A stretch of 64,000 nt of DNA from Oscillospiraceae bacterium (GTDB lineage: Bacteria; Bacillota; Clostridia; Oscillospirales; Acutalibacteraceae), in assembly GCA_902792905.1 (NCBI GenBank), contig CADBBH010000006.1, positions 62,001 to 126,000 of the forward strand, in the 5' to 3' direction. Positions 1 to 64,000 of this stretch are shown piece by piece. Position 1 is the first letter of the stretch; the number at the start of each line of letters is the position of its first letter. The notes under the pieces were generated by a model. It ran no database searches, was not told the DNA's origin, and saw only the letters and a program-made list of their open reading frames with translations. A program made the position numbers and the translations under genes.

Positions 1-2537
1 CCGGTTTGTGCGGTTTCAGTTTCCTGCGCCTGAGGCTGTCCGTCCTCCGTCTCTTCTGTTTCTTCGCTTTCTTCTCTTGAAACGGATACTGCGGAGATAA
101 TCCTATCGCCCTCATCGAGGCGGATTACTTTGGTTCCTGTGGCGTATTTACCCTGAACGCTCAGCGAATCAACGCGGATTCTGATAATTACGCCGTTGAG
201 TGTGATTAGCATAAGGTCGTCATCGGCGGAAACGGACTGAACGCTGATTACTTTGCCCGTTTTATCATCCAGCTTCATATTGAGCTGACCGGCAGTGCCT
301 CTGCCGTGGGTATCAAAGAGCTTACCGCCTTCGAGAAGTTTACCTTTTCCTTTTTCGCTGATTGTCAGAACAAGGCGGTCTTCGGATTTGACATCCATAC
401 CTACTACGCAGTCATCTTCGCCCTTGAGGCGGATAGCTCTGACGCCGGCGGCCGTTCTGCCCATGTTCCTGACGGTCTTCTCGTCAATATAGAGCAGTCT
501 GCCGTTTCTGGTGCCGATAAAGAGCGTCTGGTTACCGTCGGTCAGGCGTACCCATCCGAGCTCGTCATCTTCGCCGAGGTTGATGGCTCTGATGCCTACC
601 TTGCGCAGATTCTTGAAATTATCGAGCGAAGTTTTCTTGATAATGCCTTTCTTTGTCTGCATTACAAGGAAAACATCCTCTTCTCCGAAATTCGGAACCT
701 TTATCATCGCGGTGATTCTTTCACCCTGGTTTATCTGAAGAACATTGACTACATTCGTGCCCTTGGCGTTTTTGGAACCCTCGGGAATTTCATATCCCTT
801 GATTCTGAATGCTCTGCCCTGATTGGTAAAGCACATAATGAAATCATGAGTTGAGCAGGTGAAGAGAGTCTTGACATTATCTTCTTCTCTGGTGGTAACT
901 CCTCTTGAACCTCTGCCGTTTCTGCCCTGCTGCCTGTATTCGGTGGCAGGTGTGCGCTTTATGTAGCCCATTTCGGTAAGAGTGAATACGCATTCCTCTT
1001 CGGGTATAAGATCTTCGATATCCACTTCACCGCTGACATCGACTATTTCAGTCCTTCTGTCATCGCCGTATTTATCCCTGATAGCGGTGAGCTCATCCTT
1101 CAGAACTCCTTTGAGCATATTCTCATCTGAGAGAAGGGAACGGTAATAAGAAATCTTTTCTTCAAGTTCTTTATATTCCGCTTCCAGTTTTTCGTGATCG
1201 AGTCCCTGGAGAGCTTTGAGACGCATATCGAGGATTGCCTGAGCCTGGACATCATCGAGGCTGAAGCGGTCCATGAGCTTCTGCTTTGCGTCATCGTAGC
1301 TTGTGCGGATAATATGTATAACTTCATCAATATTGTCGTGCGCTATGATAAGTCCTTCAAGCAGGTGGGCTCTTTCGAGAGCTTTGTTGAGAAGGAACTT
1401 TGTCCTTCTTGAAATAACCTGCTTCTGGAACGCTATGTATTCATCAAAATACTCTTTGAGAGTCAGGATTTTCGGCTGCTTCTGGTCATCGACCAGAGCT
1501 CTCATAATGATACCGAACGAGGTCTGCATCTCGGTCTGGCTGAAAAGCTTATTGAGAACTACCTGAGCGTTTGCGTCTCTCTTAAGCTCGATAACTATGC
1601 GCATTCCGTTTCTGTCGCTCTCATCGCGCAGATCCGATATGCCTTCAAGGCGCTTTTCCCTTACCTGGTCTGCAATCTTCTTGATAAGAGCGCGTTTCTT
1701 GACCATATAGGGAAGCTCGGTAACTATAATTCTAGTGCGGTTGTCTCTGCCGTATTCCTCAAATTCGGTCCTTGCCCTGACAACAACCTTACCTCGGCCG
1801 GTCGCGTATGCAGCTCTGATACCCGCTCTGCCCATGATAATTCCGCTTGTCGGAAAATCGGGGCCCTTGATATGCTCCATCATATCCTCGAGCGTAGCGT
1901 CGGGATTTTCGAGCACGCAGATACAGGCATTGATTGCTTCGGTAAGATTATGAGGCGGAATGCTGGTCGTCATACCTACCGCGATACCCTGCGAGCCGTT
2001 TACTATAAGATTCGGAAATCTCGCGGGAAGAGCTCTTGGCTCCTTACAGCTCTCATCGAAGTTCGGACTCCAGTCAACCGTATCCTTCTCTATATCTTCA
2101 AGCATATGGTTACTGATTTTGCTGAGTCTCGCCTCTGTGTACCTGTATGCGGCCGGGGGATCTCCGTCAACCGAGCCGAAGTTTCCATGGCCCTCGACAA
2201 GCATATATCTCATCGAGAAATCCTGCGCAAGTCTTACCATCGCGTCATAAACTGATGTATCGCCGTGCGGATGGTATTTGCCGAGCACGTCGCCGACACA
2301 GGTAGCTGCTTTTTTGAACGGTTTATCCGAAGTCAGATTATCTTCAAAAAGAGTGTAGAGAATTCTGCGGTGAACAGGTTTGAGACCGTCTCTGACATCG
2401 GGGAGGGCTCTGTCAACGATAACGGACATCGCGTAGTCGAGCAGAGCCGATTTCATTTCGGGAACTATATCCGAGGTGGTAATGACCTGATCGGGGAACA
2501 GTATATCCTCGGGTTTGTAATCTCTCTTGTGTGCCAT
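1..2537 (-). CDS. gyrA: DNA gyrase subunit A (3' end beyond window)
   Basis: GyrA cuts and rejoins DNA in the gyrase A2B2 complex that introduces negative supercoils. The frame is open from an ATG at 2537, preceded by AAGGAGGTGGG, through the window edge, giving 845 visible codons. Seen in order: the N-terminal winged-helix region with [20 protein letters not shown], the quinolone-region motif [11 protein letters not shown], the catalytic tyrosine in RYTEARL, and the C-terminal beta-pinwheel repeats. The quinolone-region position equivalent to E. coli Ser83 is Thr and that of Asp87 is Asp, as in susceptible Gram-positive enzymes. The GyrA box reads QQGRNGRG rather than the usual QRRGGRG. The last visible ~30 residues are a Glu/Thr-rich acidic tail, so few residues are probably missing. 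It follows gyrB by 12 bases and is surely co-transcribed with it. Confidence 0.97.
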
Positions 2538-2549
2538 TATCCCACCTCC

Positions 2550-4619
2550 TTATATATCAAGATTGACAACATATTTTGCGTTCTCTTCGATCCACTCGCG
2601 TCTGGGATCAACCTCTTCACCCATAAGCAGCGTGAAGATTTCATCTGCGAGTTCCGCATCGGAGAGCGTGATTCTTCTGAGTGTGCGTGTTTCGGGATTC
2701 ATAGTCGTTTCCCAGAGTTCGTGAGCATCCATTTCGCCGAGACCTTTGAACCGGCTGATATCCACTTTGGCATCTGCCTTGTCGCCTCTGAGCTCCGCCG
2801 AAACAGCGTCTCTCTCCTCATCCGAGTAAGCAACCTTCTGGGTTTTGCCGCGCGTGAGCTTATAGAGCGGGGGAACGGCCGAATAAACGTAGCCGTGCTC
2901 GATAAGCGGCTTCATATATCTGAAGAAGAAGGTCAAAAGAAGAGTGCGGATATGAGCGCCGTCAACATCGGCATCGCTCATAATAACTATCTTATGATAG
3001 CGGAGTTTTTCAATATCAAAATCATCGCCGATACCGCAGCCGAACGCCACGATAAGGGGGCTGAGTTTATCATTGCCGTAAACTTTATCGAGGCGCGCCT
3101 TCTCAACGTTTAGCATTTTGCCCCACATCGGGAGTATCGCCTGGAATCTCGAGTCTCTGCCCTGGCTGGCGGAACCGGCAGCCGAGTCGCCCTCTACTAT
3201 GTATATTTCACAGAGCGCAGGGTCTCTCTCATTGCAGTCAAGCAGTTTATCGGGCATCTGACCGCTCTCAAGGCCGTTTTTCTTTCTGACGGTCTCTCTT
3301 GCTTTTCTCGCGGCTTCTCTCGCTCTGTTTGCGTTGAGCGCCTTTTCGAGAATCATTCTTGCTACCTGAGGATTGTCGTCAAAGAACTGCTCAAGTCCTT
3401 CGGAAACAATTGAATTAACAAGCGTTCTTACTTCGGGGTTGCCGAGTTTTGCCTTTGTCTGGCCTTCAAACTGCGCGTTAGTCAGCTTGACGGAAATTAC
3501 GCAGGCGAGACCTTCCTGGACATCTTCGCCGCTCACGCCGCCCTCTTTTATGATTTTTGCCTTCTTGCCGTATTTGTTGATGGCGTTTGTAAGGGCTCTC
3601 TTGAAGCCGTCTTCATGCATACCGCCTTCGGGAGTACGGACATTGTTGGCGAAGGAGACAATCTTTTTATCATATGAGTCATTATACTGGAACGCGAGCT
3701 CGGCAAGTATATCGTCCTTTTTGCCTGAGAGATATATTATCTCCTCGTGTATGGGAGTCTTGTGCCTGTTGAGGAATGTTACATATTCATTGATACCGCC
3801 CTCGTAGCACATTGTCGCTTTGCGGTCCTTCTCGGGCTTTTCTGCGCTTGAGGAACGCGAATCGGTAATCGTGATAGTAAGTCCGGCGTTGAGGAACGCC
3901 TCCTCACGCATTCTCTTGAAAAGAGTTTCGTAGTTGTATTCAAGGGTGTCTGTAAACATCTCGGGATCGGGCTTGAATCTGACATAGGTGCCGGTATGGT
4001 CCGTATCTCCGATTATCTTCATCTCCTGAGTGATGTCGCCGCGTGAGAATCTCATCTGATGAATCTTGCCGTTTCTGTGAACCTCAACCTCGAGCCACTC
4101 GGACAGCGCGTTTACGACCGAAGCACCGACGCCGTGAAGGCCGCCGGATACCTTATATCCGCCGCCGCCGAATTTACCGCCCGCGTGAAGAACGGTGAAT
4201 ACGACTTCAAGCGCGCTCTTGCCGGTCTGATCCTGTGTATCTACGGGAATACCTCTGCCGTTGTCGGTTACGGCAATAATATTTCCCTCCTGGATTTCAA
4301 CCTCAATATGCGTGCAGTAGCCTGCGAGCGCTTCGTCTATTGAATTGTCAACTATTTCATAAACAAGGTGATGAAGGCCGCTTTCGCCCGTCGAACCGAT
4401 ATACATACCTGGTCTTTTACGGACTGCTTCAAGGCCTTCGAGGACCTGAATCTGACTGGCGTCATAATCCTCGGTTACGACCGTGTTCATTTCTGCGCCT
4501 GCCTCGAATTCCTCAATATCCTTCTCGGCTTTCGCAATCTCAGCGGCTTCTTCCGCATCGATTTCGGTCAGAATACCTTCATTCTCTTTTTCTTTATCTT
4601 TTCTGATGTCCTTACTCAA
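2550..4619 (-). CDS. gyrB: DNA gyrase subunit B
   Basis: GyrB is the ATPase subunit of gyrase. The 689-residue product contains the GHKL ATPase signature ([15 protein letters not shown]), the transducer region, and the TOPRIM metal-binding motifs EGDSAAG and [10 protein letters not shown]. The start chosen is TTG at 4619 because GAGGG lies seven bases upstream, a good SD site. This gives an acidic, Lys/Glu-rich extension of about 43 residues before the usual beginning ([15 protein letters not shown]). An internal ATG at residue 44 has only a poorly spaced GAGG, so the extension is probably translated, though the shorter form cannot be excluded. It is co-transcribed with gyrA, and ten bases separate it from the upstream unrecognised gene. 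Confidence 0.97.
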
Positions 4620-4629
4620 GATCTTACCC

Positions 4630-5505
4630 TCACATTCCTATTTTGGATACAGCGCTTTTTTTCTGTTTTTTGGGCTTATACGGCGGAGGATTGTCCAGCT
4701 TCATCCTGGCGCCTTTGCCTGCTTTTGAAGCGAGATATTTATTCACGTTGATAACCGGCTGCGCGAGCTCGGTGCTCATATATTCGGCGCAGTTAGCGAG
4801 CAGCTCCATATCGTTTTCAAGCGAGCCGAGTATGGTAACGCAGATGAGACTCTGCGTTTCGTTGGTTCCGTCGCTGTAAATTTCATTGAAGAGCTTGAAG
4901 AGACGTTTCATCTCTGTGTCGTTGTTCCTGCGGATAACTTCAATCACCTTCGCGTTGCCGTGGTTGAGGAAGAAATCCTCGGCAAGGAACTGACCGTATT
5001 TTTCGCAGTTTTCTTTATATGCTTCTCTGAGCTCAGGATAAATTGCGGTGAATCTGTTGGCGAGCGTGTTGGGGTCGTAGGAGACCGCGCCGCTCTTTGC
5101 CTGCGCCTTTGATACCGGAGCCGGCAGTTTGGATTTGACGGGCTTTACAAACTTCGTGCCGAAGGTCTCAACGAGCGTATCTGTGTAGTTGTTGACCGCA
5201 TATCTTATATCTTTGTCATTAGCCGTTTCGGCTTCAAGGAGGGATTCGTCGAGCTTAACGAAGTCTGCGCTCTTTATTTCACCTTCCTTGGCAACGCCAT
5301 AGAGGAAGATTCTGTTGTTGAAGTGCTCAATCCTGAAAGCTTTGTTTTCGCCCTTGAATTCCATCACATATCTTCCGGAGGATTCAGTAATCGGCGCGGC
5401 CGATTTGTCCGCTCCGTCGGGATAGACGGGGGAGAATCCGCATTCCTTGACCGCGGGTTGAATTCCTTTGTAAATTGACTCGAGAATTTCTCTGATATCT
5501 GCCAT
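4630..5505 (-). CDS. Unrecognised protein upstream of gyrB
   Basis: I do not recognise this 291-residue protein with confidence. Start ATG 5505 was chosen because AAGGAG lies just before it; the in-frame codons further upstream have no SD. There is no signal peptide or membrane segment, so it is cytoplasmic. The N-terminal ~110 residues look like a mixed alpha/beta domain. A Lys/Pro/Ala linker follows (near residues 125-140). The C-terminal half is helical, with a pattern (GQFLAEDFF, then [14 protein letters not shown]) reminiscent of DUF7674-type helical domains, which is a weak resemblance only. The tail is basic and Pro/Lys-rich. It shares a promoter with gyrB-gyrA and sits where recF or small S4 genes lie in other Firmicutes, but it resembles neither. 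Confidence 0.75.
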
Positions 5506-5544
5506 TTTTCTGCTCCTTTGGTTTATTCTGAAAATACACAATGT

Positions 5545-5573
5545 ATTATAACATAAGTAGTACTATAATACAA
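5545..5573 (-). promoter_or_regulatory. Promoter for the 5505-gyrB-gyrA operon
   Basis: On the minus strand TTGTAT and a perfect TATAAT are separated by 17 bases. The predicted transcript starts about 30-40 bases before ATG 5505. Confidence 0.7.
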
Positions 5574-5633
5574 GTATTTTTTTAATATATAATATATAAA
5601 AAACGGCCCGGATGTTTAAATATTTCAGTGCAG

Positions 5634-5662
5634 TTGACGAAGCGAAAAATATGTGATAATAT
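5634..5662 (+). promoter_or_regulatory. Promoter for ddl-ywiB-argS
   Basis: TTGACG and TAATAT are separated by 17 bases on the plus strand, about 35 bases before the ddl start. It is divergent from the gyrase promoter, so 5506-5697 is a two-way promoter region with no gene. Confidence 0.75.
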
Positions 5663-5697
5663 ATAATGAATTTATATGCGCCGCGAGGTTATTTACA

Positions 5698-6756
5698 ATG
5701 AAAATGAAAGTGCTTATCGTCTTCGGAGGCGTCTCGAGCGAACATGATGTTTCGCTTGTTTCCGCAAGCTCCGTGATTAAAAATATTCCTGCCGAAAAAT
5801 ATGAAGTTCTCACAATGGGTATAACCAAAGAGGGCGTCTCTTATCTCTATTCCGGACCGGCCGAAAATCTCCCTGATGGAAAATGGTTGGATAACCCCGA
5901 TTTTCTGGAAAGATGCGTTATTTCTCCCGACAGAGAGCATCACGGCATAATACGCCTAGAAGGTGGCAGTGTCGAGCGTGTCGATGTGGTTTTTCCTGTG
6001 CTTCACGGCAAAAACGGCGAGGACGGCACGATGCAGGGGCTTCTCGAAATATCCGGTATTCCCTTTGTCGGCTGCAAAACCGCTGCTTCGGCGGTTTGCA
6101 TGGATAAATCCCTGACCAACGCTCTTCTCGATTATCATAAAGTGTCCCAGGCAAAGTGGGTAGCTGTGAATAAATTCGATTTCACCGGCGAAAAAGAGAA
6201 ATTCGCCCGAGAGGCGGCAGATTATCTCGGCTTCCCGATTTTTGTAAAACCCGCCAACGCCGGCTCTTCCGTCGGTATCCGTAAAGCGGTGGACATTGAT
6301 TCACTTATCGATGCCTGCGATTATGCTTTTGAATTTGATAAGAAGATAGTCCTCGAAGAGAGCGTTACGGGCGCGGAGGTTGAGTGCGCCGTGCTCGGCA
6401 ATGATGTGCCCGTCGCCTCCACGGTCGGCGAAATAGTTCCCTGCAATGATTTCTATGATTATGACGCGAAATATATAGCCAATGCCACGGGCCTGTATAT
6501 CCCCGCGAGAATCTCAGACGAAAAGATTGAAGAAATAAGGCGAAAGGCAGTCAGAATATATAAGCTTCTCGGCTGCAGCGGTCTTACCAGAGTCGATTTC
6601 TTTGTCAGGGAATCAGACGATGAGGTAATGCTCAACGAGCTTAACACAATACCCGGATTCACCTCTATCAGTATGTATCCGAAGCTTTTCGCGGCAAGCG
6701 GAATCGAGTATCCCGAGCTTATTGACCGCCTGATCGGCTACGCGCTGGAGAACTGA
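5698..6756 (+). CDS. ddl: D-alanine--D-alanine ligase
   Basis: This ATP-grasp enzyme joins two D-alanines for the peptidoglycan pentapeptide. From ATG 5698 (CGAGG nine bases upstream) the protein has 352 residues, normal for Ddl. An in-frame ATG at 5653 overlaps the promoter and has no SD. Visible motifs are the N-terminal VFGGVSSEHDVS, GKNGEDGTMQGLLE, the ATP-binding KPANAGSSVGI, the omega-loop YDYDAKY, and the C-terminal metal-binding LNELNTIPGFT. The tyrosines of the omega loop are those of D-Ala-D-Ala ligases rather than the His-containing loop of VanA/VanB-type D-lactate ligases, so vancomycin resistance is not predicted. It abuts the DUF1934 gene. Confidence 0.96.
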   Translation: MKMKVLIVFGGVSSEHDVSLVSASSVIKNIPAEKYEVLTMGITKEGVSYLYSGPAENLPDGKWLDNPDFLERCVISPDREHHGIIRLEGGSVERVDVVFPVLHGKNGEDGTMQGLLEISGIPFVGCKTAASAVCMDKSLTNALLDYHKVSQAKWVAVNKFDFTGEKEKFAREAADYLGFPIFVKPANAGSSVGIRKAVDIDSLIDACDYAFEFDKKIVLEESVTGAEVECAVLGNDVPVASTVGEIVPCNDFYDYDAKYIANATGLYIPARISDEKIEEIRRKAVRIYKLLGCSGLTRVDFFVRESDDEVMLNELNTIPGFTSISMYPKLFAASGIEYPELIDRLIGYALEN

Positions 6757-7182
6757 ATGAAAAAAGGGTTTATTACAATCAGAGACCGTCATTTTCACGA
6801 TAGTGACAGAAATGATGATTTCGGAGAAATTACCACGGCGTGTGAGGTCGGAGTTGACGGCGAATCGATAGTTGTGAATTATTATGAATCTATCGGTGAG
6901 CTCAATGACTGCCAGACCTGCATAATGATAAAAAAAGACCGTGTTACAATGATGCGCAACGGCAGATTCAGAACCGGTATGATATTTGAAAATCACAAGC
7001 GCCATATCAGCTGTTATGAGACTCCATTCGGCGAAATTATGATAGGTATTTATACGAATGCCATGTTCGTTTCATTTGACGAATACGGCGGTGTGATTGA
7101 TGTCGCTTATACTATTGATACCAACGGCGACCTTGTCAGCGAGAATGAAATCAGGATTACTGTTGAAGTAAAGGAAGAATAG
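6757..7182 (+). CDS. DUF1934 (YwiB-like) beta-barrel protein
   Basis: A 141-residue cytoplasmic protein of the DUF1934/YwiB family, a lipocalin-like beta barrel of unknown function. ATG 6757 directly follows the ddl stop, so translation is probably coupled. Alternating strands typical of the family are visible, including a basic turn with FRTGMIFENHKRH and a strand ending YTIDTNGDLVSENEI. The family often lies immediately before argS (as ywiB does in Bacillus), and here the gap to argS is two bases. A link with arginyl-tRNA formation is suggested only by that conserved neighbourhood. Confidence 0.85.
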   Translation: MKKGFITIRDRHFHDSDRNDDFGEITTACEVGVDGESIVVNYYESIGELNDCQTCIMIKKDRVTMMRNGRFRTGMIFENHKRHISCYETPFGEIMIGIYTNAMFVSFDEYGGVIDVAYTIDTNGDLVSENEIRITVEVKEE

Positions 7183-7184
7183 AT

Positions 7185-8927
7185 ATGTCAGTATTGGTAA
7201 AACAGGCAGTTACGGAAATAAGAAGAGCGATTATGGAAGCCGCGGGCAGGGCAGTTGCCGACGGCTTGTTTCCCGAATGTCCTCTCGCGGATTTTGTGAT
7301 AGAAGTTCCTGCCAACAAGGCAAACGGCGATTATTCATCCAATGCCGCCATGGCCTGGGCGAGGGATCTTCATAAGGCCCCGCGGGAAATTGCGGGCATA
7401 CTCTGCGAAAGGCTCGTGCTTGCCGACACCTTTGCAGACAGATGCGAAATAGCCGGCCCGGGATTTATGAATTTCTATCTCAGTGAAAGCTTCAATGCGT
7501 GCATAGTTGAAGATATTCTTGAAAAGGGCGGGGATTACGGCCGCTCCGGATACGGCGCGGGTAAAAAAATAAATGTTGAATTCGTTTCCGCAAATCCCAC
7601 CGGACCTATGCATATGGGCAATGCCAGAGGCGGCGCTCTCGGAGACTGCCTGGCTGCAGTGCTCAGCTTTGCCGGCTATGAGGTTGAGAGAGAATTCTAT
7701 GTAAACGATGCGGGCAACCAGATAGCTAAATTCGGCCTCTCTCTCGATATCAGATATCAGCAGCTGTTCCTCGGCGAGAACGCTCCCGAGCTTCCTGAGG
7801 ACAGTTATCACGGCGAAGATATAATTGAGAGAGCGAAGGAATTTGCTGCGATTCACGGTGATAAATATATTTCGGCGGGCGAAGATGAACGCAGACAGGC
7901 GCTTATCGATTTTGCCCTGCCTAAGAATATTGAGCTTATGAAAGCCAATATGGAAAAATACCGCATTGTTTATAACACCTGGTTCCCCGAGAGTATCCTT
8001 CACAATGATGGAGAACTCAACGAAACCGTCCGGATTCTAAAGGATAAAGGCCTAACTTACGAGAAAGACGGCGCTTTATGGTACAAAAATAAAGAGATTC
8101 TCGGAGCCCGCCTCAAAACGGAAGGCAAGAGCGATGAGGAAATAGAACGCCTCGAGCTTAAGGATGAGGTTCTCATCAGGCAAAACGGCAACCCGACTTA
8201 TTTTGCGGCAGACATTGCCTATCACCGCAATAAGTTTGCCAGAGGTTTTGACAGGGCAATAGATGTCTGGGGCGCGGATCACCACGGACACGTAGCCAGA
8301 ATGAAGGGCGCTCTCGATGCTGTAGGACTTAACGGCGACAATCTCGATATAGTCCTTATGCAGTTGGTCAATCTTAAAAAAGACGGTCAGCCGGTGAGAA
8401 TGAGCAAGAGGACCGGAAAAGCAATTACGCTTACCGATTTGCTCGATGAAATCCCCATAGATGCCGTGCGATTCTTCTTCAATATGAGAGAGCCGGGTTC
8501 ACCGATAGACTTCGATCTCGATCTTGCTATTTCACAGAACAGCGAAAACCCGGTCTATTACTGCCAGTATGCCCACGCGAGAATCTGCTCCATCTTCAGA
8601 AAACTCGAGGAGGAGGGGAAGGCATACAGAAAGTGCAATCTTCCCGAGCTTATGCTTCTTAAAGAGGAAGAGGAAAAGGATCTTATAAAGCATCTCGCTT
8701 CATTTACCGATCAGGTGATTATCGCAGCAAAGAATTATGACCCCGCAAGAATAACCAAATACGCCGTGGAACTCGCGACGCTCTTCCATAAATTCTATAA
8801 TGCGTGCAGGGTAAACTGCGATGACGAGGCGCTCAGAAACGCCAGACTCTCGCTCTGCCTTTGCGTAAAGACAGTTCTCGCGAATATCCTCAATATGTTC
8901 AAAATTACGGTTCCCGATAAAATGTAA
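7185..8927 (+). CDS. argS: Arginyl-tRNA synthetase
   Basis: A class I aminoacyl-tRNA synthetase that charges tRNA-Arg. The 580-residue protein has the N-terminal Add-1 domain, which binds the tRNA D-loop (residues ~1-110). The HIGH-like PMHMGNARGG follows VEFVSANPTG (residues ~131-150). Next come the insertion with WGADHHGHVARM, the KMSKS-like motif VRMSKRTGK, and the C-terminal DALR anticodon-binding domain (from about residue 455). Length and domain order are normal. It is the last gene of the ddl operon and ends at a bidirectional terminator shared with atpC. Confidence 0.97.
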   Translation: MSVLVKQAVTEIRRAIMEAAGRAVADGLFPECPLADFVIEVPANKANGDYSSNAAMAWARDLHKAPREIAGILCERLVLADTFADRCEIAGPGFMNFYLSESFNACIVEDILEKGGDYGRSGYGAGKKINVEFVSANPTGPMHMGNARGGALGDCLAAVLSFAGYEVEREFYVNDAGNQIAKFGLSLDIRYQQLFLGENAPELPEDSYHGEDIIERAKEFAAIHGDKYISAGEDERRQALIDFALPKNIELMKANMEKYRIVYNTWFPESILHNDGELNETVRILKDKGLTYEKDGALWYKNKEILGARLKTEGKSDEEIERLELKDEVLIRQNGNPTYFAADIAYHRNKFARGFDRAIDVWGADHHGHVARMKGALDAVGLNGDNLDIVLMQLVNLKKDGQPVRMSKRTGKAITLTDLLDEIPIDAVRFFFNMREPGSPIDFDLDLAISQNSENPVYYCQYAHARICSIFRKLEEEGKAYRKCNLPELMLLKEEEEKDLIKHLASFTDQVIIAAKNYDPARITKYAVELATLFHKFYNACRVNCDDEALRNARLSLCLCVKTVLANILNMFKITVPDKM

Positions 8928-8930
8928 TTA

Positions 8931-8957
8931 AAAAAGACCTGCCGGAGCAGGTCTTTT

Positions 8958-8959
<2 letters not shown>
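8931..8959. terminator. Bidirectional terminator between argS and atpC
   Basis: AAAAAGACCTGC and GCAGGTCTTTTT form a perfect 12-bp stem around a CGGA loop, with A- and T-runs on either side so that it works on both strands. It overlaps the atpC stop codon. Confidence 0.93.
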
Positions 8960-11439
<2,480 letters not shown>

Positions 11440-11441
11440 TC

Positions 11442-13160
11442 TCAGATCTCCGTTTTATCCGCTATTCTAAGTATTTCTTCCTTGATTTCCGGTGAATACG
11501 CACCAACTTCGTCAATGCTGCTGCAAATATTCTCCGCTTCTTCTTCAACCGCGCAGCATACAGCTTCAAGATAAGTGTCAATATCCTTATCGGCTGTATT
11601 TTTTAATCTACCTCCGAGCGCGGTTGTGAGTATGATTACCTGCCTGTGTCTCGGTATGGGACTGAACTGTTTCTGCCTGAGTATATGCATAAGTCTTTTG
11701 CCGTATTCAAGCTTTTCCTTGGAGGCGTCGTCAAGGTCACCGGAAAACTGCGTGAATGCAGCCATTTCTCTGTATTGTGCAAGGTCGAGCTTGAGCGTGC
11801 CCGATGCCTTTTTCATCGCTTTTGTCTGCGCGTCTCCGCCGATACGCGAAACAGATATACCTACATTTACCGCAGGCCTCTGACCGCTGAAAAACAGGCT
11901 GCTCTCAAGGAATATCTGCCCGTCCGTAATCGAAATGACGTTGGTCGGAATATATGCTGATACGTCGCCTGCCTGGGTTTCGACTATCGGAAGAGCGGTC
12001 ATACTGCCGCCGCCGAGTTCATCGCTGAGATGAGCCGAGCGCTCGAGCAGACGCGAATGAATATAGAATATATCTCCGGGGAACGCTTCTCTGCCCGGCG
12101 TTCTGCCGAGAAGAAGAGAAATCGTTCTGTACGCGACAGCATGCTTTGACAAATCATCATAGACTATCAGCACGTCCTTGCCCTGCGACATAAAGTATTC
12201 GCCGAGCGTGCAGCCCGCATATGGCGCTATGAATTCGAGCGGAGCCGCGTCGCTGGCCGGGCAGTTGATGACTATTGTATAGTCCATAGCTCCAAATGCT
12301 TTAAGTTTATTTACAAGGGAAGCGACGGTGCTCGCCTTCTGGCAGATTGAGACATAGATGCATATCACATCTTTGCCTTTCTGATTGATAATCGTGTCGA
12401 GTGCGATTGCCGTCTTACCTGTCTGCCTGTCGCCGATAATGAGTTCTCTCTGACCTCTGCCTATCGGGAACATTGAGTCAATTGCAAGTATTCCTGTCTC
12501 GAGCGGCGTGTTGACAGGCTGCCTGTCAATTATTCCCGGCGCACGCTTTTCTATCGGAAGATACTGCTCAGGTTCAATTTCTCCGAGACCGTCAACGGGG
12601 TTTCCGAGCGAATCTATGACCCTGCCGATAAAGTTTTCACCAACGGGCATGCCGGCTATAAAGCCGGTTCTTACTGCTTTGTCTCCGGCTGAAACGAATT
12701 CGTCGCGGTCAAAGAGAATACATCCGATTTTATCTTCCCTGAGATCCTGAACAAGTCCCTTGACGCCCGAATCGAATACCAGTATTTCATCGTATTCCGC
12801 GCTTTTGAGACCTGTGATGAAAGCAATTCCGTCTCTGATGGAATCTACTGTGCCGATTTCCTCACTGACAGCGTGAAGCTTGAAATCATCAACCACTTTG
12901 CGCATAAGCGGCATAACTGATTTCTTTGAAGAATCAAGCAAATCGAGCTTTGAAGTCAGCTGATGAAGACGCCCTTCAACAGTCCAGTCAAAGAGTTTGT
13001 TGTCAACCTCAAGCTTGAATCCGTTTTTGATGTTTTCGTCAAAAACAAATTTCAGTTCCTTGATTTTATATCTTTTTGCTATCGTTTCTTTTATTCTTTC
13101 AAACTGTTCTTTTGTCGGCTCTTTTGAGGAATAGAGAAACGCGGTCTTATTACGAGCCAT
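11442..13160 (-). CDS. atpA: ATP synthase alpha subunit with fused delta C-terminal domain
   Basis: The 572-residue product is about 70 residues longer than usual. Residues ~83-572 are a complete alpha subunit: alpha N-terminal helix and barrel, Walker A GDRQTGKT near 243-250, PGREAFPGD, and the C-terminal helical domain. Residues ~14-75 match the C-terminal domain of the delta (OSCP) subunit: [15 protein letters not shown], a strand ending [11 protein letters not shown] (delta: D-P-x-L-x-x-G), then [16 protein letters not shown] (delta: GDxxxDxSxxGRLxxL). The start at 13160 is supported by GGGGAG seven bases upstream, and no stop interrupts the frame. No separate atpH occurs in the operon, and delta's N-terminal six-helix domain is absent. 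Inferred role: the fused domain binds the b stalk and so replaces delta. An internal ATG (12914) that would give a normal alpha has no clear SD. Confidence 0.95.
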
Positions 13161-13161
13161 A

Positions 13162-13638
13162 TCAGTTCTCCCCGTTTCCGAAAGCGTTCAGGAAGGTCTC
13201 ATAGGCATCCTCACCGTCGATAACCAGCTTCTGCGCTGCTTCTTCGGCGATGTGTCTTATTTCTTTATTTGCGGATTTTATCATGGAATCCTTTTCTTTG
13301 GCTGCTCTCTGCTTTGATTTTGCAATTATATCCGCCGCTTTTGTCTGTGCGTCGGATACGATTTTTTCTGCTTTGATCTGCGCCTCATTGACAGCTTCGG
13401 CTTTTATTCTCTTTTCCTCAGCCTTAAGCGCAGTCAGCTTTTCCTCATATTCATGTTTTGTCTTTTCCGCTTCGCTCAGCGTGGTATTTGTCTTTTCCTC
13501 AAGCTCGTCATAGTATTTGTTTCTGTTGTCCATGAATCTGCGTACGGGCTTGTATAGAAGAAAATACAATGCGGCAAACAGAATCGCAAAATTCAGCATG
13601 TGCAGCAGTATCTGCTGAATATCAATGTTTAACGGCAT
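13162..13638 (-). CDS. atpF: ATP synthase b subunit
   Basis: Peripheral stalk subunit linking the membrane a subunit to F1. The 158-residue protein has one membrane helix near residues 10-30, followed by a long Lys/Glu/Ala-rich helix with the heptad character expected for the b dimer. The start has GGGAGA upstream. In a normal operon atpH would lie next; here the fused alpha gene starts one base after the stop. The C-terminal ~20 residues ([20 protein letters not shown]) are where delta's C-terminal domain normally docks, and so where the alpha-linked delta domain should bind. Confidence 0.96.
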
Positions 13639-13656
13639 TTTATTATCTCCCTGTAA

Positions 13657-14025
13657 TTAAAGGACGAATATAATCAGAATTGCTACGATAAGACCGTAAA
13701 TAATTGCGGTTTCTATGAAGACGAGACCGAGCATTACGTTGGTTCTGATATTTCCGGCCGCTTCGGGCTGGCGTGAAATGTTGTCGGAACCGCTCTTGAT
13801 TGCGATTGCCATTGCTATTGCGCCGGTTGCCGCGGCTACCGCTATAAGAACGGCCGCGGCTACCGCTTTGGTATTAGTGGTTTCAGCGGCTGCGTCTTCG
13901 ACAGTTTCTTCCTGCTGAACGGCTGTCTGTGCGGCTTCTCCGGCTGCGAAAGCGGGGAGTGAAACCGCGGTGATTATAAGCATTACCGTAAGAACGGCAA
14001 ATATTGCTTTAAGATACTTTTTCAT
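13657..14025 (-). CDS. atpE: ATP synthase c subunit with signal-peptide-like extension
   Basis: The c subunit forms the ion-carrying rotor ring. The 122-residue product is ~40 residues longer than usual. Residues 1-28 look like a signal peptide (MKKY, hydrophobic core, ending PAFAA). Residues ~29-52 are an acidic Ala/Glu linker. The hairpin follows: first helix from ~54, the polar loop with SRQPEA, and the second helix with the ion-binding glutamate in FIETAIIYGL. The first helix lacks the glutamine typical of Na+ rings, but a threonine follows the glutamate, so coupling ion is uncertain (H+ slightly favoured). AGAGGT precedes ATG 14025, so the long form is translated. The c-ring N-terminus faces outside, which fits a cleavable signal. 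It overlaps atpB by 17 bases. Confidence 0.95.
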   Translation of the reverse strand: MKKYLKAIFAVLTVMLIITAVSLPAFAAGEAAQTAVQQEETVEDAAAETTNTKAVAAAVLIAVAAATGAIAMAIAIKSGSDNISRQPEAAGNIRTNVMLGLVFIETAIIYGLIVAILIIFVL

Positions 14026-14869
14026 GTTTAGCTGACCTCTTTTCGGATTTTGTTTTCTTTTCTTTGATGTGCGGCGGTTCTGTGGATTCGCCGTAGAATA
14101 TGGATACGAGCATCGTCAGAACATATGCCTGAATCAGCGCGTGAAGCAGGGTGAACATCACTCCGACCACTACGGGAATGACTATGCTTGTCAGAGTGAA
14201 ATAATAAACAAGCTCTGTCACCAGCGCGCCCGAGAGCAGCGCTCCGAATAAACGGAAGCTCATTGAAATCGGGAGCGAAAAATCTTTCAGCGCCTTGAAT
14301 GCGCCCTTCGGACCGTTTATAAACAGGCCGCCGAGCAGAATCACTCCGTAGGAGAAAACGCCCATTGCAATCGCTCCGTTAATATCTGACAGAGGTGCGG
14401 GAAGCGCAATCGGCCTGCCGGATACGGTTATCGCCTGGATACCGAACAGTTCAAATATCGTGCTCGTGAATATGTACAGCCCTGCGGCAAATATATAGCC
14501 GCCGATAAAGACCGGTCTGTGGCCGCTGTTTTCCTTCGCGAGAGAAGAGAATAGGCTGACTGCTTTTTCGAGCAGATATTGGAATCTTCCCGGCTTTATC
14601 GTGAATCTGGGAATAACAAATATCCTGACAATAACGGCAAAAAGAATGAGCGTACAGGATACCGCCAGCGCGGAAACAAGTCCGGGATTTACCTCAATCA
14701 AGCCAAAAAGATTAATCTTTCCGCTCTCATGAAGCACGGCATCCCGCATCACTTCCTTGATTGGCTCCTCGTCATTCCGCCCGCCGCCGGTCAGTATGAT
14801 TCCGGTTATCAGCCCGGCGATTATCAGGGCAAATATACAGGCGCTGACTATACGCCGTTTTTTACTCAA
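14009..14869 (-). CDS. atpB: ATP synthase a subunit
   Basis: Membrane stator that carries ions to the c ring. The 286-residue protein has an N-terminal membrane segment (residues ~7-27), an outside loop with an amphipathic stretch, then four or five membrane helices. The essential stator arginine lies in SFRLFGALLSG, and the C-terminal helices contain LLHALIQAYVLTML. The tail is strongly basic. The residue after LFG is alanine where most a subunits have asparagine. It is the first gene of the operon; no atpI is seen upstream. Confidence 0.95.
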   Translation of the reverse strand: MSKKRRIVSACIFALIIAGLITGIILTGGGRNDEEPIKEVMRDAVLHESGKINLFGLIEVNPGLVSALAVSCTLILFAVIVRIFVIPRFTIKPGRFQYLLEKAVSLFSSLAKENSGHRPVFIGGYIFAAGLYIFTSTIFELFGIQAITVSGRPIALPAPLSDINGAIAMGVFSYGVILLGGLFINGPKGAFKALKDFSLPISMSFRLFGALLSGALVTELVYYFTLTSIVIPVVVGVMFTLLHALIQAYVLTMLVSIFYGESTEPPHIKEKKTKSEKRSAKHEKVS

Positions 14870-14904
14870 AACGAAGACTCCTTTCTTCGTGAATTTATTA
14901 TGAA

Positions 14905-14933
14905 ATTATACCACTTTATATTATAATATACAA
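14905..14933 (-). promoter_or_regulatory. Promoter for the ATP synthase operon
   Basis: TTGTAT and TATAAT with a 17-base spacer on the minus strand, 35 bases before atpB. Confidence 0.75.
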
Positions 14934-14967
14934 GTTATTTTTAATATGCCGTAAAGCAATAATAAAT

Positions 14968-14996
14968 TTGAAATTTTCATAAAACCGTGTTATTAT
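14968..14996 (+). promoter_or_regulatory. Promoter for the macrodomain gene
   Basis: TTGAAA and TATTAT with a 17-base spacer on the plus strand, ending 18 bases before ATG 15015. It is divergent from the ATP synthase promoter. Confidence 0.7.
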
Positions 14997-15014
14997 ATCG
15001 GCAGGAGTGATTAT

Positions 15015-16112
15015 ATGCCTTTCAGAATAGAACGAAATGATATTACAAGAATCATAGTGGATGCCATAGTGAACGCCGCAAATAATTCCCTGCTCGGAGG
15101 CGGCGGAGTTGACGGCGCGATTCACGCCGCTGCAGGTCCGGAACTTCTCGAAGAATGCAGGACTCTCGGCGGCTGTGAGACGGGCGACGCAAAACTGACA
15201 AATGGCTATAAACTGCCTGCCAAATTCGTTATTCATACAGTCGGCCCGGTGTGGCACGGAGGTGGCAACGGCGAGGAAGCAAAACTTCGTTCATGCTACC
15301 GCCGCTGTCTTGAGATTGCCGATAAAAACGGGCTTGAGAGCATTGCTTTTCCGCTGATTTCAGCCGGAGTTTACGGTTATCCGAAAAAAGAGGCATTCAA
15401 AATCGCGGTTGATGAGATAAGGTCTTTTCTCAGGAATCACGATATGGAGATAATTTTGGTTGTATTCGACAGAAATTCTCTTTTTATCGGCGATGAAAGA
15501 TTCCGTGAAGTTCAGGGATTCATAGACGCTTTTTATGTTGAAATACCGAGAAGAGTTTATTCCTGCGCTGCAAACGAACCCATTGGTACGGCAGGCAGAG
15601 AAGCACCGGCCAAAAAAACGGCAAAACCGCATAAGAAACAAAAGCGGGGACTTTTCAGCAGAAAAGAAAGCAGAGATTACGGCAAAGAGGAAGATTCTAT
15701 TGATGACTTTCTTCCCGGCGATGATTTATCCGAAGAATCCGTACCGCTTCCCTGTGCCGCGATGCCGACTTTTACCGTCGATGAATCTTTCAGCGAAATG
15801 CTCCTGCGTCTAATTGATGAAAAAGGGTTGAAGGATTCGGAATGCTACTTCCGCGCCAATGTCGACCGTAAGCTTTTCTCAAAGATAAGATGCAATAAGG
15901 ATTACAGGCCAAGCAAGGAAACCGCCATAGCTTTCGCTATAGCTCTGGAACTTGATCTCAATACGGCAGGGGAGCTTCTTTCAAAAGCGGGCTATACGCT
16001 CTCCAATTCAATTCTTTTTGACGTAATCCTCCGCTATTTCTTCGATACCAGGAACTATAATATATTTGAAATCAACGAGGTTCTTTTCTCATTTGATCAG
16101 AAGTGTCTTTAA
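15015..16112 (+). CDS. Macrodomain protein with C-terminal HTH-like domain
   Basis: Residues ~1-170 are a macrodomain of the MacroD/YmdB type, which binds ADP-ribose and removes it (or O-acetyl groups) from substrates. The catalytic-site segments [18 protein letters not shown], the later HTVGPVW, and ISAGVYGYP are all present, so activity is likely. A Lys-rich then acidic linker (~185-245) leads to a helical C-terminal domain (~250-365). Its [20 protein letters not shown], then [15 protein letters not shown], look like an XRE-type HTH, suggesting DNA or protein binding. AGGAG precedes the start. A vWA protein follows. The pair may act in stress response or ADP-ribosylation control; this is inferred. 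Confidence 0.85.
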
Positions 16113-16114
16113 TT

Positions 16115-16131
16115 GTCGCTTTCAAAGCGAC
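16115..16131 (+). terminator. Short hairpin after macrodomain gene
   Basis: GTCGCTT and AAGCGAC form a 7-bp stem with a TCA loop just after the stop. It is followed by CACTTTTC, a weak intrinsic terminator at best. Confidence 0.4.
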
Positions 16132-16156
16132 CACTTTTCTTCCGCAATAAGTATAA

Positions 16157-16190
16157 TGTGATTGTAAGCCGATGAAAACTTACAATCACA
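16157..16190 (+). promoter_or_regulatory. Long inverted repeat before the vWA gene
   Basis: TGTGATTGTAAG and CTTACAATCACA are perfect 12-base arms around a 10-base loop, followed by TTTATGTTTT and then the GGAGG of the vWA gene. It could be a terminator or attenuator for read-through from the macrodomain gene, or an operator. Confidence 0.6.
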
Positions 16191-16213
16191 TTTATGTTTT
16201 GGAGGACAAAGTT

Positions 16214-16882
16214 ATGAAAAACAACATCACGGAAGTAGTATTCATTCTTGACAGAAGCGGCTCGATGGGCGGCCTCGAATCCGATACCATCGGCGGATTC
16301 AATTCAACGCTGAAAAAGCAGAAGGAGCTCGACGGCAAGTGCCTTATCACCACTGTTCTTTTTGATGATCAGTACGAGATAATTCACGACAGAGTCGATG
16401 CACGCGAAGCGAAAGAAATTACGGAAAAGGAATATTTCGTTCGCGGTTGTACCGCCCTTGTTGACGCTATCGGCAAATCAATTACCCATATTGAGAAGAT
16501 TCATAAGTATTCGCGCCCCGAGGATATTCCCGAGCATACGATGTTCATCATCACAACCGACGGTATGGAGAATGCCAGCAGGGAGTATTCCGCCGATAAG
16601 GTCAGAAAAATGATTGAGCAGAAGAAGAAAACGGGCTGGGAGTTCCTCTTCATCGGAGCGAATATTGATGCTGTGGAAACCGCGAGGAATTACGGCATTG
16701 ACGCCGATAAGAGTGTCGATTATGTGAACGATTCTCCCGGCGTCTCGAATGTTCACAGCTCTATCTCAAAAGCCGTCTGCTGCATGAGGACTATGGGCAG
16801 CGTCGGCAGAGAGTGGTCTGAAGAAATCAGCGAAGATTTCAACAAAAGAAGTGGCAAAAAGACAAGAAAAAGTAAAAAGTAA
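16214..16882 (+). CDS. von Willebrand factor A domain protein
   Basis: A 222-residue cytoplasmic vWA protein. Start ATG 16214 was chosen because GGAGGA lies eight bases upstream; the ORF extends to 16172, but that stretch lies inside the inverted repeat. The metal-ion-dependent adhesion site is complete: DRSGSM (residues 13-18), the threonine in GCTALVDAI, and TTDG. Such domains bind partner proteins through Mg2+. The fold resembles TerY-like and other bacterial single-domain vWA proteins linked to stress and nucleic-acid processing. The last ~15 residues are Lys/Arg-rich. It follows the macrodomain-HTH gene on the same strand, which suggests joint function. Confidence 0.88.
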   Translation: MKNNITEVVFILDRSGSMGGLESDTIGGFNSTLKKQKELDGKCLITTVLFDDQYEIIHDRVDAREAKEITEKEYFVRGCTALVDAIGKSITHIEKIHKYSRPEDIPEHTMFIITTDGMENASREYSADKVRKMIEQKKKTGWEFLFIGANIDAVETARNYGIDADKSVDYVNDSPGVSNVHSSISKAVCCMRTMGSVGREWSEEISEDFNKRSGKKTRKSKK

Positions 16883-16888
16883 TTAAAA

Positions 16889-16912
16889 AAGGCACGGAGT
16901 ATTCCGTGCCTT
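16889..16912. terminator. Terminator between vWA gene and nucleoside permease
   Basis: AAGGCACGGA and TCCGTGCCTT form a 10-bp stem with a GTAT loop; an A-run precedes it and a T-containing stretch follows. It serves the two convergent operons. Confidence 0.8.
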
Positions 16913-16916
16913 AGCT

Positions 16917-17900
16917 TTATCTTTCTTCTCTGAAATAAGTGAGACCGAGGCTCTGAGGGGGCTGGTGCTCTTTTTTCTTTCTCGCGCTGATAACCACAAG
17001 CACTATAATAGTTACAAGATAGGGGAGCATCTTTATAATCTCTTTGGAGCTTGATGAAAGTCCGGGGATATAAACGCAGATAATATAGAGCCCGCCGAAA
17101 ATGAATGAGGAAAGAATTGCCGATTTCGGTTTCCAGAGAGCGAAAATGACTATCGCAATCGCGAGCCAGCCTCTGTCACCGAAGCCGTTGTTGGTCCATG
17201 CACCTGCAGTATAGTCCATAACGAAATACAGTCCGCCAAGTCCCGCAATCATTCCGCCGATAAGAGTCGAAAGGTACTTGTATCTGTTAACGTTAATGCC
17301 GGCAGCGTCCGCCGTTGCGGGATTTTCGCCTATTGCTCTGAGATTCAGGCCGACTCTCGTCTTATTGAGTATTATTGACGATACTATCGCGATGATTATC
17401 GCCGTATATGCGAGAAATCCGAATGAGAGAAAAGTGTTGCCGAAAAGCCCGAGCTTTGAAGCGAAAGGCAGAGCTTTCTTATATGCAAGACCTGTGTCGA
17501 GCAATGAAATCGAGCCGCTCTCATTGAAAAATTTGAGGAGTGAGCCGCCGAAGAAATTGCCTACGCCCACGCCGAATGTGGTAAGAGCAAGGCCGGTTAC
17601 ATTCTGATTTGCTTTAAGTGTCTGTGTAAGAAACGCGTAAATCAGCGACATCAGCGCGGAGCCGATGAGTGAAGCGCAGAGTGAAACAAGTATGCAGATA
17701 ATCGGGACGGTTTTTTCGACGCTGTGCTCGTAGATGTATCCGCCTATAATTCCCGAAATTCCGCCGACATACATTATTCCCGGTATGCCGAGGTTGAGAT
17801 TACCGGATTTTTCGGTGATGATTTCACCGGTCGAGCCGAAGAGAAGGGGAATGCCCTGAATGATTGCGGCATTGATAAAAGAAGCAATGGTCGAAAGCAT
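16917..17900 (-). CDS. Nucleoside ABC transporter permease (NupQ/YufQ-like)
   Basis: Second membrane subunit of a BMP-type nucleoside importer. The 327-residue protein has about eight to ten membrane helices and the family segments GEIITEKSGNLNLGIPGIM near the N-terminus and RAIGENPATADAAGINVNRYK in the main cytoplasmic loop (the contact site for the ATPase). Its start overlaps the stop of the partner permease by one base. It is the last gene of the xpt operon. Confidence 0.92.
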   Translation of the reverse strand: MLSTIASFINAAIIQGIPLLFGSTGEIITEKSGNLNLGIPGIMYVGGISGIIGGYIYEHSVEKTVPIICILVSLCASLIGSALMSLIYAFLTQTLKANQNVTGLALTTFGVGVGNFFGGSLLKFFNESGSISLLDTGLAYKKALPFASKLGLFGNTFLSFGFLAYTAIIIAIVSSIILNKTRVGLNLRAIGENPATADAAGINVNRYKYLSTLIGGMIAGLGGLYFVMDYTAGAWTNNGFGDRGWLAIAIVIFALWKPKSAILSSFIFGGLYIICVYIPGLSSSSKEIIKMLPYLVTIIVLVVISARKKKEHQPPQSLGLTYFREER

Positions 17901-19003
17901 TATTTCCCCTCCTTTGATTTTGTGGATTTTATCTGGTAATTGATAAAGAACTCACAGCCGATTATGAAGAATATGATTATGCCGGTGAGTATATCGGCTA
18001 TGCTTGTGTTGAGCTTGAAATTGGTAGCTATTTCACCTGCTCCCTTCTGAAGGAAGGCAATCAGGAAGGAGGTCAGGACCATAATCAGTGGGTTGAATTT
18101 TGCGAGCCAGGATACCATAATTGCCGTGAATCCGTTGCCTCCCGCAAGCTCTTTGGAAATGGTGTGGTTGGTGCCGGAAACGAGCAGGAATCCCGCAAGA
18201 CCGCAGAGCGCGCCCGAAAGTATCATCGTGCGTACAATGACTTTTTTAACATTGATTCCGATATATCTCGCCGTGTTTTCGCTTTCGCCGACTACACTTA
18301 TTTCATAGCCGTGCTTGCTGTATTTGAGGTAGATGAACATAACAACGGTAAGGACTGCGACAATCAGGATGTTTATGAGATATTTCTGACCGAAAAGATC
18401 AGGCAGCCAGCCGGCCTTTGTGGTAGAATTAACAAGGCCCATAACGCTTGATCCGCTCGGAACCCATACCATAATTGCGAAGGCGACAAGCTGAATCGCT
18501 ATATAGTTCATCATCAGAGTGAAAAGACTCTCGTTTGTGCCCCATTTCGCTTTGAGCACAGCGGGGAAAAGCCCCCAGAGTATTCCGCCGAGAACAGAGG
18601 CGGCAAGCATCGATGCAATCAACATCCAGTTCGGTATTTTGTCACCGACCGTAAACATCAGAACCATGCTGCAAAGTCCGCCGAAAAGTACCTGGCCCTC
18701 CGCACCGAGATTCCAGAATTTCATTTTGAACGCGGGCGTAACAGCAAGGGATATGCAGAGCAGTATAGCGAGATTCTGAAGCATAGCCCAGAATTTGCGC
18801 GGCGTACCGAAGCTACCCTTCACCATTGCGGCATATACTTCAAGCGGATTCTGTTTGGTAAGAATAACTATAATGAATGCGCAGACGATGAGCGAAGCGA
18901 TAATCGCGCCGCCTCTGATGAGCCACGCCTTCCACCATTCAATTGCGGGGCGTTTGGCTATGTGAAAGAGCGGCTCTCTCGTCTTCTTTTCTTTTTCATT
19001 CAT
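17900..19003 (-). CDS. Nucleoside ABC transporter permease (NupP/YufP-like)
   Basis: First membrane subunit of the nucleoside importer, 367 residues. A cytoplasmic N-terminus (~30 residues, Lys/Glu-rich) precedes multiple membrane helices. The family motif FWNLGAEGQVLFGGL and the ATPase-contact loop VVGESENTARYIGINVKK are visible. It overlaps the ATPase gene by eight bases and the other permease by one, so the three are translationally linked. Confidence 0.92.
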   Translation of the reverse strand: MNEKEKKTREPLFHIAKRPAIEWWKAWLIRGGAIIASLIVCAFIIVILTKQNPLEVYAAMVKGSFGTPRKFWAMLQNLAILLCISLAVTPAFKMKFWNLGAEGQVLFGGLCSMVLMFTVGDKIPNWMLIASMLAASVLGGILWGLFPAVLKAKWGTNESLFTLMMNYIAIQLVAFAIMVWVPSGSSVMGLVNSTTKAGWLPDLFGQKYLINILIVAVLTVVMFIYLKYSKHGYEISVVGESENTARYIGINVKKVIVRTMILSGALCGLAGFLLVSGTNHTISKELAGGNGFTAIMVSWLAKFNPLIMVLTSFLIAFLQKGAGEIATNFKLNTSIADILTGIIIFFIIGCEFFINYQIKSTKSKEGK

Positions 19004-20531
19004 CTGAGGAGCCTCCCTTCGTTCCGGTCATAAGCAGACCTATTTCCTCTTTGGTGGTGTTTCTCGCATCGACTATTCCGGTGACTCTGCCGGAGCTGAG
19101 AACAACTATTCTGTCACAGAGTTCAACAAGCACGTCAAGGTCCTCGCCGACGAAAATAACCGAAACGCCGTTTGCCTTCTGTTCGTTGAGAAGTTTATAG
19201 ATAAGATAGGATGAATTGATGTCGAGACCTCTGACCGGGTAGGCGACCATCAGAACGGTCGGCGCCGCGGCGATTTCCCTGCCGACAAGCACCTTCTGTA
19301 TATTCCCGCCCGAGAGCCGTCTTACAGGAGTGTTGGCGCTCGGAGTGACAACCTCGAGGTCGCTTATGATTTTCTCCGCGAGATCTCTCGGCTGTTTACG
19401 TTCAACAAAAGCGGTTTTGCCTTTCTTATATGAGCGGAGCATCATGTTGTCTATAATGTCCATATTTCCGACCAGACCCATGCCGAGTCTGTCTTCGGGC
19501 ACGAAAGAGAGACGAACGCCGAGTTCCTTAATCTGTGTCGGAGTTCTGTCCCTGAGATTGTCGCTCGTTCCGGTCTTGGGATTGTGATAGATTATTTCGC
19601 CGCCGTCGAGTTTCCGAAGGCCTGCTATTGATTCGAGCAGTTCCTTCTGACCGCTGCCGGAAATACCGGCTATGCCGAGAATCTCGCCGCTTCTCGCGGT
19701 GAATGAAACATCATCAAGAATTTTAACACCGTCAATACTCTCATAATCAATTCCCTTGACCTCGAGCCTGTCCTGCGCGCCTTCGGGCTCCTCTCTGTTG
19801 ATATTCAGAGAGATTTTTTTGCCGACCATCATTTCGGTAAGTTGCGATTCATCGGTCTCAGAGGTCATGACGGTACCGATATATTCGCCTTTTCTCAGAA
19901 CGGAAACCTTATCGGAAATTGCCAGTACCTCATGAAGCTTATGAGTGATTATAACAATCGCTTTGCCGTCTTCCTTCATCTTTTTGAGAACGGCGAAAAG
20001 TTTCTCTGTTTCCTGCGGGGTAAGAACGGCCGTCGGCTCATCAAGTATAAGAATATTTGCGCCCCTGTAGAGAACCTTTATTATTTCAACAGTCTGTTTT
20101 TCGGAAACAGACATCTCATATATTTTTTTGGAAGGATCGATATCAAAGCCGTATTTTGCGCTTATATCAGCAACTTTTTTCTCGATATCCTTTATATCGA
20201 ATTTGCCCTTTTCTTTAAGACCGAGCACGATATTCTCGGCGGCGGAGAATATATCCACCAGCTTGAAATGCTGATGAATCATACCGATTTTATGGTCGAA
20301 AGCGTCTTTCGGAGAGCGGATGACAACCTCTTTTCCGTCAATGAAAATATGACCTGCGTCGGGGAAATATATTCCCGAAATCATATTCATCAGCGTCGTT
20401 TTACCGCTGCCGTTTTCTCCGAGGAGCGAAAGAATCTCGCCGTTGTTTACGGTCAGGGATACATTCTTATTCGCGGTGATGCTTCCGAAAGTTTTACAGA
20501 TATTTTTCAGTTCAATTGCGGGAGCGCCCAT
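18996..20531 (-). CDS. Nucleoside ABC transporter ATP-binding protein (NupO/YufO-like)
   Basis: A 511-residue double ATPase of the sugar/nucleoside importer class. The first domain has an intact Walker A (GENGSGKT), a degenerate signature (MSVSEKQTVEI) and Walker B (LILDEPTAVL). The second has the usual degenerate Walker A (GISGSGQKEL), the signature LSGGNIQKV and a divergent Walker B (VLMVAYPVRGLD). This asymmetry is normal for the family. CGGAGG precedes ATG 20531. It lies between the binding lipoprotein and the two permeases. Confidence 0.95.
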   Translation of the reverse strand: MGAPAIELKNICKTFGSITANKNVSLTVNNGEILSLLGENGSGKTTLMNMISGIYFPDAGHIFIDGKEVVIRSPKDAFDHKIGMIHQHFKLVDIFSAAENIVLGLKEKGKFDIKDIEKKVADISAKYGFDIDPSKKIYEMSVSEKQTVEIIKVLYRGANILILDEPTAVLTPQETEKLFAVLKKMKEDGKAIVIITHKLHEVLAISDKVSVLRKGEYIGTVMTSETDESQLTEMMVGKKISLNINREEPEGAQDRLEVKGIDYESIDGVKILDDVSFTARSGEILGIAGISGSGQKELLESIAGLRKLDGGEIIYHNPKTGTSDNLRDRTPTQIKELGVRLSFVPEDRLGMGLVGNMDIIDNMMLRSYKKGKTAFVERKQPRDLAEKIISDLEVVTPSANTPVRRLSGGNIQKVLVGREIAAAPTVLMVAYPVRGLDINSSYLIYKLLNEQKANGVSVIFVGEDLDVLVELCDRIVVLSSGRVTGIVDARNTTKEEIGLLMTGTKGGSSDE

Positions 20532-20543
20532 GATATACCTCCG

Positions 20544-21866
20544 TCATTTTTGCTTAAAACAGAGCACATTATGCCCTCTTTTCAACAGAAATGAAATTCT
20601 TGAATAAAAGGAATATGGGCGAAGCGTGGTGATGCCGTCTATTTCGATGTCGAAGTAGGGAGCGGAACGGTATTCGCTCTCATGGAAGTAGCCGTCGGAA
20701 ATAGCTTCGGTCTCGCCGGTGAAGGTGCCGTCATCATCGACGTCCGCAAGATATGTATCAAGAGTCTTGCCGTCAAGGGTGAAGGTCTTTGTATCATAAA
20801 CCTTGAGAGTGCCGGCTTCAAGAGCGGCTTTGACTTCTGCAAGTTTAGCGTCGGTGCCTTCTGCGGCAACCTTCTCATTTACTTCGAGAAGTTCAACGGA
20901 GCCGGTAGCGATAGTGCCGGTCCAGTCAGCGTCAAAGCTCTTGCCCTGAGCAGTTGCTTCGATAGCGAGCTTATAATAGGGAGCCCAGTTGATTCTTGAT
21001 GAAACAAGTGCGGTGTTCGGGCCGATGGAAGCGGTGTTGATGTTGTATGCAACGTTGGGGATAGCCTTCTCTTCGCAGGCTTTGGGAGCGCCTTCGGAAT
21101 CGGCGTGCTGGCTGATAAGAACGCATCCGTCGTTTATAAGCTTGAGTGCCGCTTCTCTTTCGAGAGCGATATCAAACCAGGAATTGGTGAAGGTAACTTC
21201 CATTGTTGCTTCGGGAACGATGTAGCGAACACCGAGGAAGAAGGAAGTGTAGCCGGATTTAACTTCGGCATAGGGGAACGCACCGACATAACCGATCTTG
21301 GCCTGGTCAGTTGTAATCTTGCCGCTGTCAATCATTTCCTTGACCTTCATACCTGCGGCAACGCCTGCAAGGAAGCGGCCTTCATAGATGGAAGCAAAAG
21401 CATTGTGGAAATTGGGGATATTTGCGGTGTGGGCGTGAGTGCCGGTTGCATGGCAGAACTGAACGTCGGGGTTATCCTGAGCAGCCTGCATAATATATGT
21501 CTCATGGCCGAACGAGTCTGCAAAGATAATGTTGCAACCTTCGTCAACGAGTTCTTCTGCGGTGGTAAGGCAGCTGTCGTCTTCACCGATATTGGTCTTG
21601 ATGAGAACCTGATCGTCGGAGAGGCCGAGTTCCTCTTTGACTTCATTCATCGCAATGATGAAGTTGTTGTCATAGGTGGAGTTTTCATCGTGAAGGCAGA
21701 TGAGACCGATTTTCATTTCTGAATAATCAATTCCGGTTGCGTCTGCGGGTTTGCTCTCGCTGTTGTCGGGAGCGGCAGTGGTGTCGCCGTTATCGGTTTT
21801 TGCGCCGCAGGCTGCAAGGCCGATTACGAGCATAAGTGAAAGGATGATTGCGAGAATCTTTTTCAT
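20544..21866 (-). CDS. BMP-family nucleoside-binding lipoprotein
   Basis: The extracellular binding component of the importer. The 440-residue protein has a lipoprotein signal peptide with lipobox GLAAC (Cys20), an acidic linker to about residue 45, then the BMP/PnrA fold (KIGLICLHDENSTYD, KIGYVGAFPYAEV, VLISQHADSEGAP). The recognisable domain ends near EIDGITTL. About 25 further residues, basic and aromatic (FYSRISFLLKRGHNVLCF), run up to the next SD. This tail is unusual for the family and may be an extension created by a lost stop codon. Linkage to xpt suggests purine nucleosides as ligands. Confidence 0.93.
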   Translation of the reverse strand: MKKILAIILSLMLVIGLAACGAKTDNGDTTAAPDNSESKPADATGIDYSEMKIGLICLHDENSTYDNNFIIAMNEVKEELGLSDDQVLIKTNIGEDDSCLTTAEELVDEGCNIIFADSFGHETYIMQAAQDNPDVQFCHATGTHAHTANIPNFHNAFASIYEGRFLAGVAAGMKVKEMIDSGKITTDQAKIGYVGAFPYAEVKSGYTSFFLGVRYIVPEATMEVTFTNSWFDIALEREAALKLINDGCVLISQHADSEGAPKACEEKAIPNVAYNINTASIGPNTALVSSRINWAPYYKLAIEATAQGKSFDADWTGTIATGSVELLEVNEKVAAEGTDAKLAEVKAALEAGTLKVYDTKTFTLDGKTLDTYLADVDDDGTFTGETEAISDGYFHESEYRSAPYFDIEIDGITTLRPYSFYSRISFLLKRGHNVLCFKQK

Positions 21867-21903
21867 AAAATTACCTCCGTAAAATTATTGCTTACATATA
21901 TTA

Positions 21904-22473
21904 TCAGCCAAAGGTGATTATACCATCATCAATGGATTTGATAATCGCTAGTGATTCGAGGTGATAGCCCATTTCCCTGAGTTCTTTGCCTCCGGGCTGA
22001 AAGCCCTTCTCAATGCATATCCCGATTCCTTCGACCGTGGCGCCGGCCTGCTCGCAGATACCGATAAGCCCCTTGACGGCGGCTCCGTTAGCGAGGAAAT
22101 CATCGATAATAAGCACTCTGTCTTCGGCAGTTATGTATTTCTTCGAAACGCCTATCTGAGTGGTCTGATTCTTTGTAAATGAAAAGACCTCACCGGTATA
22201 AATATCGTTGCCGACATTACGGTGAATTCCTTTTTTCGCAAAAACAACAGGCACGCCGAAATACTGCGCGGCTATACACGCAATTCCAATGCCCGAAGCT
22301 TCTATAGTAAGTATTTTATTTATCTTTTCGCTCGGAAAAAGTCTTCTGAACTCCTTGCCGATTTCGCAGAGGAGACCGACATCTATTTGGTGATTGAGGA
22401 ACATATCCACTTTGACTATATCGCTGCCGATTACCTCGCCTTGTTCGCGGATTCTGTCCTCAAGAAGCTGCAA
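21904..22473 (-). CDS. xpt: Xanthine phosphoribosyltransferase
   Basis: Converts xanthine and PRPP to XMP in purine salvage. The PRPP-binding loop VLIIDDFLANGAA, the flexible-loop region and the family N-terminus (VDMFLNHQID) are all present. I place the start at TTG 22473 (189 residues) because GGGGTGA lies just upstream at the right spacing and it aligns with the Bacillus Xpt start. The GTG at 22482 is part of that SD. It heads an operon with the nucleoside importer (37-base gap to the lipoprotein gene). No purine riboswitch is visible in the short leader. Confidence 0.95.
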   Translation of the reverse strand: MQLLEDRIREQGEVIGSDIVKVDMFLNHQIDVGLLCEIGKEFRRLFPSEKINKILTIEASGIGIACIAAQYFGVPVVFAKKGIHRNVGNDIYTGEVFSFTKNQTTQIGVSKKYITAEDRVLIIDDFLANGAAVKGLIGICEQAGATVEGIGICIEKGFQPGGKELREMGYHLESLAIIKSIDDGIITFG

Positions 22474-22510
22474 TTCAATCACCCCGGAAAAATAGAAAAT
22501 TTATATCTAA

Positions 22511-22539
22511 ATTATAATATTCATATATAAAAAATTCAA
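22511..22539 (-). promoter_or_regulatory. Promoter for the xpt-nucleoside importer operon
   Basis: TTGAAT and a perfect TATAAT with a 17-base spacer on the minus strand. It leaves a leader of only ~30 bases before the xpt start, too short for a purine riboswitch. Confidence 0.8.
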
Positions 22540-22630
22540 GTAAAAAATCTTATTTTCATTATAATTGTGAATTGCAACAAATATATGTTAAATTTTAATA
22601 AATTTTTAACAAAAAATAACCAAGCTGAGC

Positions 22631-22651
22631 ATAAAAACACAATATATTGTG
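22631..22651 (-). terminator. Weak terminator after hemW
   Basis: CACAA-TATA-TTGTG followed by TTTTTAT on the minus strand, located before the hemW stop codon's downstream edge region is fully cleared. The stem is only 5 bp and sits between xpt and hemW; since hemW is read from higher coordinates and stops at 22657, the hairpin lies directly after it. Confidence 0.35.
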
Positions 22652-22656
22652 GTCGG

Positions 22657-23766
22657 TTACAAATAATCCACTAAATCCGAGATGATGGAATTTGAAATTA
22701 AAAACCCCTTTTCAGTCAGTGAGAAGCAGCCCGAAGTCAGGATTCCGAAGCCGTAAGAGGCATAGAATCCGCACCTGTTTTTGAAGTCGCCCGAAAGCTC
22801 TTTACCGTATTTTTCGGAGTATTTTTCAAAAGCAATTCCTTCCGATAATCTCAGAGCGAGCATAATGTATTCCCGCTCGCCTCCGCCTTCGCCGTCATCT
22901 ACCGGACCGGCGCCTGTAATATATTTTTCAATATCTCTTTCAAAGTAAAACCTTCTGCCGCCGATGAAAGAGTGGGCTGCGGGGCCGAGCCCGAGGTATT
23001 CCTCTGAGCGCCAGTATTTCAGATTGTGTCTGCTCTCATATCCGGGCAGGGCGAAATTTGAAATCTCATAGTGAGCGAATCCGGCACTTTTAAGAGCTTC
23101 CGATGCGGCGAGATATAAATCTGCTGTTTCATCATCGTCGGGAAGAATAATCTTCTCTCTGTTTTTACCGAAAAATGTCCCGTCTTCGATTTTGAGAATA
23201 TAGGCGCTGATGTGCTTTGCACCGGATGAAATGCAGAAATCCAGCGACTCTCTCAGACTTTTCTCCGTCTGACCCGGTATTCCGAGCATAAGGTCAAGTG
23301 AAATGTTATCAATTCCCGATTTCACGCTTCGCTCGAGCGCCCTCGATACCTCGTCTTTTCCGGCTCTTCTCCCGAGCGCTTTTCTTTCGGAATCTACGGC
23401 GCTCTGAAGGCCCATCGAAATACGGTTCACTCCGGCGCTTTTAAGAACGGAAAAATCGAATTCCTTATCGGGATTTCCGGTGTCCGACGGATTGCATTCA
23501 ACCGTAATTTCGTCATTTTCCGCAATGTCGGCACTGCTTACAATTCGTGCAATCCTCTCCTCACCGATAAATGACGGCGTGCCGCCGCCGATATAAACCG
23601 TATCAAATCTGTATGGAGAATCCTTTATATCGGAGCAGATTTTTTCAATATATCTGTCGACTGTTTCCGGACGCGGAAAAAAGGAGTAAAAATCACAATA
23701 AGGACATTTACTCCTGCAAAAAGGTATATGAACATATAATCCGACAGTTTTTTTATCAGCCGTCAT
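22657..23766 (-). CDS. hemW: HemW-like radical SAM protein
   Basis: HemW is a radical SAM protein related to coproporphyrinogen oxidase HemN and is thought to deliver heme to respiratory proteins. The start is ATG 23766 (or 23769) overlapping the lepA end; the 48 residues encoded further upstream lie inside lepA in another frame. The 369-370-residue product has the iron-sulfur motif [10 protein letters not shown] near residue 16, the GGGTPS glycine motif, and the HemW-type segment [15 protein letters not shown]. It lacks the extra N-terminal cysteine arrangement of true HemN. lepA-hemW is a conserved gene pair in Firmicutes. Confidence 0.93.
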
Positions 23767-25570
23767 CATCAAGCTTGAGCACCGCCATGAACGCTTCCTG
23801 CGGCACCTCGACAGTGCCGAAATGACGCATTCTCTTTTTGCCTTCCTTCTGCTTTTCGAGAAGCTTTTTCTTTCTGGTGATATCGCCGCCGTAGCATTTA
23901 GCGAGAACATCCTTGCGCATTGCCTTGACTGTTTCTCTCGCTATTATCTTGCCGCCGATTGCAATCTGAATCGGTATTTCAAACATTTGCCTCGGGATAT
24001 TGTCCTTGAGCTTTTCGGCAATCTTTCTGGCTTTTGAATAGGCCTTATCCGAATGGATGATGAAAGAGAGAGCGTCGATGATTTCGCCGTTGAGAAGGAC
24101 ATCGAGTTTCACAAGCTTACTGGCTCGGTAATCACTGATTTCGTAGTCAAATGAAGCGTAGCCCCTGGTTCTTGATTTCAGAGAATCAAAGAAATCGTAA
24201 ATAATTTCGTTAAGCGGCAGTTCATAGTGAATATCCACTCTGTCAGGAGTGATATAATCCATATTTTTGAATACTCCGCGCCTCTCCTGGCAAAGGTCCA
24301 TTATTGTTCCGACGTATTCGGCGGGGGAATAGATGTGAGCGTCGGTAAAGGGCTCCTCGCAGGAGGCAATATTAGCGGGGTCGGGATAATGGGTCGGATT
24401 GTCGATTTCAATCTGAGTCCCGTCAGTAAGATTGATTTTATAAACTACGCTCGGAACGGTCGTAACAAGGTCAAGATCATATTCTCTCTCAAGACGTTCC
24501 TGAATTATTTCAAGATGAAGAAGCCCCAGAAATCCGCATCTGAATCCGAAACCGAGAGCTCCGGATGTTTCCGGCTCAAAGCTCAGCGACGCGTCATTGA
24601 GCTGCAGCTTTTCGAGCGCTTCCCTGAGATTCTCATAGTCGGCGCCGTCCGCGGGATAGATTCCGCAGAATACCATCGGGTTTACTTTTCTGTAACCGGG
24701 CAGGGGCTCGGAGGCCGGTCTTCCCGCAGTAGTGACCGTGTCGCCGACTCTCGCGTCGCCGACGGTCTTTATGCTAGCGGTGATATAGCCGACTTCGCCC
24801 GCTGTCAGCTCGCTCCTCGGTTCGGGCATTCTCGCTCTCATATAACCTGTTTCGACAACCGTAAATTCGGCGCCCGTTGCCATCAGACGCATTGTATCGC
24901 CGGGTTTGATTTTACCTTCTTTAACTCTGACATAGACTATGACTCCCTTGTAGCTGTCATAGACAGAGTCAAAAATCAGAGCGCGGCAGGGGAGAGAGTC
25001 GTCCGCCTTCGGAGCAGGTATGAATTTTACTATCTGCTCGAGTACTTCCTCCACGTTTTCGCCCGTTTTTGCCGAGATTCTCGCGGCCTCGGAGCAATCG
25101 AGACCTATAACATCCTCCACCTCTTTTGATACTCTTTCGGGATCTGCGGAGGGAAGGTCGATTTTATTGATGACGGGCACGATTTCAAGATCGTGATCGA
25201 GTGCGAGATAGGTGTTGGCGAGCGTCTGTGCCTCTACGCCCTGAGTGGCATCAACTATCAGCACTGCGCCCTCGCACGCGGCGAGAGAACGCGAAACTTC
25301 GTAATTGAAGTCCACGTGGCCCGGAGTGTCTATTAAATTCAGCAGATACTCTTCGCCGTCATTCGCCTTGTAATTCAGGGTGACCGCGTGTGCCTTGATG
25401 GTAATTCCTCTCTCTTTTTCAAGATCCATATCGTCAAGCAGCTGATCGGTCATATCCCTGAGCGCGACTGAATTCGTTTTCTCGAGAAGACGGTCGGCAA
25501 GAGTCGATTTGCCGTGATCTATATGCGCTATTATGCAGAAATTTCTTATTCTGTTCTTATCGATTGCCAA
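23756..25570 (-). CDS. lepA: Elongation factor 4 (LepA)
   Basis: Ribosome-associated GTPase that promotes back-translocation and helps 30S maturation. I start it at TTG 25570 (604 residues) because AGAGGT lies seven bases upstream and the protein then begins [21 protein letters not shown]. The upstream ATG (25621) overlaps the previous gene and has no SD. Present are G1 HIDHGKST, G2 within ERGITIKA, G3 DTPGHVDF, G4 NKID, domains II and III/V, and the LepA-specific C-terminal domain, ending near [15 protein letters not shown]. The stop overlaps hemW. Confidence 0.96.
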
Positions 25571-25601
25571 AATTTTTACCTCTTGATTATTATTCTGCGC
25601 C

Positions 25602-27176
25602 CTAAAGCTCCCTGTAAACATCGTCTTTGCCTATCCACATATTCTGCCATTTCCAGCCGGCGATTTCCTCGATGCGCTTTTTCTCTTCGTCGGTGATTTC
25701 GCATTTGCCGGTCTCGTGCTTTTCTCTGATAATTCTCTTTATTTCCTCGTGATCGTGCTTTGTCATTTTATATCTGTAAATAGAGATTATGCAGAAGAGC
25801 GCCAGAATTGCGGGGATAATCGAATAATTCAGGCGGAGGCCGAATGTTGTTCTCTTTGACTGAAGCTTGGGTTCTTTTATGTTCGGGTCGTAGCCGAACC
25901 ACTCGAGCGACTGACCGACCGCAAAGCCCATAAGACTGCTGACCGTCTTGCTGAAGAGGGTCTTGAAGGTCGCGATTACGCCCTCGCGGCGTCTGCCGGT
26001 TATCAGCTCGTCTACATCGGTAATGTCGGGCTGTATATTCTCGGCGACGAATCCGGGGCCGGAGAAGCCGATATTATAGCAGATTGCCGAAAGAACGATC
26101 ACAACATATTTTATAATCCTCGGAGTATCATAGGTAAGGAAAGCGTTGACCGCAATGCCGACAACCATAAGCGGACCGAGAACCTTGCCGCAGGCGGTCT
26201 TACCTTTGTATCTCGTAATTAGATAGTTTATCGGCGAGCCCGAGAATTCCGCGATTCCCGCGATTATATTCATCGAAATAAATATATTGTAAGTATCTGT
26301 AACGCTGACCATGAAATACTGATCCGCGTAGCTGCAGAAGTATCTGCTCATTGAGAAGAAGAGCGCGATGATGAAATACTGCCTGAACGCTCTGTTTGAA
26401 AATACAAGTCTGTATTCATTGAGCAGATGTTTTATATCGAGCGGAGGATTGACCTGATTTACGGACGAGGGTTCTTTAGTCTTGAAGAAACAGTAAATCG
26501 GTGACCAGACAAACCAGAACATCAGCACCAGGCCGACCATCATATAGTTGTGACGGTCATTCGGTGAAGGCGTCGGCAGGCCTATCAATGCTGTTTTTAC
26601 GCTGAATCCGCTCAGAGCGAGCGCGGTGAAAACATATGAGGTTACCTGACCCACCGAGTTCATCGCGTATTCGACTATTTTATACTGAGTCCTCTCAAAG
26701 TAGCCGGGAGCGACGGTCGGAAGCATCGCTTCGTGCGGGATTGAAAGCATCGTCATGCAGGTGCAGTAGAATATTGCCGAGAAGAGATACCAGAGCCAGG
26801 TTACAGTCGGATTGCCCTTGGAGGAGATTCCAAAGGAAGTCCATTTCGTAAGGTATGCAATTGCGAACGGAACAGCAGAAATAATCAGATACGGTCTGTG
26901 CCTTCCGAGTTTTGATTTGGTTCTGTCGGTCAGCACACCCATCACCGGGTCGCTGACAGCGTCCCATAAACCGGCTATAAGTGTGATTTTACCGGCCATA
27001 CCGGTCTTCATTCCCTCAACATAGGCGAGGAACTGCTGATGAAATTGGCCGAGCGGATAACCTGCGCCGCCGATTGTGATATTCGCACTGGTGTAGTGAG
27101 CTTTCGGAGCAAGCCATTCGCCGAATTTGCCCTCGATTCCCACGATATCTTTTACTCTTTCACCCAATCTTCCCAC
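25602..27176 (-). CDS. GPH-family sugar:cation symporter
   Basis: A glycoside-pentoside-hexuronide (MelB-type) major facilitator that imports sugars with Na+ or H+. About 12 membrane helices are visible, plus the family cation-site motif [15 protein letters not shown] followed by GRHRPYL, and the repeated loop [17 protein letters not shown]. The start chosen is GTG 27176 (524 residues) because GGGGTGA lies seven bases upstream; the ATG at 27191 has no SD. It has its own promoter and lies next to the GH20 gene, so an N-acetylhexosamine-containing oligosaccharide is a plausible substrate, inferred from context only. Confidence 0.92.
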
Positions 27177-27204
27177 AAATTCACCCCGCATATCAATATA
27201 ATTT

Positions 27205-27233
27205 ATAATAACAAATAAACGGTCTTATTTCAA
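27205..27233 (-). promoter_or_regulatory. Promoter for the GPH symporter
   Basis: TTGAAA and TATTAT with a 17-base spacer on the minus strand, between the GH20 stop and the symporter start. lepA and hemW may be read from it as well. Confidence 0.65.
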
Positions 27234-27236
27234 GAA

Positions 27237-28691
27237 TTATTTCTCGCTTCTGCCGTTGTTTACGGAATTTACAATTGTGCCGATATCGATTCCGCCGCTG
27301 AAGAATTTTCTGATTTCGTGAAGCCTGAGAAGGGGACTGACGGACCATTTTTCAACGGGAATTACGGTGACACCCGATTTTTCAACAGTTGAGCGAAGTT
27401 TTTCGTGCCGCGTTACGAAGCTTTTATATCCGGGCACGTCGCTTCCGCACCATCCTCTTTCCGCTACGGCGGCCATTCTCGGAAAATACATTTCGCATAG
27501 ATGTCCGAAATTGTTTATGAATTCCGTCCACATCTCCGCCTCCACACCGTAAACCGCTTTTTTATCACCGCAGGCGGAGTAAGGATTGAAATTATATGTT
27601 TTTCTCACAGGAGTCATCGCGTAAGGATAATCGCAATAATAGTGATAGAAATCGCTTTGAATTATTCTGCCGCCTTTTCTTCCGAATTCATCAGTGAGTT
27701 CTTTATTCCCCATCCAGAACTGAACCATAACTTCATCGCTCGACAGCATGTTGCCCTTGAGACTTTCATTCCAGGTGATTGCGGTTTTTCCCTTGGCTTT
27801 GATATAACCGGCAACCTTTTTTATGAACTGTCCCTGGAACTTATCGTAATTAACCAGCCCGAGACGCTGCATTTCCGCCTTGCATTTCGGACATTTTTTC
27901 CACTGCGTACGAGGAGTTTCATCGCCGCCGATATGTATGAATCTGCCCGGAAACAGCTCGCAGATTTCATCAATTACGGCAAAAATCAGATTGTATATTT
28001 CAGGATTTCCGAGGCAGAGAACCGTATCGAAGATTCCTTCTTTGGTCTGCAAATCAACTTTTTCGCCGGTGCACCCGAGACCGGGGTATGAGGCAAGAAT
28101 AGCAGTAGTGTGGCCGGGCATCTCGATTTCCGGTATAACCTCGATATGTCTTTCGGCGCAGTATGAGACTATTTCCCTGATTTCATCTTTTGTGTAGAAA
28201 CCGCCGTATTCGCCGTGCTCATCGAGGCTCCTGAATGTTGAATCCTTCCTGATGCTTCCCGTTTCGGTCAGCTGCGGAAACGAATCAATCTGAATCCTCC
28301 AGCCCTGATCGTCGGTCAGATGCCAGTGAAATTCATTGAGCTTGAACAAAGCGGCTGTGTCAATTATCTTCTTGATATCTTCAATCGCAAAAATGTGGCG
28401 CACACAGTCGAGCGAAAACCCTCTGTACGCGAATTCGGGATAATCTTCAATATCGAGATTGTCACAGACACATCCGCAGGTATCGGATATCTGCAGCAGC
28501 GTTTTCTCTGCATAATATCTGCCCGATTCATCGGAAAAGATAATATGTATTTTCCCGTCGGAGATCGTAATCCTGTATCCTTCGGCCGGGATACTCTTAT
28601 CCATTGAAACAGAGACGTCTGCACACGCTATGTTTGTGTGCCCGCCGGTATATATGATTTTACGCGGAGCGGGAATAATCGCAGGTTTCAT
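27237..28691 (-). CDS. GH20 beta-N-acetylhexosaminidase
   Basis: A 484-residue family 20 enzyme that removes terminal N-acetylglucosamine or N-acetylgalactosamine. Residues ~1-85 form the GH20b-type domain, and the TIM barrel follows (YRGFSLDCVRHIF, then HWHLTDDQGWRI). The catalytic Asp-Glu pair lies in HIGGDETP (residues 257-258), and substrate-assisted residues such as the tryptophan in AEMWTEF are present. No signal peptide is seen, so it works in the cytoplasm on imported fragments. AAAGGTGA precedes the ATG. It is next to a GPH symporter. Confidence 0.94.
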   Translation of the reverse strand: MKPAIIPAPRKIIYTGGHTNIACADVSVSMDKSIPAEGYRITISDGKIHIIFSDESGRYYAEKTLLQISDTCGCVCDNLDIEDYPEFAYRGFSLDCVRHIFAIEDIKKIIDTAALFKLNEFHWHLTDDQGWRIQIDSFPQLTETGSIRKDSTFRSLDEHGEYGGFYTKDEIREIVSYCAERHIEVIPEIEMPGHTTAILASYPGLGCTGEKVDLQTKEGIFDTVLCLGNPEIYNLIFAVIDEICELFPGRFIHIGGDETPRTQWKKCPKCKAEMQRLGLVNYDKFQGQFIKKVAGYIKAKGKTAITWNESLKGNMLSSDEVMVQFWMGNKELTDEFGRKGGRIIQSDFYHYYCDYPYAMTPVRKTYNFNPYSACGDKKAVYGVEAEMWTEFINNFGHLCEMYFPRMAAVAERGWCGSDVPGYKSFVTRHEKLRSTVEKSGVTVIPVEKWSVSPLLRLHEIRKFFSGGIDIGTIVNSVNNGRSEK

Positions 28692-28718
28692 AGAATCACC
28701 TTTAATTTATAATACAAT

Positions 28719-28747
28719 ATTATAGCATTGAATTTATATCATTTCAA
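28719..28747 (-). promoter_or_regulatory. Promoter for the GH20 gene
   Basis: TTGAAA and TATAAT with a 17-base spacer on the minus strand. Confidence 0.75.
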
Positions 28748-28816
28748 TACTGCTTTATCAGGAGGTTTGCATAGCGGTATGAGGTGTGTGACCGATGTGT
28801 ATTCTTGTGCGTGTGA

Positions 28817-28845
28817 TTGACAAAAAGCATTTTCTGTGCTAATAT
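28817..28845 (+). promoter_or_regulatory. Strong promoter of the orphan small RNA
   Basis: A perfect TTGACA and a TAATAT with a 17-base spacer on the plus strand. No coding region follows on this strand for more than 2 kb, so it should drive the small RNA at 28851. Confidence 0.85.
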
Positions 28846-28850
28846 TAACT

Positions 28851-28953
28851 CAGTAGGCGCGTCCGACCTCCCGATATTTCTATATCAAATTTTGCCGACG
28901 GACCTACTGAGGAGCATCCTGCCGCTGCCCAAGGCCGGATGCTCCGGGTTTTT
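28851..28953 (+). ncRNA. Orphan small RNA candidate, ~103 nt
   Basis: Bounded by a near-consensus promoter and a strong terminator, with no start codon/SD pair inside. Predicted fold: outer stem CAGTAG (28851-28856) with CTACTG (28904-28909), continued after a GCGC bulge by GTCCG with CGGAC. Inside it are an exposed ACCUCCC (28866-28872), a small GATAT/ATATC hairpin and a U-rich stretch. The terminator hairpin follows. ACCUCCC is complementary to Shine-Dalgarno sequences, as in C-rich regulatory RNAs such as RsaE. It does not look like 6S, SRP or tmRNA, or any riboswitch I know. It ends 33 bases before the convergent trmO stop. Confidence 0.7.
28911..28953 (+). terminator. Terminator of the small RNA
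   Basis: GGAGCATCC (28911-28919) pairs with GGATGCTCC (28937-28945), with a GCC/GGC inner helix, and is followed by GGGTTTTT. Confidence 0.88.
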
Positions 28954-28962
28954 ATATGAGAA

Positions 28963-28983
28963 AATCCGCCGGTCAGGCGGATT
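28963..28983 (-). terminator. Terminator after trmO
   Basis: AATCCGCC and GGCGGATT form an 8-bp stem with a 5-base loop just after the trmO stop; TTTC follows on the minus strand. Confidence 0.7.
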
Positions 28984-28986
28984 AAT

Positions 28987-29658
28987 TTATTGCTCTTTTT
29001 CAATTGAGGTTACCGTGACCGTATTGCCGGAAACGATGAATCTGACATTGAATCCTGCATAGGAGAGACCGTATTCGCGCCCGGGGTCGTCGATGTATCG
29101 CGGTGTTGGATTTTCGGCGAGAATTGCCGTGAGCGTAGGAAGCTTTTCTGCCGGAACTATTTTTTGAAAGTCATCGGGAATAATTACGCCGAGTTTATCA
29201 CTGTCTTCGCCGAAAATAGTGTTTAACGCATCGGGTCGGATATCGGCATAAGGGATATACGGCTTAATATCATAAATCGGAGTGCCGTTCATCAGATCTG
29301 CGCCGCTGACATTCAGTGCCGTTCCGCATTTTTCGGTCTGAACCGTACCGATGAGTCTCACAGCGCTCAGGCCTATCGGATTAGGCCTGTGCGGAGAACG
29401 GGTGGCGAACACGCCGAGACGTCTGTTTCCGCCGAGTCTCGGAGGGCGGACGGTCGGCGACCACTCCTTATCCCTGAATTCGCTGAATTCCCAGATAAGC
29501 CATAGATAATTCGAATTCTCAATTCCGCGCAGGGCTTCGGGAACCCGGTATTCGGGTTCAAAAACTATCAGGCTGTTTTCACCATCTACCAGACCTGCCT
29601 GGCGCGGTATACCGAATTTTGATTCATAATCATTATATATTTTAGCGATAATCTTCAT
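28987..29658 (-). CDS. trmO: tRNA-t6A37 methyltransferase (TrmO/YaeB family)
   Basis: TrmO methylates the N6 of threonylcarbamoyladenosine at position 37 of tRNA-Thr using SAM. The 223-residue protein has the family beta-barrel signature FEPEYRVPEALRGIE near residue 35, WSPTVRPPRLGGNRRLGVFATRSPHRPNPIG (a long conserved block at ~67-97), and a C-terminal extension. Notably it lies directly downstream of tRNA-Thr(GGT), whose product is a substrate class of this enzyme. A strong terminator stands between them. The start has GGTGA upstream. Confidence 0.9.
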   Translation of the reverse strand: MKIIAKIYNDYESKFGIPRQAGLVDGENSLIVFEPEYRVPEALRGIENSNYLWLIWEFSEFRDKEWSPTVRPPRLGGNRRLGVFATRSPHRPNPIGLSAVRLIGTVQTEKCGTALNVSGADLMNGTPIYDIKPYIPYADIRPDALNTIFGEDSDKLGVIIPDDFQKIVPAEKLPTLTAILAENPTPRYIDDPGREYGLSYAGFNVRFIVSGNTVTVTSIEKEQ

Positions 29659-29691
29659 GGTAAGTCACCGTTTTAGAAGTTTCTGATATTG

Positions 29692-29722
29692 AAAAAAGCA
29701 CTTGCTGAGCAAGTGCTTTTTT
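29692..29722 (-). terminator. Terminator after tRNA-Thr
   Basis: AAAAAAGCACTTGC and GCAAGTGCTTTTTT form a perfect 14-bp stem with a 3-base loop directly after the tRNA. Confidence 0.93.
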
Positions 29723-29723
29723 C

Positions 29724-29799
<76 letters not shown>

Positions 29800-29826
29800 G
29801 TGTCGCGTTCACACGGAACGCGTATT

Positions 29827-29855
29827 ATATTATCATATAATTTTAAGTTTTGCAA
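29827..29855 (-). promoter_or_regulatory. Promoter for tRNA-Thr
   Basis: TTGCAA and TAATAT with a 17-base spacer on the minus strand, about 28 bases before the tRNA. Confidence 0.75.
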
Positions 29856-29871
29856 GTGTTTTTTTCAAAAA

Positions 29872-31158
29872 TTAAATAATTCCTTCTTCGACGGCTTTTT
29901 CGCAGAGCTCCGCAAACAGCGAACAGCTCCAGCTGAACCAGGGACGTGTATATTTTTTCGGATTATCCGCCTTGAATCCCTCATGCATAAGATATGTGCC
30001 TGCGTCTGTTGTTTCAAGCATTTTCAGCAGTTCTCTGATTTCTTCCGGGTCATTGCTCGTCAGTCCCTGCATGGAGAGTGCAATATGCCAGATATATCCT
30101 TCGGGCGTGTGTGGGCTGCCGACGCCCCTTGCATATTTCCCCTCATAATAATACGGATTGTTTTTGCTTAAAATGAATTCGCGGGTATTCTTATAGATTT
30201 CATCGTCTGCCCTGCAGTATCCGAGATAAGGTGCCGAGAGCAGAGATGGAACATTCGCGTCATCATAGCAGAAATAATTGCCGTTGCCGTCAACTTCATT
30301 TGCGAATATCCGCTTGCCGTTATCTGCCATAACAACTGCATATCTGTTTATGCCGTCATGGATTTCACTTCTCAGCTTTCTTATTTTTTCGCTCAGCTCC
30401 GGCTCGCTTTCGATAATGCCGAGCATCTCATCAAGATGACCCAGTTCAACATACGCGAACATATTTGAGGCAACGAGATAACCGTATCTGCAGGAGTCGT
30501 CGCTCGGCCTGAATCCGGACCATGTCATGCCGGTATATGAAACTTCCCGCCCCAGACCGTTATTGGTAAGCGTGTCTTTTTCTTTTTTTGTGTTTCTGGT
30601 AAATCTGTATGGAGATCTCTCGATATGATTCTGCTCGGTTATCCATAAATCAACAGTGATTCTCGCCGTTTCAATGAAATCCTCATCGAGTATGCTTTTG
30701 TCCTTTGTGGCTTTATAATATAAGTATGCGAGGCGTATGGGATAGCAGAGTGAGTCTATCTCATATTTTCTCTCCCAGACTATCGGAAGATTGAGAGGAT
30801 AATCCTCAAATTCCCTGTGAGAATCCGGAGCTTTTTTGAATGCGTTTGCATAAGGGTCTATTTTAATATATTCCCGCTGCTTTCTGATTACCCCTCTGAT
30901 AATAGCCGCTGTCTCCTCATCCTCTGCCGCTGCCGGAATATAATTTGATACCTCGGCAGTCGAATCACGAAGCCACATCGCGGGAATATCGCCGGTCAGC
31001 ACGAATACGGAGCCGTCGTCGAGAAACTCGGCCGCCGTTTCAAGAGTATTCAGGCAGCATTTCTTATACATAATTGACAGTTTCTCGCTGTACCGGGCAA
31101 TTTCAGAAGCATATTTTTCGGTTCTTTTAAGCAGTTTTGACGGAACATTGATTGGCAT
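29872..31158 (-). CDS. GH125 exo-alpha-1,6-mannosidase
   Basis: Glycoside hydrolase family 125 enzymes (formerly DUF1237) remove alpha-1,6-mannose from N-glycan-like substrates by inversion and need no metal. From ATG 31158 (GAAGGA upstream) the protein has 428 residues. Family motifs are TGDIPAMWLRDST near residue 57, with a catalytic aspartate, a central LVASNMFAYVEL and SYTGMTWSGFRPSDD, and ARGVGSPHTPEGYIWHIALSM near the end. No signal peptide, so it is cytoplasmic. It is divergent from the DUF1846 gene. Confidence 0.93.
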   Translation of the reverse strand: MPINVPSKLLKRTEKYASEIARYSEKLSIMYKKCCLNTLETAAEFLDDGSVFVLTGDIPAMWLRDSTAEVSNYIPAAAEDEETAAIIRGVIRKQREYIKIDPYANAFKKAPDSHREFEDYPLNLPIVWERKYEIDSLCYPIRLAYLYYKATKDKSILDEDFIETARITVDLWITEQNHIERSPYRFTRNTKKEKDTLTNNGLGREVSYTGMTWSGFRPSDDSCRYGYLVASNMFAYVELGHLDEMLGIIESEPELSEKIRKLRSEIHDGINRYAVVMADNGKRIFANEVDGNGNYFCYDDANVPSLLSAPYLGYCRADDEIYKNTREFILSKNNPYYYEGKYARGVGSPHTPEGYIWHIALSMQGLTSNDPEEIRELLKMLETTDAGTYLMHEGFKADNPKKYTRPWFSWSCSLFAELCEKAVEEGII

Positions 31159-31180
31159 ATAATCACATCCTTCGCCGGCG

Positions 31181-31209
31181 ATTATACCATATATTGTGTT
31201 TTTTATCAA
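31181..31209 (-). promoter_or_regulatory. Promoter for the GH125 gene
   Basis: TTGATA and TATAAT with a 17-base spacer on the minus strand. Confidence 0.75.
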
Positions 31210-31226
31210 TATTTTTGATTTTTCTC

Positions 31227-31255
31227 TTGAAATGAAAATCTTAATGTTATATAAT
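31227..31255 (+). promoter_or_regulatory. Promoter for the DUF1846 gene
   Basis: TTGAAA and TATAAT with a 17-base spacer on the plus strand, 34 bases before ATG 31290. Confidence 0.8.
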
Positions 31256-31289
31256 TTCAAAGTAGTTTTTCACAGGGAGAGGGTACTGA

Positions 31290-32777
31290 ATGAATAAAAT
31301 CGGTTTTGACAACGCTGCTTATATCACGAAGCAGTCTGAGATGATTTCCAAGAGAATCGGCGAATTCGGCGGCAAGCTTTATCTCGAGCTCGGCGGCAAG
31401 CTGTTTGACGATATGCACGCCTCACGCGTACTTCCTGGCTTCGCTCCCGACAGTAAGCTCCAGATGCTCAAAAAGCTCGGCGATGCGGTTGAAATTGTAA
31501 TCGTTATCAATGCCGGTGATATTGAGAGCAATAAAATCCGCCGTGATCTCGGCATCACATACGATACCGATGTACTCCGCCTGATTGACGCTTACAGGGC
31601 TACCGGCCTCTATGTCGGCAGTGTTGTTCTGACTCAGTATAACGGTCAGCAGTCGGCTATTGCTTTCAGAAAAAAGCTCGAATCCCTGGGTGTAAAAGTA
31701 TTCATTCACTATCCCATTGACGGTTATCCCTATAATCTTCCCCTCATAGTCAGCGATGACGGTTTCGGCAAAAACGAATATATCGAAACAGAGAGACCGC
31801 TTATCGCAGTTACGGCTCCGGGTCCCGGGAGCGGCAAACTTGCCACCTGTCTTTCCCAGCTTTACCATGAGAACAAAAGGGGAGTCAAGGCCGGCTACGC
31901 GAAATTTGAGACCTTCCCGATATGGAATCTGCCTCTCAAGCATCCCGTGAATCTAGCTTATGAAGCTGCTACCGCCGACCTCAACGATGTCAATATGATT
32001 GACCCTTATCATCTTGAGGCATACGGCATCACCACGGTCAATTATAACCGCGATGTTGAGGCGTTCCCCGTTCTCAACGCGATTTTTGAAAAAATCAACG
32101 GCGTTTCCCCTTATAAATCCCCAACCGATATGGGCGTCAATATGGCGGGCTACTGCATCAGCGATGATGAGGTCTGCAAAGAGGCGTCGAAGGCGGAAAT
32201 CATCCGCAGATATTTTGCTGCTCTCTGCGATAAGAAGCAGGGCAGAGGTGAGCAGAGCGCGGTTGATAAAATCGATTCTCTCATGCATCAGGCAGGACTG
32301 AGCGTTGACGACAGAACCGTCGTAGCCGCCGCGCTGAGGAGAAGCGAAGAGACAGACAATCAGCCGGCAGTTGCGATTGAGCTTCACGACGGCAGAATCG
32401 TTACCGGCAAAACCTCCAACCTTCTCGGAGCTTCTTCAGCCGCCGTTCTCAACGCGGTTAAGGCACTTGCCGAACTGCCCGACGATCTGCTGATGATTGC
32501 TCCCTCGATTATTGAGCCGATTCAGCGTCTCAAAGTCAATATTCTTAAAAACCACAATCCGCGTCTGCACCTTGATGAAACACTGATTGCTCTTTCTATG
32601 AGCGCAAATACAAACCCTGTCGCAAATAAAGCGCTCAGTCAGATAGACAGAGTCAAGGGCTGCGAAGCGCATTCGACCGTAATTCTCTCTCAGGTTGACC
32701 TCGATGTATTCCGTAAACTCGGAATCAATATCACCTGTGAGCCCGTTTATCAGACCAAGAAACTCTATCATAAATGA
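31290..32777 (+). CDS. DUF1846 protein
   Basis: A 495-residue cytoplasmic protein of the DUF1846 family, which has a solved fold but no established function. Full length and family hallmarks are visible: the N-terminal GFDNAAYITKQSEMI and RIGEFGGKLYLELGGKLFDD, the nucleotide-binding-like TAPGPGSGKLATCLSQLYHE, and the C-terminal LNAVKALAELPDDLLMIAPSIIEPIQ-type segment (~410-440). The PGSGK loop suggests phosphate binding. It overlaps the next gene (ATGA), so the two should be co-translated; a joint role in glycan breakdown is inferred from this alone. Confidence 0.92.
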   Translation: MNKIGFDNAAYITKQSEMISKRIGEFGGKLYLELGGKLFDDMHASRVLPGFAPDSKLQMLKKLGDAVEIVIVINAGDIESNKIRRDLGITYDTDVLRLIDAYRATGLYVGSVVLTQYNGQQSAIAFRKKLESLGVKVFIHYPIDGYPYNLPLIVSDDGFGKNEYIETERPLIAVTAPGPGSGKLATCLSQLYHENKRGVKAGYAKFETFPIWNLPLKHPVNLAYEAATADLNDVNMIDPYHLEAYGITTVNYNRDVEAFPVLNAIFEKINGVSPYKSPTDMGVNMAGYCISDDEVCKEASKAEIIRRYFAALCDKKQGRGEQSAVDKIDSLMHQAGLSVDDRTVVAAALRRSEETDNQPAVAIELHDGRIVTGKTSNLLGASSAAVLNAVKALAELPDDLLMIAPSIIEPIQRLKVNILKNHNPRLHLDETLIALSMSANTNPVANKALSQIDRVKGCEAHSTVILSQVDLDVFRKLGINITCEPVYQTKKLYHK

Positions 32778-34975
32778 GTGATTATATGGCTGAATTCAAA
32801 AAAATCAGAATCAGAAATACTGCTCCGTCCTCTGCTTTTGCGGCGGAGCATTTTTGCATTGAACTCAATAAACGCATTGACGGTATCGCGAAAATAACAG
32901 AATCTGATGATGCGGATATTGTTTTCGTATCCGACGGCAGTCTTTCAAAAGATGATTACAATATTGTAATTAGCGGCACCGGATATTTGTTCCGGGCTGC
33001 TTCGGTACGCGCGTTTTATTATGCTGTCGGCAGATTTCTGAGAAAAGCCGTAGAAGCAAACGGCTCACTCGCTCTTATCTGCGATATTTCGGGCGAATAT
33101 CATCCCGATAAATCAATCAGAGGCCACCAGCTCGGTTACCGTACGACTCCGAATACCTATGATGCCTGGTCGCTTGATGAATACGAGCGCTATTATCTTG
33201 ATTTGATGTATTTCGGCGTGAATACAATTGAGCATATTCCTCTCGACGATGAGCATTCATCCGGAAACGCCCTTATGAGATATAAGGGTAATGAACTTCT
33301 GATTGAGTCATCTGAAGTCCTTGACAGATATGACCTTGATCTTTCTCTCTGGCATCCGAATTATACGGATGAAACAGATGAATCCGCCTGTAAAAAGAGA
33401 AAGAAACTCTATTCCCGCCTGAAACGCCTTGATTATCTGTTTATACCGGGCGGAGATCCGGGAAGCCTTCCCGCCGATGTATTTGTGAAACGGTGCAGAG
33501 AGATATCAAAAGCCCTCAAAGCCGTTCATCCCGAAGCAAAGCTTTATCCGTCCGCTCAGGCGCCGCATGAATACGACAACTGGGGAGAGGAATTTATAAA
33601 AGCCATTGACTTGGATTCGGATGGAATTGACGGAATTATTTACGGCCCGAATCACGCCTTTCTGATTGACGAACTTTCTGAAAAACTCGGCGGCAGATTT
33701 CCGTTGAGATTCTACCCGGATATTACTCATAATGTCCGTTGCGAGTATCCGGTTCATTATGATAAAAATGACTGGCATTATGCGCTCGCGACCTGTCTCG
33801 GCCGCGAATGCACAAACCCGCGGCCGCACGAATACTTTAAGCTTTATAAAGAAATCGAAAAGTATTTTATTGGGTCGGTAAGTTATTCCGAAGGTATAAC
33901 CGACGATGTCAATAAGTTTCTCTGGTCAGCCCTCGATTATGATTCAGGCATCTCCGCCGAAGAAGCGGTGTCCGATTATGCCCGAACATTCTTTTTCGGC
34001 GCGGATACGGAAAAAATAACAGAGCTGATTTTCGGCCTTGAGGAAAACTGGCAGGGCAATCCCGCTGTAAACAACAGCATAGAAAAATGCCTTTCGCTCA
34101 GCGAGAGCCTTCTTCGCGATTATCCTTTCCTCGCATATAACTGGCGCTTTAATCAGCTCTATCTCAGAGCAGCTTGCGACAAGCTTATAAAGCTGAGATT
34201 CGTTTTTGAAAACGATCTCATCGATAGGGCGAAAACCGAACTGGTAAACGGCAGATTTTCGGAAGCGGCGGATATTCTGAAGACCGATTTCACAGAAGAA
34301 TACCGTAATTTGCGCCGGCTGATTGATATCCTCGCCGATATGCTGTTTATCCAGATCGGTTACCAGAGCGATACCGAGCGTTATCTTGCCGACAATCCCG
34401 AAAGGGGAGCAATCCTCGATACAATTGATCTGCCGGTTACAGACAGGGCGTTTCTGATTACAAAGGCAAGTAAAACCGCGACTGTCGAAGAGCTGCTCGA
34501 ATACTTCAATATCAACAGCGTTGATGCCGGCGAGTATTATTTTTCCGTTGCTCTGAATAACGTCACCGACGTACAGACGGGCGAACCGTATTTCAATTTT
34601 CAGGGCGATCGGCCGAAAATTAATGACGGCACTCTGAGAACCGCGCTTTTCAACGTGTTCGATAATTTTGTGTATTCCCACATAATTACGGGGCTTAACT
34701 CCGGGTGTGACTATACCCTGCGTGTAACTTATCTTGACAAAAGAGATCTAGAGGTCGATTCACATCGAATTACCGTCAACGGGAATACTGTTTACTGCGG
34801 TGTGCAGTTCGGTGAGATTGATGAGGAATATACCCGCAAATTCTGCCGCGAGGGGTTCGTTACGGCAAAATATACAATTCCTGCCGGATATATAAACAGC
34901 GGCGAAAATATTCTTGAATTCTCCGAACCGCGTATGGGAATAATGTTTGCGGAGTATTCAATGAAAAAGCAATAA
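32774..34975 (+). CDS. Putative glycoside hydrolase, unassigned family
   Basis: A 733-residue protein built like a GH20- or GH84-type glycosidase but not matching a CAZy family I can name. Residues ~5-95 resemble the alpha/beta pre-domain of hexosaminidases. A TIM-barrel region follows (SIRGHQLGYRTTPNTYDAW, LMYFGVNTIEHIPLDDEH, YLFIPGGDPGSLP, GIDGIIYGPNH, FYPDITHNVRCEYPV). A helical region and a C-terminal beta-sandwich (~580-733) resemble a carbohydrate-binding fold. Acidic residues in the barrel are candidates for catalysis. No signal peptide. The start may be ATG 32774 or 32786. It follows the DUF1846 gene by overlap. Confidence 0.82.
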   Translation: MSDYMAEFKKIRIRNTAPSSAFAAEHFCIELNKRIDGIAKITESDDADIVFVSDGSLSKDDYNIVISGTGYLFRAASVRAFYYAVGRFLRKAVEANGSLALICDISGEYHPDKSIRGHQLGYRTTPNTYDAWSLDEYERYYLDLMYFGVNTIEHIPLDDEHSSGNALMRYKGNELLIESSEVLDRYDLDLSLWHPNYTDETDESACKKRKKLYSRLKRLDYLFIPGGDPGSLPADVFVKRCREISKALKAVHPEAKLYPSAQAPHEYDNWGEEFIKAIDLDSDGIDGIIYGPNHAFLIDELSEKLGGRFPLRFYPDITHNVRCEYPVHYDKNDWHYALATCLGRECTNPRPHEYFKLYKEIEKYFIGSVSYSEGITDDVNKFLWSALDYDSGISAEEAVSDYARTFFFGADTEKITELIFGLEENWQGNPAVNNSIEKCLSLSESLLRDYPFLAYNWRFNQLYLRAACDKLIKLRFVFENDLIDRAKTELVNGRFSEAADILKTDFTEEYRNLRRLIDILADMLFIQIGYQSDTERYLADNPERGAILDTIDLPVTDRAFLITKASKTATVEELLEYFNINSVDAGEYYFSVALNNVTDVQTGEPYFNFQGDRPKINDGTLRTALFNVFDNFVYSHIITGLNSGCDYTLRVTYLDKRDLEVDSHRITVNGNTVYCGVQFGEIDEEYTRKFCREGFVTAKYTIPAGYINSGENILEFSEPRMGIMFAEYSMKKQ

Positions 34976-35001
34976 TTTACTACATATAATAATGAAAAAT
35001 A

Positions 35002-35030
35002 GGGGTAGTCATCACGACTATCCCCACTTT
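35002..35030 (+). terminator. Terminator after the putative glycosidase
   Basis: GGGGTAGTC and GACTATCCCC form a 9-bp stem with one bulged T and an ATCAC loop, followed by ACTTTATTT. Confidence 0.75.
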
Positions 35031-35061
35031 ATTTGTTTATAAAATCTCGTTAATATAGAAG

Positions 35062-35102
35062 AAAAAACCGAACACTTTGCCTGATTGCAATACTGTGTTC
35101 GG
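35062..35102 (-). terminator. Terminator after tRNA-Gln
   Basis: On the minus strand CCGAACAC and GTGTTCGG form an 8-bp stem followed by TTTTTTC. The loop is about 19 bases. Confidence 0.8.
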
Positions 35103-35114
35103 ATTATTCTTTAT

Positions 35115-35188
35115 TGGCTGGGGAATAGGGATTCGAACCCCAACAGGCAGAGTCAGAGTCTGCAGTGCTACCATTACACAATTCCCCA
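35115..35188 (-). tRNA. tRNA-Gln(CTG)
   Basis: A cloverleaf on the minus strand with acceptor TGGGGAA/TTCCCCA, anticodon stem GCAGA/TCTGC, loop CTCTGAC (anticodon CTG), T arm TTGGGGTTCGAATCCCTA region, and an encoded GCCA end. It has its own promoter and terminator. Confidence 0.95.
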
Positions 35189-35211
35189 ATATTTGCGGGC
35201 TACGAAAATAT

Positions 35212-35239
35212 ATTATACACATATTTTGAGATTTGTCAA
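35212..35239 (-). promoter_or_regulatory. Promoter for tRNA-Gln
   Basis: TTGACA and TATAAT with a 16-base spacer on the minus strand, 24 bases before the tRNA. Confidence 0.82.
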
Positions 35240-35291
35240 CATAAAATTTAAAAATAGGGATAATATAATAACTATTGGAGATTTCTTGCTT

Positions 35292-35759
35292 TCAATACTT
35301 TCTCAGACTCAGAGGATTCACGATTATTCCTTGCTCCGTGATGTCGGCAAGGGCGTATTCATAATTGTTTATACTGCCGGGATTTAGAATATATGTTCCT
35401 TCAAAGTAGCTCTCATACTGCTCGTGTGTGTGTCCGAACAGTATCAGCGATGCCCCCGCCTTCTGCCCCTGCATAATCAGCTCGTCAGTGCCGTATTTCA
35501 CAAACTGCCTGTGCCCGTGTGTGCAGAAAACGATTCTGTCGTTGATTCTCAGAAGTTCTACGGGATTCAGCAGCGAGCCGAAGTCGCAGTTGCCGCAGAC
35601 CATTGTCAGCGGTCTGCCGGCGAGTTCTTCGCCAACGTTGTCAAAATCTCTCTCGCCGTCTCCGAGAAAGACGATTCTGTCGGCGTCCCTGTGCTTGATC
35701 AGCGCGGTTCTTATATTATAAACATTTCCGTGCGAGTCTGATAAAATAAGCAGTTTCAT
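35292..35759 (-). CDS. YfcE/MJ0936-family metallophosphodiesterase
   Basis: A 155-residue two-metal phosphodiesterase. All metal-site motifs are present: SDSHGN (residues 7-12), FLGDGERD, GNCDF, the histidine in CTHGH, and FGHTHE. Members hydrolyse simple phosphodiesters and sometimes nucleotides; the natural substrate is unknown. Length is typical. Its start follows the stop of the VTT-nucleoside hydrolase gene by three bases, so both are probably one operon concerned with nucleotide or nucleoside breakdown. Confidence 0.92.
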   Translation of the reverse strand: MKLLILSDSHGNVYNIRTALIKHRDADRIVFLGDGERDFDNVGEELAGRPLTMVCGNCDFGSLLNPVELLRINDRIVFCTHGHRQFVKYGTDELIMQGQKAGASLILFGHTHEQYESYFEGTYILNPGSINNYEYALADITEQGIIVNPLSLRKY

Positions 35760-35762
35760 GGC

Positions 35763-37352
35763 TTACCTTTTCCCGGGAGACTTTCTCAGTATATCGTTGA
35801 GATAATCTGCGATAAGATCCGGGTCGGCCTCTCTGATTAAATAATATCTGTTTGAATACTTGTTCTTTTTGGCTTTGATCCCGCCGTTCATATCGGTTTT
35901 GATATCAACGGGCTTCGAGAGTGAATAAAACGAGGTGTTGCCCTCAAATGCGTATTGAACCGCGGTCAAATCAAAGGAATTATTGAGATAAGGCGCTTTT
36001 CCGCCGCAGTGTTCTTTATATGCAAGATAAACGGGGTTTTCTTTCTGCTCTTCGTCAAAACCTGTTTTTATTCTGTTCCCGACCTCATATCCGCTGAATA
36101 TCATCGTATTTCTGAAATTTTCAATCACAGATGCGAAGGCGAGCGGGTCGGAAACGATATTGAACTCTTCGCCGTCGGGGAATTTACCTGCCATTGAAAT
36201 GATTGCCTCCACCTTTTTGTTGAATAAAAGAGTGTTTTTTCCGAGTGTCTCGGCGACATTTGACAGCGTGCCCGCCGTGATAATTACAACCGATTTGTCA
36301 GGCGCATCTTTAAGAATATCAAGATAGACATCGAGTGCGCTGTCGGCATGACAGGCACTGTTTTCGTATTTGCAGAATTTCTTTACTACCGGCTTGTTGT
36401 ATTTATCGTGGCCGGGCAGAATCTCTTTGCCTTCGTGCTGACCCACTCTTACGTCTTCATATCCGTAGTATTCACAAATTGCCCTTATGCAGCCGTTCGC
36501 GTATGGATTTGAGATGCAGTTGCACACTGCCGCGAGGTTTATACCGTATTTCCCTATGAACTGCAAAAGAATTGCCAGCGCGCCGGCGTCATCGCAGTCG
36601 GGGCCCATATCGGTATCGAATATGACCGTTCTTTTTTCTTCGCAGAGGGGAGTGTAAGGCCCTCTCGCGCTGTTTTCCTCGCTCCGCGCGGCTTTCACTG
36701 CATAGCTGACAGTCCACGCAATCAGGAGCATAATCAGGAGTATCGCCGCACCGGGAAGAAGATATTTATAAGGGATAATTTTATATATCTCATATCCGAG
36801 CAGAGTGTAGAGGATAATTCTCGGCGAGAGACCGAGCAGAGACAGTCCCATATATTTGAGAAACGGAGTTCTCACAGAGCCGAGAAAAACCGAGTTGAGG
36901 TCGATCGGGAAAACCGCGAGACGGGTTATGATAATGCCCGCATTTTCATATTTATCATACAGATTGAGAATCTTATCGCCGTGCTTGCTTTCGCGGATTT
37001 TTTTCTTAACGTAGTTACCGCCCAGAATTACGCCGAGCAGATAAGATATGCATAGCTCCAGAATAATGCCGGCAAAATTAATCATCAGCGCTTTCGGCGC
37101 GCTCATAGCCATTCCGACGGTGATATAGAGCAGAGAGGCGGGTATGACGAAGGTAACGCCTTTTATCATATATACTCCGAGTATGGAAACTGCGGCAATT
37201 AAAAATGACGAAGCGTTATCTATAATACTTTTGACATCAATGTTTCTTAAATCATTATATTTCCATATTATTACTGCAGTGATTCCGACAGTAATCAGTA
37301 TCCTGACTGCAAGGAAAAAGCTGCTGCGCAGTTTTATTGCTGACTTTTTCAT
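35763..37352 (-). CDS. Membrane VTT-domain / nucleoside hydrolase fusion protein
   Basis: A 529-residue two-part protein. Residues ~10-220 hold five to seven membrane segments of the VTT/TVP38 (SNARE-associated, DedA-like) fold, with the family segments FVIPASLLYITVGMAMS, GVILGG, and FPIDLNSVFLGSVRTPFLKYMG. Residues ~242-510 are an inosine-uridine nucleoside hydrolase-like domain starting with the Ca2+-binding motif IFDTDMGPDCDDAGALAIL, followed by VIITAGTLSNVAETL. The basic residues after the last helix (~220-230) put the enzyme domain inside. GGGAGG precedes the ATG. The fusion is continuous in one frame and I know of no described example. Role unknown; salvage or sensing at the membrane is a guess. 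Confidence 0.88.
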   Translation of the reverse strand: MKKSAIKLRSSFFLAVRILITVGITAVIIWKYNDLRNIDVKSIIDNASSFLIAAVSILGVYMIKGVTFVIPASLLYITVGMAMSAPKALMINFAGIILELCISYLLGVILGGNYVKKKIRESKHGDKILNLYDKYENAGIIITRLAVFPIDLNSVFLGSVRTPFLKYMGLSLLGLSPRIILYTLLGYEIYKIIPYKYLLPGAAILLIMLLIAWTVSYAVKAARSEENSARGPYTPLCEEKRTVIFDTDMGPDCDDAGALAILLQFIGKYGINLAAVCNCISNPYANGCIRAICEYYGYEDVRVGQHEGKEILPGHDKYNKPVVKKFCKYENSACHADSALDVYLDILKDAPDKSVVIITAGTLSNVAETLGKNTLLFNKKVEAIISMAGKFPDGEEFNIVSDPLAFASVIENFRNTMIFSGYEVGNRIKTGFDEEQKENPVYLAYKEHCGGKAPYLNNSFDLTAVQYAFEGNTSFYSLSKPVDIKTDMNGGIKAKKNKYSNRYYLIREADPDLIADYLNDILRKSPGKR

Positions 37353-37483
37353 ACCGTACCTCCCGTAAAATCCACGTCAATAATAATACATTATATATTG
37401 TAAATAATCAAGAAAATACTTGCAAAATTTAAAATTTATGTTATATTATAGAATGAATATTCTGAAGAAAGGGGGTAACGGAC

Positions 37484-38902
37484 CTGATTACTCTGAAAGA
37501 GAAGTTTCAGCGCTTTGTTGCTGGTGTGACCTTCAACCGCGCTTATAAATATATTAAAAAAGATCCTGCGGGCAACATAGTCAAGCTCATCGACCTCGGT
37601 CAGAAGTTAATGGGTTCGAATTTCCCCGTAAAGAATTATGACGCGTTCAGGAACGCCGTGCGTGATCCGTCAAATGTCTGGAACAGATTCGCGATGTCCA
37701 TCATCAATGAATGCGACGGTGAGTATATTAAAAAGATGCTGCTCGCACTCGGCATCGGCGCCGGTATAAACGGCACGAAGGCTGTTCGCAAAAACCGCGA
37801 GAAGTATCATTGCAACATTCCGTTCCTTATTCTGTTTGACCCGACCAGTGCCTGCAATATGAAGTGCAAGGGCTGCTGGTCCGCGGAATACGGTCATAAA
37901 TCAAATCTCACTCTTGACGAAATGAGAAGTATCGTCAGCCAGGGTACAGCTCTCGGCACACACGTCTATATGCTTACCGGCGGCGAGCCTCTCGTTCGCA
38001 AGGATGATATTATCACTCTCTGCAGAGAGAATCCCAACTGTATGTTCCTCTGCTATACAAACGCAACTCTTATTGACGAGGCGTTTTGCCTTGAAATGAA
38101 GAAACTCGGCAATCTGACCGTAGCAGTTAGTATTGAAGGCAACGAGCAGAGCAATGACCTGCGAAGAGGCGAGGGCGCTTATAAAAAGAGCATTCAGGCA
38201 ATGGAGCTCCTGCATAAAAACGGCCTTATTTTCGGTATATCCGTCTGTTATACAAGTCAGAATTTACCCTTTGTAACAAGTGATGAATTCACTGATTTGA
38301 TGGTTGAAAAGGGTGCAAGGTTTGCCTTCTATTTCAATTATATGCCTGTCGGTAAAGGCGCGGATGTCAGCCTGCTCCCGAAACCCGACCAGCGCGCATT
38401 TATGTATAACTGGCTGAAAGAGGTCAGGAATACCAAGACCGGAAAGCCGCTCTTCTTTATGGACTTCCAGGATGATGCCGAGTATGTCGGCGGATGCATT
38501 GCCGGCGGCAGGAATTATTTCCACATCAATTCCGAAGGCGATATGGAGCCCTGCGTATTCATCCATTTTTCCGATTCGAATATCAGGAAGAATACTCTGC
38601 TTGAAGGTCTTCAGAATCCGCTGTTTATGGCTTATTATCATAATCAGCCGTTCAATGACAATCAGCTCAGGCCCTGTCCGATGCTTGAGAATCCCGAGTA
38701 TCTCAGGAAGATTATTGCTGAAACCAAGGCGGAGTCAACTGATCTCATCGAGAAGGAGTCCGCTGAGGAGCTGACCGCAAAGACAGAGAAATTCGCCGAG
38801 GAATGGGCGCCGGTTGCAGATAAACTCTGGAAGGAGAACAAGCACCCGAATCCCAAAACTCAGTATTATCGCGATACCGATGATGCAAAGAGCTCTAAAT
38901 AG
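37484..38902 (+). CDS. Radical SAM protein with SPASM-like C-terminus
   Basis: A radical SAM enzyme with the cluster motif CNMKCKGCW (CxxxCxxC) and MLTGGEPLVR. The C-terminal part has further cysteines (GGCIAGG, EPCVFIHFS, RPCPML), as in SPASM/Twitch proteins that hold auxiliary Fe-S clusters. The conventional start is GTG 37526 without SD. The frame continues upstream as ITLKEKFQRFVAG, a typical N-terminus of this family, and GGGGG lies eight bases before a CTG at 37484, so I choose CTG (472 residues). Upstream of that is a TGA stop. Substrate unknown. Confidence 0.85.
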   Translation: MITLKEKFQRFVAGVTFNRAYKYIKKDPAGNIVKLIDLGQKLMGSNFPVKNYDAFRNAVRDPSNVWNRFAMSIINECDGEYIKKMLLALGIGAGINGTKAVRKNREKYHCNIPFLILFDPTSACNMKCKGCWSAEYGHKSNLTLDEMRSIVSQGTALGTHVYMLTGGEPLVRKDDIITLCRENPNCMFLCYTNATLIDEAFCLEMKKLGNLTVAVSIEGNEQSNDLRRGEGAYKKSIQAMELLHKNGLIFGISVCYTSQNLPFVTSDEFTDLMVEKGARFAFYFNYMPVGKGADVSLLPKPDQRAFMYNWLKEVRNTKTGKPLFFMDFQDDAEYVGGCIAGGRNYFHINSEGDMEPCVFIHFSDSNIRKNTLLEGLQNPLFMAYYHNQPFNDNQLRPCPMLENPEYLRKIIAETKAESTDLIEKESAEELTAKTEKFAEEWAPVADKLWKENKHPNPKTQYYRDTDDAKSSK

Positions 38903-38929
38903 ATTATATTTATTGATTACTAATTACTA

Positions 38930-39018
38930 ATTGAATATACGGGGTGCTGGCTTACTGCCGGCTGAGATTATACCCATAAACCTGATCCCGATAATGCGGG
39001 CGTAGGAATAATTCGGTC
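38930..39018 (+). promoter_or_regulatory. TPP riboswitch (THI box)
   Basis: The conserved elements of the thiamine pyrophosphate aptamer are present: GGGGTGC, CTGAGATTATACCC, AACCTGATC and ATAATGCGGGCGTAGGAA. A closing P1 stem is possible from GAAT and ATTC. It controls the following four-gene thiamine transport operon. Confidence 0.96.
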
Positions 39019-39024
39019 TATAAT

Positions 39025-39048
39025 ACCCCATACAGATTTGTATGGGGT
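39025..39048 (+). terminator. Riboswitch expression-platform hairpin
   Basis: ACCCCATAC and GTATGGGGT form a 9-bp stem with a 6-base loop, followed by TATATTTATT and then AAGGAG. It fits a TPP-dependent terminator, although the T-run is interrupted. Confidence 0.75.
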
Positions 39049-39072
39049 TATATTTATTAAGGAGAATGTATT

Positions 39073-39372
39073 ATGAAAGCAAGCGTTGCAATTCAGGTGC
39101 TTCCGCAGGTTGAATCGGAGGATGAACTCATCAGAATAGTTGATGAAGTTATCGCTTATATTAAAAGCACCGGGCTTAACTGTTATGTCGGTCCTTTTGA
39201 AACTACAATAGAAGGCGAAAGCTACGATGAGCTTATGGAGATCGCCGCAAACTGTCAGAAGGTAGCGATAAAAGCCGGGTGCCCGAGCGTAAGCTCATAT
39301 ATTAAGGTGGTTTACTGCCCGGAAGGAGAAGTGCTGACCATTGATAAAAAAGTTTCAAAGCATCACGGGTAA
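39073..39372 (+). CDS. Thiamine-binding (MTH1187/YkoF-like) protein
   Basis: A 99-residue ferredoxin-like protein of the MTH1187/YkoF thiamine-binding family (formerly DUF77). Family features are the N-terminal strand ASVAIQVLPQV, the conserved GLNCYVGPFETTIEG, and KVAIKAGCPSVSSYIKV. AAGGAG precedes the ATG. It is the first gene after the TPP riboswitch. Such proteins are thought to bind thiamine or its pyrimidine part in the cytoplasm and accompany thiamine-precursor ABC transporters. Its 3' end overlaps the permease gene by 32 bases. Confidence 0.9.
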   Translation: MKASVAIQVLPQVESEDELIRIVDEVIAYIKSTGLNCYVGPFETTIEGESYDELMEIAANCQKVAIKAGCPSVSSYIKVVYCPEGEVLTIDKKVSKHHG

Positions 39373-40111
39373 TGTCTTTCCGACCCTTTTGACGATAGCG
39401 GTGATAATCGCCGTTTGGATGTCGGTTACGGGTATGGAGCTGGTTCCCGCTTTTATGCTGCCGTCTCCCGGTGCCGTATTATCCGCTTTTGTTAAAAACT
39501 TCGGCTATATGGCAAAAGAGTCTGTCTATACTTTACAGGAAGCAGTTTACGGATTACTTTCGGGAATTGTTCTCGCCTTCATTCTTGCAACTTTGATGGA
39601 TAAATTCTCTTTTGCATACAAGGCGTTTTATCCTCTGCTTGTAATCAGCCAGACCATTCCCACTATTGCCATAGCGCCGCTGCTTGTACTGTGGATGGGA
39701 TACGGAATGGCGCCGAGAATAACTCTTGTAATTATCACTACTTTTTTCCCGATTGCGATCGGCTTGCTTGACGGATACAGAAGTGTTGACAATGACAGTG
39801 TAAATCTCCTTCGTTCCATGGGCGCAACTAAAGTCCAGATTTACCGCCACGTGAAATTTCCGGGAGCAGTGCCGGGATTCTTTTCAGGGCTACGCATAGC
39901 ATCATCATATGCGGTTATCGGAGCTCTTATTGCCGAATGGCTCGGAGGAAATAACGGACTCGGTGTTTACATGACCAGGGTAAAAAAAGCTTACTCTTTT
40001 GATAAGATGTTTGCCGTAATTATATTTATCTGCATAGTCTCGCTTGCTCTTATGGCATTGGTGAGATTGATAGAAAAACTGTCTATGCCTTATAAAACAA
40101 TTGAAGATTAA
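39341..40111 (+). CDS. thiX: Thiamine-precursor ABC permease (ThiX-like)
   Basis: A 256-residue permease of the taurine/nitrate/HMP class with about six membrane helices. The cytoplasmic loop that meets the ATPase is visible (LRSMGATKVQIYRHVKFPGAVPG). The start is TTG 39341, since the preceding in-frame codon but one is a stop; GGAAGGAG lies upstream at a longer-than-usual distance. It overlaps the preceding gene. With ThiY and ThiZ it should import the pyrimidine precursor (formylaminopyrimidine or HMP), inferred from the riboswitch. Confidence 0.9.
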   Translation: MIKKFQSITGNVFPTLLTIAVIIAVWMSVTGMELVPAFMLPSPGAVLSAFVKNFGYMAKESVYTLQEAVYGLLSGIVLAFILATLMDKFSFAYKAFYPLLVISQTIPTIAIAPLLVLWMGYGMAPRITLVIITTFFPIAIGLLDGYRSVDNDSVNLLRSMGATKVQIYRHVKFPGAVPGFFSGLRIASSYAVIGALIAEWLGGNNGLGVYMTRVKKAYSFDKMFAVIIFICIVSLALMALVRLIEKLSMPYKTIED

Positions 40112-40123
40112 AGGAGAATAATC

Positions 40124-41116
40124 ATGAAAAAAATCATTGCTGTTATTTTGACAGTCGCATTTGTTCTTGCACTTGCCTCGTGTTCCAAAGGAAACAACAC
40201 AGCTGCCGATGAAAATAAGAAAATAGTTCTTTGTCTTGACTACACGCCGAACACAAATCATTCCGGTATTTTTGCCGCGAAAGAAAAAGGCTATTTTGAA
40301 GATGAAGGTCTTGATGTTGAAATCATCCAGCCCGAAGAGGGGACCGCAACCGAACTCTGCGCTGCGGGGAAGGTTCAGCTTGCAATAGATTTTCAGGATT
40401 ACCTTGCTCCGAGCTTTATTCAGGGGCTCGGAATCACAGCTGTTGCGGCGATTGTCAATCACAATACGGCCGGTATAATTGCACGCGAAGGCGAGCTTAA
40501 GACCGCTAAGGATCTTGAAGGTGATAAATACGCAACCTATATGGCTCCCATTGAACTTGCGATGACCGATTATCTGTGTAAAAATGCCGGCGGAGACCCG
40601 AAAAAAATCAATTATATTCAGGATTACCCAACTAACGCGGCTGAATCTCTTAAAAATAAGGTGTTTGACTCTCTCTGCATCTACTATGCGTGGGATGGCA
40701 TCAATGCTGAAATGACCGGTAAGTTCGATTTTGAGTTTTATAAAGACTATGATCCCGTATTTGATTATTATTCACCGGTAATTATTGCAAATAACGATTT
40801 TCTTAAAAATGACTCCGAAACGGCGAAAGCCGCCCTCAGAGCTATAAGGAAGGGCTATGAGTTCGCAATCGAAAATCCCGATGAAGCCGCTGATATCCTG
40901 ATTAAGAGCGATGAAACAGGTGCACTGACCGGCAGAGAGGATTTTATCAAAGCGAGCCAGAAATGGATTTCGGAGCAGTATATCGGTGACGGTGAAAGCT
41001 GGGGATATATTGATGCTTCGCGCTGGGATGCATTTTATAAATGGTGCTATGACAATAACGCGATTGATTCGGAAATTCCTGCGGGAACCGGTTTCTCAAA
41101 CGATTACCTCTCTTGA
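40124..41116 (+). CDS. thiY: Thiamine-precursor-binding lipoprotein (ThiY-like)
   Basis: Extracellular binding component related to NMT1/THI5. The 330-residue protein has a lipoprotein signal with lipobox LASC (Cys20), followed by a short Asn/Ala linker. The domain begins VLCLDYTPNTNHSGIFAAKEKGYF, typical of pyrimidine-binding ThiY proteins, and contains DFQDYLAPSF and IYYAWDGINAE. AAGGAG precedes the ATG. Position inside the TPP-controlled operon supports the ligand class. Confidence 0.93.
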   Translation: MKKIIAVILTVAFVLALASCSKGNNTAADENKKIVLCLDYTPNTNHSGIFAAKEKGYFEDEGLDVEIIQPEEGTATELCAAGKVQLAIDFQDYLAPSFIQGLGITAVAAIVNHNTAGIIAREGELKTAKDLEGDKYATYMAPIELAMTDYLCKNAGGDPKKINYIQDYPTNAAESLKNKVFDSLCIYYAWDGINAEMTGKFDFEFYKDYDPVFDYYSPVIIANNDFLKNDSETAKAALRAIRKGYEFAIENPDEAADILIKSDETGALTGREDFIKASQKWISEQYIGDGESWGYIDASRWDAFYKWCYDNNAIDSEIPAGTGFSNDYLS

Positions 41117-41119
41117 TAT

Positions 41120-41851
41120 ATGAGTATTCTTACTGCGGAAAAACTCAATAAATCCTTCGGCGATAATCATGTTTTAAGAGACGTGTCTCTTTTTCTTGAA
41201 GACGGCGAATTTGTTTCTCTTCTCGGAGTCAGCGGAGGCGGCAAAACCACGCTTTTTAACGTTTTATCCGGTCTTTATACTCCGGACAGCGGAAAAGTAA
41301 CGCTCGGCGGCAAGGATATTACCGGCAAGCCCGGAAGTATCAGCTATATGCTTCAGAAAGATTTGCTTCTGCCGTTTAAGAGAGTAATAGACAATGTTGC
41401 TCTGCCTCTTGTCATCAAGGGAATGACCAAAAAGGAGGCGCGTGCCGAAGCAGAAAAACATTTCGGCGTATTCGGGATAGACGGCACCCAGATGCTTTAT
41501 CCTTATGCTCTCTCGGGCGGTATGAAGCAGAGAGCAGCCCTACTGAGAACATATCTTGCTTCCGACGGCGTGGTGCTTCTTGACGAGCCTTTTTCCGCTC
41601 TCGATGCCATTACGCGTTCCAAGATGCAGGAGTGGTATCTCGGGATTATGGATGAAATCCGACTCTCCACCGTTTTCATTACTCACGATATTGATGAAGC
41701 AGTTCTGCTTTCCGACAGAATATGCATATTGAGCGAAGGAACAATCACGGATGAAATCGTTATTGACTGTCCGCGGCCGCGTCCGAAAGATTTCGGCCTT
41801 ACCGAAGAATTTCTTGAATATAAGAGGAAAGTTAAATCTTTAATTAAATAA
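41120..41851 (+). CDS. thiZ: Thiamine-precursor ABC ATPase (ThiZ-like)
   Basis: A 243-residue ATP-binding subunit with Walker A GVSGGGKT, Q-loop in YMLQKD, signature LSGGMKQR, Walker B VVLLDEPFSALD and the switch histidine in FITHD. It starts three bases after the thiY stop and ends the operon. The gap of about 65 bases to dCMP deaminase holds a separate promoter, so transcription units differ. Confidence 0.94.
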   Translation: MSILTAEKLNKSFGDNHVLRDVSLFLEDGEFVSLLGVSGGGKTTLFNVLSGLYTPDSGKVTLGGKDITGKPGSISYMLQKDLLLPFKRVIDNVALPLVIKGMTKKEARAEAEKHFGVFGIDGTQMLYPYALSGGMKQRAALLRTYLASDGVVLLDEPFSALDAITRSKMQEWYLGIMDEIRLSTVFITHDIDEAVLLSDRICILSEGTITDEIVIDCPRPRPKDFGLTEEFLEYKRKVKSLIK

Positions 41852-41863
41852 TTATAATTATTA

Positions 41864-41892
41864 TTGAATTTGTCCCTCTGCCGTGATATTAT
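41864..41892 (+). promoter_or_regulatory. Promoter for the dCMP deaminase operon
   Basis: TTGAAT and TATTAT with a 17-base spacer. An inverted repeat (41875-41884 with 41902-41911) brackets the -10 box. Confidence 0.72.
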
Positions 41893-41911
41893 TAAAGAAA
41901 AACGGCAGGGG
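41875..41911 (+). promoter_or_regulatory. Inverted repeat flanking the -10 box, possible operator
   Basis: CCTCTGCCGT and ACGGCAGGGG are complementary over 10 positions (one T-G wobble). The left arm lies in the promoter spacer and the right arm near +4 to +13, where it includes the SD. A repressor dimer here would block transcription. Since the left arm is not transcribed, an RNA hairpin is unlikely. Confidence 0.45.
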
Positions 41912-41918
41912 GTATTTT

Positions 41919-42416
41919 ATGCCTAAAAGAAGCGATTATATCAGCTGGGATGAATATTTTATGGGTATCGCGATGCTCTCATCCTACAGGAGCAAAGATC
42001 CGAATACCAGAGTCGGCGCCTGCATCGTAAATGACAATAACCGCATTATGTCAATGGGTTATAACGGCTTCCCGATGGGATGCAGCGACGATGAGTTTCC
42101 CTGGGAGAGAACCGGCGAAGACTACGATACCAAGTATCCTTATGTCTGCCACGCTGAGCTCAACGCAATTCTCAACGCCAAAGGCACAAATCTTGACGGC
42201 TGCAAGATCTATGTCGCTCTGTTTCCTTGCAATGAATGCGCCAAAGCGATTATTCAGTGCGGTATCAAAGAGGTCGTTTATCTGTCCGATAAATATGACG
42301 GAACGCCGATGAACAGGGCTTCAAAGAGAATGTTTGACGCCGCCGGAGTGAAATACACCTGTCTTAAAATCAAAACCGAGAAGCTTGTCATTGATTTTGA
42401 CGCTTCTAACGTATAA
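41919..42416 (+). CDS. dCMP deaminase (ComEB-like)
   Basis: A zinc deaminase converting dCMP to dUMP for dTTP synthesis. Start ATG 41919 was chosen (AGGGGG six bases upstream), giving 165 residues; an upstream ATG at 41883 lies in the promoter. Zinc and catalytic motifs are CHAELNAI and FPCNECAKAI. The N-terminal SWDEYFMGIAMLSSYRSKDP and GYNGFPMGCSDDEFPW match the family. It is the first gene of an operon with GH27, a zinc-binding protein and a GDPD, a curious mixture. Confidence 0.94.
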   Translation: MPKRSDYISWDEYFMGIAMLSSYRSKDPNTRVGACIVNDNNRIMSMGYNGFPMGCSDDEFPWERTGEDYDTKYPYVCHAELNAILNAKGTNLDGCKIYVALFPCNECAKAIIQCGIKEVVYLSDKYDGTPMNRASKRMFDAAGVKYTCLKIKTEKLVIDFDASNV

Positions 42417-42428
42417 GGAGGAAACACA

Positions 42429-43595
42429 ATGCTTGCCAAAAAACCGCCTATGGGTTTCAATACCTGGAACACCTTCGCAGAGAATATCAATGAGGACGTA
42501 ATCAAAGAAATTGCCGATGCGATGGTTGAAAAAGGCCTTCTCGACGCCGGTTATGAGTATCTTGTTATCGATGACTGCTGGAGCGAGAAGCAGAGAGATC
42601 CCGAAACGGGCAAAATCATTCCGGATCATATTAAATTCCCCAACGGCATGAAGGCTGTCAGCGATTATGTCCATTCAAAAGGGCTGAAATTCGGTATGTA
42701 TTCCTGCGCGGGCACAAGAACCTGCGCCGATTACCCCGGCTCTTTTGATCATGAATTTCTCGATGCTGAGACCTTCGCGGAATACGGCGCGGATTTTCTC
42801 AAATACGATTACTGTTACAGACCCGCCCATCATCACGGCGACCTGCTTTACAGAAAGATGGGTATGGCCCTCAAAGCCTGCGGCAGAGAGATTCTTTTTT
42901 CCGCATGTAACTGGGGATGTGACGATGTCCATAAATGGATTCGCTCCACCGGCGCTCATATGTATCGCTCCACCGGCGATATAGTCGATAATTTCAAATC
43001 GATGAAGGACATCTGCTTCAGCCAGTTTGAGAATCTCGCATTCTCCGCTCCCGGTTGCTGGAATGATATCGATATGCTCACCGTCGGTATGTTCGGTAAG
43101 GGCAATGTCGGCTCGACCGGCAGCACCGCCGTAGATTATAAAACCGAATTCGCAATCTGGTGTATGTATTCCGCTCCGCTCATGCTCGGCGGCGATATCC
43201 GCACCTTTGATGACGAAATGATGAAGCTCGTCACAAATAAAGACCTTATCCGTATCAATCAGGATGAGGAGGGCAGACCCGCTTTCGTTACTGATAGCCA
43301 TATCGTTTGCAACATCCAGGGTGAGACTGTCTATACCGCCAGCAGAGATGATAAGAAAGTATTCGTCAAGCTTCTTTCGGATAATGAAATTGCCGTTCTT
43401 TTTGCCAATTTCTCCGATGATGACAGAAAAGTCGATTTCTTCTTTGAGGATGCAGGCATTCCCGTCGCTTCCGGCTATGGCCTCGATATGAGAGAGGTAT
43501 TCACCGGTGAAAAGCTTGGCGTTCAGAAGGATATGCTCACCAGAAGAATACCCGCTCACGGATGCGAATGCTATATCTGTACTCTCTCAAAATAA
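42429..43595 (+). CDS. GH27 alpha-galactosidase
   Basis: A 388-residue family 27 retaining enzyme that releases terminal alpha-galactose (some members act on alpha-N-acetylgalactosamine). The N-terminus PPMGFNTWNTF, VIDDCW, the nucleophile Asp127 in FLKYDYC, the acid/base Asp184 in RSTGDI, and CWNDIDML are typical. The C-terminal ~100 residues form the usual beta sandwich. No signal peptide, hence cytoplasmic action on imported oligosaccharides. AAGGAGGAAA precedes the ATG. Length is normal. Confidence 0.95.
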   Translation: MLAKKPPMGFNTWNTFAENINEDVIKEIADAMVEKGLLDAGYEYLVIDDCWSEKQRDPETGKIIPDHIKFPNGMKAVSDYVHSKGLKFGMYSCAGTRTCADYPGSFDHEFLDAETFAEYGADFLKYDYCYRPAHHHGDLLYRKMGMALKACGREILFSACNWGCDDVHKWIRSTGAHMYRSTGDIVDNFKSMKDICFSQFENLAFSAPGCWNDIDMLTVGMFGKGNVGSTGSTAVDYKTEFAIWCMYSAPLMLGGDIRTFDDEMMKLVTNKDLIRINQDEEGRPAFVTDSHIVCNIQGETVYTASRDDKKVFVKLLSDNEIAVLFANFSDDDRKVDFFFEDAGIPVASGYGLDMREVFTGEKLGVQKDMLTRRIPAHGCECYICTLSK

Positions 43596-43596
43596 T

Positions 43597-43794
43597 ATGA
43601 GCGAGCTGCTTTGTATATCCTGCGAAAAGCCGCTCACGCGCGATGACATCGGCTTTCATAAGAAGATGGTGAACCGCGGCGCGCAGGAATTTATGTGTAT
43701 TGACTGCCTGTGCGAATACTTCGGTATTCCGCGCTCAAAGGCAGATGAAATGATAGAAAGATTCAAGAGCATCGGATGCTCCATGTTTAACTGA
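43597..43794 (+). CDS. Small zinc-ribbon-like protein
   Basis: A 65-residue protein starting at ATG 43597, two bases after the GH27 stop. Two CxxC pairs (CISC near residue 6 and CIDC near residue 39) could bind one zinc, with DDIGFHKKMVNRGAQEF between them and a helical end (ERFKSIGCSMF). I recall similar small proteins in Clostridia but no function. There is no SD of its own, so it is likely translated by coupling to GH27. Confidence 0.75.
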   Translation: MSELLCISCEKPLTRDDIGFHKKMVNRGAQEFMCIDCLCEYFGIPRSKADEMIERFKSIGCSMFN

Positions 43795-43809
43795 GGAAAG
43801 GTGACTGCC

Positions 43810-44580
43810 ATGGGAATTTGCAATGTTATTTCACACAGAGGAGCAAATAAATACGCTCCGCAGAATACTATGCCCGCATTCAGAAAATCGGTTGAAATCG
43901 GTGTTGACGGCTTTGAGACCGACGTTCATTTTTCATCCGACGGCCATATCGTAATCTGCCATAACTATACTGTTGACGAGACTTCAAACGGTATGGGCAA
44001 TGTATCGGATATGACCCTTGAACGCCTGCGCGAGCTCGATTTCGGTTCATATTTCTCCGATGAATTCAAGGAAACTCAGCTCCCGACTCTGGAGGAATTC
44101 CTTGACCTTTGCAAGGACGATATGATTAAGGTTATGAATATCGAAATCAAGGAGCCCAAAAACGGCAAGAAGGATATCGCGGATAAGACTATTGAGATGG
44201 TTAAGGAATTCGGTCTCTTTGATAAGCTTCTGATTTCAAGCTTCGATCCCGAAATCGTTGTCCGCTGCAAGGAGGTTGACCCCGAATGCAAGACCGGCTT
44301 CCTCTACAGCCCCGACAGGCCTATTACTTATACAAAAATGGTGCTCCATTATGTTGAATACGCCAAAGAAATCGGCGCAGACTTCCTTCATCCGCATTTC
44401 TCGCTCGTCAACGCGAAATATGTCAAGAATCTTCACGATAACGGTATCGGCGTAAATCCCTGGACCGTTGATGATAAGGATACCGCCCGCAAGCTTCTCT
44501 CCTACGGAGTTGACGGAATAATCACAAATGTTCCCGATGATATGAATAAAATTGTTGCGGAATACGAGGCGGAAAACTGA
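43810..44580 (+). CDS. Glycerophosphodiester phosphodiesterase
   Basis: A GDPD-type TIM-barrel enzyme releasing glycerol-3-phosphate from glycerophosphodiesters. Start ATG 43810 was chosen because AAAGGTGA precedes it; GTG 43801 lies within that SD. The 256-residue protein has the catalytic histidines (HRGANKYAP, CHNYTVDETSNG) and metal ligands (FETDVHFSSDG, NIEIKEP). The usual HRG...ENT signature reads QNT here, a variant that keeps the catalytic histidines. No signal peptide. It is the last gene before a strong terminator. Confidence 0.93.
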   Translation: MGICNVISHRGANKYAPQNTMPAFRKSVEIGVDGFETDVHFSSDGHIVICHNYTVDETSNGMGNVSDMTLERLRELDFGSYFSDEFKETQLPTLEEFLDLCKDDMIKVMNIEIKEPKNGKKDIADKTIEMVKEFGLFDKLLISSFDPEIVVRCKEVDPECKTGFLYSPDRPITYTKMVLHYVEYAKEIGADFLHPHFSLVNAKYVKNLHDNGIGVNPWTVDDKDTARKLLSYGVDGIITNVPDDMNKIVAEYEAEN

Positions 44581-44611
44581 TTGGTCATATAATATAACAA
44601 TTCCACTTTAA

Positions 44612-44642
44612 CCCTCTCCGGGAATGGAGAGGGCGTTTTTTT
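44612..44642 (+). terminator. Terminator after GDPD
   Basis: CCCTCTCC and GGAGAGGG form an 8-bp stem with a GGGAAT loop followed by CGTTTTTTTT. A stem of the same sequence occurs at 54490-54511. Confidence 0.9.
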
Positions 44643-44829
44643 GCATAATGAAAAAACGGGTGGACTGCAAGGATATGCTGCGCACAAATCCTGTAATATC
44701 AATACTTGTCATCGTGAGCGCAGCGAAGGATCAAAATAACAGGCGTATTGTAATTACCGCACCAACGTATGGGCAGATATCATCCGCCCGCCCCAATGAT
44801 ATGCAAGACTGTTTTATATAATTATCATA
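44643..44829. repeat. Intergenic repeat element, copy A
   Basis: A non-coding stretch containing GTCATCGTGAGCGCAGCG followed by AAGGATC (44708-44732) and GATATCATCCGCCCG (44776-44790). Near-identical versions of both, in the same order, occur at 54234-54256 and 54434-54448. No gene is seen. Confidence 0.65.
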
Positions 44830-44858
44830 TTGAATTTCTTTCGCTTCTTTGTTAAAAT
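44830..44858 (+). promoter_or_regulatory. Promoter for the HD-nitroreductase operon
   Basis: TTGAAT and TAAAAT with a 17-base spacer, 32 bases before ATG 44891. Confidence 0.68.
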
Positions 44859-44890
44859 ATTATTGAAGATTATCAAAGGAAGCGATTTAT

Positions 44891-45457
44891 ATGCTAACAC
44901 TCGAGAGAGCACGAGAACTCAATGACAGCAAGGTGAAGGAATATCATCTCATCATTCATGCGAAAAATGTAATGTATGCTATGGGTGCAATGGCCGATTA
45001 TTTCGGCGAGGACCGTGAACACTGGATGGCAGTCGGCTATCTTCACGATTATGATTATGAAGAATTCCCGGACGAGCATCTGCAGCATACCGAAAAGGAA
45101 CTTCTTGCCCAAGGTGTTGAAGAAGAAGACGTGCGCGCGATTATGAGCCACGGCTGGGGAATCTGCACAGACGTTGAGCCCCTGACAAATATGGAAAAAT
45201 CACTCTTTGCTGTCGATGAGCTGACAGGTATAGTTCAGGCGTGCGCCCGTATGAGGCCTCAGGGAATTACGGACCTTGAAGTCAAAAGCTTTATGAAGAA
45301 ATTCAAGGATAAAAAATTCGCCGCGAAATGCGACAGAGACCTGATTATCAAGGGCTGCGAAATGCTGGGTATGGATGTTCCGCAACTCGCGGAGATAGTC
45401 ATTAATGGTATGAAGCCCTATGCCGCCGATATAGATTTGCTCGGCACCGGGCACTGA
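44891..45457 (+). CDS. HD-domain hydrolase
   Basis: A 188-residue HD-superfamily metal-dependent phosphohydrolase. Metal-binding histidines and aspartates are at HAKNVMYAMG, the HD pair in GYLHDYDYEEFP, H in MSHGWG, and D in AVDELTGIV. Many such proteins from Clostridia are annotated as HDIG-type hydrolases; substrates are probably phosphorylated nucleotides but not established. AAAGGAAG precedes the start. A nitroreductase follows 22 bases downstream. Confidence 0.9.
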   Translation: MLTLERARELNDSKVKEYHLIIHAKNVMYAMGAMADYFGEDREHWMAVGYLHDYDYEEFPDEHLQHTEKELLAQGVEEEDVRAIMSHGWGICTDVEPLTNMEKSLFAVDELTGIVQACARMRPQGITDLEVKSFMKKFKDKKFAAKCDRDLIIKGCEMLGMDVPQLAEIVINGMKPYAADIDLLGTGH

Positions 45458-45479
45458 AAATATAATAAGGGGAAAAGAA

Positions 45480-46292
45480 ATGAAAATTATTGATGCTGTG
45501 CGCAGCAGAAGAAGTGTGCGCACCTTCAGCGGAGAACCGCTGAAAAAAGAGGATATTGACCAGATATCGGATTTTGCCCGAGAGGCCGCAAATCCTTATA
45601 ATCTGCCGATAGACTGGATGTTTTTCAATACGAAGGAGTCCGGGCTGTCAACTCCGGTTATAGTGGGGGAGGATACTTATATTGCCGGCAAAATGCTCCG
45701 CGCAGAACACGCTGAGGAGGCATTCGGTTATTCATTTGAGAGAATCGTCCTCTTTGCCGAAACAATCGGAATCGGCACCACCTGGATTGCCGGAACTATG
45801 GACCGCTCATCTTTCGAAAAGGCCGTTTCTCTCGCGGAGAATGAAGTCATGCCCTGTGTGAGTCCTCTCGGCTACCCGGCAAAGAAGATGTCCGTTCGCG
45901 AAACCGTTATGCGCAAAGGCGTTAAGGCGGAGTTCCGCTTTGATTTTTCTGATATTTTCTTTGACGGCTCCTTTGATGCTCCGCTTAAGAGCGAATCGGC
46001 CGGCAAATGGCAGACTGCGCTTGAAGCTGTCCGCCTTGCTCCGTCAGCTGTCAATAAACAGCCCTGGCGTGTTGCAGTCTGCGATAACTGCGTTCATTTT
46101 TATGAGAAACGCAGTAAAGCGCGCGCCGAAGGGGAATGGGATATTCAGAAGATTGATATGGGAATCGCACTCTGTCATTTTGAACTCGTCGCCGCCGAAT
46201 GCGGATTGAATGTTTCTTTCTGCATAGAGGATCCCGGTCTGCCCGTCGGCGAAAATACCGTTTATATTGCTTCGTATAAGCTTAACGATTGA
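45480..46292 (+). CDS. Nitroreductase-family protein (TM1586-like)
   Basis: A 270-residue FMN-binding protein of the nitroreductase superfamily in which two half-domains are joined in one chain. The N-terminus has the FMN-phosphate motif RSRRSVRTFSGEPL. The first half includes AETIGIGTTWIAGTM, and the second half has RLAPSAVNKQPWRV and MGIALCHFELVAAECGL. Length and arrangement match TM1586-type proteins. Electron donor and substrate are unknown. AAGGGG precedes the ATG. Confidence 0.88.
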   Translation: MKIIDAVRSRRSVRTFSGEPLKKEDIDQISDFAREAANPYNLPIDWMFFNTKESGLSTPVIVGEDTYIAGKMLRAEHAEEAFGYSFERIVLFAETIGIGTTWIAGTMDRSSFEKAVSLAENEVMPCVSPLGYPAKKMSVRETVMRKGVKAEFRFDFSDIFFDGSFDAPLKSESAGKWQTALEAVRLAPSAVNKQPWRVAVCDNCVHFYEKRSKARAEGEWDIQKIDMGIALCHFELVAAECGLNVSFCIEDPGLPVGENTVYIASYKLND

Positions 46293-46314
46293 TAATAATC
46301 ATAGGGTGAAAATA

Positions 46315-47979
46315 ATGCTCTTCAAAAAGACAATCTCTCTGATGCTGTGTGTAATTATGCTGACCTGCGCCGTTTCATTCGGGCAGTCGGCATTGTACTG
46401 CGTTGCCTTCTCGGATTCCGCTGATAACGATATTGATTATATCACTCCCGAAGATTTCGGAGCTGCGGGCGACGGTGTCACCGATGATACCGACGCGATT
46501 GAAAGAAGTATGAAGAGCGGAACAAAGGAAGTTTATCTTACCGGCGAATATCTTATCTCAAGATATATTTTTTCACCTTATGAAAAGCATTTTTTTGCGC
46601 CTTCCGCAAAGAAGGCAAAAATCATCTGCGATATTCCTGATGACACGAAGGCGCTCGCTTTTTACGGCGCATCGGAATTCGATAACATCATCTTTGAAAG
46701 CACTCTCGAGAGAACGGGAACCAGCGCCCACGGCGAGAAATATGAAAAAACGAGCAATGTCGTGCTGACTGAAATCTGGGAAAACGGCGCCGTATTCAGT
46801 AATTGCGATTTTATTAACGGTCTTACTGCAATAAGAGGCAGAAAATCAACTGATTCCGATGTCATTCCCGGGTTTATCACTGTCAATAACTGCTCTTTTA
46901 CCGACTGCAAGATTCCTGTTCAGGGCTACAGCAGAGTAACGCAGATAAACTCCTGCAGCTTTTATAATGACGGCGATCTTTACGGCGGCGACCACTGCGT
47001 ATATATCGAGCGATTCGGCTGCGAATCGCTGACGGTCACCGATACATTTGTCAGCACTCTCAACAGCGAATCGGGCAACGCTTTTCAGATTTACGGTTCT
47101 CCGTCTGCCGGTGATATTGTTCCGTCCCTTAATGTCAGCAACTGTAAAATCAATGCGAACGGTGTCGCCTCGGTCAGCGAAGCCGATGTCATTATCAGAG
47201 GCACTGAATTTCACGCGTCTCACCCTTCGCGTTATATAGCCACTGCAGTCGAGGGCAGCATTTCGCTTTATGATTCCGATTTTACTCACAGTTACGCTTT
47301 TACCTATGCCGGAACACAGGTTAAACCCGTTGCGGAAAACTGCTCGTTCACTCTCGATACATCCCTCTCACAGACCCGATGCAATTATCCCTTTGAGAGT
47401 AAAAACTGCAGCTATATCAACTGGGGCGGCAATATAAGACTTGACAGCACTTCGTTTATCTCCTGCCGTTTCTCAGGAACAGACGGAAGGGCCCTCAATG
47501 GCCTTTATGTCCGCGATGTTGACGGATTCGGCGTTTCGTTTACCGATTGCGCTTTTGAACCCGGCGCGGCGGTAATCAATGATGAAAGCGCCGTCACAAA
47601 ATGGGAGAACTGCACCGTTGACGGCTCGGATGTCTCGCCCCATACCGACGTTCCCGCCATAGAAATTAAGAATTTCAAGCCTTCCGTTACCGTTGATTAT
47701 AAATCCGAGTTGGTCTTTCATACCGAATCTCCCGCGCCGCCCGGTTATAAGATAGTATGGTCAAACGCAGATGAGGGAACGCAGTGCAGGATTGACCGCG
47801 CCGAGCATGATGAGTATCGTATTTCTGCGAAGCTCGTGCGTATTTCTGACGGTGCGTCAGTCAATTCCACTCAGACCGAAACGGTTCGCGTAAAAACCGA
47901 TTTTTTCTCAAAAATCATCGCTTTTTTCAGACAGATTTTCGGCCGCCTTCCTGTGTATGAGGATAATATCAGACTGTAG
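46315..47979 (+). CDS. Secreted parallel beta-helix protein with aromatic C-tail
   Basis: Start ATG 46315 was chosen because AGGGTGA precedes it; the earlier TTG (46267) lies in the nitroreductase gene. The 554-residue protein has a signal peptide (LFKKTISLMLCVIMLTCAVSF). The pectate-lyase-3-type entry motif follows: DFGAAGDGVTDDTDAIE. Then come some ten right-handed beta-helix turns rich in NCSF-type rungs (SNCDF, NNCSF, NSCSF, ENCSF, TDCAF). An Ig-like domain (~455-535) leads to a tail FFSKIIAFFRQIFGRL that is shared with two nearby secreted proteins. Probably a surface carbohydrate-active or binding protein; no catalytic residues can be assigned. Confidence 0.85.
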   Translation: MLFKKTISLMLCVIMLTCAVSFGQSALYCVAFSDSADNDIDYITPEDFGAAGDGVTDDTDAIERSMKSGTKEVYLTGEYLISRYIFSPYEKHFFAPSAKKAKIICDIPDDTKALAFYGASEFDNIIFESTLERTGTSAHGEKYEKTSNVVLTEIWENGAVFSNCDFINGLTAIRGRKSTDSDVIPGFITVNNCSFTDCKIPVQGYSRVTQINSCSFYNDGDLYGGDHCVYIERFGCESLTVTDTFVSTLNSESGNAFQIYGSPSAGDIVPSLNVSNCKINANGVASVSEADVIIRGTEFHASHPSRYIATAVEGSISLYDSDFTHSYAFTYAGTQVKPVAENCSFTLDTSLSQTRCNYPFESKNCSYINWGGNIRLDSTSFISCRFSGTDGRALNGLYVRDVDGFGVSFTDCAFEPGAAVINDESAVTKWENCTVDGSDVSPHTDVPAIEIKNFKPSVTVDYKSELVFHTESPAPPGYKIVWSNADEGTQCRIDRAEHDEYRISAKLVRISDGASVNSTQTETVRVKTDFFSKIIAFFRQIFGRLPVYEDNIRL

Positions 47980-48015
47980 ATAATATTTTTTGAATATTAA
48001 ACATTGAAGAATAAA

Positions 48016-48043
48016 CGGCTCCCCGACGGGAGCTGTATTTTTT
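48016..48043 (+). terminator. Terminator after the beta-helix gene
   Basis: GGCTCCC and GGGAGCT (one G-T pair, extended by C-G) form a stem with a CGAC loop, followed by TATTTTTT. The rest of 47980-48315 holds only the promoter at 48243. Confidence 0.85.
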
Positions 48044-48242
48044 ATGGAATTAAATTTTCAGGAAGAGGGAACTGAAAACAATCCTGTTACTTCAAACAGA
48101 TTTTTGAAAAAAGCTATTATTATCCGGAAAATGTTGAGCTCGGCATATTCCGTGTCATCGGGAACTGAATCAAAAGGCTCGCCGGTTGACGGCTTAAATG
48201 AGGAGACGCTTCTGAAAAAAATTAATTTCCTGTATAAATAGC

Positions 48243-48272
48243 TTGTAATCTAATATGTTATTGTGTTAAAAT
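48243..48272 (+). promoter_or_regulatory. Promoter for the GLUG-repeat protein
   Basis: TTGTAA and TAAAAT with an 18-base spacer, 43 bases before ATG 48316. Confidence 0.6.
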
Positions 48273-48315
48273 AAAGGCGTAGGTATTTCATAAAAACTCT
48301 ATTGGAGGAAGAATT

Positions 48316-51300
48316 ATGAAGATGACTAAGAAAGTTCTGTCAATTCTGCTCTCGCTCATGCTCGTGCTCGGCGCGGTGAGTATTGGGGGAATGAGCGCGT
48401 CGGCGGATGGCTCGGTCTATGAGATTTCAAGCTACGCGGATCTTAAAGAATTTGCTTCACGCGTCAACAGCGGCGAAACGGGTCTCAACGCAAAACTGAT
48501 GAATGATATTGTCGCGACAGGTTATAATGACTGGACTCCCATCGGATATTATGAATCCGATATAGATAATTGTCCTTTCACCGGCACCTTTGACGGTGAC
48601 GGTTATGTTGTTACCGGTCTTTCAACCCCCGCAGATTATAATAGTAATTATGCCGGTCTTTTCGGTTATGTCGGGAGCAAAACAGAAGGCGGCGTAACTA
48701 CCAAAGGCACTGTAAAAAATGTCGGGCTTGAAGGCGGAAGCATAACAGGACAAAATTATGTCGGCGGTGTGGTTGGGTATAATAATGGAGGTTCCATCAC
48801 AAACTGTTACAACACGGGCGATGTTTCCGGCAATGATTATGTCGGCGGCGTGGTTGGGTATAATAATGGAGGTTCCATCACAAACTGTTACAACACGGGC
48901 GCTGTTTCCGGCGTTGATTACGTCGGCGGCGTGGTTGGATATAATAATGGAGGTTCCATCACAAACTGTTATAACACAGGCGCTGTAACGGCAACAGCAA
49001 CCGTTGATTATGCCGGCGTCGATGCCGGCGGTGTGGCCGGATACAATGCCGGCACAGTCACAAACTGCTATAACAAAGGTGCTGTTTCCGGCGCTGATTG
49101 TGTCGGCGGCGTGGTCGGACTCAGTAACGGCACAGTCACAAACTGCTATAACACGGGCAATGTTTCCAGCAGTGATGATGCCGGCGGCGTGGTCGGATTT
49201 ATCAGAATTGAAAGAACGGTCACAAACTGCTACAACACGGGCAATATAACGGCAACAGACGATTACGCTGATGTCGGCGGCATAGCCGGATTTATCAGTA
49301 ATGACAGCACGGTAACAAACTGCTACAGCACGGGCAATATAACGGCAACAGGCGATTCCGCTGATGTCGGCGGTGTAGCCGGATTTGTTACTACTGAAGG
49401 AAAAACGATCAACTGCTATTATGACAAAACCATATGCGGAGAAATCGGCGCGTATGACGGTGCGGACATAGATTCTGCAAAAGGCCTCACTACCGATCAG
49501 ATGACGGGCACAAACGCGCTTGACAATATGGTCTTTGAATTCGGAGACGGTGAAGTAAGCCCCTGGCAGATCAAAGCCAACGGAGCTGATGTGAGCGGCA
49601 AATACTTCTTGTTCTATCCGCATCTCAAAGGATTTGATTATGACCTCACAGCGGCATCAGAAGACTGGCCCGCGAAAACACAGGTCTCCGTAACATGGGA
49701 AGAACCGGAGTTATATGATTACAGCGGTTCTGAAATAAAACCGGTTGTTACAAGCGTCATTATCGGCGACAGTTCTGCTCCTGAAGGTACAACTGTTACA
49801 TATTCCAAATATGGTAGTACATGGGGTACAGAATCAGAACTTGCGCCGGCCGATCCGGGAAATTACAAGATGACAATCCGTAATTCCAGCGATGAAGTTG
49901 TTGAAACAAAGTATTTCACAATCCTCGAAGCCGACAGTGATTATACTGTAAAATATTACAAAAATCTCGAAGATGTGTGGAGTTCGGAATCCGTCGACCC
50001 CGTTGATGCGGGCGAATACAAGGCGGTAGTGACTTTTACAGATACAGGTCACAATAACATAGAAAAAGAGTTTAAAATAACTCCGAAATCGCTGAGCGAT
50101 GCTTCCATATCAATTGACAATATACCCGATGTTACATACGATGGCAGCCCGCAAATACCGCCGGTAACAATTAAAGACGGTGATACAGAACTTGTTGAAA
50201 ACGCCGATTATTCTCTTTCTTATTCGGATAATGTCAATGTGTCCCGTGACGAGAGCGGCAATGTAATTGCCGGCGCAAAGGTCACTGTAACCGGCGAAAG
50301 AAACTACACGGGCGATAGGGAAATATCGTTTACTGTCAATCCCGCCTCCGTAATTCTTGAAGGAGGCAGCAGAAGCACGGATATTTACGACGGAACGGAA
50401 AAAACATTGACCGGCTTCACAAGCAGTGTTCCCGGCCTTACATTTGAAGGCGTTACCGCGTCGGGAAGCGGCATAGAATCCGGACCCCATGATGTAACCT
50501 TCTCCGGCGTAACGGTAAATGAAACAACAGACACAACCGGCAACTATATCGTTACCGGAGTGTTTAACGGCTGGCTGAACATCAACCCCGTAGATACAAA
50601 TGTAACGGTCACAATCAAGGGCAACAGCGAAACGGCGGATTATGACGGCAGCGAGCACAGCGCTGCGGGCTACACTTTTGAGACATCCAATCCTCTTTAT
50701 AAAGAGTCCGATTTCATCTTCAGCGGCACAGACGTGGCTGAACGCGCAGAGCCCGGCACAACAAATATGGGCCTTGCCGAGAATCAGTTCGCCAATATCA
50801 GCCGGAATTTCACCAATGTAACATTTGTTATTGCCGAAGACGGCAAGCTGACGGTCAATCCCGTAATCAGATTCGTAAACGAAGACGGCACTGAGCTTCA
50901 GAGCGGCGCGGTTGCCTACGGCGAAACGCCCGAATACACAGGCGAAACACCCGTGAAAGAAGAAAAAGACGGTTACGCCTTTGATTTCAAGGGATGGACT
51001 CCCGAGATAACCGCGGCAACCGACAACGCGACCTACACCGCGACATTTACAAAAACAGCAATCACTTATACTGCAACCTTCGTTGACGAAAACGGTGAGA
51101 CAGTTGCGGAGATTCCCTACACGGTTGAAACCGAGAGCATAGAAGCACCCGCCGTTCCCGAAAAGCAGGGCTACGCAGGCGAGTGGGAGGAATACACTCT
51201 CGAAATCGGCGGAATAACCGTCAGACCCGTTTATACCGGAAACACCTCAATCGAACTCGAAGGTTATACCGACAGCATCGAAATCGGTTACAAGGAAGAT

Positions 51301-51588
51301 AAAACCTTCACCGTTAAGGCCGAAAATCTGCCCGAAGGCGCGGAGATTCACTGGTTCGTGAACGGCGAGGATGTCGGCACGGGCGAAAGTTACACGGTCG
51401 AAGACCCGACCGAAGATTACAATATCTATGCCGCGGTCGTTGACTCCGATGGCAACACTCTCGACGAAACGCAGGTTCAGGCCGTCAAGGTCAGGAACGG
51501 TTTTATGGATAAACTCAAATGGTTCTTCAGCGACTTCTGGAACAATATCTTCAAAGCAGTCATCGACGCCATAATCAAAGCCTGCTGA
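48316..51588 (+). CDS. Large secreted GLUG-repeat surface protein
   Basis: A 1090-residue secreted protein; GGAGGAAG precedes the ATG. A signal peptide (KKVLSILLSLMLVLG, cleaved near SASA) is followed by a domain entry motif WTPIGYYESD, then about eight GLUG repeats (pattern VGGVVGYNNGGSITNCYNTG, 23-30 residues each) to residue ~380. Several Ig-like MBG-type domains follow (YDGSPQIPPVTI, EKTLTGFTSS), then InlB-like repeats (FKGWTPEITAATDNATYTATF). An Ig-like domain and the tail FMDKLKWFFSDFWNNIF end the protein. No LPxTG or SLH is present, so attachment is unexplained. Probably an adhesin or glycan-binding protein. Confidence 0.9.
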   Translation: MKMTKKVLSILLSLMLVLGAVSIGGMSASADGSVYEISSYADLKEFASRVNSGETGLNAKLMNDIVATGYNDWTPIGYYESDIDNCPFTGTFDGDGYVVTGLSTPADYNSNYAGLFGYVGSKTEGGVTTKGTVKNVGLEGGSITGQNYVGGVVGYNNGGSITNCYNTGDVSGNDYVGGVVGYNNGGSITNCYNTGAVSGVDYVGGVVGYNNGGSITNCYNTGAVTATATVDYAGVDAGGVAGYNAGTVTNCYNKGAVSGADCVGGVVGLSNGTVTNCYNTGNVSSSDDAGGVVGFIRIERTVTNCYNTGNITATDDYADVGGIAGFISNDSTVTNCYSTGNITATGDSADVGGVAGFVTTEGKTINCYYDKTICGEIGAYDGADIDSAKGLTTDQMTGTNALDNMVFEFGDGEVSPWQIKANGADVSGKYFLFYPHLKGFDYDLTAASEDWPAKTQVSVTWEEPELYDYSGSEIKPVVTSVIIGDSSAPEGTTVTYSKYGSTWGTESELAPADPGNYKMTIRNSSDEVVETKYFTILEADSDYTVKYYKNLEDVWSSESVDPVDAGEYKAVVTFTDTGHNNIEKEFKITPKSLSDASISIDNIPDVTYDGSPQIPPVTIKDGDTELVENADYSLSYSDNVNVSRDESGNVIAGAKVTVTGERNYTGDREISFTVNPASVILEGGSRSTDIYDGTEKTLTGFTSSVPGLTFEGVTASGSGIESGPHDVTFSGVTVNETTDTTGNYIVTGVFNGWLNINPVDTNVTVTIKGNSETADYDGSEHSAAGYTFETSNPLYKESDFIFSGTDVAERAEPGTTNMGLAENQFANISRNFTNVTFVIAEDGKLTVNPVIRFVNEDGTELQSGAVAYGETPEYTGETPVKEEKDGYAFDFKGWTPEITAATDNATYTATFTKTAITYTATFVDENGETVAEIPYTVETESIEAPAVPEKQGYAGEWEEYTLEIGGITVRPVYTGNTSIELEGYTDSIEIGYKEDKTFTVKAENLPEGAEIHWFVNGEDVGTGESYTVEDPTEDYNIYAAVVDSDGNTLDETQVQAVKVRNGFMDKLKWFFSDFWNNIFKAVIDAIIKAC
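48760..49002 (+). repeat. 81-bp tandem repeats in the GLUG gene
   Basis: Three consecutive 81-bp units start at 48760, 48841 and 48922 and are nearly identical in DNA (units one and two differ at a handful of bases). Later GLUG units are diverged. Recent duplication by slippage or unequal exchange is implied. Confidence 0.9.
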
Positions 51589-51608
51589 TTTTATACACAG
51601 AATTACAT

Positions 51609-51640
51609 AACGCCGCCCGTTCATCGGGCGGCGTTATTCT
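51609..51640. terminator. Terminator between GLUG and DUF4838 genes
   Basis: AACGCCGCCCG and CGGGCGGCGTT form a perfect 11-bp stem with a TTCAT loop, then ATTCTTCT. It can serve both convergent genes. Confidence 0.85.
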
Positions 51641-51697
51641 TCTGCAAACCGGTACGGTTCAATGTTTATTAACGGCAATTCAGTTTAGGATTTGTTA

Positions 51698-54088
51698 TCA
51701 GTATTTTGCGCCGAATACTGCGATGAACAGACGGTGGAAGAAGGCAACTATGCTTTGCCAGAAGTTACCGCTGTGATCCTGACCGCACCATCTGCATCTG
51801 TTGCATTCGTCACATCGGCCGTCATTATTATTATCAATATGATTCCCTGTTGCGGGGAGAGTTACTGTCTTTGTTTCTTTATGACCGTCATAGCTTGCGG
51901 TATATGTTTTCTTCCCGCTTTCCGAACACGTTGCCTGCTTGTCGGTTACGCCGGTGACAACGGCATCATAATAAGCTGTATGACTGCTGCCCTTCGAACA
52001 AATGTACATCGCCTTTGCCGTGAAGTCATCTGCCCATATAAAACTGTCGAACCGATAGTCATGGCCGTCTTCTTCCCAGAGTGCAAAGAGAGTAAGGTCC
52101 GATTCCAGATCGATGCTGTCGCCCGGCTGATACTCCGGCGACGTTGCATCCGCACGGCTTGCCCAGCCGAGGAAACGGAATCCGCTCCGCTCAGGTATAA
52201 TATCGGGTATTATATCGTCAAACGCCCACTGGTTCGCAGGCCCGTCGGTACCGCCGTTCAGATTATAGACCAGGTAATAAAAACGGTCGGCATACTCCCA
52301 TTCTTCAACGGGTATCAGCTCATATTCGGAAAAATCATCTTCAATCCAGGTCCACTCATCAATCATTCTGACTCCGTGTGAAATCAGATCGTTGAACAAT
52401 GCTTCCCTTGCGTCTCTGTTTTCTTCAAGTGTTCCGCCGAATTCTCTCAATCCCAATACCGCCTTGACATAGCGCCAGGAAAGCTTGCTGCGTGTGATAG
52501 CTTCAAGAGCGTCGTCTGAATCCGCCTCGCTCTCGGCAAGAGACCAGAGCCGGTCAATTCTCTCCGCTTGAGCTTCATCAATTGAAAATGTGTCGCCCAT
52601 ACGGCAGATAAGGTTCACGTGGCCTTTTGTGCAGGCGGTCAGCTCATCGATGACTTCCTTGACATATCTTCCGCCCTTACCATAATAGTTGCTGCAGAAT
52701 TCCAGCATTTTTTCTTCATAATTGCAGTAGGGGTTCTCAAGAAGCTCCGCAATCAGGTAAGTCCTGAGCTCGCCGAATTCCGTATCGCATCGGTCAACAT
52801 AATAGTTTCCTTCTTCATAAACGCCCTTGACGCCGTGTCTGTGAAAACACTGTATGTTTTTCTGCAATGTGTTGAAATCGGGGAATATTCCGAGCGTATA
52901 GGCATAATTTGTCGTGTAGTCCCAGACATATAATCTGTTGCAGATTGCGGACCAATCCTCAAGGTCCTCAATCCATTCGCTGTTGCTCTGACAGCTGCTG
53001 TCATCCAGAGCGTGCGAAAAACAGCACTCGAAAGTGCAGAGGGTTACGATGACATTGCTTTTCGGGCGGATCTGAGAGGGCGCCTTGCGCGAATATGTAT
53101 AGGCGAGCGTATCGAAAGCTATATTGTTATAGCCTTTTGCCTTGACGGCATCCGCGACCCGGTTGACAAACGAAATCACAGAGCCGGCGTGGGAACCGTT
53201 CGCTTCGTCGAGAGCTCTGCAGTTTTCGCATTCGCAATAATCAAGATTATCGGCCTGAGAGAGCGAAACAATCTGCAGGTCCGCTTCGCTGTTGTGTTCT
53301 TCCTCAAGAACATTCAGAACCTCAGCGAGGACGATTTCATAAACTTCTTCGTTGGTCAGACAAAGCTGAGAGGGAACCCTCGCGCCTTCACGCAGAGCAA
53401 AATACTCGGGATGGCTTTCATAATATTTTTCGGCAGAGCAGAAAACGGTTGAGAGCGTATGACAGCTTGCCCCGCCGATGTACGGGATGTTTCCTCCCTG
53501 CTCGGGAGCATATGACTGATAAGTGCCGTTCAGCTTGTGCGAGACCGAATATAAAGACATCCAGCCGCTGCGCCAGTCGGTATTTCTGTATTCAAAATAG
53601 GGTTCATATACAATTTTTTCCTGCGGAAGAGTCATCTTATCCGAAGTCATCACCATTGCGGGATACCAGCCGTAGCATTTGAAACCGCAGAATTTTTCAA
53701 GGAATGTATGCACGCCGTAGAGAGTTCCGCGCGAGCCCGCGCCGAAAATTGCGAGGCCGCCATTGAACGGAGCAATGACATACGAATCGGCTGCTTTGCC
53801 TTCAATATCGGCGGCAGTATCATAGAGAGAGGTCGCTCCGACGCAGAATTTGTAACCGTCAAACGGTTTATCATCGGTGATAATTTCATAAACGCTTTTT
53901 TTCAGCTCATACAGATATTCCTGCAGTGTCTCTGCAGCATACATTTCGGTTGAAGTCGCATCCGCAGAAACGACGATTGCGTATTCATCTTCGCCTGCCA
54001 GAGCTTTGCCGGCTGTATAAGCAAAAGAAAATGTCAGAGCGAATATCAGAAAAAATGCTGTTAATACTGTCTTTGCATTCTTCTGCAT
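51698..54088 (-). CDS. Secreted DUF4838 protein with InlB-like domain and aromatic C-tail
   Basis: A ~796-residue secreted protein starting at ATG 54088 (GAGGTG upstream; GTG 54091 precedes it). The signal peptide ends near GKALAG. An alpha/beta pre-domain like that of glycosidases (SADATSTEMYAAETLQEYL) is followed by a DUF4838 region (~190-480; YFALREGARVPSQLCLTNEEV, SLSQADNLDYCECENCRALD), a glycosidase-like TIM barrel of unknown specificity. An InlB B-repeat (YNLNGGTDG, FLGWASRAD) and a small Cys-rich motif (DNNNDGRCDECNRCRWCG) come next, then the tail FWQSIVAFFHRLFIAVFG. Probably acts on extracellular glycans; it is convergent with the GLUG gene. Confidence 0.88.
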   Translation of the reverse strand: MQKNAKTVLTAFFLIFALTFSFAYTAGKALAGEDEYAIVVSADATSTEMYAAETLQEYLYELKKSVYEIITDDKPFDGYKFCVGATSLYDTAADIEGKAADSYVIAPFNGGLAIFGAGSRGTLYGVHTFLEKFCGFKCYGWYPAMVMTSDKMTLPQEKIVYEPYFEYRNTDWRSGWMSLYSVSHKLNGTYQSYAPEQGGNIPYIGGASCHTLSTVFCSAEKYYESHPEYFALREGARVPSQLCLTNEEVYEIVLAEVLNVLEEEHNSEADLQIVSLSQADNLDYCECENCRALDEANGSHAGSVISFVNRVADAVKAKGYNNIAFDTLAYTYSRKAPSQIRPKSNVIVTLCTFECCFSHALDDSSCQSNSEWIEDLEDWSAICNRLYVWDYTTNYAYTLGIFPDFNTLQKNIQCFHRHGVKGVYEEGNYYVDRCDTEFGELRTYLIAELLENPYCNYEEKMLEFCSNYYGKGGRYVKEVIDELTACTKGHVNLICRMGDTFSIDEAQAERIDRLWSLAESEADSDDALEAITRSKLSWRYVKAVLGLREFGGTLEENRDAREALFNDLISHGVRMIDEWTWIEDDFSEYELIPVEEWEYADRFYYLVYNLNGGTDGPANQWAFDDIIPDIIPERSGFRFLGWASRADATSPEYQPGDSIDLESDLTLFALWEEDGHDYRFDSFIWADDFTAKAMYICSKGSSHTAYYDAVVTGVTDKQATCSESGKKTYTASYDGHKETKTVTLPATGNHIDNNNDGRCDECNRCRWCGQDHSGNFWQSIVAFFHRLFIAVFGAKY

Positions 54089-54519
54089 CACGGTACACCT
54101 CGATTCATTATGTCGGCTGATTAATATATGGTAATCTGCGCTTGAATTAAAGATTTATTTTTCTCAATTAAAATTATAGCATAAATTCATTATTTTTCAA
54201 TATATAATTCATCCCGGAGACCCCAGGTTCTCTGTCATCCTGAGCAAAGCGAAGGAGCGCATTGACGCGCATACTATCGGAATGAAATTATTATGTTTCT
54301 CTTAAACCTGCGATTCTTCGGCGTCCCGCATCAGAATGACATAATATAGGCGATTTGCTTCCGTAGGGGTGCGGGTCTCCGGCGGAGACCTCTGCCGAAG
54401 GCAGAAGCGCCGACCGAGCCGACAGGCGAGACCGATATTATCCGCCCGTCCAAAGATTTTCGGAGCAAGAAACGATTCCAAACCGAAAGCCCTCTCCAAC
54501 CGGAGAGGGCATCTTGATT
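54089..54519. repeat. Intergenic repeat element, copy B, highly structured
   Basis: A 430-bp gene-free region. It contains GTCATCCTGAGCAAAGCG-AAGGA (54234-54256) and an inverted relative (54312-54340, GATTCTTCG to CAGAATGAC). The hairpins GGTCTCC/GGAGACC and TCTGCC/GGCAGA (54374-54405) follow, then GATATTATCCGCCCG (54434-54448) and a CCCTCTCC/GGAGAGGG stem (54491-54510). The order matches copy A at 44643-44829. ORFs here have no SD and are not believed. Confidence 0.7.
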
Positions 54520-56781
54520 TTATAATTCTTTCACGACTTCTTTTCCGTTATATACAACCGTGAATTTTCCTTTGCCGCGGAGTTTATACGAAGTGACTTT
54601 ATTGTTCTTCCATTTGATATCAACAGTCACATTGCCCTTTGCTCTGAGGCCTTTGACTTCGCCTGTGTGCCAGCTGTCGGGCAGGGCGGGAAGCAGATAG
54701 ATTCTGCCGTCTCTGCTCTGCAGAAGCATCTCCGTAAGTCCGCTGACATAGCCGAAATTGCCGTCAATCTGGAAGGGCGGATGAGCGTCAAAAAGATTTT
54801 CGTATGTGCCGCCGCCTCTGCTGTAGCGCACCCCCGTGCTTCTTACCGGCCTGAGCTGCATCTCGATAAGTTTCAGCGCGTGGTTTCCGTCAAAAAGACG
54901 CGCCCAGAAATTGATTTTCCAGCCGAGCGACCAGCCGGTGCCGTTGTCGCCTCTGCGCGCGAGCGTTTTACGGGCCGCGTCTGCAAGCTCAGGAGTGCCG
55001 TCGGGAGTGATTATATTCGCCGGGTGAAGAGCGTATAGATGAGAAATGTGTCTGTGATGGATTTCGTCCTCGGGATAATCGTCGTCGAATTCAAGCAGCT
55101 GACCTTCGCTTCCCGTCTTGAAATCGGGGAATCTTGCAACCGCTTTTGCGAGTCTTTCGGCAAACCTTTTATCTTTGCCGAGTATTTCGCTCGCCTTGAT
55201 GCAGTTGTTGAAGAGCTCTCTCGCGATTGTCATCGACATTGTTGAGTATTTGCCGACAGAACACCAGTCGCCTTTATAGATGAATCCGTTTTCGGGTGAG
55301 GTTCCGGGGCAGAGGAAAAGCTTTCCGTCCTCCTCGGTCATAATGTCGAGATAGAATTCGGCCGCGCCCTTCATTATCGGATAAGCGGTTTTTTCAAGGA
55401 ATTCCCTGTCGAGCGTGTATTCATAATGATCGAATAAATGTCTGCACAGCCATCCGGATGAACCGTGCCAGAATGCCCAGCTCGCATTGCCTGAGACCGG
55501 TGTGGCAAGGCGCCATAAATCCGCATTGTGGTGCGAAACCCAGCCCTTGGCGCCGTATTGCTTCTCGGCGGCTGTTCTGCCGGTGACGGAGAGTTCTTTG
55601 ATCATCTGAGTCAGCGGTTCGTCAAGCTCCGCCATATTCGCCGCGAGAACCGGCCAGTAGTTCATTTCGGTATTGATGTTTATTGTATAATTCGCGTTCC
55701 AGGGGGCGTCGTATCTGTCGCTCCATATGCCCTGAAGATTCATCGGCTGGGTACCCGGGCGCGAGGATGAAATTATAAGATACCTGCCGTAGTTATACAT
55801 CAGTTCGATAAGCCCGATGTCGTTTTTATTCTTCCTGAATGCCGCAAGACGTTTGTCGGTCGGCAGATTGCTGCCTTCGCCCTCAATGTTGAGAGACATT
55901 CTCGAATAGATGCTGCGGTAATCTTTAACTGCAATTTCTTTTGTCTTTTTGCTGAAAACAAAATCAGCGAGACGCTTTTCAACGACTGTCTTATACTCTT
56001 TCCCGTCAAGAAACGGGTGCCTGTCAAATCCGTTGAAGCTTGTTTCGCAGGTGAATATTATCTTTGTTTCTTTTGAACCTTTTACGGATATCGTATTGCC
56101 TCTCGCGTCGTAATCGCCGTCGGTGATGACCCTGAAGCCCGCAAGAAATCTGATTCCGCGCATTTTCGGATTGTCATAGTACTTTTTGTTGGGGCATTTG
56201 TTGTCAACAGCATTTTCGCCGTGGCATTCGCCGTTCAGCCAGAGTGTGTCATTATCCGCGATGCAGTATGAAAGCAGGGGAGAGTCTGCGGAAACGGTGA
56301 AGGATAACGGCTTATCAGACTTTATAACCGAGCAGATTACCTTATCGGGATAAGACGCGAAATATTCGCGCTCGATTTTAACATTGCCGGCTTTGTATTC
56401 AACCTTCGCGACTGCCTGAGAAATATCAAGCGAACGGCTGTAACCTGTAATTCTGCCTGCCGTATCAAATCTGATTCTGAGATTGCCGAGAGGCAGGTAT
56501 GCCTGACTCCAGACGCTCTCGAATTTTTCCTCGATTACCTTGCGCGCCTCGTGGAGCTTGCCTTCGAGAGCCAGTTTGCGCGCCTTTTCGAATGCCTCGG
56601 GGGCGCCTTTTCTGTAGGTATCCTTCGGCCTGCCGGTCCACAGCTCATCGTGGTTGAGAGCCAGCAGCTCCTCTTTTGTTCCGCCGTAAATCATCGCGCC
56701 GAGGGAGCCGTTTCCTATCGGAAGCGCCTGCGTCCACGCCTTCGAGGGGGAATTATAAAACAGCAGTTCGTTATTCTTCAT
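54520..56781 (-). CDS. GH95 alpha-L-fucosidase
   Basis: A 753-residue family 95 inverting enzyme that removes alpha-1,2-fucose (some act on galactose). The N-terminal beta domain starts with [19 protein letters not shown] and LNHDELWTG. The (alpha/alpha)6 barrel contains [16 protein letters not shown]-type sequence (~370), [24 protein letters not shown], and [15 protein letters not shown] with the catalytic aspartate. The C-terminal beta domain ends [11 protein letters not shown]. No signal peptide, so cytoplasmic. It is divergent from an RpiR-type regulator that may control it. Confidence 0.95.
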
Positions 56782-56812
56782 ACAGTCATCTCCGTTTCAT
56801 CGGTATAAGAGA

Positions 56813-56841
56813 ATTATACAATCGCGTTTATCCTTTGTCAA
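56813..56841 (-). promoter_or_regulatory. Promoter for GH95
   Basis: A perfect TTGACA and TATAAT with a 17-base spacer on the minus strand. Confidence 0.85.
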
Positions 56842-56885
56842 TTAATTATATTATGAAAGAAAACTTGCAAAAAGCAAAAATATTC

Positions 56886-56914
56886 TTGCATTTACTTTCA
56901 TTTTGATATATAAT
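56886..56914 (+). promoter_or_regulatory. Promoter for the rpiR-cmk-ispH operon
   Basis: TTGCAT and TATAAT with a 17-base spacer, 26 bases before the regulator's start. Confidence 0.8.
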
Positions 56915-56940
56915 TTAGCGGTAAAAAAGGGGTGTTCCAA

Positions 56941-57804
56941 TTGTCTGATAATATCAGCAGCAGAATTGATTTATACTATGACTCGCTTTCGAAGGGTCAT
57001 AAAAAAATAGCCGATTACATCAGGACAAATTACGAAAAGTCATCGTTTATGACTGCCGCCGAGCTGGGCAGAGCGGTCGGTATAAGCGAATCGACAGTCG
57101 TGCGTTTTGCCGTCAATATCGGGTTTTCGGGTTATCCCGAGCTTCAGAAGAATCTGCAGGAGATGGTCAAGAGCCGTCTTACAAGCGTGCAGAGAATGGA
57201 AGCCGCAAAGAGAAACGACGGCAGGGATTTTCTCGATTCCGCTTTCTCGGCCGATATCGATACCATCAAAAAGACGCTTGACGGTCTGTCCAGAGAGGAT
57301 TTTTACAGCGCAGTCAACGCGATAAATTCCGCCCGCAGAATCTATATTCTCGGCGTTCGTTCATCCGCTTCGATAGCGAGCTTCGCTGCCTTTTATATGG
57401 GATTTCTCTATGACGTGGTGCTGGTTGATACTTCCGCCACCAGTGAGATGTTTGAGCAGATGTTCAGAATAGACAAAGACGATGTCTGTGTTGCGATCAG
57501 CTTCCCGAGATATTCGTCAAGGACTGTCAAAGCCCTGAAATTCGCTCGCTCAAGGGGAGCGAAAATCATCTCGGTTACCGACAGCGAGATTTCTCCCATA
57601 GCTCCGCTTGCTACTTATCTTCTGCTTGCGGGCAGCAGCATGGTTTCGTTTGTCGATTCCCTGACCGCGCCTCTGAGTCTCGTGACAGCTCTTGTTGCCG
57701 CGAGCGCCGACAAGCGTGAGAAGGATGTTCACGACAGTCTCGAGCAGCTCGAGCAGATCTGGGATGAATATCACGTTTACAGAACAGGCGAGGACGATAA
57801 GTGA
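56941..57804 (+). CDS. MurR/RpiR-family transcriptional regulator
   Basis: A 287-residue sugar-phosphate-responsive regulator. The start chosen is TTG 56941, since AAGGGG lies eight bases upstream; GTG 56932 overlaps that SD. The N-terminal HTH_6 domain (~1-75) has AELGRAVGISESTVVRFAVNIGFSGYPELQKNL. The SIS domain (~110-250) has RRIYILGVRSSASIASF and VAISFPRYSSRTVKAL, the sugar-phosphate site. It is divergent from GH95, a likely target (inferred). The stop overlaps the flavoprotein start by one base. Confidence 0.93.
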   Translation: MSDNISSRIDLYYDSLSKGHKKIADYIRTNYEKSSFMTAAELGRAVGISESTVVRFAVNIGFSGYPELQKNLQEMVKSRLTSVQRMEAAKRNDGRDFLDSAFSADIDTIKKTLDGLSREDFYSAVNAINSARRIYILGVRSSASIASFAAFYMGFLYDVVLVDTSATSEMFEQMFRIDKDDVCVAISFPRYSSRTVKALKFARSRGAKIISVTDSEISPIAPLATYLLLAGSSMVSFVDSLTAPLSLVTALVAASADKREKDVHDSLEQLEQIWDEYHVYRTGEDDK

Positions 57805-59045
57805 TGCGCCCGAGAGTAATTGTCATCGGCGCGGGAGCCGCCGGAATGATGGCGGCGGGAACCGCAGGCGAAAACGGCTGCGACGTGATTCTGATTGAAA
57901 GAAATCAGAAATGCGGCAGGAAGCTCATGATTACCGGCAAGGGCAGATGCAATGTATCCAACAAATGCAAAACGGTGCAGGAGCTTATTGACAATGTGCC
58001 GGGAAACGGCAGATTTCTTTACGGCGCGTTTTCAAAATTCATGCCCTGCGATCTGGTTGATTTCATAGAAAGCAGGGGAGTACCTCTCAAGGTTGAGCGC
58101 GGAAACAGGATTTTTCCGGTCTCGGATAAAGCAGCCGATATCGTTGACTGCTTTGCGGCATACGCAGGAAAGTATTCGCGCGTTGTAACCGGCAGAGTTA
58201 AGGAACTGATAATTAATGACGCCTGTGTATCGGGCGTGAAACTCAAAAGCGGCGAAACTCTTGCCGCGGATAAAGTAATAATAGCAACCGGCGGATTATC
58301 CTATCCCGCCACCGGCTCGACCGGCGACGGTTATGGGCTTGCAGAGCAGGCTGGACATACGGTTATCGATACAGCTCCCTCGCTCGTTCCTCTTGAAATA
58401 CATGAGGGCTTCTGTTCGGAATTGATGGGCCTCTCTCTGAGAAACAGCGCGATAAAGGTGATTGACGCCAAGCGCTCGGATAAAGTGATTTATCAGGATT
58501 TCGGCGAGATGCTCTTTACGCATTTCGGCGTATCGGGCCCGATGATTCTCTCGGCTTCAGCCCATATGCGCGATATGGAGAGAGGGAGATACAGAATATC
58601 AATCGATCTCAAGCCGGCGCTGACTCCCGAGCAGCTTGACGCGAGAATTCTACGCGATTTTTCGGAGAATACCAATAAGAATTTCATCAACGCACTCGAT
58701 GCCCTTCTTCCCAAAAAGCTGGTGCCCGTAATCGTGAAGCTCAGCGGAATACCGCTTAACCTTAAAGTCAATCAGATTACCAGAGAGCAGAGGGCAAAGC
58801 TTGTTTCGCTTCTCAAGAATCTCACGGTAACCGTCACGGGCTTCAGACCCGTTGACGAGGCGGTGGTCACGAGAGGCGGAGTCAGCACAAAGGAAATTAA
58901 CCCCTCCACAATGGAATCAAAGCTCGTAAAGGGCCTGTATTTTGCGGGCGAAGTAATAGATGTTGACGCCTATACCGGCGGTTTCAATCTTCAGACAGCA
59001 TTCTCTACCGGCCGTCTGGCGGGAATAAGCGTAAGTGAGGTATGA
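57804..59045 (+). CDS. HI0933/BaiN-family flavoprotein
   Basis: A 413-residue FAD/NAD(P)-binding oxidoreductase of the HI0933 family. The dinucleotide-binding motif is VIVIGAGAAGMMAAG; ERNQKCGRKLMITGKGRCNVSN is the family signature, followed by ATGGLSYPATGSTGDGYGLAE and a C-terminal FAD motif LYFAGEVIDVDAYTGGFNLQTAFSTG. Some relatives (BaiN) act on bile-acid intermediates, but the family is broad and the function here is unknown. It starts at ATG 57804 overlapping the regulator's stop. It lies before cmk as in many Clostridia. Confidence 0.93.
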   Translation: MRPRVIVIGAGAAGMMAAGTAGENGCDVILIERNQKCGRKLMITGKGRCNVSNKCKTVQELIDNVPGNGRFLYGAFSKFMPCDLVDFIESRGVPLKVERGNRIFPVSDKAADIVDCFAAYAGKYSRVVTGRVKELIINDACVSGVKLKSGETLAADKVIIATGGLSYPATGSTGDGYGLAEQAGHTVIDTAPSLVPLEIHEGFCSELMGLSLRNSAIKVIDAKRSDKVIYQDFGEMLFTHFGVSGPMILSASAHMRDMERGRYRISIDLKPALTPEQLDARILRDFSENTNKNFINALDALLPKKLVPVIVKLSGIPLNLKVNQITREQRAKLVSLLKNLTVTVTGFRPVDEAVVTRGGVSTKEINPSTMESKLVKGLYFAGEVIDVDAYTGGFNLQTAFSTGRLAGISVSEV

Positions 59046-59048
59046 CAA

Positions 59049-59723
59049 ATGAAAGAAATTATCAACGTTGCGATTGACGGACCTGCAGGCGCAGGCAAAA
59101 GCACAGTTGCGAGAGCTGCCGCGAAAACGCTCGGATATATCTACGTCGATACGGGCGCGCTCTACAGAGCGGTCGGTCTCAACGCGCTGAGAAACGGAAT
59201 TGCCACCGATGACGCCGAAGCGGTCGGCGCGACTCTCGGCTCAATAACCGTCGAGCTTAAATTTGAAAACGGTGAGCAGCAGGTGCTCCTCAACGGAGAA
59301 AATGTTTCATCCGAAATCAGGACTCCCGACGCTTCGATGGCCGCTTCAAATGTTTCCGCGATTCCCGCGGTCAGAGCTTTTCTCTTCGACCTGCAGAGGG
59401 ATATAGCCGCGAAGAATGACTGCATTATGGACGGCAGGGATATCGGAACCGTCGTTCTTCCGGATGCTCAGGTCAAGATTTTTCTCACCGCTTCTCCCGA
59501 AATAAGAGCGAGGAGAAGATACGACGAGCTTATCGAAAAAGGTCAGCAGGTCGAATTCAAAGATGTGCTTGATGACCTTATCAAAAGAGACTATAATGAT
59601 TCTCACAGAGAGGTGGCCCCGCTCAGGCCCGCCGAGGACGGCGTGATTGTTGATACAAGCGGACTGAATCTCGAAGAATCGATAAATAAAGTAATTGAAG
59701 TAATCGAGGAGAAGACAAAATGA
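59049..59723 (+). CDS. cmk: Cytidylate kinase
   Basis: Phosphorylates CMP and dCMP. The 224-residue protein has the P-loop IDGPAGAGKSTVA, VDTGALYRAVG, MDGRDIGTVVLPDAQVKIFLTA and the lid region RRRYDELIEKGQQV. Normal length. Translationally coupled to plsC by a four-base overlap. Confidence 0.96.
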   Translation: MKEIINVAIDGPAGAGKSTVARAAAKTLGYIYVDTGALYRAVGLNALRNGIATDDAEAVGATLGSITVELKFENGEQQVLLNGENVSSEIRTPDASMAASNVSAIPAVRAFLFDLQRDIAAKNDCIMDGRDIGTVVLPDAQVKIFLTASPEIRARRRYDELIEKGQQVEFKDVLDDLIKRDYNDSHREVAPLRPAEDGVIVDTSGLNLEESINKVIEVIEEKTK

Positions 59724-60373
59724 GCGTTAAAGATTTTGATTTCAAAAAAGAAGTAACCGAGAAAAAGACTTATGAGAGAATCAGACCTATCGGCGCTTTT
59801 GTAAATAAGTGCAATTTCAAAATCGAATATGTCGGCACCGAGAATATTCCCGATGAGGGCGGATTCGTTCTCGCGGCAAATCATATCCATCTGCTCGATC
59901 CTCTTGTAATCGGCATCGGCATCAAAAACAGACAGCTCCATTTTATGGCGAAAAAAGAGCTCTGGAAGCACTTCATTACCGCCTGGGCATTTACAACCGT
60001 AAACGGTTTCCCGATTGCCAGGGGCGCCGCAGATACCGACTCGTTCAAATACGCCCTGCAGATACCGAAGAAGGGCTATATTCTCGCCATCTTCCCCGAG
60101 GGAACCCGCTCCAGAGACGGAAAGCTCGGCAAGCCCAAGAGAGGCGCCGCAAGAATCGCGGCAGGCGCAAAGTGCGGAGTCCTGCCCGTTTCGCTCTACA
60201 ATGATGAGGGCTGTAAAAAGCATTCGAAAATAACAGTCAGATACGGCAAGATGATCCCTTATGAGGAACTCGGCTTCTCCGGCGATAAACCGACCCGCGA
60301 GGAAGAGATTGAAGCAACCGATAAAATTTTTGCGGCAATAACCGAACTCTGGGAGGAAGGACATTGCGAGTAA
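59720..60373 (+). CDS. plsC: 1-acyl-glycerol-3-phosphate acyltransferase
   Basis: Adds the second acyl chain to make phosphatidic acid. The 217-residue protein has the HX4D catalytic motif as NHIHLLDPL, FPIARGAAD (motif II), FPEGTRSRDG (motif III) and GVLPVSLY (motif IV). Peripheral membrane protein without a clear transmembrane helix. It overlaps ispH-rpsA by ten bases, in the cmk-plsC-ispH order usual in Clostridia. Confidence 0.94.
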   Translation: MSVKDFDFKKEVTEKKTYERIRPIGAFVNKCNFKIEYVGTENIPDEGGFVLAANHIHLLDPLVIGIGIKNRQLHFMAKKELWKHFITAWAFTTVNGFPIARGAADTDSFKYALQIPKKGYILAIFPEGTRSRDGKLGKPKRGAARIAAGAKCGVLPVSLYNDEGCKKHSKITVRYGKMIPYEELGFSGDKPTREEEIEATDKIFAAITELWEEGHCE

Positions 60374-62541
60374 TTCCCGCCGAAACCGCCGGGTTCTGCT
60401 TCGGCGTCGACCGCGCGGTGAATATGGCATATGACCTGATCTCGAAAGGCGGTAAATGCTGCTGCCTCGGTCAGCTGATTCATAATACCGATGTGACTGA
60501 GGACCTGAGAAAACGCGGACTCAGAATTATCGGCTCGCCAGATGAAATTGAAAGGGGCGAAACCGTCCTAATCAGGGCTCACGGAGTCTCTCCCGATGTG
60601 ATTGAGAGAATTGAGGCTCTCGGCGGGGAAGTGCTTGACGCTACCTGCCCGTTTGTCGCGAAGATTCACGGGATTGTATCGGAGAATTCGGCTCCCGACG
60701 TGCCGGTACTTATTGCGGGCGACCCGGATCATCCCGAGGTTATCGGTATAAAAGGATGCTGCAAGGGTCCGTCATTCGTGTTTTCATCCGCCGATGAGCT
60801 GGATGAAATCGCAAAAAACAACTCGGATTTATTCCAAAACAGCACCATTTTTGTCTCTCAGACTACTTTTTCTGCCCTGGAATGGAAAAAAAGTAAAGAA
60901 AAAATAAAATTTCTCTTTACGAACGCCGAAATATTTGATACAATATGCAGTGCTACTCGCAAAAGGCAGGAGGAAGCCGAGAAGCTCTCCCGCGAATGCG
61001 ACGCAATGGTGGTTATCGGAGGCAGACACAGTTCAAATACGGTCAAGCTCAAAAACGTCTGTTCTTCTAACTGCGACACTTTTTTGGTGGAAAGAGCCGA
61101 AGAGCTCAAAAACATAGATTTTTCCACTTACGCCTCGGTAGGCGTGACGGCAGGTGCGTCAACTCCCGCCGTAATAATTAAGGAGGTACTTTCAGCAATG
61201 TCCGACATCATCAATGAAACCGAAAAAACAGTGGTAGAGGAGGTGCCTTCTGCAGCAGCGTCAGTCGATGGTGAAAACCTGAACGATCTTCTCAACGACC
61301 TTGTCGATGATTCCGTCATCGAGTGCACGGTAGAGAATATCACACCGACAGAAGTTCAGGTTGACATTCCGAAGAATCATATTCTCGGAGGTCTCACCGG
61401 CCTTGTTCCCAATGAGGAATTCAGCAATGATCCCAACGTCGATCCTTCCAAGGAAGTTAAAATCGGCGATGTTCTTACGCTGGTAATTATGAAGAAGAAC
61501 GATGCTGACGGCACGGTCCTTCTCTCCAAAAAGAGAGCCGACGCCATCAAATCGTGGGGCAGCATCCTCGAAGGCAAAGAAGACGGCAGAATCCTTGAAG
61601 GCGTTGTTACAGAGGTCATCAAGGGCGGCGTACTCGTTGCCTCAGGCGGCTCAATAGTATTTATTCCCGCATCCCAGGCCACAGAACACAGAGGAGATTC
61701 TCTCGAGAGCCTTCTCAAGCAGACCGTTCAGTTCCGCATTATTGACGCCGATCCTCATAAGAAGAGAGCAGTCGGTTCAATCCGCTCCGTCATCGCCGAG
61801 CAGAAGCAGGCAGCTTCGGACGCTTTCTGGGCAGCGGCGGAGGAAGGCAAATCCTACAGAGGTATTGTCAAGTCACTCACCAGCTACGGCGCCTTTGTCG
61901 ACATCGGCGGCGTTGACGGAATGGTTCATATCTCCGAAATGAGCTGGAAGAGAATCAAGCATCCTTCAGAGATATTCACCGTAGGTCAGGAAGTTGAAGT
62001 GTTCATCAAGTCCCTCGACCGTGAAAACAAGAAGATTTCCCTCGGCTACAGAAAAGACGAGGATAATCCCTGGGCAATTCTTGCAAAGAACTATCCCGTT
62101 GATACCGTTATCGACGCTGAGATAGTCGGCCTCACCGATTTCGGCGCATTCGCAAGAGTTATCCCCGGCATTGACGGTCTCATCCATATCAGCCAGATAG
62201 CGAATCACAGGGTCAACAAGCCCGCCGATGAGCTTGAAGTAGGCCAGACCGTTACCTGCAAGATTACCGCAATCGATTACGATAAAAAGCGCGTAAGCCT
62301 TTCAATCAGAGCGCTTCTTGAGCCCGAAGAGGAAGAAGCCGCCGAAGAAGAAGTTCCCGCTGATGAAGAAGCTCCCGCAGAAGAAGAAGTTCCCGCAGAG
62401 GAAGAAGCTCCTGCAGAGGAAGAAGCAGCTCCCGCAGAAGAAGCAGCTCCCGCAGAAGAAGCAGCTCCCGCAGAGGAAGAAGCTCCGGCAGAGGAAGCGG
62501 CTCCCGCAGAGGAAGCTCCGGCAGAGGGCGCAGCAGAATAA
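60364..62541 (+). CDS. ispH-rpsA: IspH / ribosomal protein S1 fusion
   Basis: A 725-residue bifunctional protein. Residues ~1-283 are HMBPP reductase IspH, the last step of the MEP isoprenoid pathway, with the three 4Fe-4S cysteines Cys12 (FCFGV), Cys95 (ATCPF) and Cys195 (TICSAT), plus the proton-relay glutamate in DHPEV. Residues ~310-655 hold four S1 RNA-binding domains. Domains three (SYGAFVDIGGVDGMVHIS) and four (DFGAFARVIPGIDGLIHIS) are canonical, one and two are diverged. The last ~70 residues are an Ala/Pro/Glu repeat (EEAPAEEE units). The start is TTG 60364 with GGAGGAAGG upstream. The fusion itself is known in Clostridia. Confidence 0.95.
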   Translation: MRVIPAETAGFCFGVDRAVNMAYDLISKGGKCCCLGQLIHNTDVTEDLRKRGLRIIGSPDEIERGETVLIRAHGVSPDVIERIEALGGEVLDATCPFVAKIHGIVSENSAPDVPVLIAGDPDHPEVIGIKGCCKGPSFVFSSADELDEIAKNNSDLFQNSTIFVSQTTFSALEWKKSKEKIKFLFTNAEIFDTICSATRKRQEEAEKLSRECDAMVVIGGRHSSNTVKLKNVCSSNCDTFLVERAEELKNIDFSTYASVGVTAGASTPAVIIKEVLSAMSDIINETEKTVVEEVPSAAASVDGENLNDLLNDLVDDSVIECTVENITPTEVQVDIPKNHILGGLTGLVPNEEFSNDPNVDPSKEVKIGDVLTLVIMKKNDADGTVLLSKKRADAIKSWGSILEGKEDGRILEGVVTEVIKGGVLVASGGSIVFIPASQATEHRGDSLESLLKQTVQFRIIDADPHKKRAVGSIRSVIAEQKQAASDAFWAAAEEGKSYRGIVKSLTSYGAFVDIGGVDGMVHISEMSWKRIKHPSEIFTVGQEVEVFIKSLDRENKKISLGYRKDEDNPWAILAKNYPVDTVIDAEIVGLTDFGAFARVIPGIDGLIHISQIANHRVNKPADELEVGQTVTCKITAIDYDKKRVSLSIRALLEPEEEEAAEEEVPADEEAPAEEEVPAEEEAPAEEEAAPAEEAAPAEEAAPAEEEAPAEEAAPAEEAPAEGAAE

Positions 62542-62554
62542 GATTAAAGTTTAT

Positions 62555-62586
62555 AGCCCGCAGGTTTTGCTTGCGGGCTGTTTTTT
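62555..62586 (+). terminator. Terminator after ispH-rpsA
   Basis: AGCCCGCA and TGCGGGCT form an 8-bp stem with a 9-base loop, followed by GTTTTTT. It ends just before the EamA gene and may include its weak SD. Confidence 0.88.
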
Positions 62587-62592
62587 GGAATT

Positions 62593-63528
62593 ATGAACGA
62601 AAACAAAACGGGAAACAAAAGATTTATCGGCCCGATTTTCTGTATAACCGCCGCCGCTATCTGGGGCCTTTCGTTTGTCGCCCAGAAGACCGGCGCTCAT
62701 ATCGGGACATTTACCTTCAACGGAATAAGGACGCTTATCGGCGGAATCTTTCTTCTGCCGTTTGTGCCCCTCTTTCATAAATCGGCTGTTAAAAAATACC
62801 CTGCGGAAAAGAGCAGGAAGTTCGATTTCAAAGGCACTGCTTCGGCGGGAATAATCTGCGGCATTGTGCTGTGCGTTGCGAGCAACCTTCAGCAGCACGC
62901 GTTTACTTTCGATATCTTTGCCGCCAAGGTGGGCTTCATAACCGCGCTCTATATGATTCTCGTTCCTCTCGCCGGGCTTTTTCTCGGCAGGAAGGCCGGC
63001 CTGAATGTATGGCTTGCGGTTGTCCTCGGAGTTATCGGACTGTATTTTCTCTGCATGAAAAAAGGCGATTTCAAGGTCGGTACAGGAGAGATTTTTTCAA
63101 TTCTCTGCGCAATAGGTTTTGCCGCGCATATCCTTGTTATCGATCATTTCTGCGTAAGGGCGGAGCCGGTCGCGCTCGCGTGTACACAGTTTCTGACTGC
63201 AGGCGCTCTTTCGGTAATATGCATGTTTATATTCGAAAAACCGCAGATATCGGAGATTCTTGACTGCGCCGTGCCGATTCTCTATACGGGAATCGCAAGT
63301 ACGGGTATCGCCTTCACTCTTCAGATTTTCGGCCAGAAATATACCGAGCCGGCGGTCGCCTCGCTTCTTATGTGCCTTGAATCCGTATTCAGCGTTATAT
63401 TCGGCAGAATTATTCTGCATGATATTATGGGACCCCGCGCCCTTCTCGGCTGCGCGATTATGTTTGCCGGGGTCGTTATGAGCCAGATTCCTTTCGGAAA
63501 TAAAAAATCAACAGGGGAAACAGTATGA
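62593..63528 (+). CDS. EamA-family (DMT) transporter
   Basis: A 311-residue drug/metabolite transporter with ten membrane helices in two EamA repeats. The first repeat has AIWGLSFVAQKTGAHIGTFTFNG and the second ILCAIGFAAHILVIDHFCVRAEP, ending in YTEPAVASLLMCLESVFSVIFG, which is typical. It exports or exchanges a small metabolite of unknown identity. SD is poor (TTTGGA) and no clear promoter separates it from the terminator, so read-through may drive it. Confidence 0.92.
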   Translation: MNENKTGNKRFIGPIFCITAAAIWGLSFVAQKTGAHIGTFTFNGIRTLIGGIFLLPFVPLFHKSAVKKYPAEKSRKFDFKGTASAGIICGIVLCVASNLQQHAFTFDIFAAKVGFITALYMILVPLAGLFLGRKAGLNVWLAVVLGVIGLYFLCMKKGDFKVGTGEIFSILCAIGFAAHILVIDHFCVRAEPVALACTQFLTAGALSVICMFIFEKPQISEILDCAVPILYTGIASTGIAFTLQIFGQKYTEPAVASLLMCLESVFSVIFGRIILHDIMGPRALLGCAIMFAGVVMSQIPFGNKKSTGETV

Positions 63529-64000
63529 CAAGATTTGCCGCTCTTATAATGTCGATTATTATGTCGCTCAGTGGATTTTTCTCCGCGGCGCGCGTAAACA
63601 TAAAGGATGCCGTCCTGAGCTTTTTCACGGGAATCCCGTTTGCCGAAACATCGGTCAGCGATTCCTTTATCGATTCGCTCGACAGAGACGACATTATTCT
63701 CAACAGATTCGGCTCGGGCATCTATAAAAAACTGCTCTTTGTGTTTTTTGACGGAGATACCGGAGTTGCCGATAAATACAGAGTCCTCAAAAACTACAAT
63801 CTCGAGCTTCTGGGATGGGCGTGTCCGTGTAATCTCTTCGCGGTATCCGCACCTGCTTCGGGAGCCGATGCTTTATTCGCTCTGAGCGAAAAAATCGAAA
63901 ATGAATGTGAAGCCGTTCTTATGGCGACGCCGATGGTTTTCACTCCCTCTTCGCCCGATACCACTCCCGACGACCCGTTTGACGGCGGAGCAGAATGGGA
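63525..64000 (+). CDS. Secreted protein start, probably S8 (subtilisin-like) protease, truncated by window
   Basis: ATG 63525 overlaps the transporter stop by four bases, and the frame stays open to the window edge (158 residues seen). A hydrophobic N-terminus (RFAALIMSIIMSLSGFF) suggests a signal peptide. The following part resembles a subtilase prodomain: YRVLKNYNLELLGWACPCNLFAVSA, then SEKIENECEAVLMATPMVFTP, then PDDPFDGGAEW, like the NDPxxxxQW that precedes the catalytic domain of S8 enzymes. The catalytic triad lies outside the window, so the class is inferred. Confidence 0.6.
   Translation, partial: MTRFAALIMSIIMSLSGFFSAARVNIKDAVLSFFTGIPFAETSVSDSFIDSLDRDDIILNRFGSGIYKKLLFVFFDGDTGVADKYRVLKNYNLELLGWACPCNLFAVSAPASGADALFALSEKIENECEAVLMATPMVFTPSSPDTTPDDPFDGGAEW

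Follow-up and report, generated by a model that had tools for sequence, protein, structure and literature searches.

As judged from its sequence, the atpA gene at 11442..13160 (minus strand; 572 aa, ATG start) of a 64,000-nucleotide stretch of an Oscillospiraceae genome (the window) is a natural gene fusion, in which the C-terminal domain (CTD) of subunit δ is joined to the N-terminus of subunit α of an F-type ATP synthase. Canonical δ (OSCP) is a separate, single-copy protein of two domains, the C-terminal one of which binds the b stalk, and the window does not follow this pattern. New here are the large clade that bears the fusion, the probable order of events in it (fusion before loss of the δ N-terminal domain), the occurrence of several independent fusions, and a b-CTD-α design in the same genus, which unites a membrane-anchored b, the δ domain and α in one polypeptide.

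The fused gene and its operon

The identity of the N-terminal extension was established by profile searches and structure prediction, both of which had been proposed in an earlier note on this DNA. The OSCP family (PF00213) matches AtpA residues 7-72 over profile positions 105-172 of 172 (33.2 bits against a cut-off of 22.3, E 6.8e-8), and the δ model TIGR01145 matches residues 5-72 over positions 103-172 with 31.6 bits, which lies under its whole-protein cut-off of 57.5 because only half a protein is matched. The δ CTD thus named in the earlier note was correctly recognized, but its span is nearer residues 5-75 than ~14-75; it is encoded at about 12936..13160 (minus strand, ~residues 1-75). 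As the PF00213 match is limited to C-terminal positions, the N-terminal domain of δ is missing, in agreement with the earlier proposal that a covalent link replaces the gripping domain. The predicted structure of the AtpA N-terminus agrees with the δ CTD fold in a model built from 71 sequences (pLDDT 69.6), an earlier 24-sequence model having been poor (pLDDT 57.5), and the best PDB match of the fused N-terminal profile is an engineered fusion, 9jc1, colinear across the junction. The window CTD also bears the clade signature GF...YDWTxEGR. A linker and the N-terminal helix of α follow (~residues 76-99, 12864..12935, minus strand; delimited by alignments, with a helix predicted at 82-92 at low confidence). 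The Pfam domain ATP-synt_ab_N begins at residue 98, and the barrel, nucleotide-binding and C-terminal domains of α occupy residues 100-572 (11445..12863, minus strand; PF02874, PF00006, PF00306), with the F-type α model TIGR00962 scoring 694.1 against a cut-off of 484.45. The long start is preceded at 7 nt by a Shine-Dalgarno (SD) sequence, GGGGAG (13168..13173, minus strand), whose duplex energy of -7.9 bears out its earlier description as good; a value of -7.6 is attained at only ~2.5% of background positions.

The open reading frames and Pfam matches confirm the previously noted gene order B-E-F-A-G-D-C without atpH, all on the minus strand. The operon comprises atpB for subunit a (14009..14869; a 286-aa ORF with TTG as the listed start; PF00119 62.3 bits, cut-off 33.9), atpE for subunit c (13657..14025; 122 aa; PF00137 on residues 56-118, and alignment with relatives), atpF for subunit b (13162..13638; 158 aa; PF00430 49.5 bits), the fused atpA directly after atpF at a distance of 1 nt, atpG for γ (10594..11439; PF00231 240 bits), atpD for β (9197..10597; PF00006 250 bits) and atpC for ε (8958..9200; 80 aa; PF02823 alone, on residues 6-80). 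Pfam finds no OSCP match in the 158-aa b subunit, which is therefore without a δ domain of its own. The window atpE product has a signal-peptide-like N-terminal extension of ~50 aa, and the glycine-rich helix motif of subunit c is largely replaced, reading AIAMAIAIK. In the alignment, at least 35 residues precede the first helix column of c in CTD-α operons (except L102, which is cut by a contig end) and 4-26 in separate-delta operons; a changed c-ring size is possible. By its Pfam match the window ε has no inhibitory C-terminal helices; short ε subunits (76-109 aa) occur in 12 of the 17 relatives with a complete ε, and most named operons encode at least 133 aa. Upstream, a 365-aa ORF (15015-16112, plus strand) combines an N-terminal Macro domain (164 bits) with a long C-terminal part that has no match, and an adjoining 236-aa ORF (16172-16882) appears von Willebrand A-like by eye and has no Pfam match.

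A separate δ elsewhere in the genome was also sought. In the window's own genome, which is 84.4% complete, PF00213 at E ≤ 10 gave no δ over the cut-off besides the fusion, in line with the absence of atpH assumed earlier; the second OSCP place is an 11.3-bit stretch within a 1042-aa frame, far under 22.3, and neither a separate δ nor an unfused α was found at that completeness. Likewise, no second OSCP domain exceeded the cut-off in the 14 fused relatives of at least 95% completeness (G007, G013, G015, G016, G019, G021, G025, G026, G030, G075, G090, G099, G112 and G117), a set in which this Pfam model has limited sensitivity, since the fused domain itself falls under the cut-off in five (G007, G021, G026, G030, G112). 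Three δ references detected no separate δ ORF at any of 78 named loci, and TIGR00962 (E ≤ 1e-60) found one α per genome in 38 genomes, the exceptions being G027, with two, and G028, where one α gene is split over contigs.

Distribution and origins of the fusions

The same CTD-α frame was read in 23 of the 119 relatives searched, and a profile of the fused N-terminus located 78 loci on named contigs of a genome collection; these two sets overlap, so that the counts are not additive. Hosts of the named loci are mostly rumen and gut Clostridia MAGs, joined by a small number of MAGs that carry a Bacilli or Acholeplasmatales label and by the isolates Eubacterium ruminantium ATCC 17233 and FB3002 and Lachnospiraceae AC2031, NE2001, XPB1003, AB2028 and LC2019. 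CTD and α lie in one ORF at 77 of the 78 loci (L139 runs off its contig first), and 63 carry complete seven-gene operons. A wrong start or an assembly error joining a δ fragment to α might be feared in MAG-type data, where two of the 78 loci have an α frame that is broken (L127) or ends early inside the contig (L132) and some others are cut by contig ends. The strong SD sequence at the long start and purifying selection on the CTD (dN/dS 0.009-0.32 in 10 of 11 pairs, one pair being saturated) argue against such an artefact, and the recurrence of the same fused frame in the window, the 23 relatives and isolates, E. ruminantium ATCC 17233 among them, refutes it, leaving it a practically negligible chance. 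The fused profile has matches at E ≤ 0.001 in 83 of 398 genomes sampled across the phylum, and in seven of these, the window's own included (G000, G090, G204, G144, G252, G772 and G816), the fused frame is free of stops. Many of the other matches in this sample cross stops between δ and α, which shows that the step to fusion is a short one. G144 carries a CTD-α operon (L210) plus a complete conventional operon with a separate δ (L212). A plasmid match (H2, an S. aureus record) was rejected as a fusion, having an ordinary separate δ and α.

Other architectures were found alongside CTD-α. A full separate δ accompanies α at L003-L020, and a stand-alone CTD of 72-74 aa lies between b and α at L091, L092 and L093. 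Two fusions, L087 (668 aa) and L207 (690 aa), keep much of the N-terminal domain, their OSCP matches starting from profile position 26. A separate 159-aa δ at L094:3118-3597 has an unusual, shorter N-terminal part and a length like that of the Chloroflexus δ. The most elaborate form joins b, the δ CTD and α in one 736-743-aa chain beside a separate b of 139-141 aa (L088, L089, L090, L095, L096, L097 and L023). It was detected in seven of the 119 relatives (G002, G011, G027, G033, G044, G091 and G092), of which five share the genus of the window; G027 also carries a classic operon. The chain begins with an apparent membrane helix, and Pfam on three such chains gave 45.5, 41.5 and 39.7 bits for OSCP and 23.8 (under the cut-off of 28), 32.5 and 29.2 bits for ATP-synt_B. 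Matches to the b-CTD-α profile A2 (E ≤ 1e-10) in two of 391 genomes of the class (L215, L216) were rejected as b-CTD-α because a stop lies inside the frame in both. No description of a b-δ-α chain was found in the literature searched, which excludes most subscription papers.

The history of the fusions was traced on an α tree of 95 chosen rows, built by a quick method and comprising neither Acidaminococcus nor Chloroflexus sequences. Forty CTD-α rows form one clade (support 99), the two long fusions and L210 stand beside it (90), all 43 together are supported at 99, and L020, with a separate full δ, is next to this fused group (92). The tree suggests that in the main clade the fusion probably came first and the N-terminal domain of δ was lost later. 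The opposite order, truncation before fusion, is suggested for the lineage of L083, a CTD-α gene whose neighbour in the tree is a stand-alone CTD (99). The pair L208/L209 and, likewise, L215 fall among separate-delta rows, and at least five changes between fused and separate states are required. A single origin of all fusions was rejected (AU test of all fused rows as one clade, p 0.00019). A clade uniting CTD-α with b-CTD-α was not rejected by the same test (p 0.648), and for this reason no separate origin is claimed for the b-CTD-α chain.

Published precedent and the number of stalks

The earlier note knew of no published description of such a protein; one exists, and within the literature searched the δ-α fusion is described only there. 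Ueno et al. 2025 (PMC12229609) deleted the δ N-terminal domain of the Bacillus PS3 FoF1 and fused the CTD to α, arguing that F1 is held to a single stalk by the N-terminal domain, which occupies the threefold axis. Gels of the engineered enzyme indicated ~2.2 a and 1.8 b relative to wild type, and H+/ATP rose from 3.0 to 5.8, with a lower pumping activity. In cryo-EM, particles bore one, two or three stalks, at a mean of 1.26 per particle with triple-stalk particles rare, for which the authors blame grid loss. They name natural cases (Acidaminococcus fermentans, UniProt G4Q3K6 and A0A1I2C5T3) and ask that these be verified, so that the window adds a member to a kind which is published but has hardly been explored. 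The expectation of a single working domain among the three on each F1 runs against the up to three stalks seen there, and by analogy with that enzyme it is plausible that up to three domains are usable.

The engineered enzyme (9jc1) and A. fermentans share with the window protein a δ CTD on the α N-terminus and the lack of an N-terminal domain or separate δ; the engineered enzyme is also colinear with it across the junction and lacks the ε C-terminal domain as the 80-aa window ε does. The window protein differs in being natural (~570-590 aa), in coming from another bacterial group and in the clade signature of its CTD. A natural two-stalk enzyme is suggested by chain counts for Chloroflexus aurantiacus (PDB 9itj and related), where six entries hold 18 α and 12 δ chains and 18 entries hold 36 a and 72 b, against 18 a chains in 18 entries for E. 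coli; we read this as two δ, two a and four b per α3. No paper on that structure was found in the literature searched. The Chloroflexus δ also has a shorter N-terminal part, but is a separate 157-aa protein. In the mycobacterial b-δ fusion (e.g. 7jg5_d) a covalent link likewise replaces a stalk-F1 contact; there, however, δ is joined to b, whereas in the window it sits on α and b is separate, a distinction already drawn in the earlier note and upheld by the atpF matches. The b-CTD-α chain (L088-L090, L095-L097) combines the two ideas. The b subunit model of the N-ATPase, TIGR03321, also matches the δ CTD stretch of the window protein, but the N-ATPase has an unlike operon order and its α model TIGR03324 gives the window α 595.5 against a cut-off of 750.5.

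By analogy with the engineered enzyme, we consider it on balance probable that the CTD on every α allows two or three b2 stalks, each with an a subunit, to serve one rotor and so to make ATP at a weak gradient. Each α would bear its own stalk-binding domain, giving three equivalent docking sites on F1, and the domain on the threefold axis that limits the enzyme to one stalk would be gone. From these two conditions it would follow that two or three b2 stalks, each with its a subunit, can attach. The more a subunits were present, the more ions would pass per turn, so that even a weak ion gradient could drive ATP synthesis, such as might be found in an Rnf-using anaerobe. Rnf, which the window's own genome encodes, supplies an ion gradient of modest size. 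The same genome also has subunit D of a V/A-type ATPase, so the fused FoF1 is not necessarily its chief ATP synthase. Operon order and gene dosage gave no hint of additional a or b subunits.

A single stalk could also be secured if a long α carrying the only δ domain were mixed with short α made by an internal start or by proteolysis, leaving one domain per F1. The internal ATG previously put forward for this (12912..12914, minus strand) exists, as do other linker start codons, but it has no SD sequence (energy -1.1), is not conserved and is probably not a start. The linkers of 99 CTD-α genes were surveyed, of which 96 were usable; L070, L078 and L139 were set aside for want of a recognized P-loop motif or of sufficient sequence. 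A start codon with an SD energy of -6 or below occurs in 17 of these 96 genes, which are not independent since some genomes appear both as a G-handle locus and as a named contig; this equals the background (163 of 1005 control windows from the same genes). No start codon of any kind is present in 36 of the 96 linkers, and none with an SD sequence in the six b-CTD-α genes. Dual α products are accordingly not supported by the sequences, and we regard the mixed enzyme as quite improbable.

Alternatively, all three α subunits may carry the domain with only one engaged, a single a/b2 set being supplied or fitting, and the other two idle. The fusion would then have been a neutral stop loss, made irreversible by the later loss of the N-terminal domain. 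Such a loss would be easy, since the end of δ, the stop and the start of α often share one frame in conventional operons, as the profile matches spanning stops in the 398-genome sample indicate, and stop loss is then enough for fusion; the long fusions L087 and L207 and the low stalk occupancy in the published cryo-EM fit the same account. Removal of the N-terminal domain was nevertheless enough for extra stalks to bind in the enzyme of Ueno et al., and δ without that domain recurs as stand-alone CTDs (L091, L092, L093), in fusions of more than one origin and in the b-CTD-α chain. An enzyme with one working stalk thus seems rather unlikely, and attachment of two or three stalks is the reading we prefer.

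Possible consequences for ATP synthesis in gut anaerobes

The stator number of a rotary ATP synthase, and hence its ions per ATP, has until now been taken as fixed at one stalk. Whether a whole clade of F-type enzymes in gut anaerobes natively couples two or three stators to each rotor, by convergence on what Ueno et al. built, with the number hard-wired in the b-CTD-α forms, appears to us an evenly balanced question. The b-CTD-α variant makes the multi-stalk prediction far stricter: as each α carries a membrane-anchored b and a δ domain, an unprocessed complex must have three membrane-anchored stalks. For the published prediction, the survey yields cultivated strains, among them E. ruminantium ATCC 17233 and several Lachnospiraceae isolates. 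If the prediction is true, the number of stalks joins c-ring size in setting the ion/ATP ratio, and this would explain how fermenting anaerobes make ATP when the ion gradient is very low.
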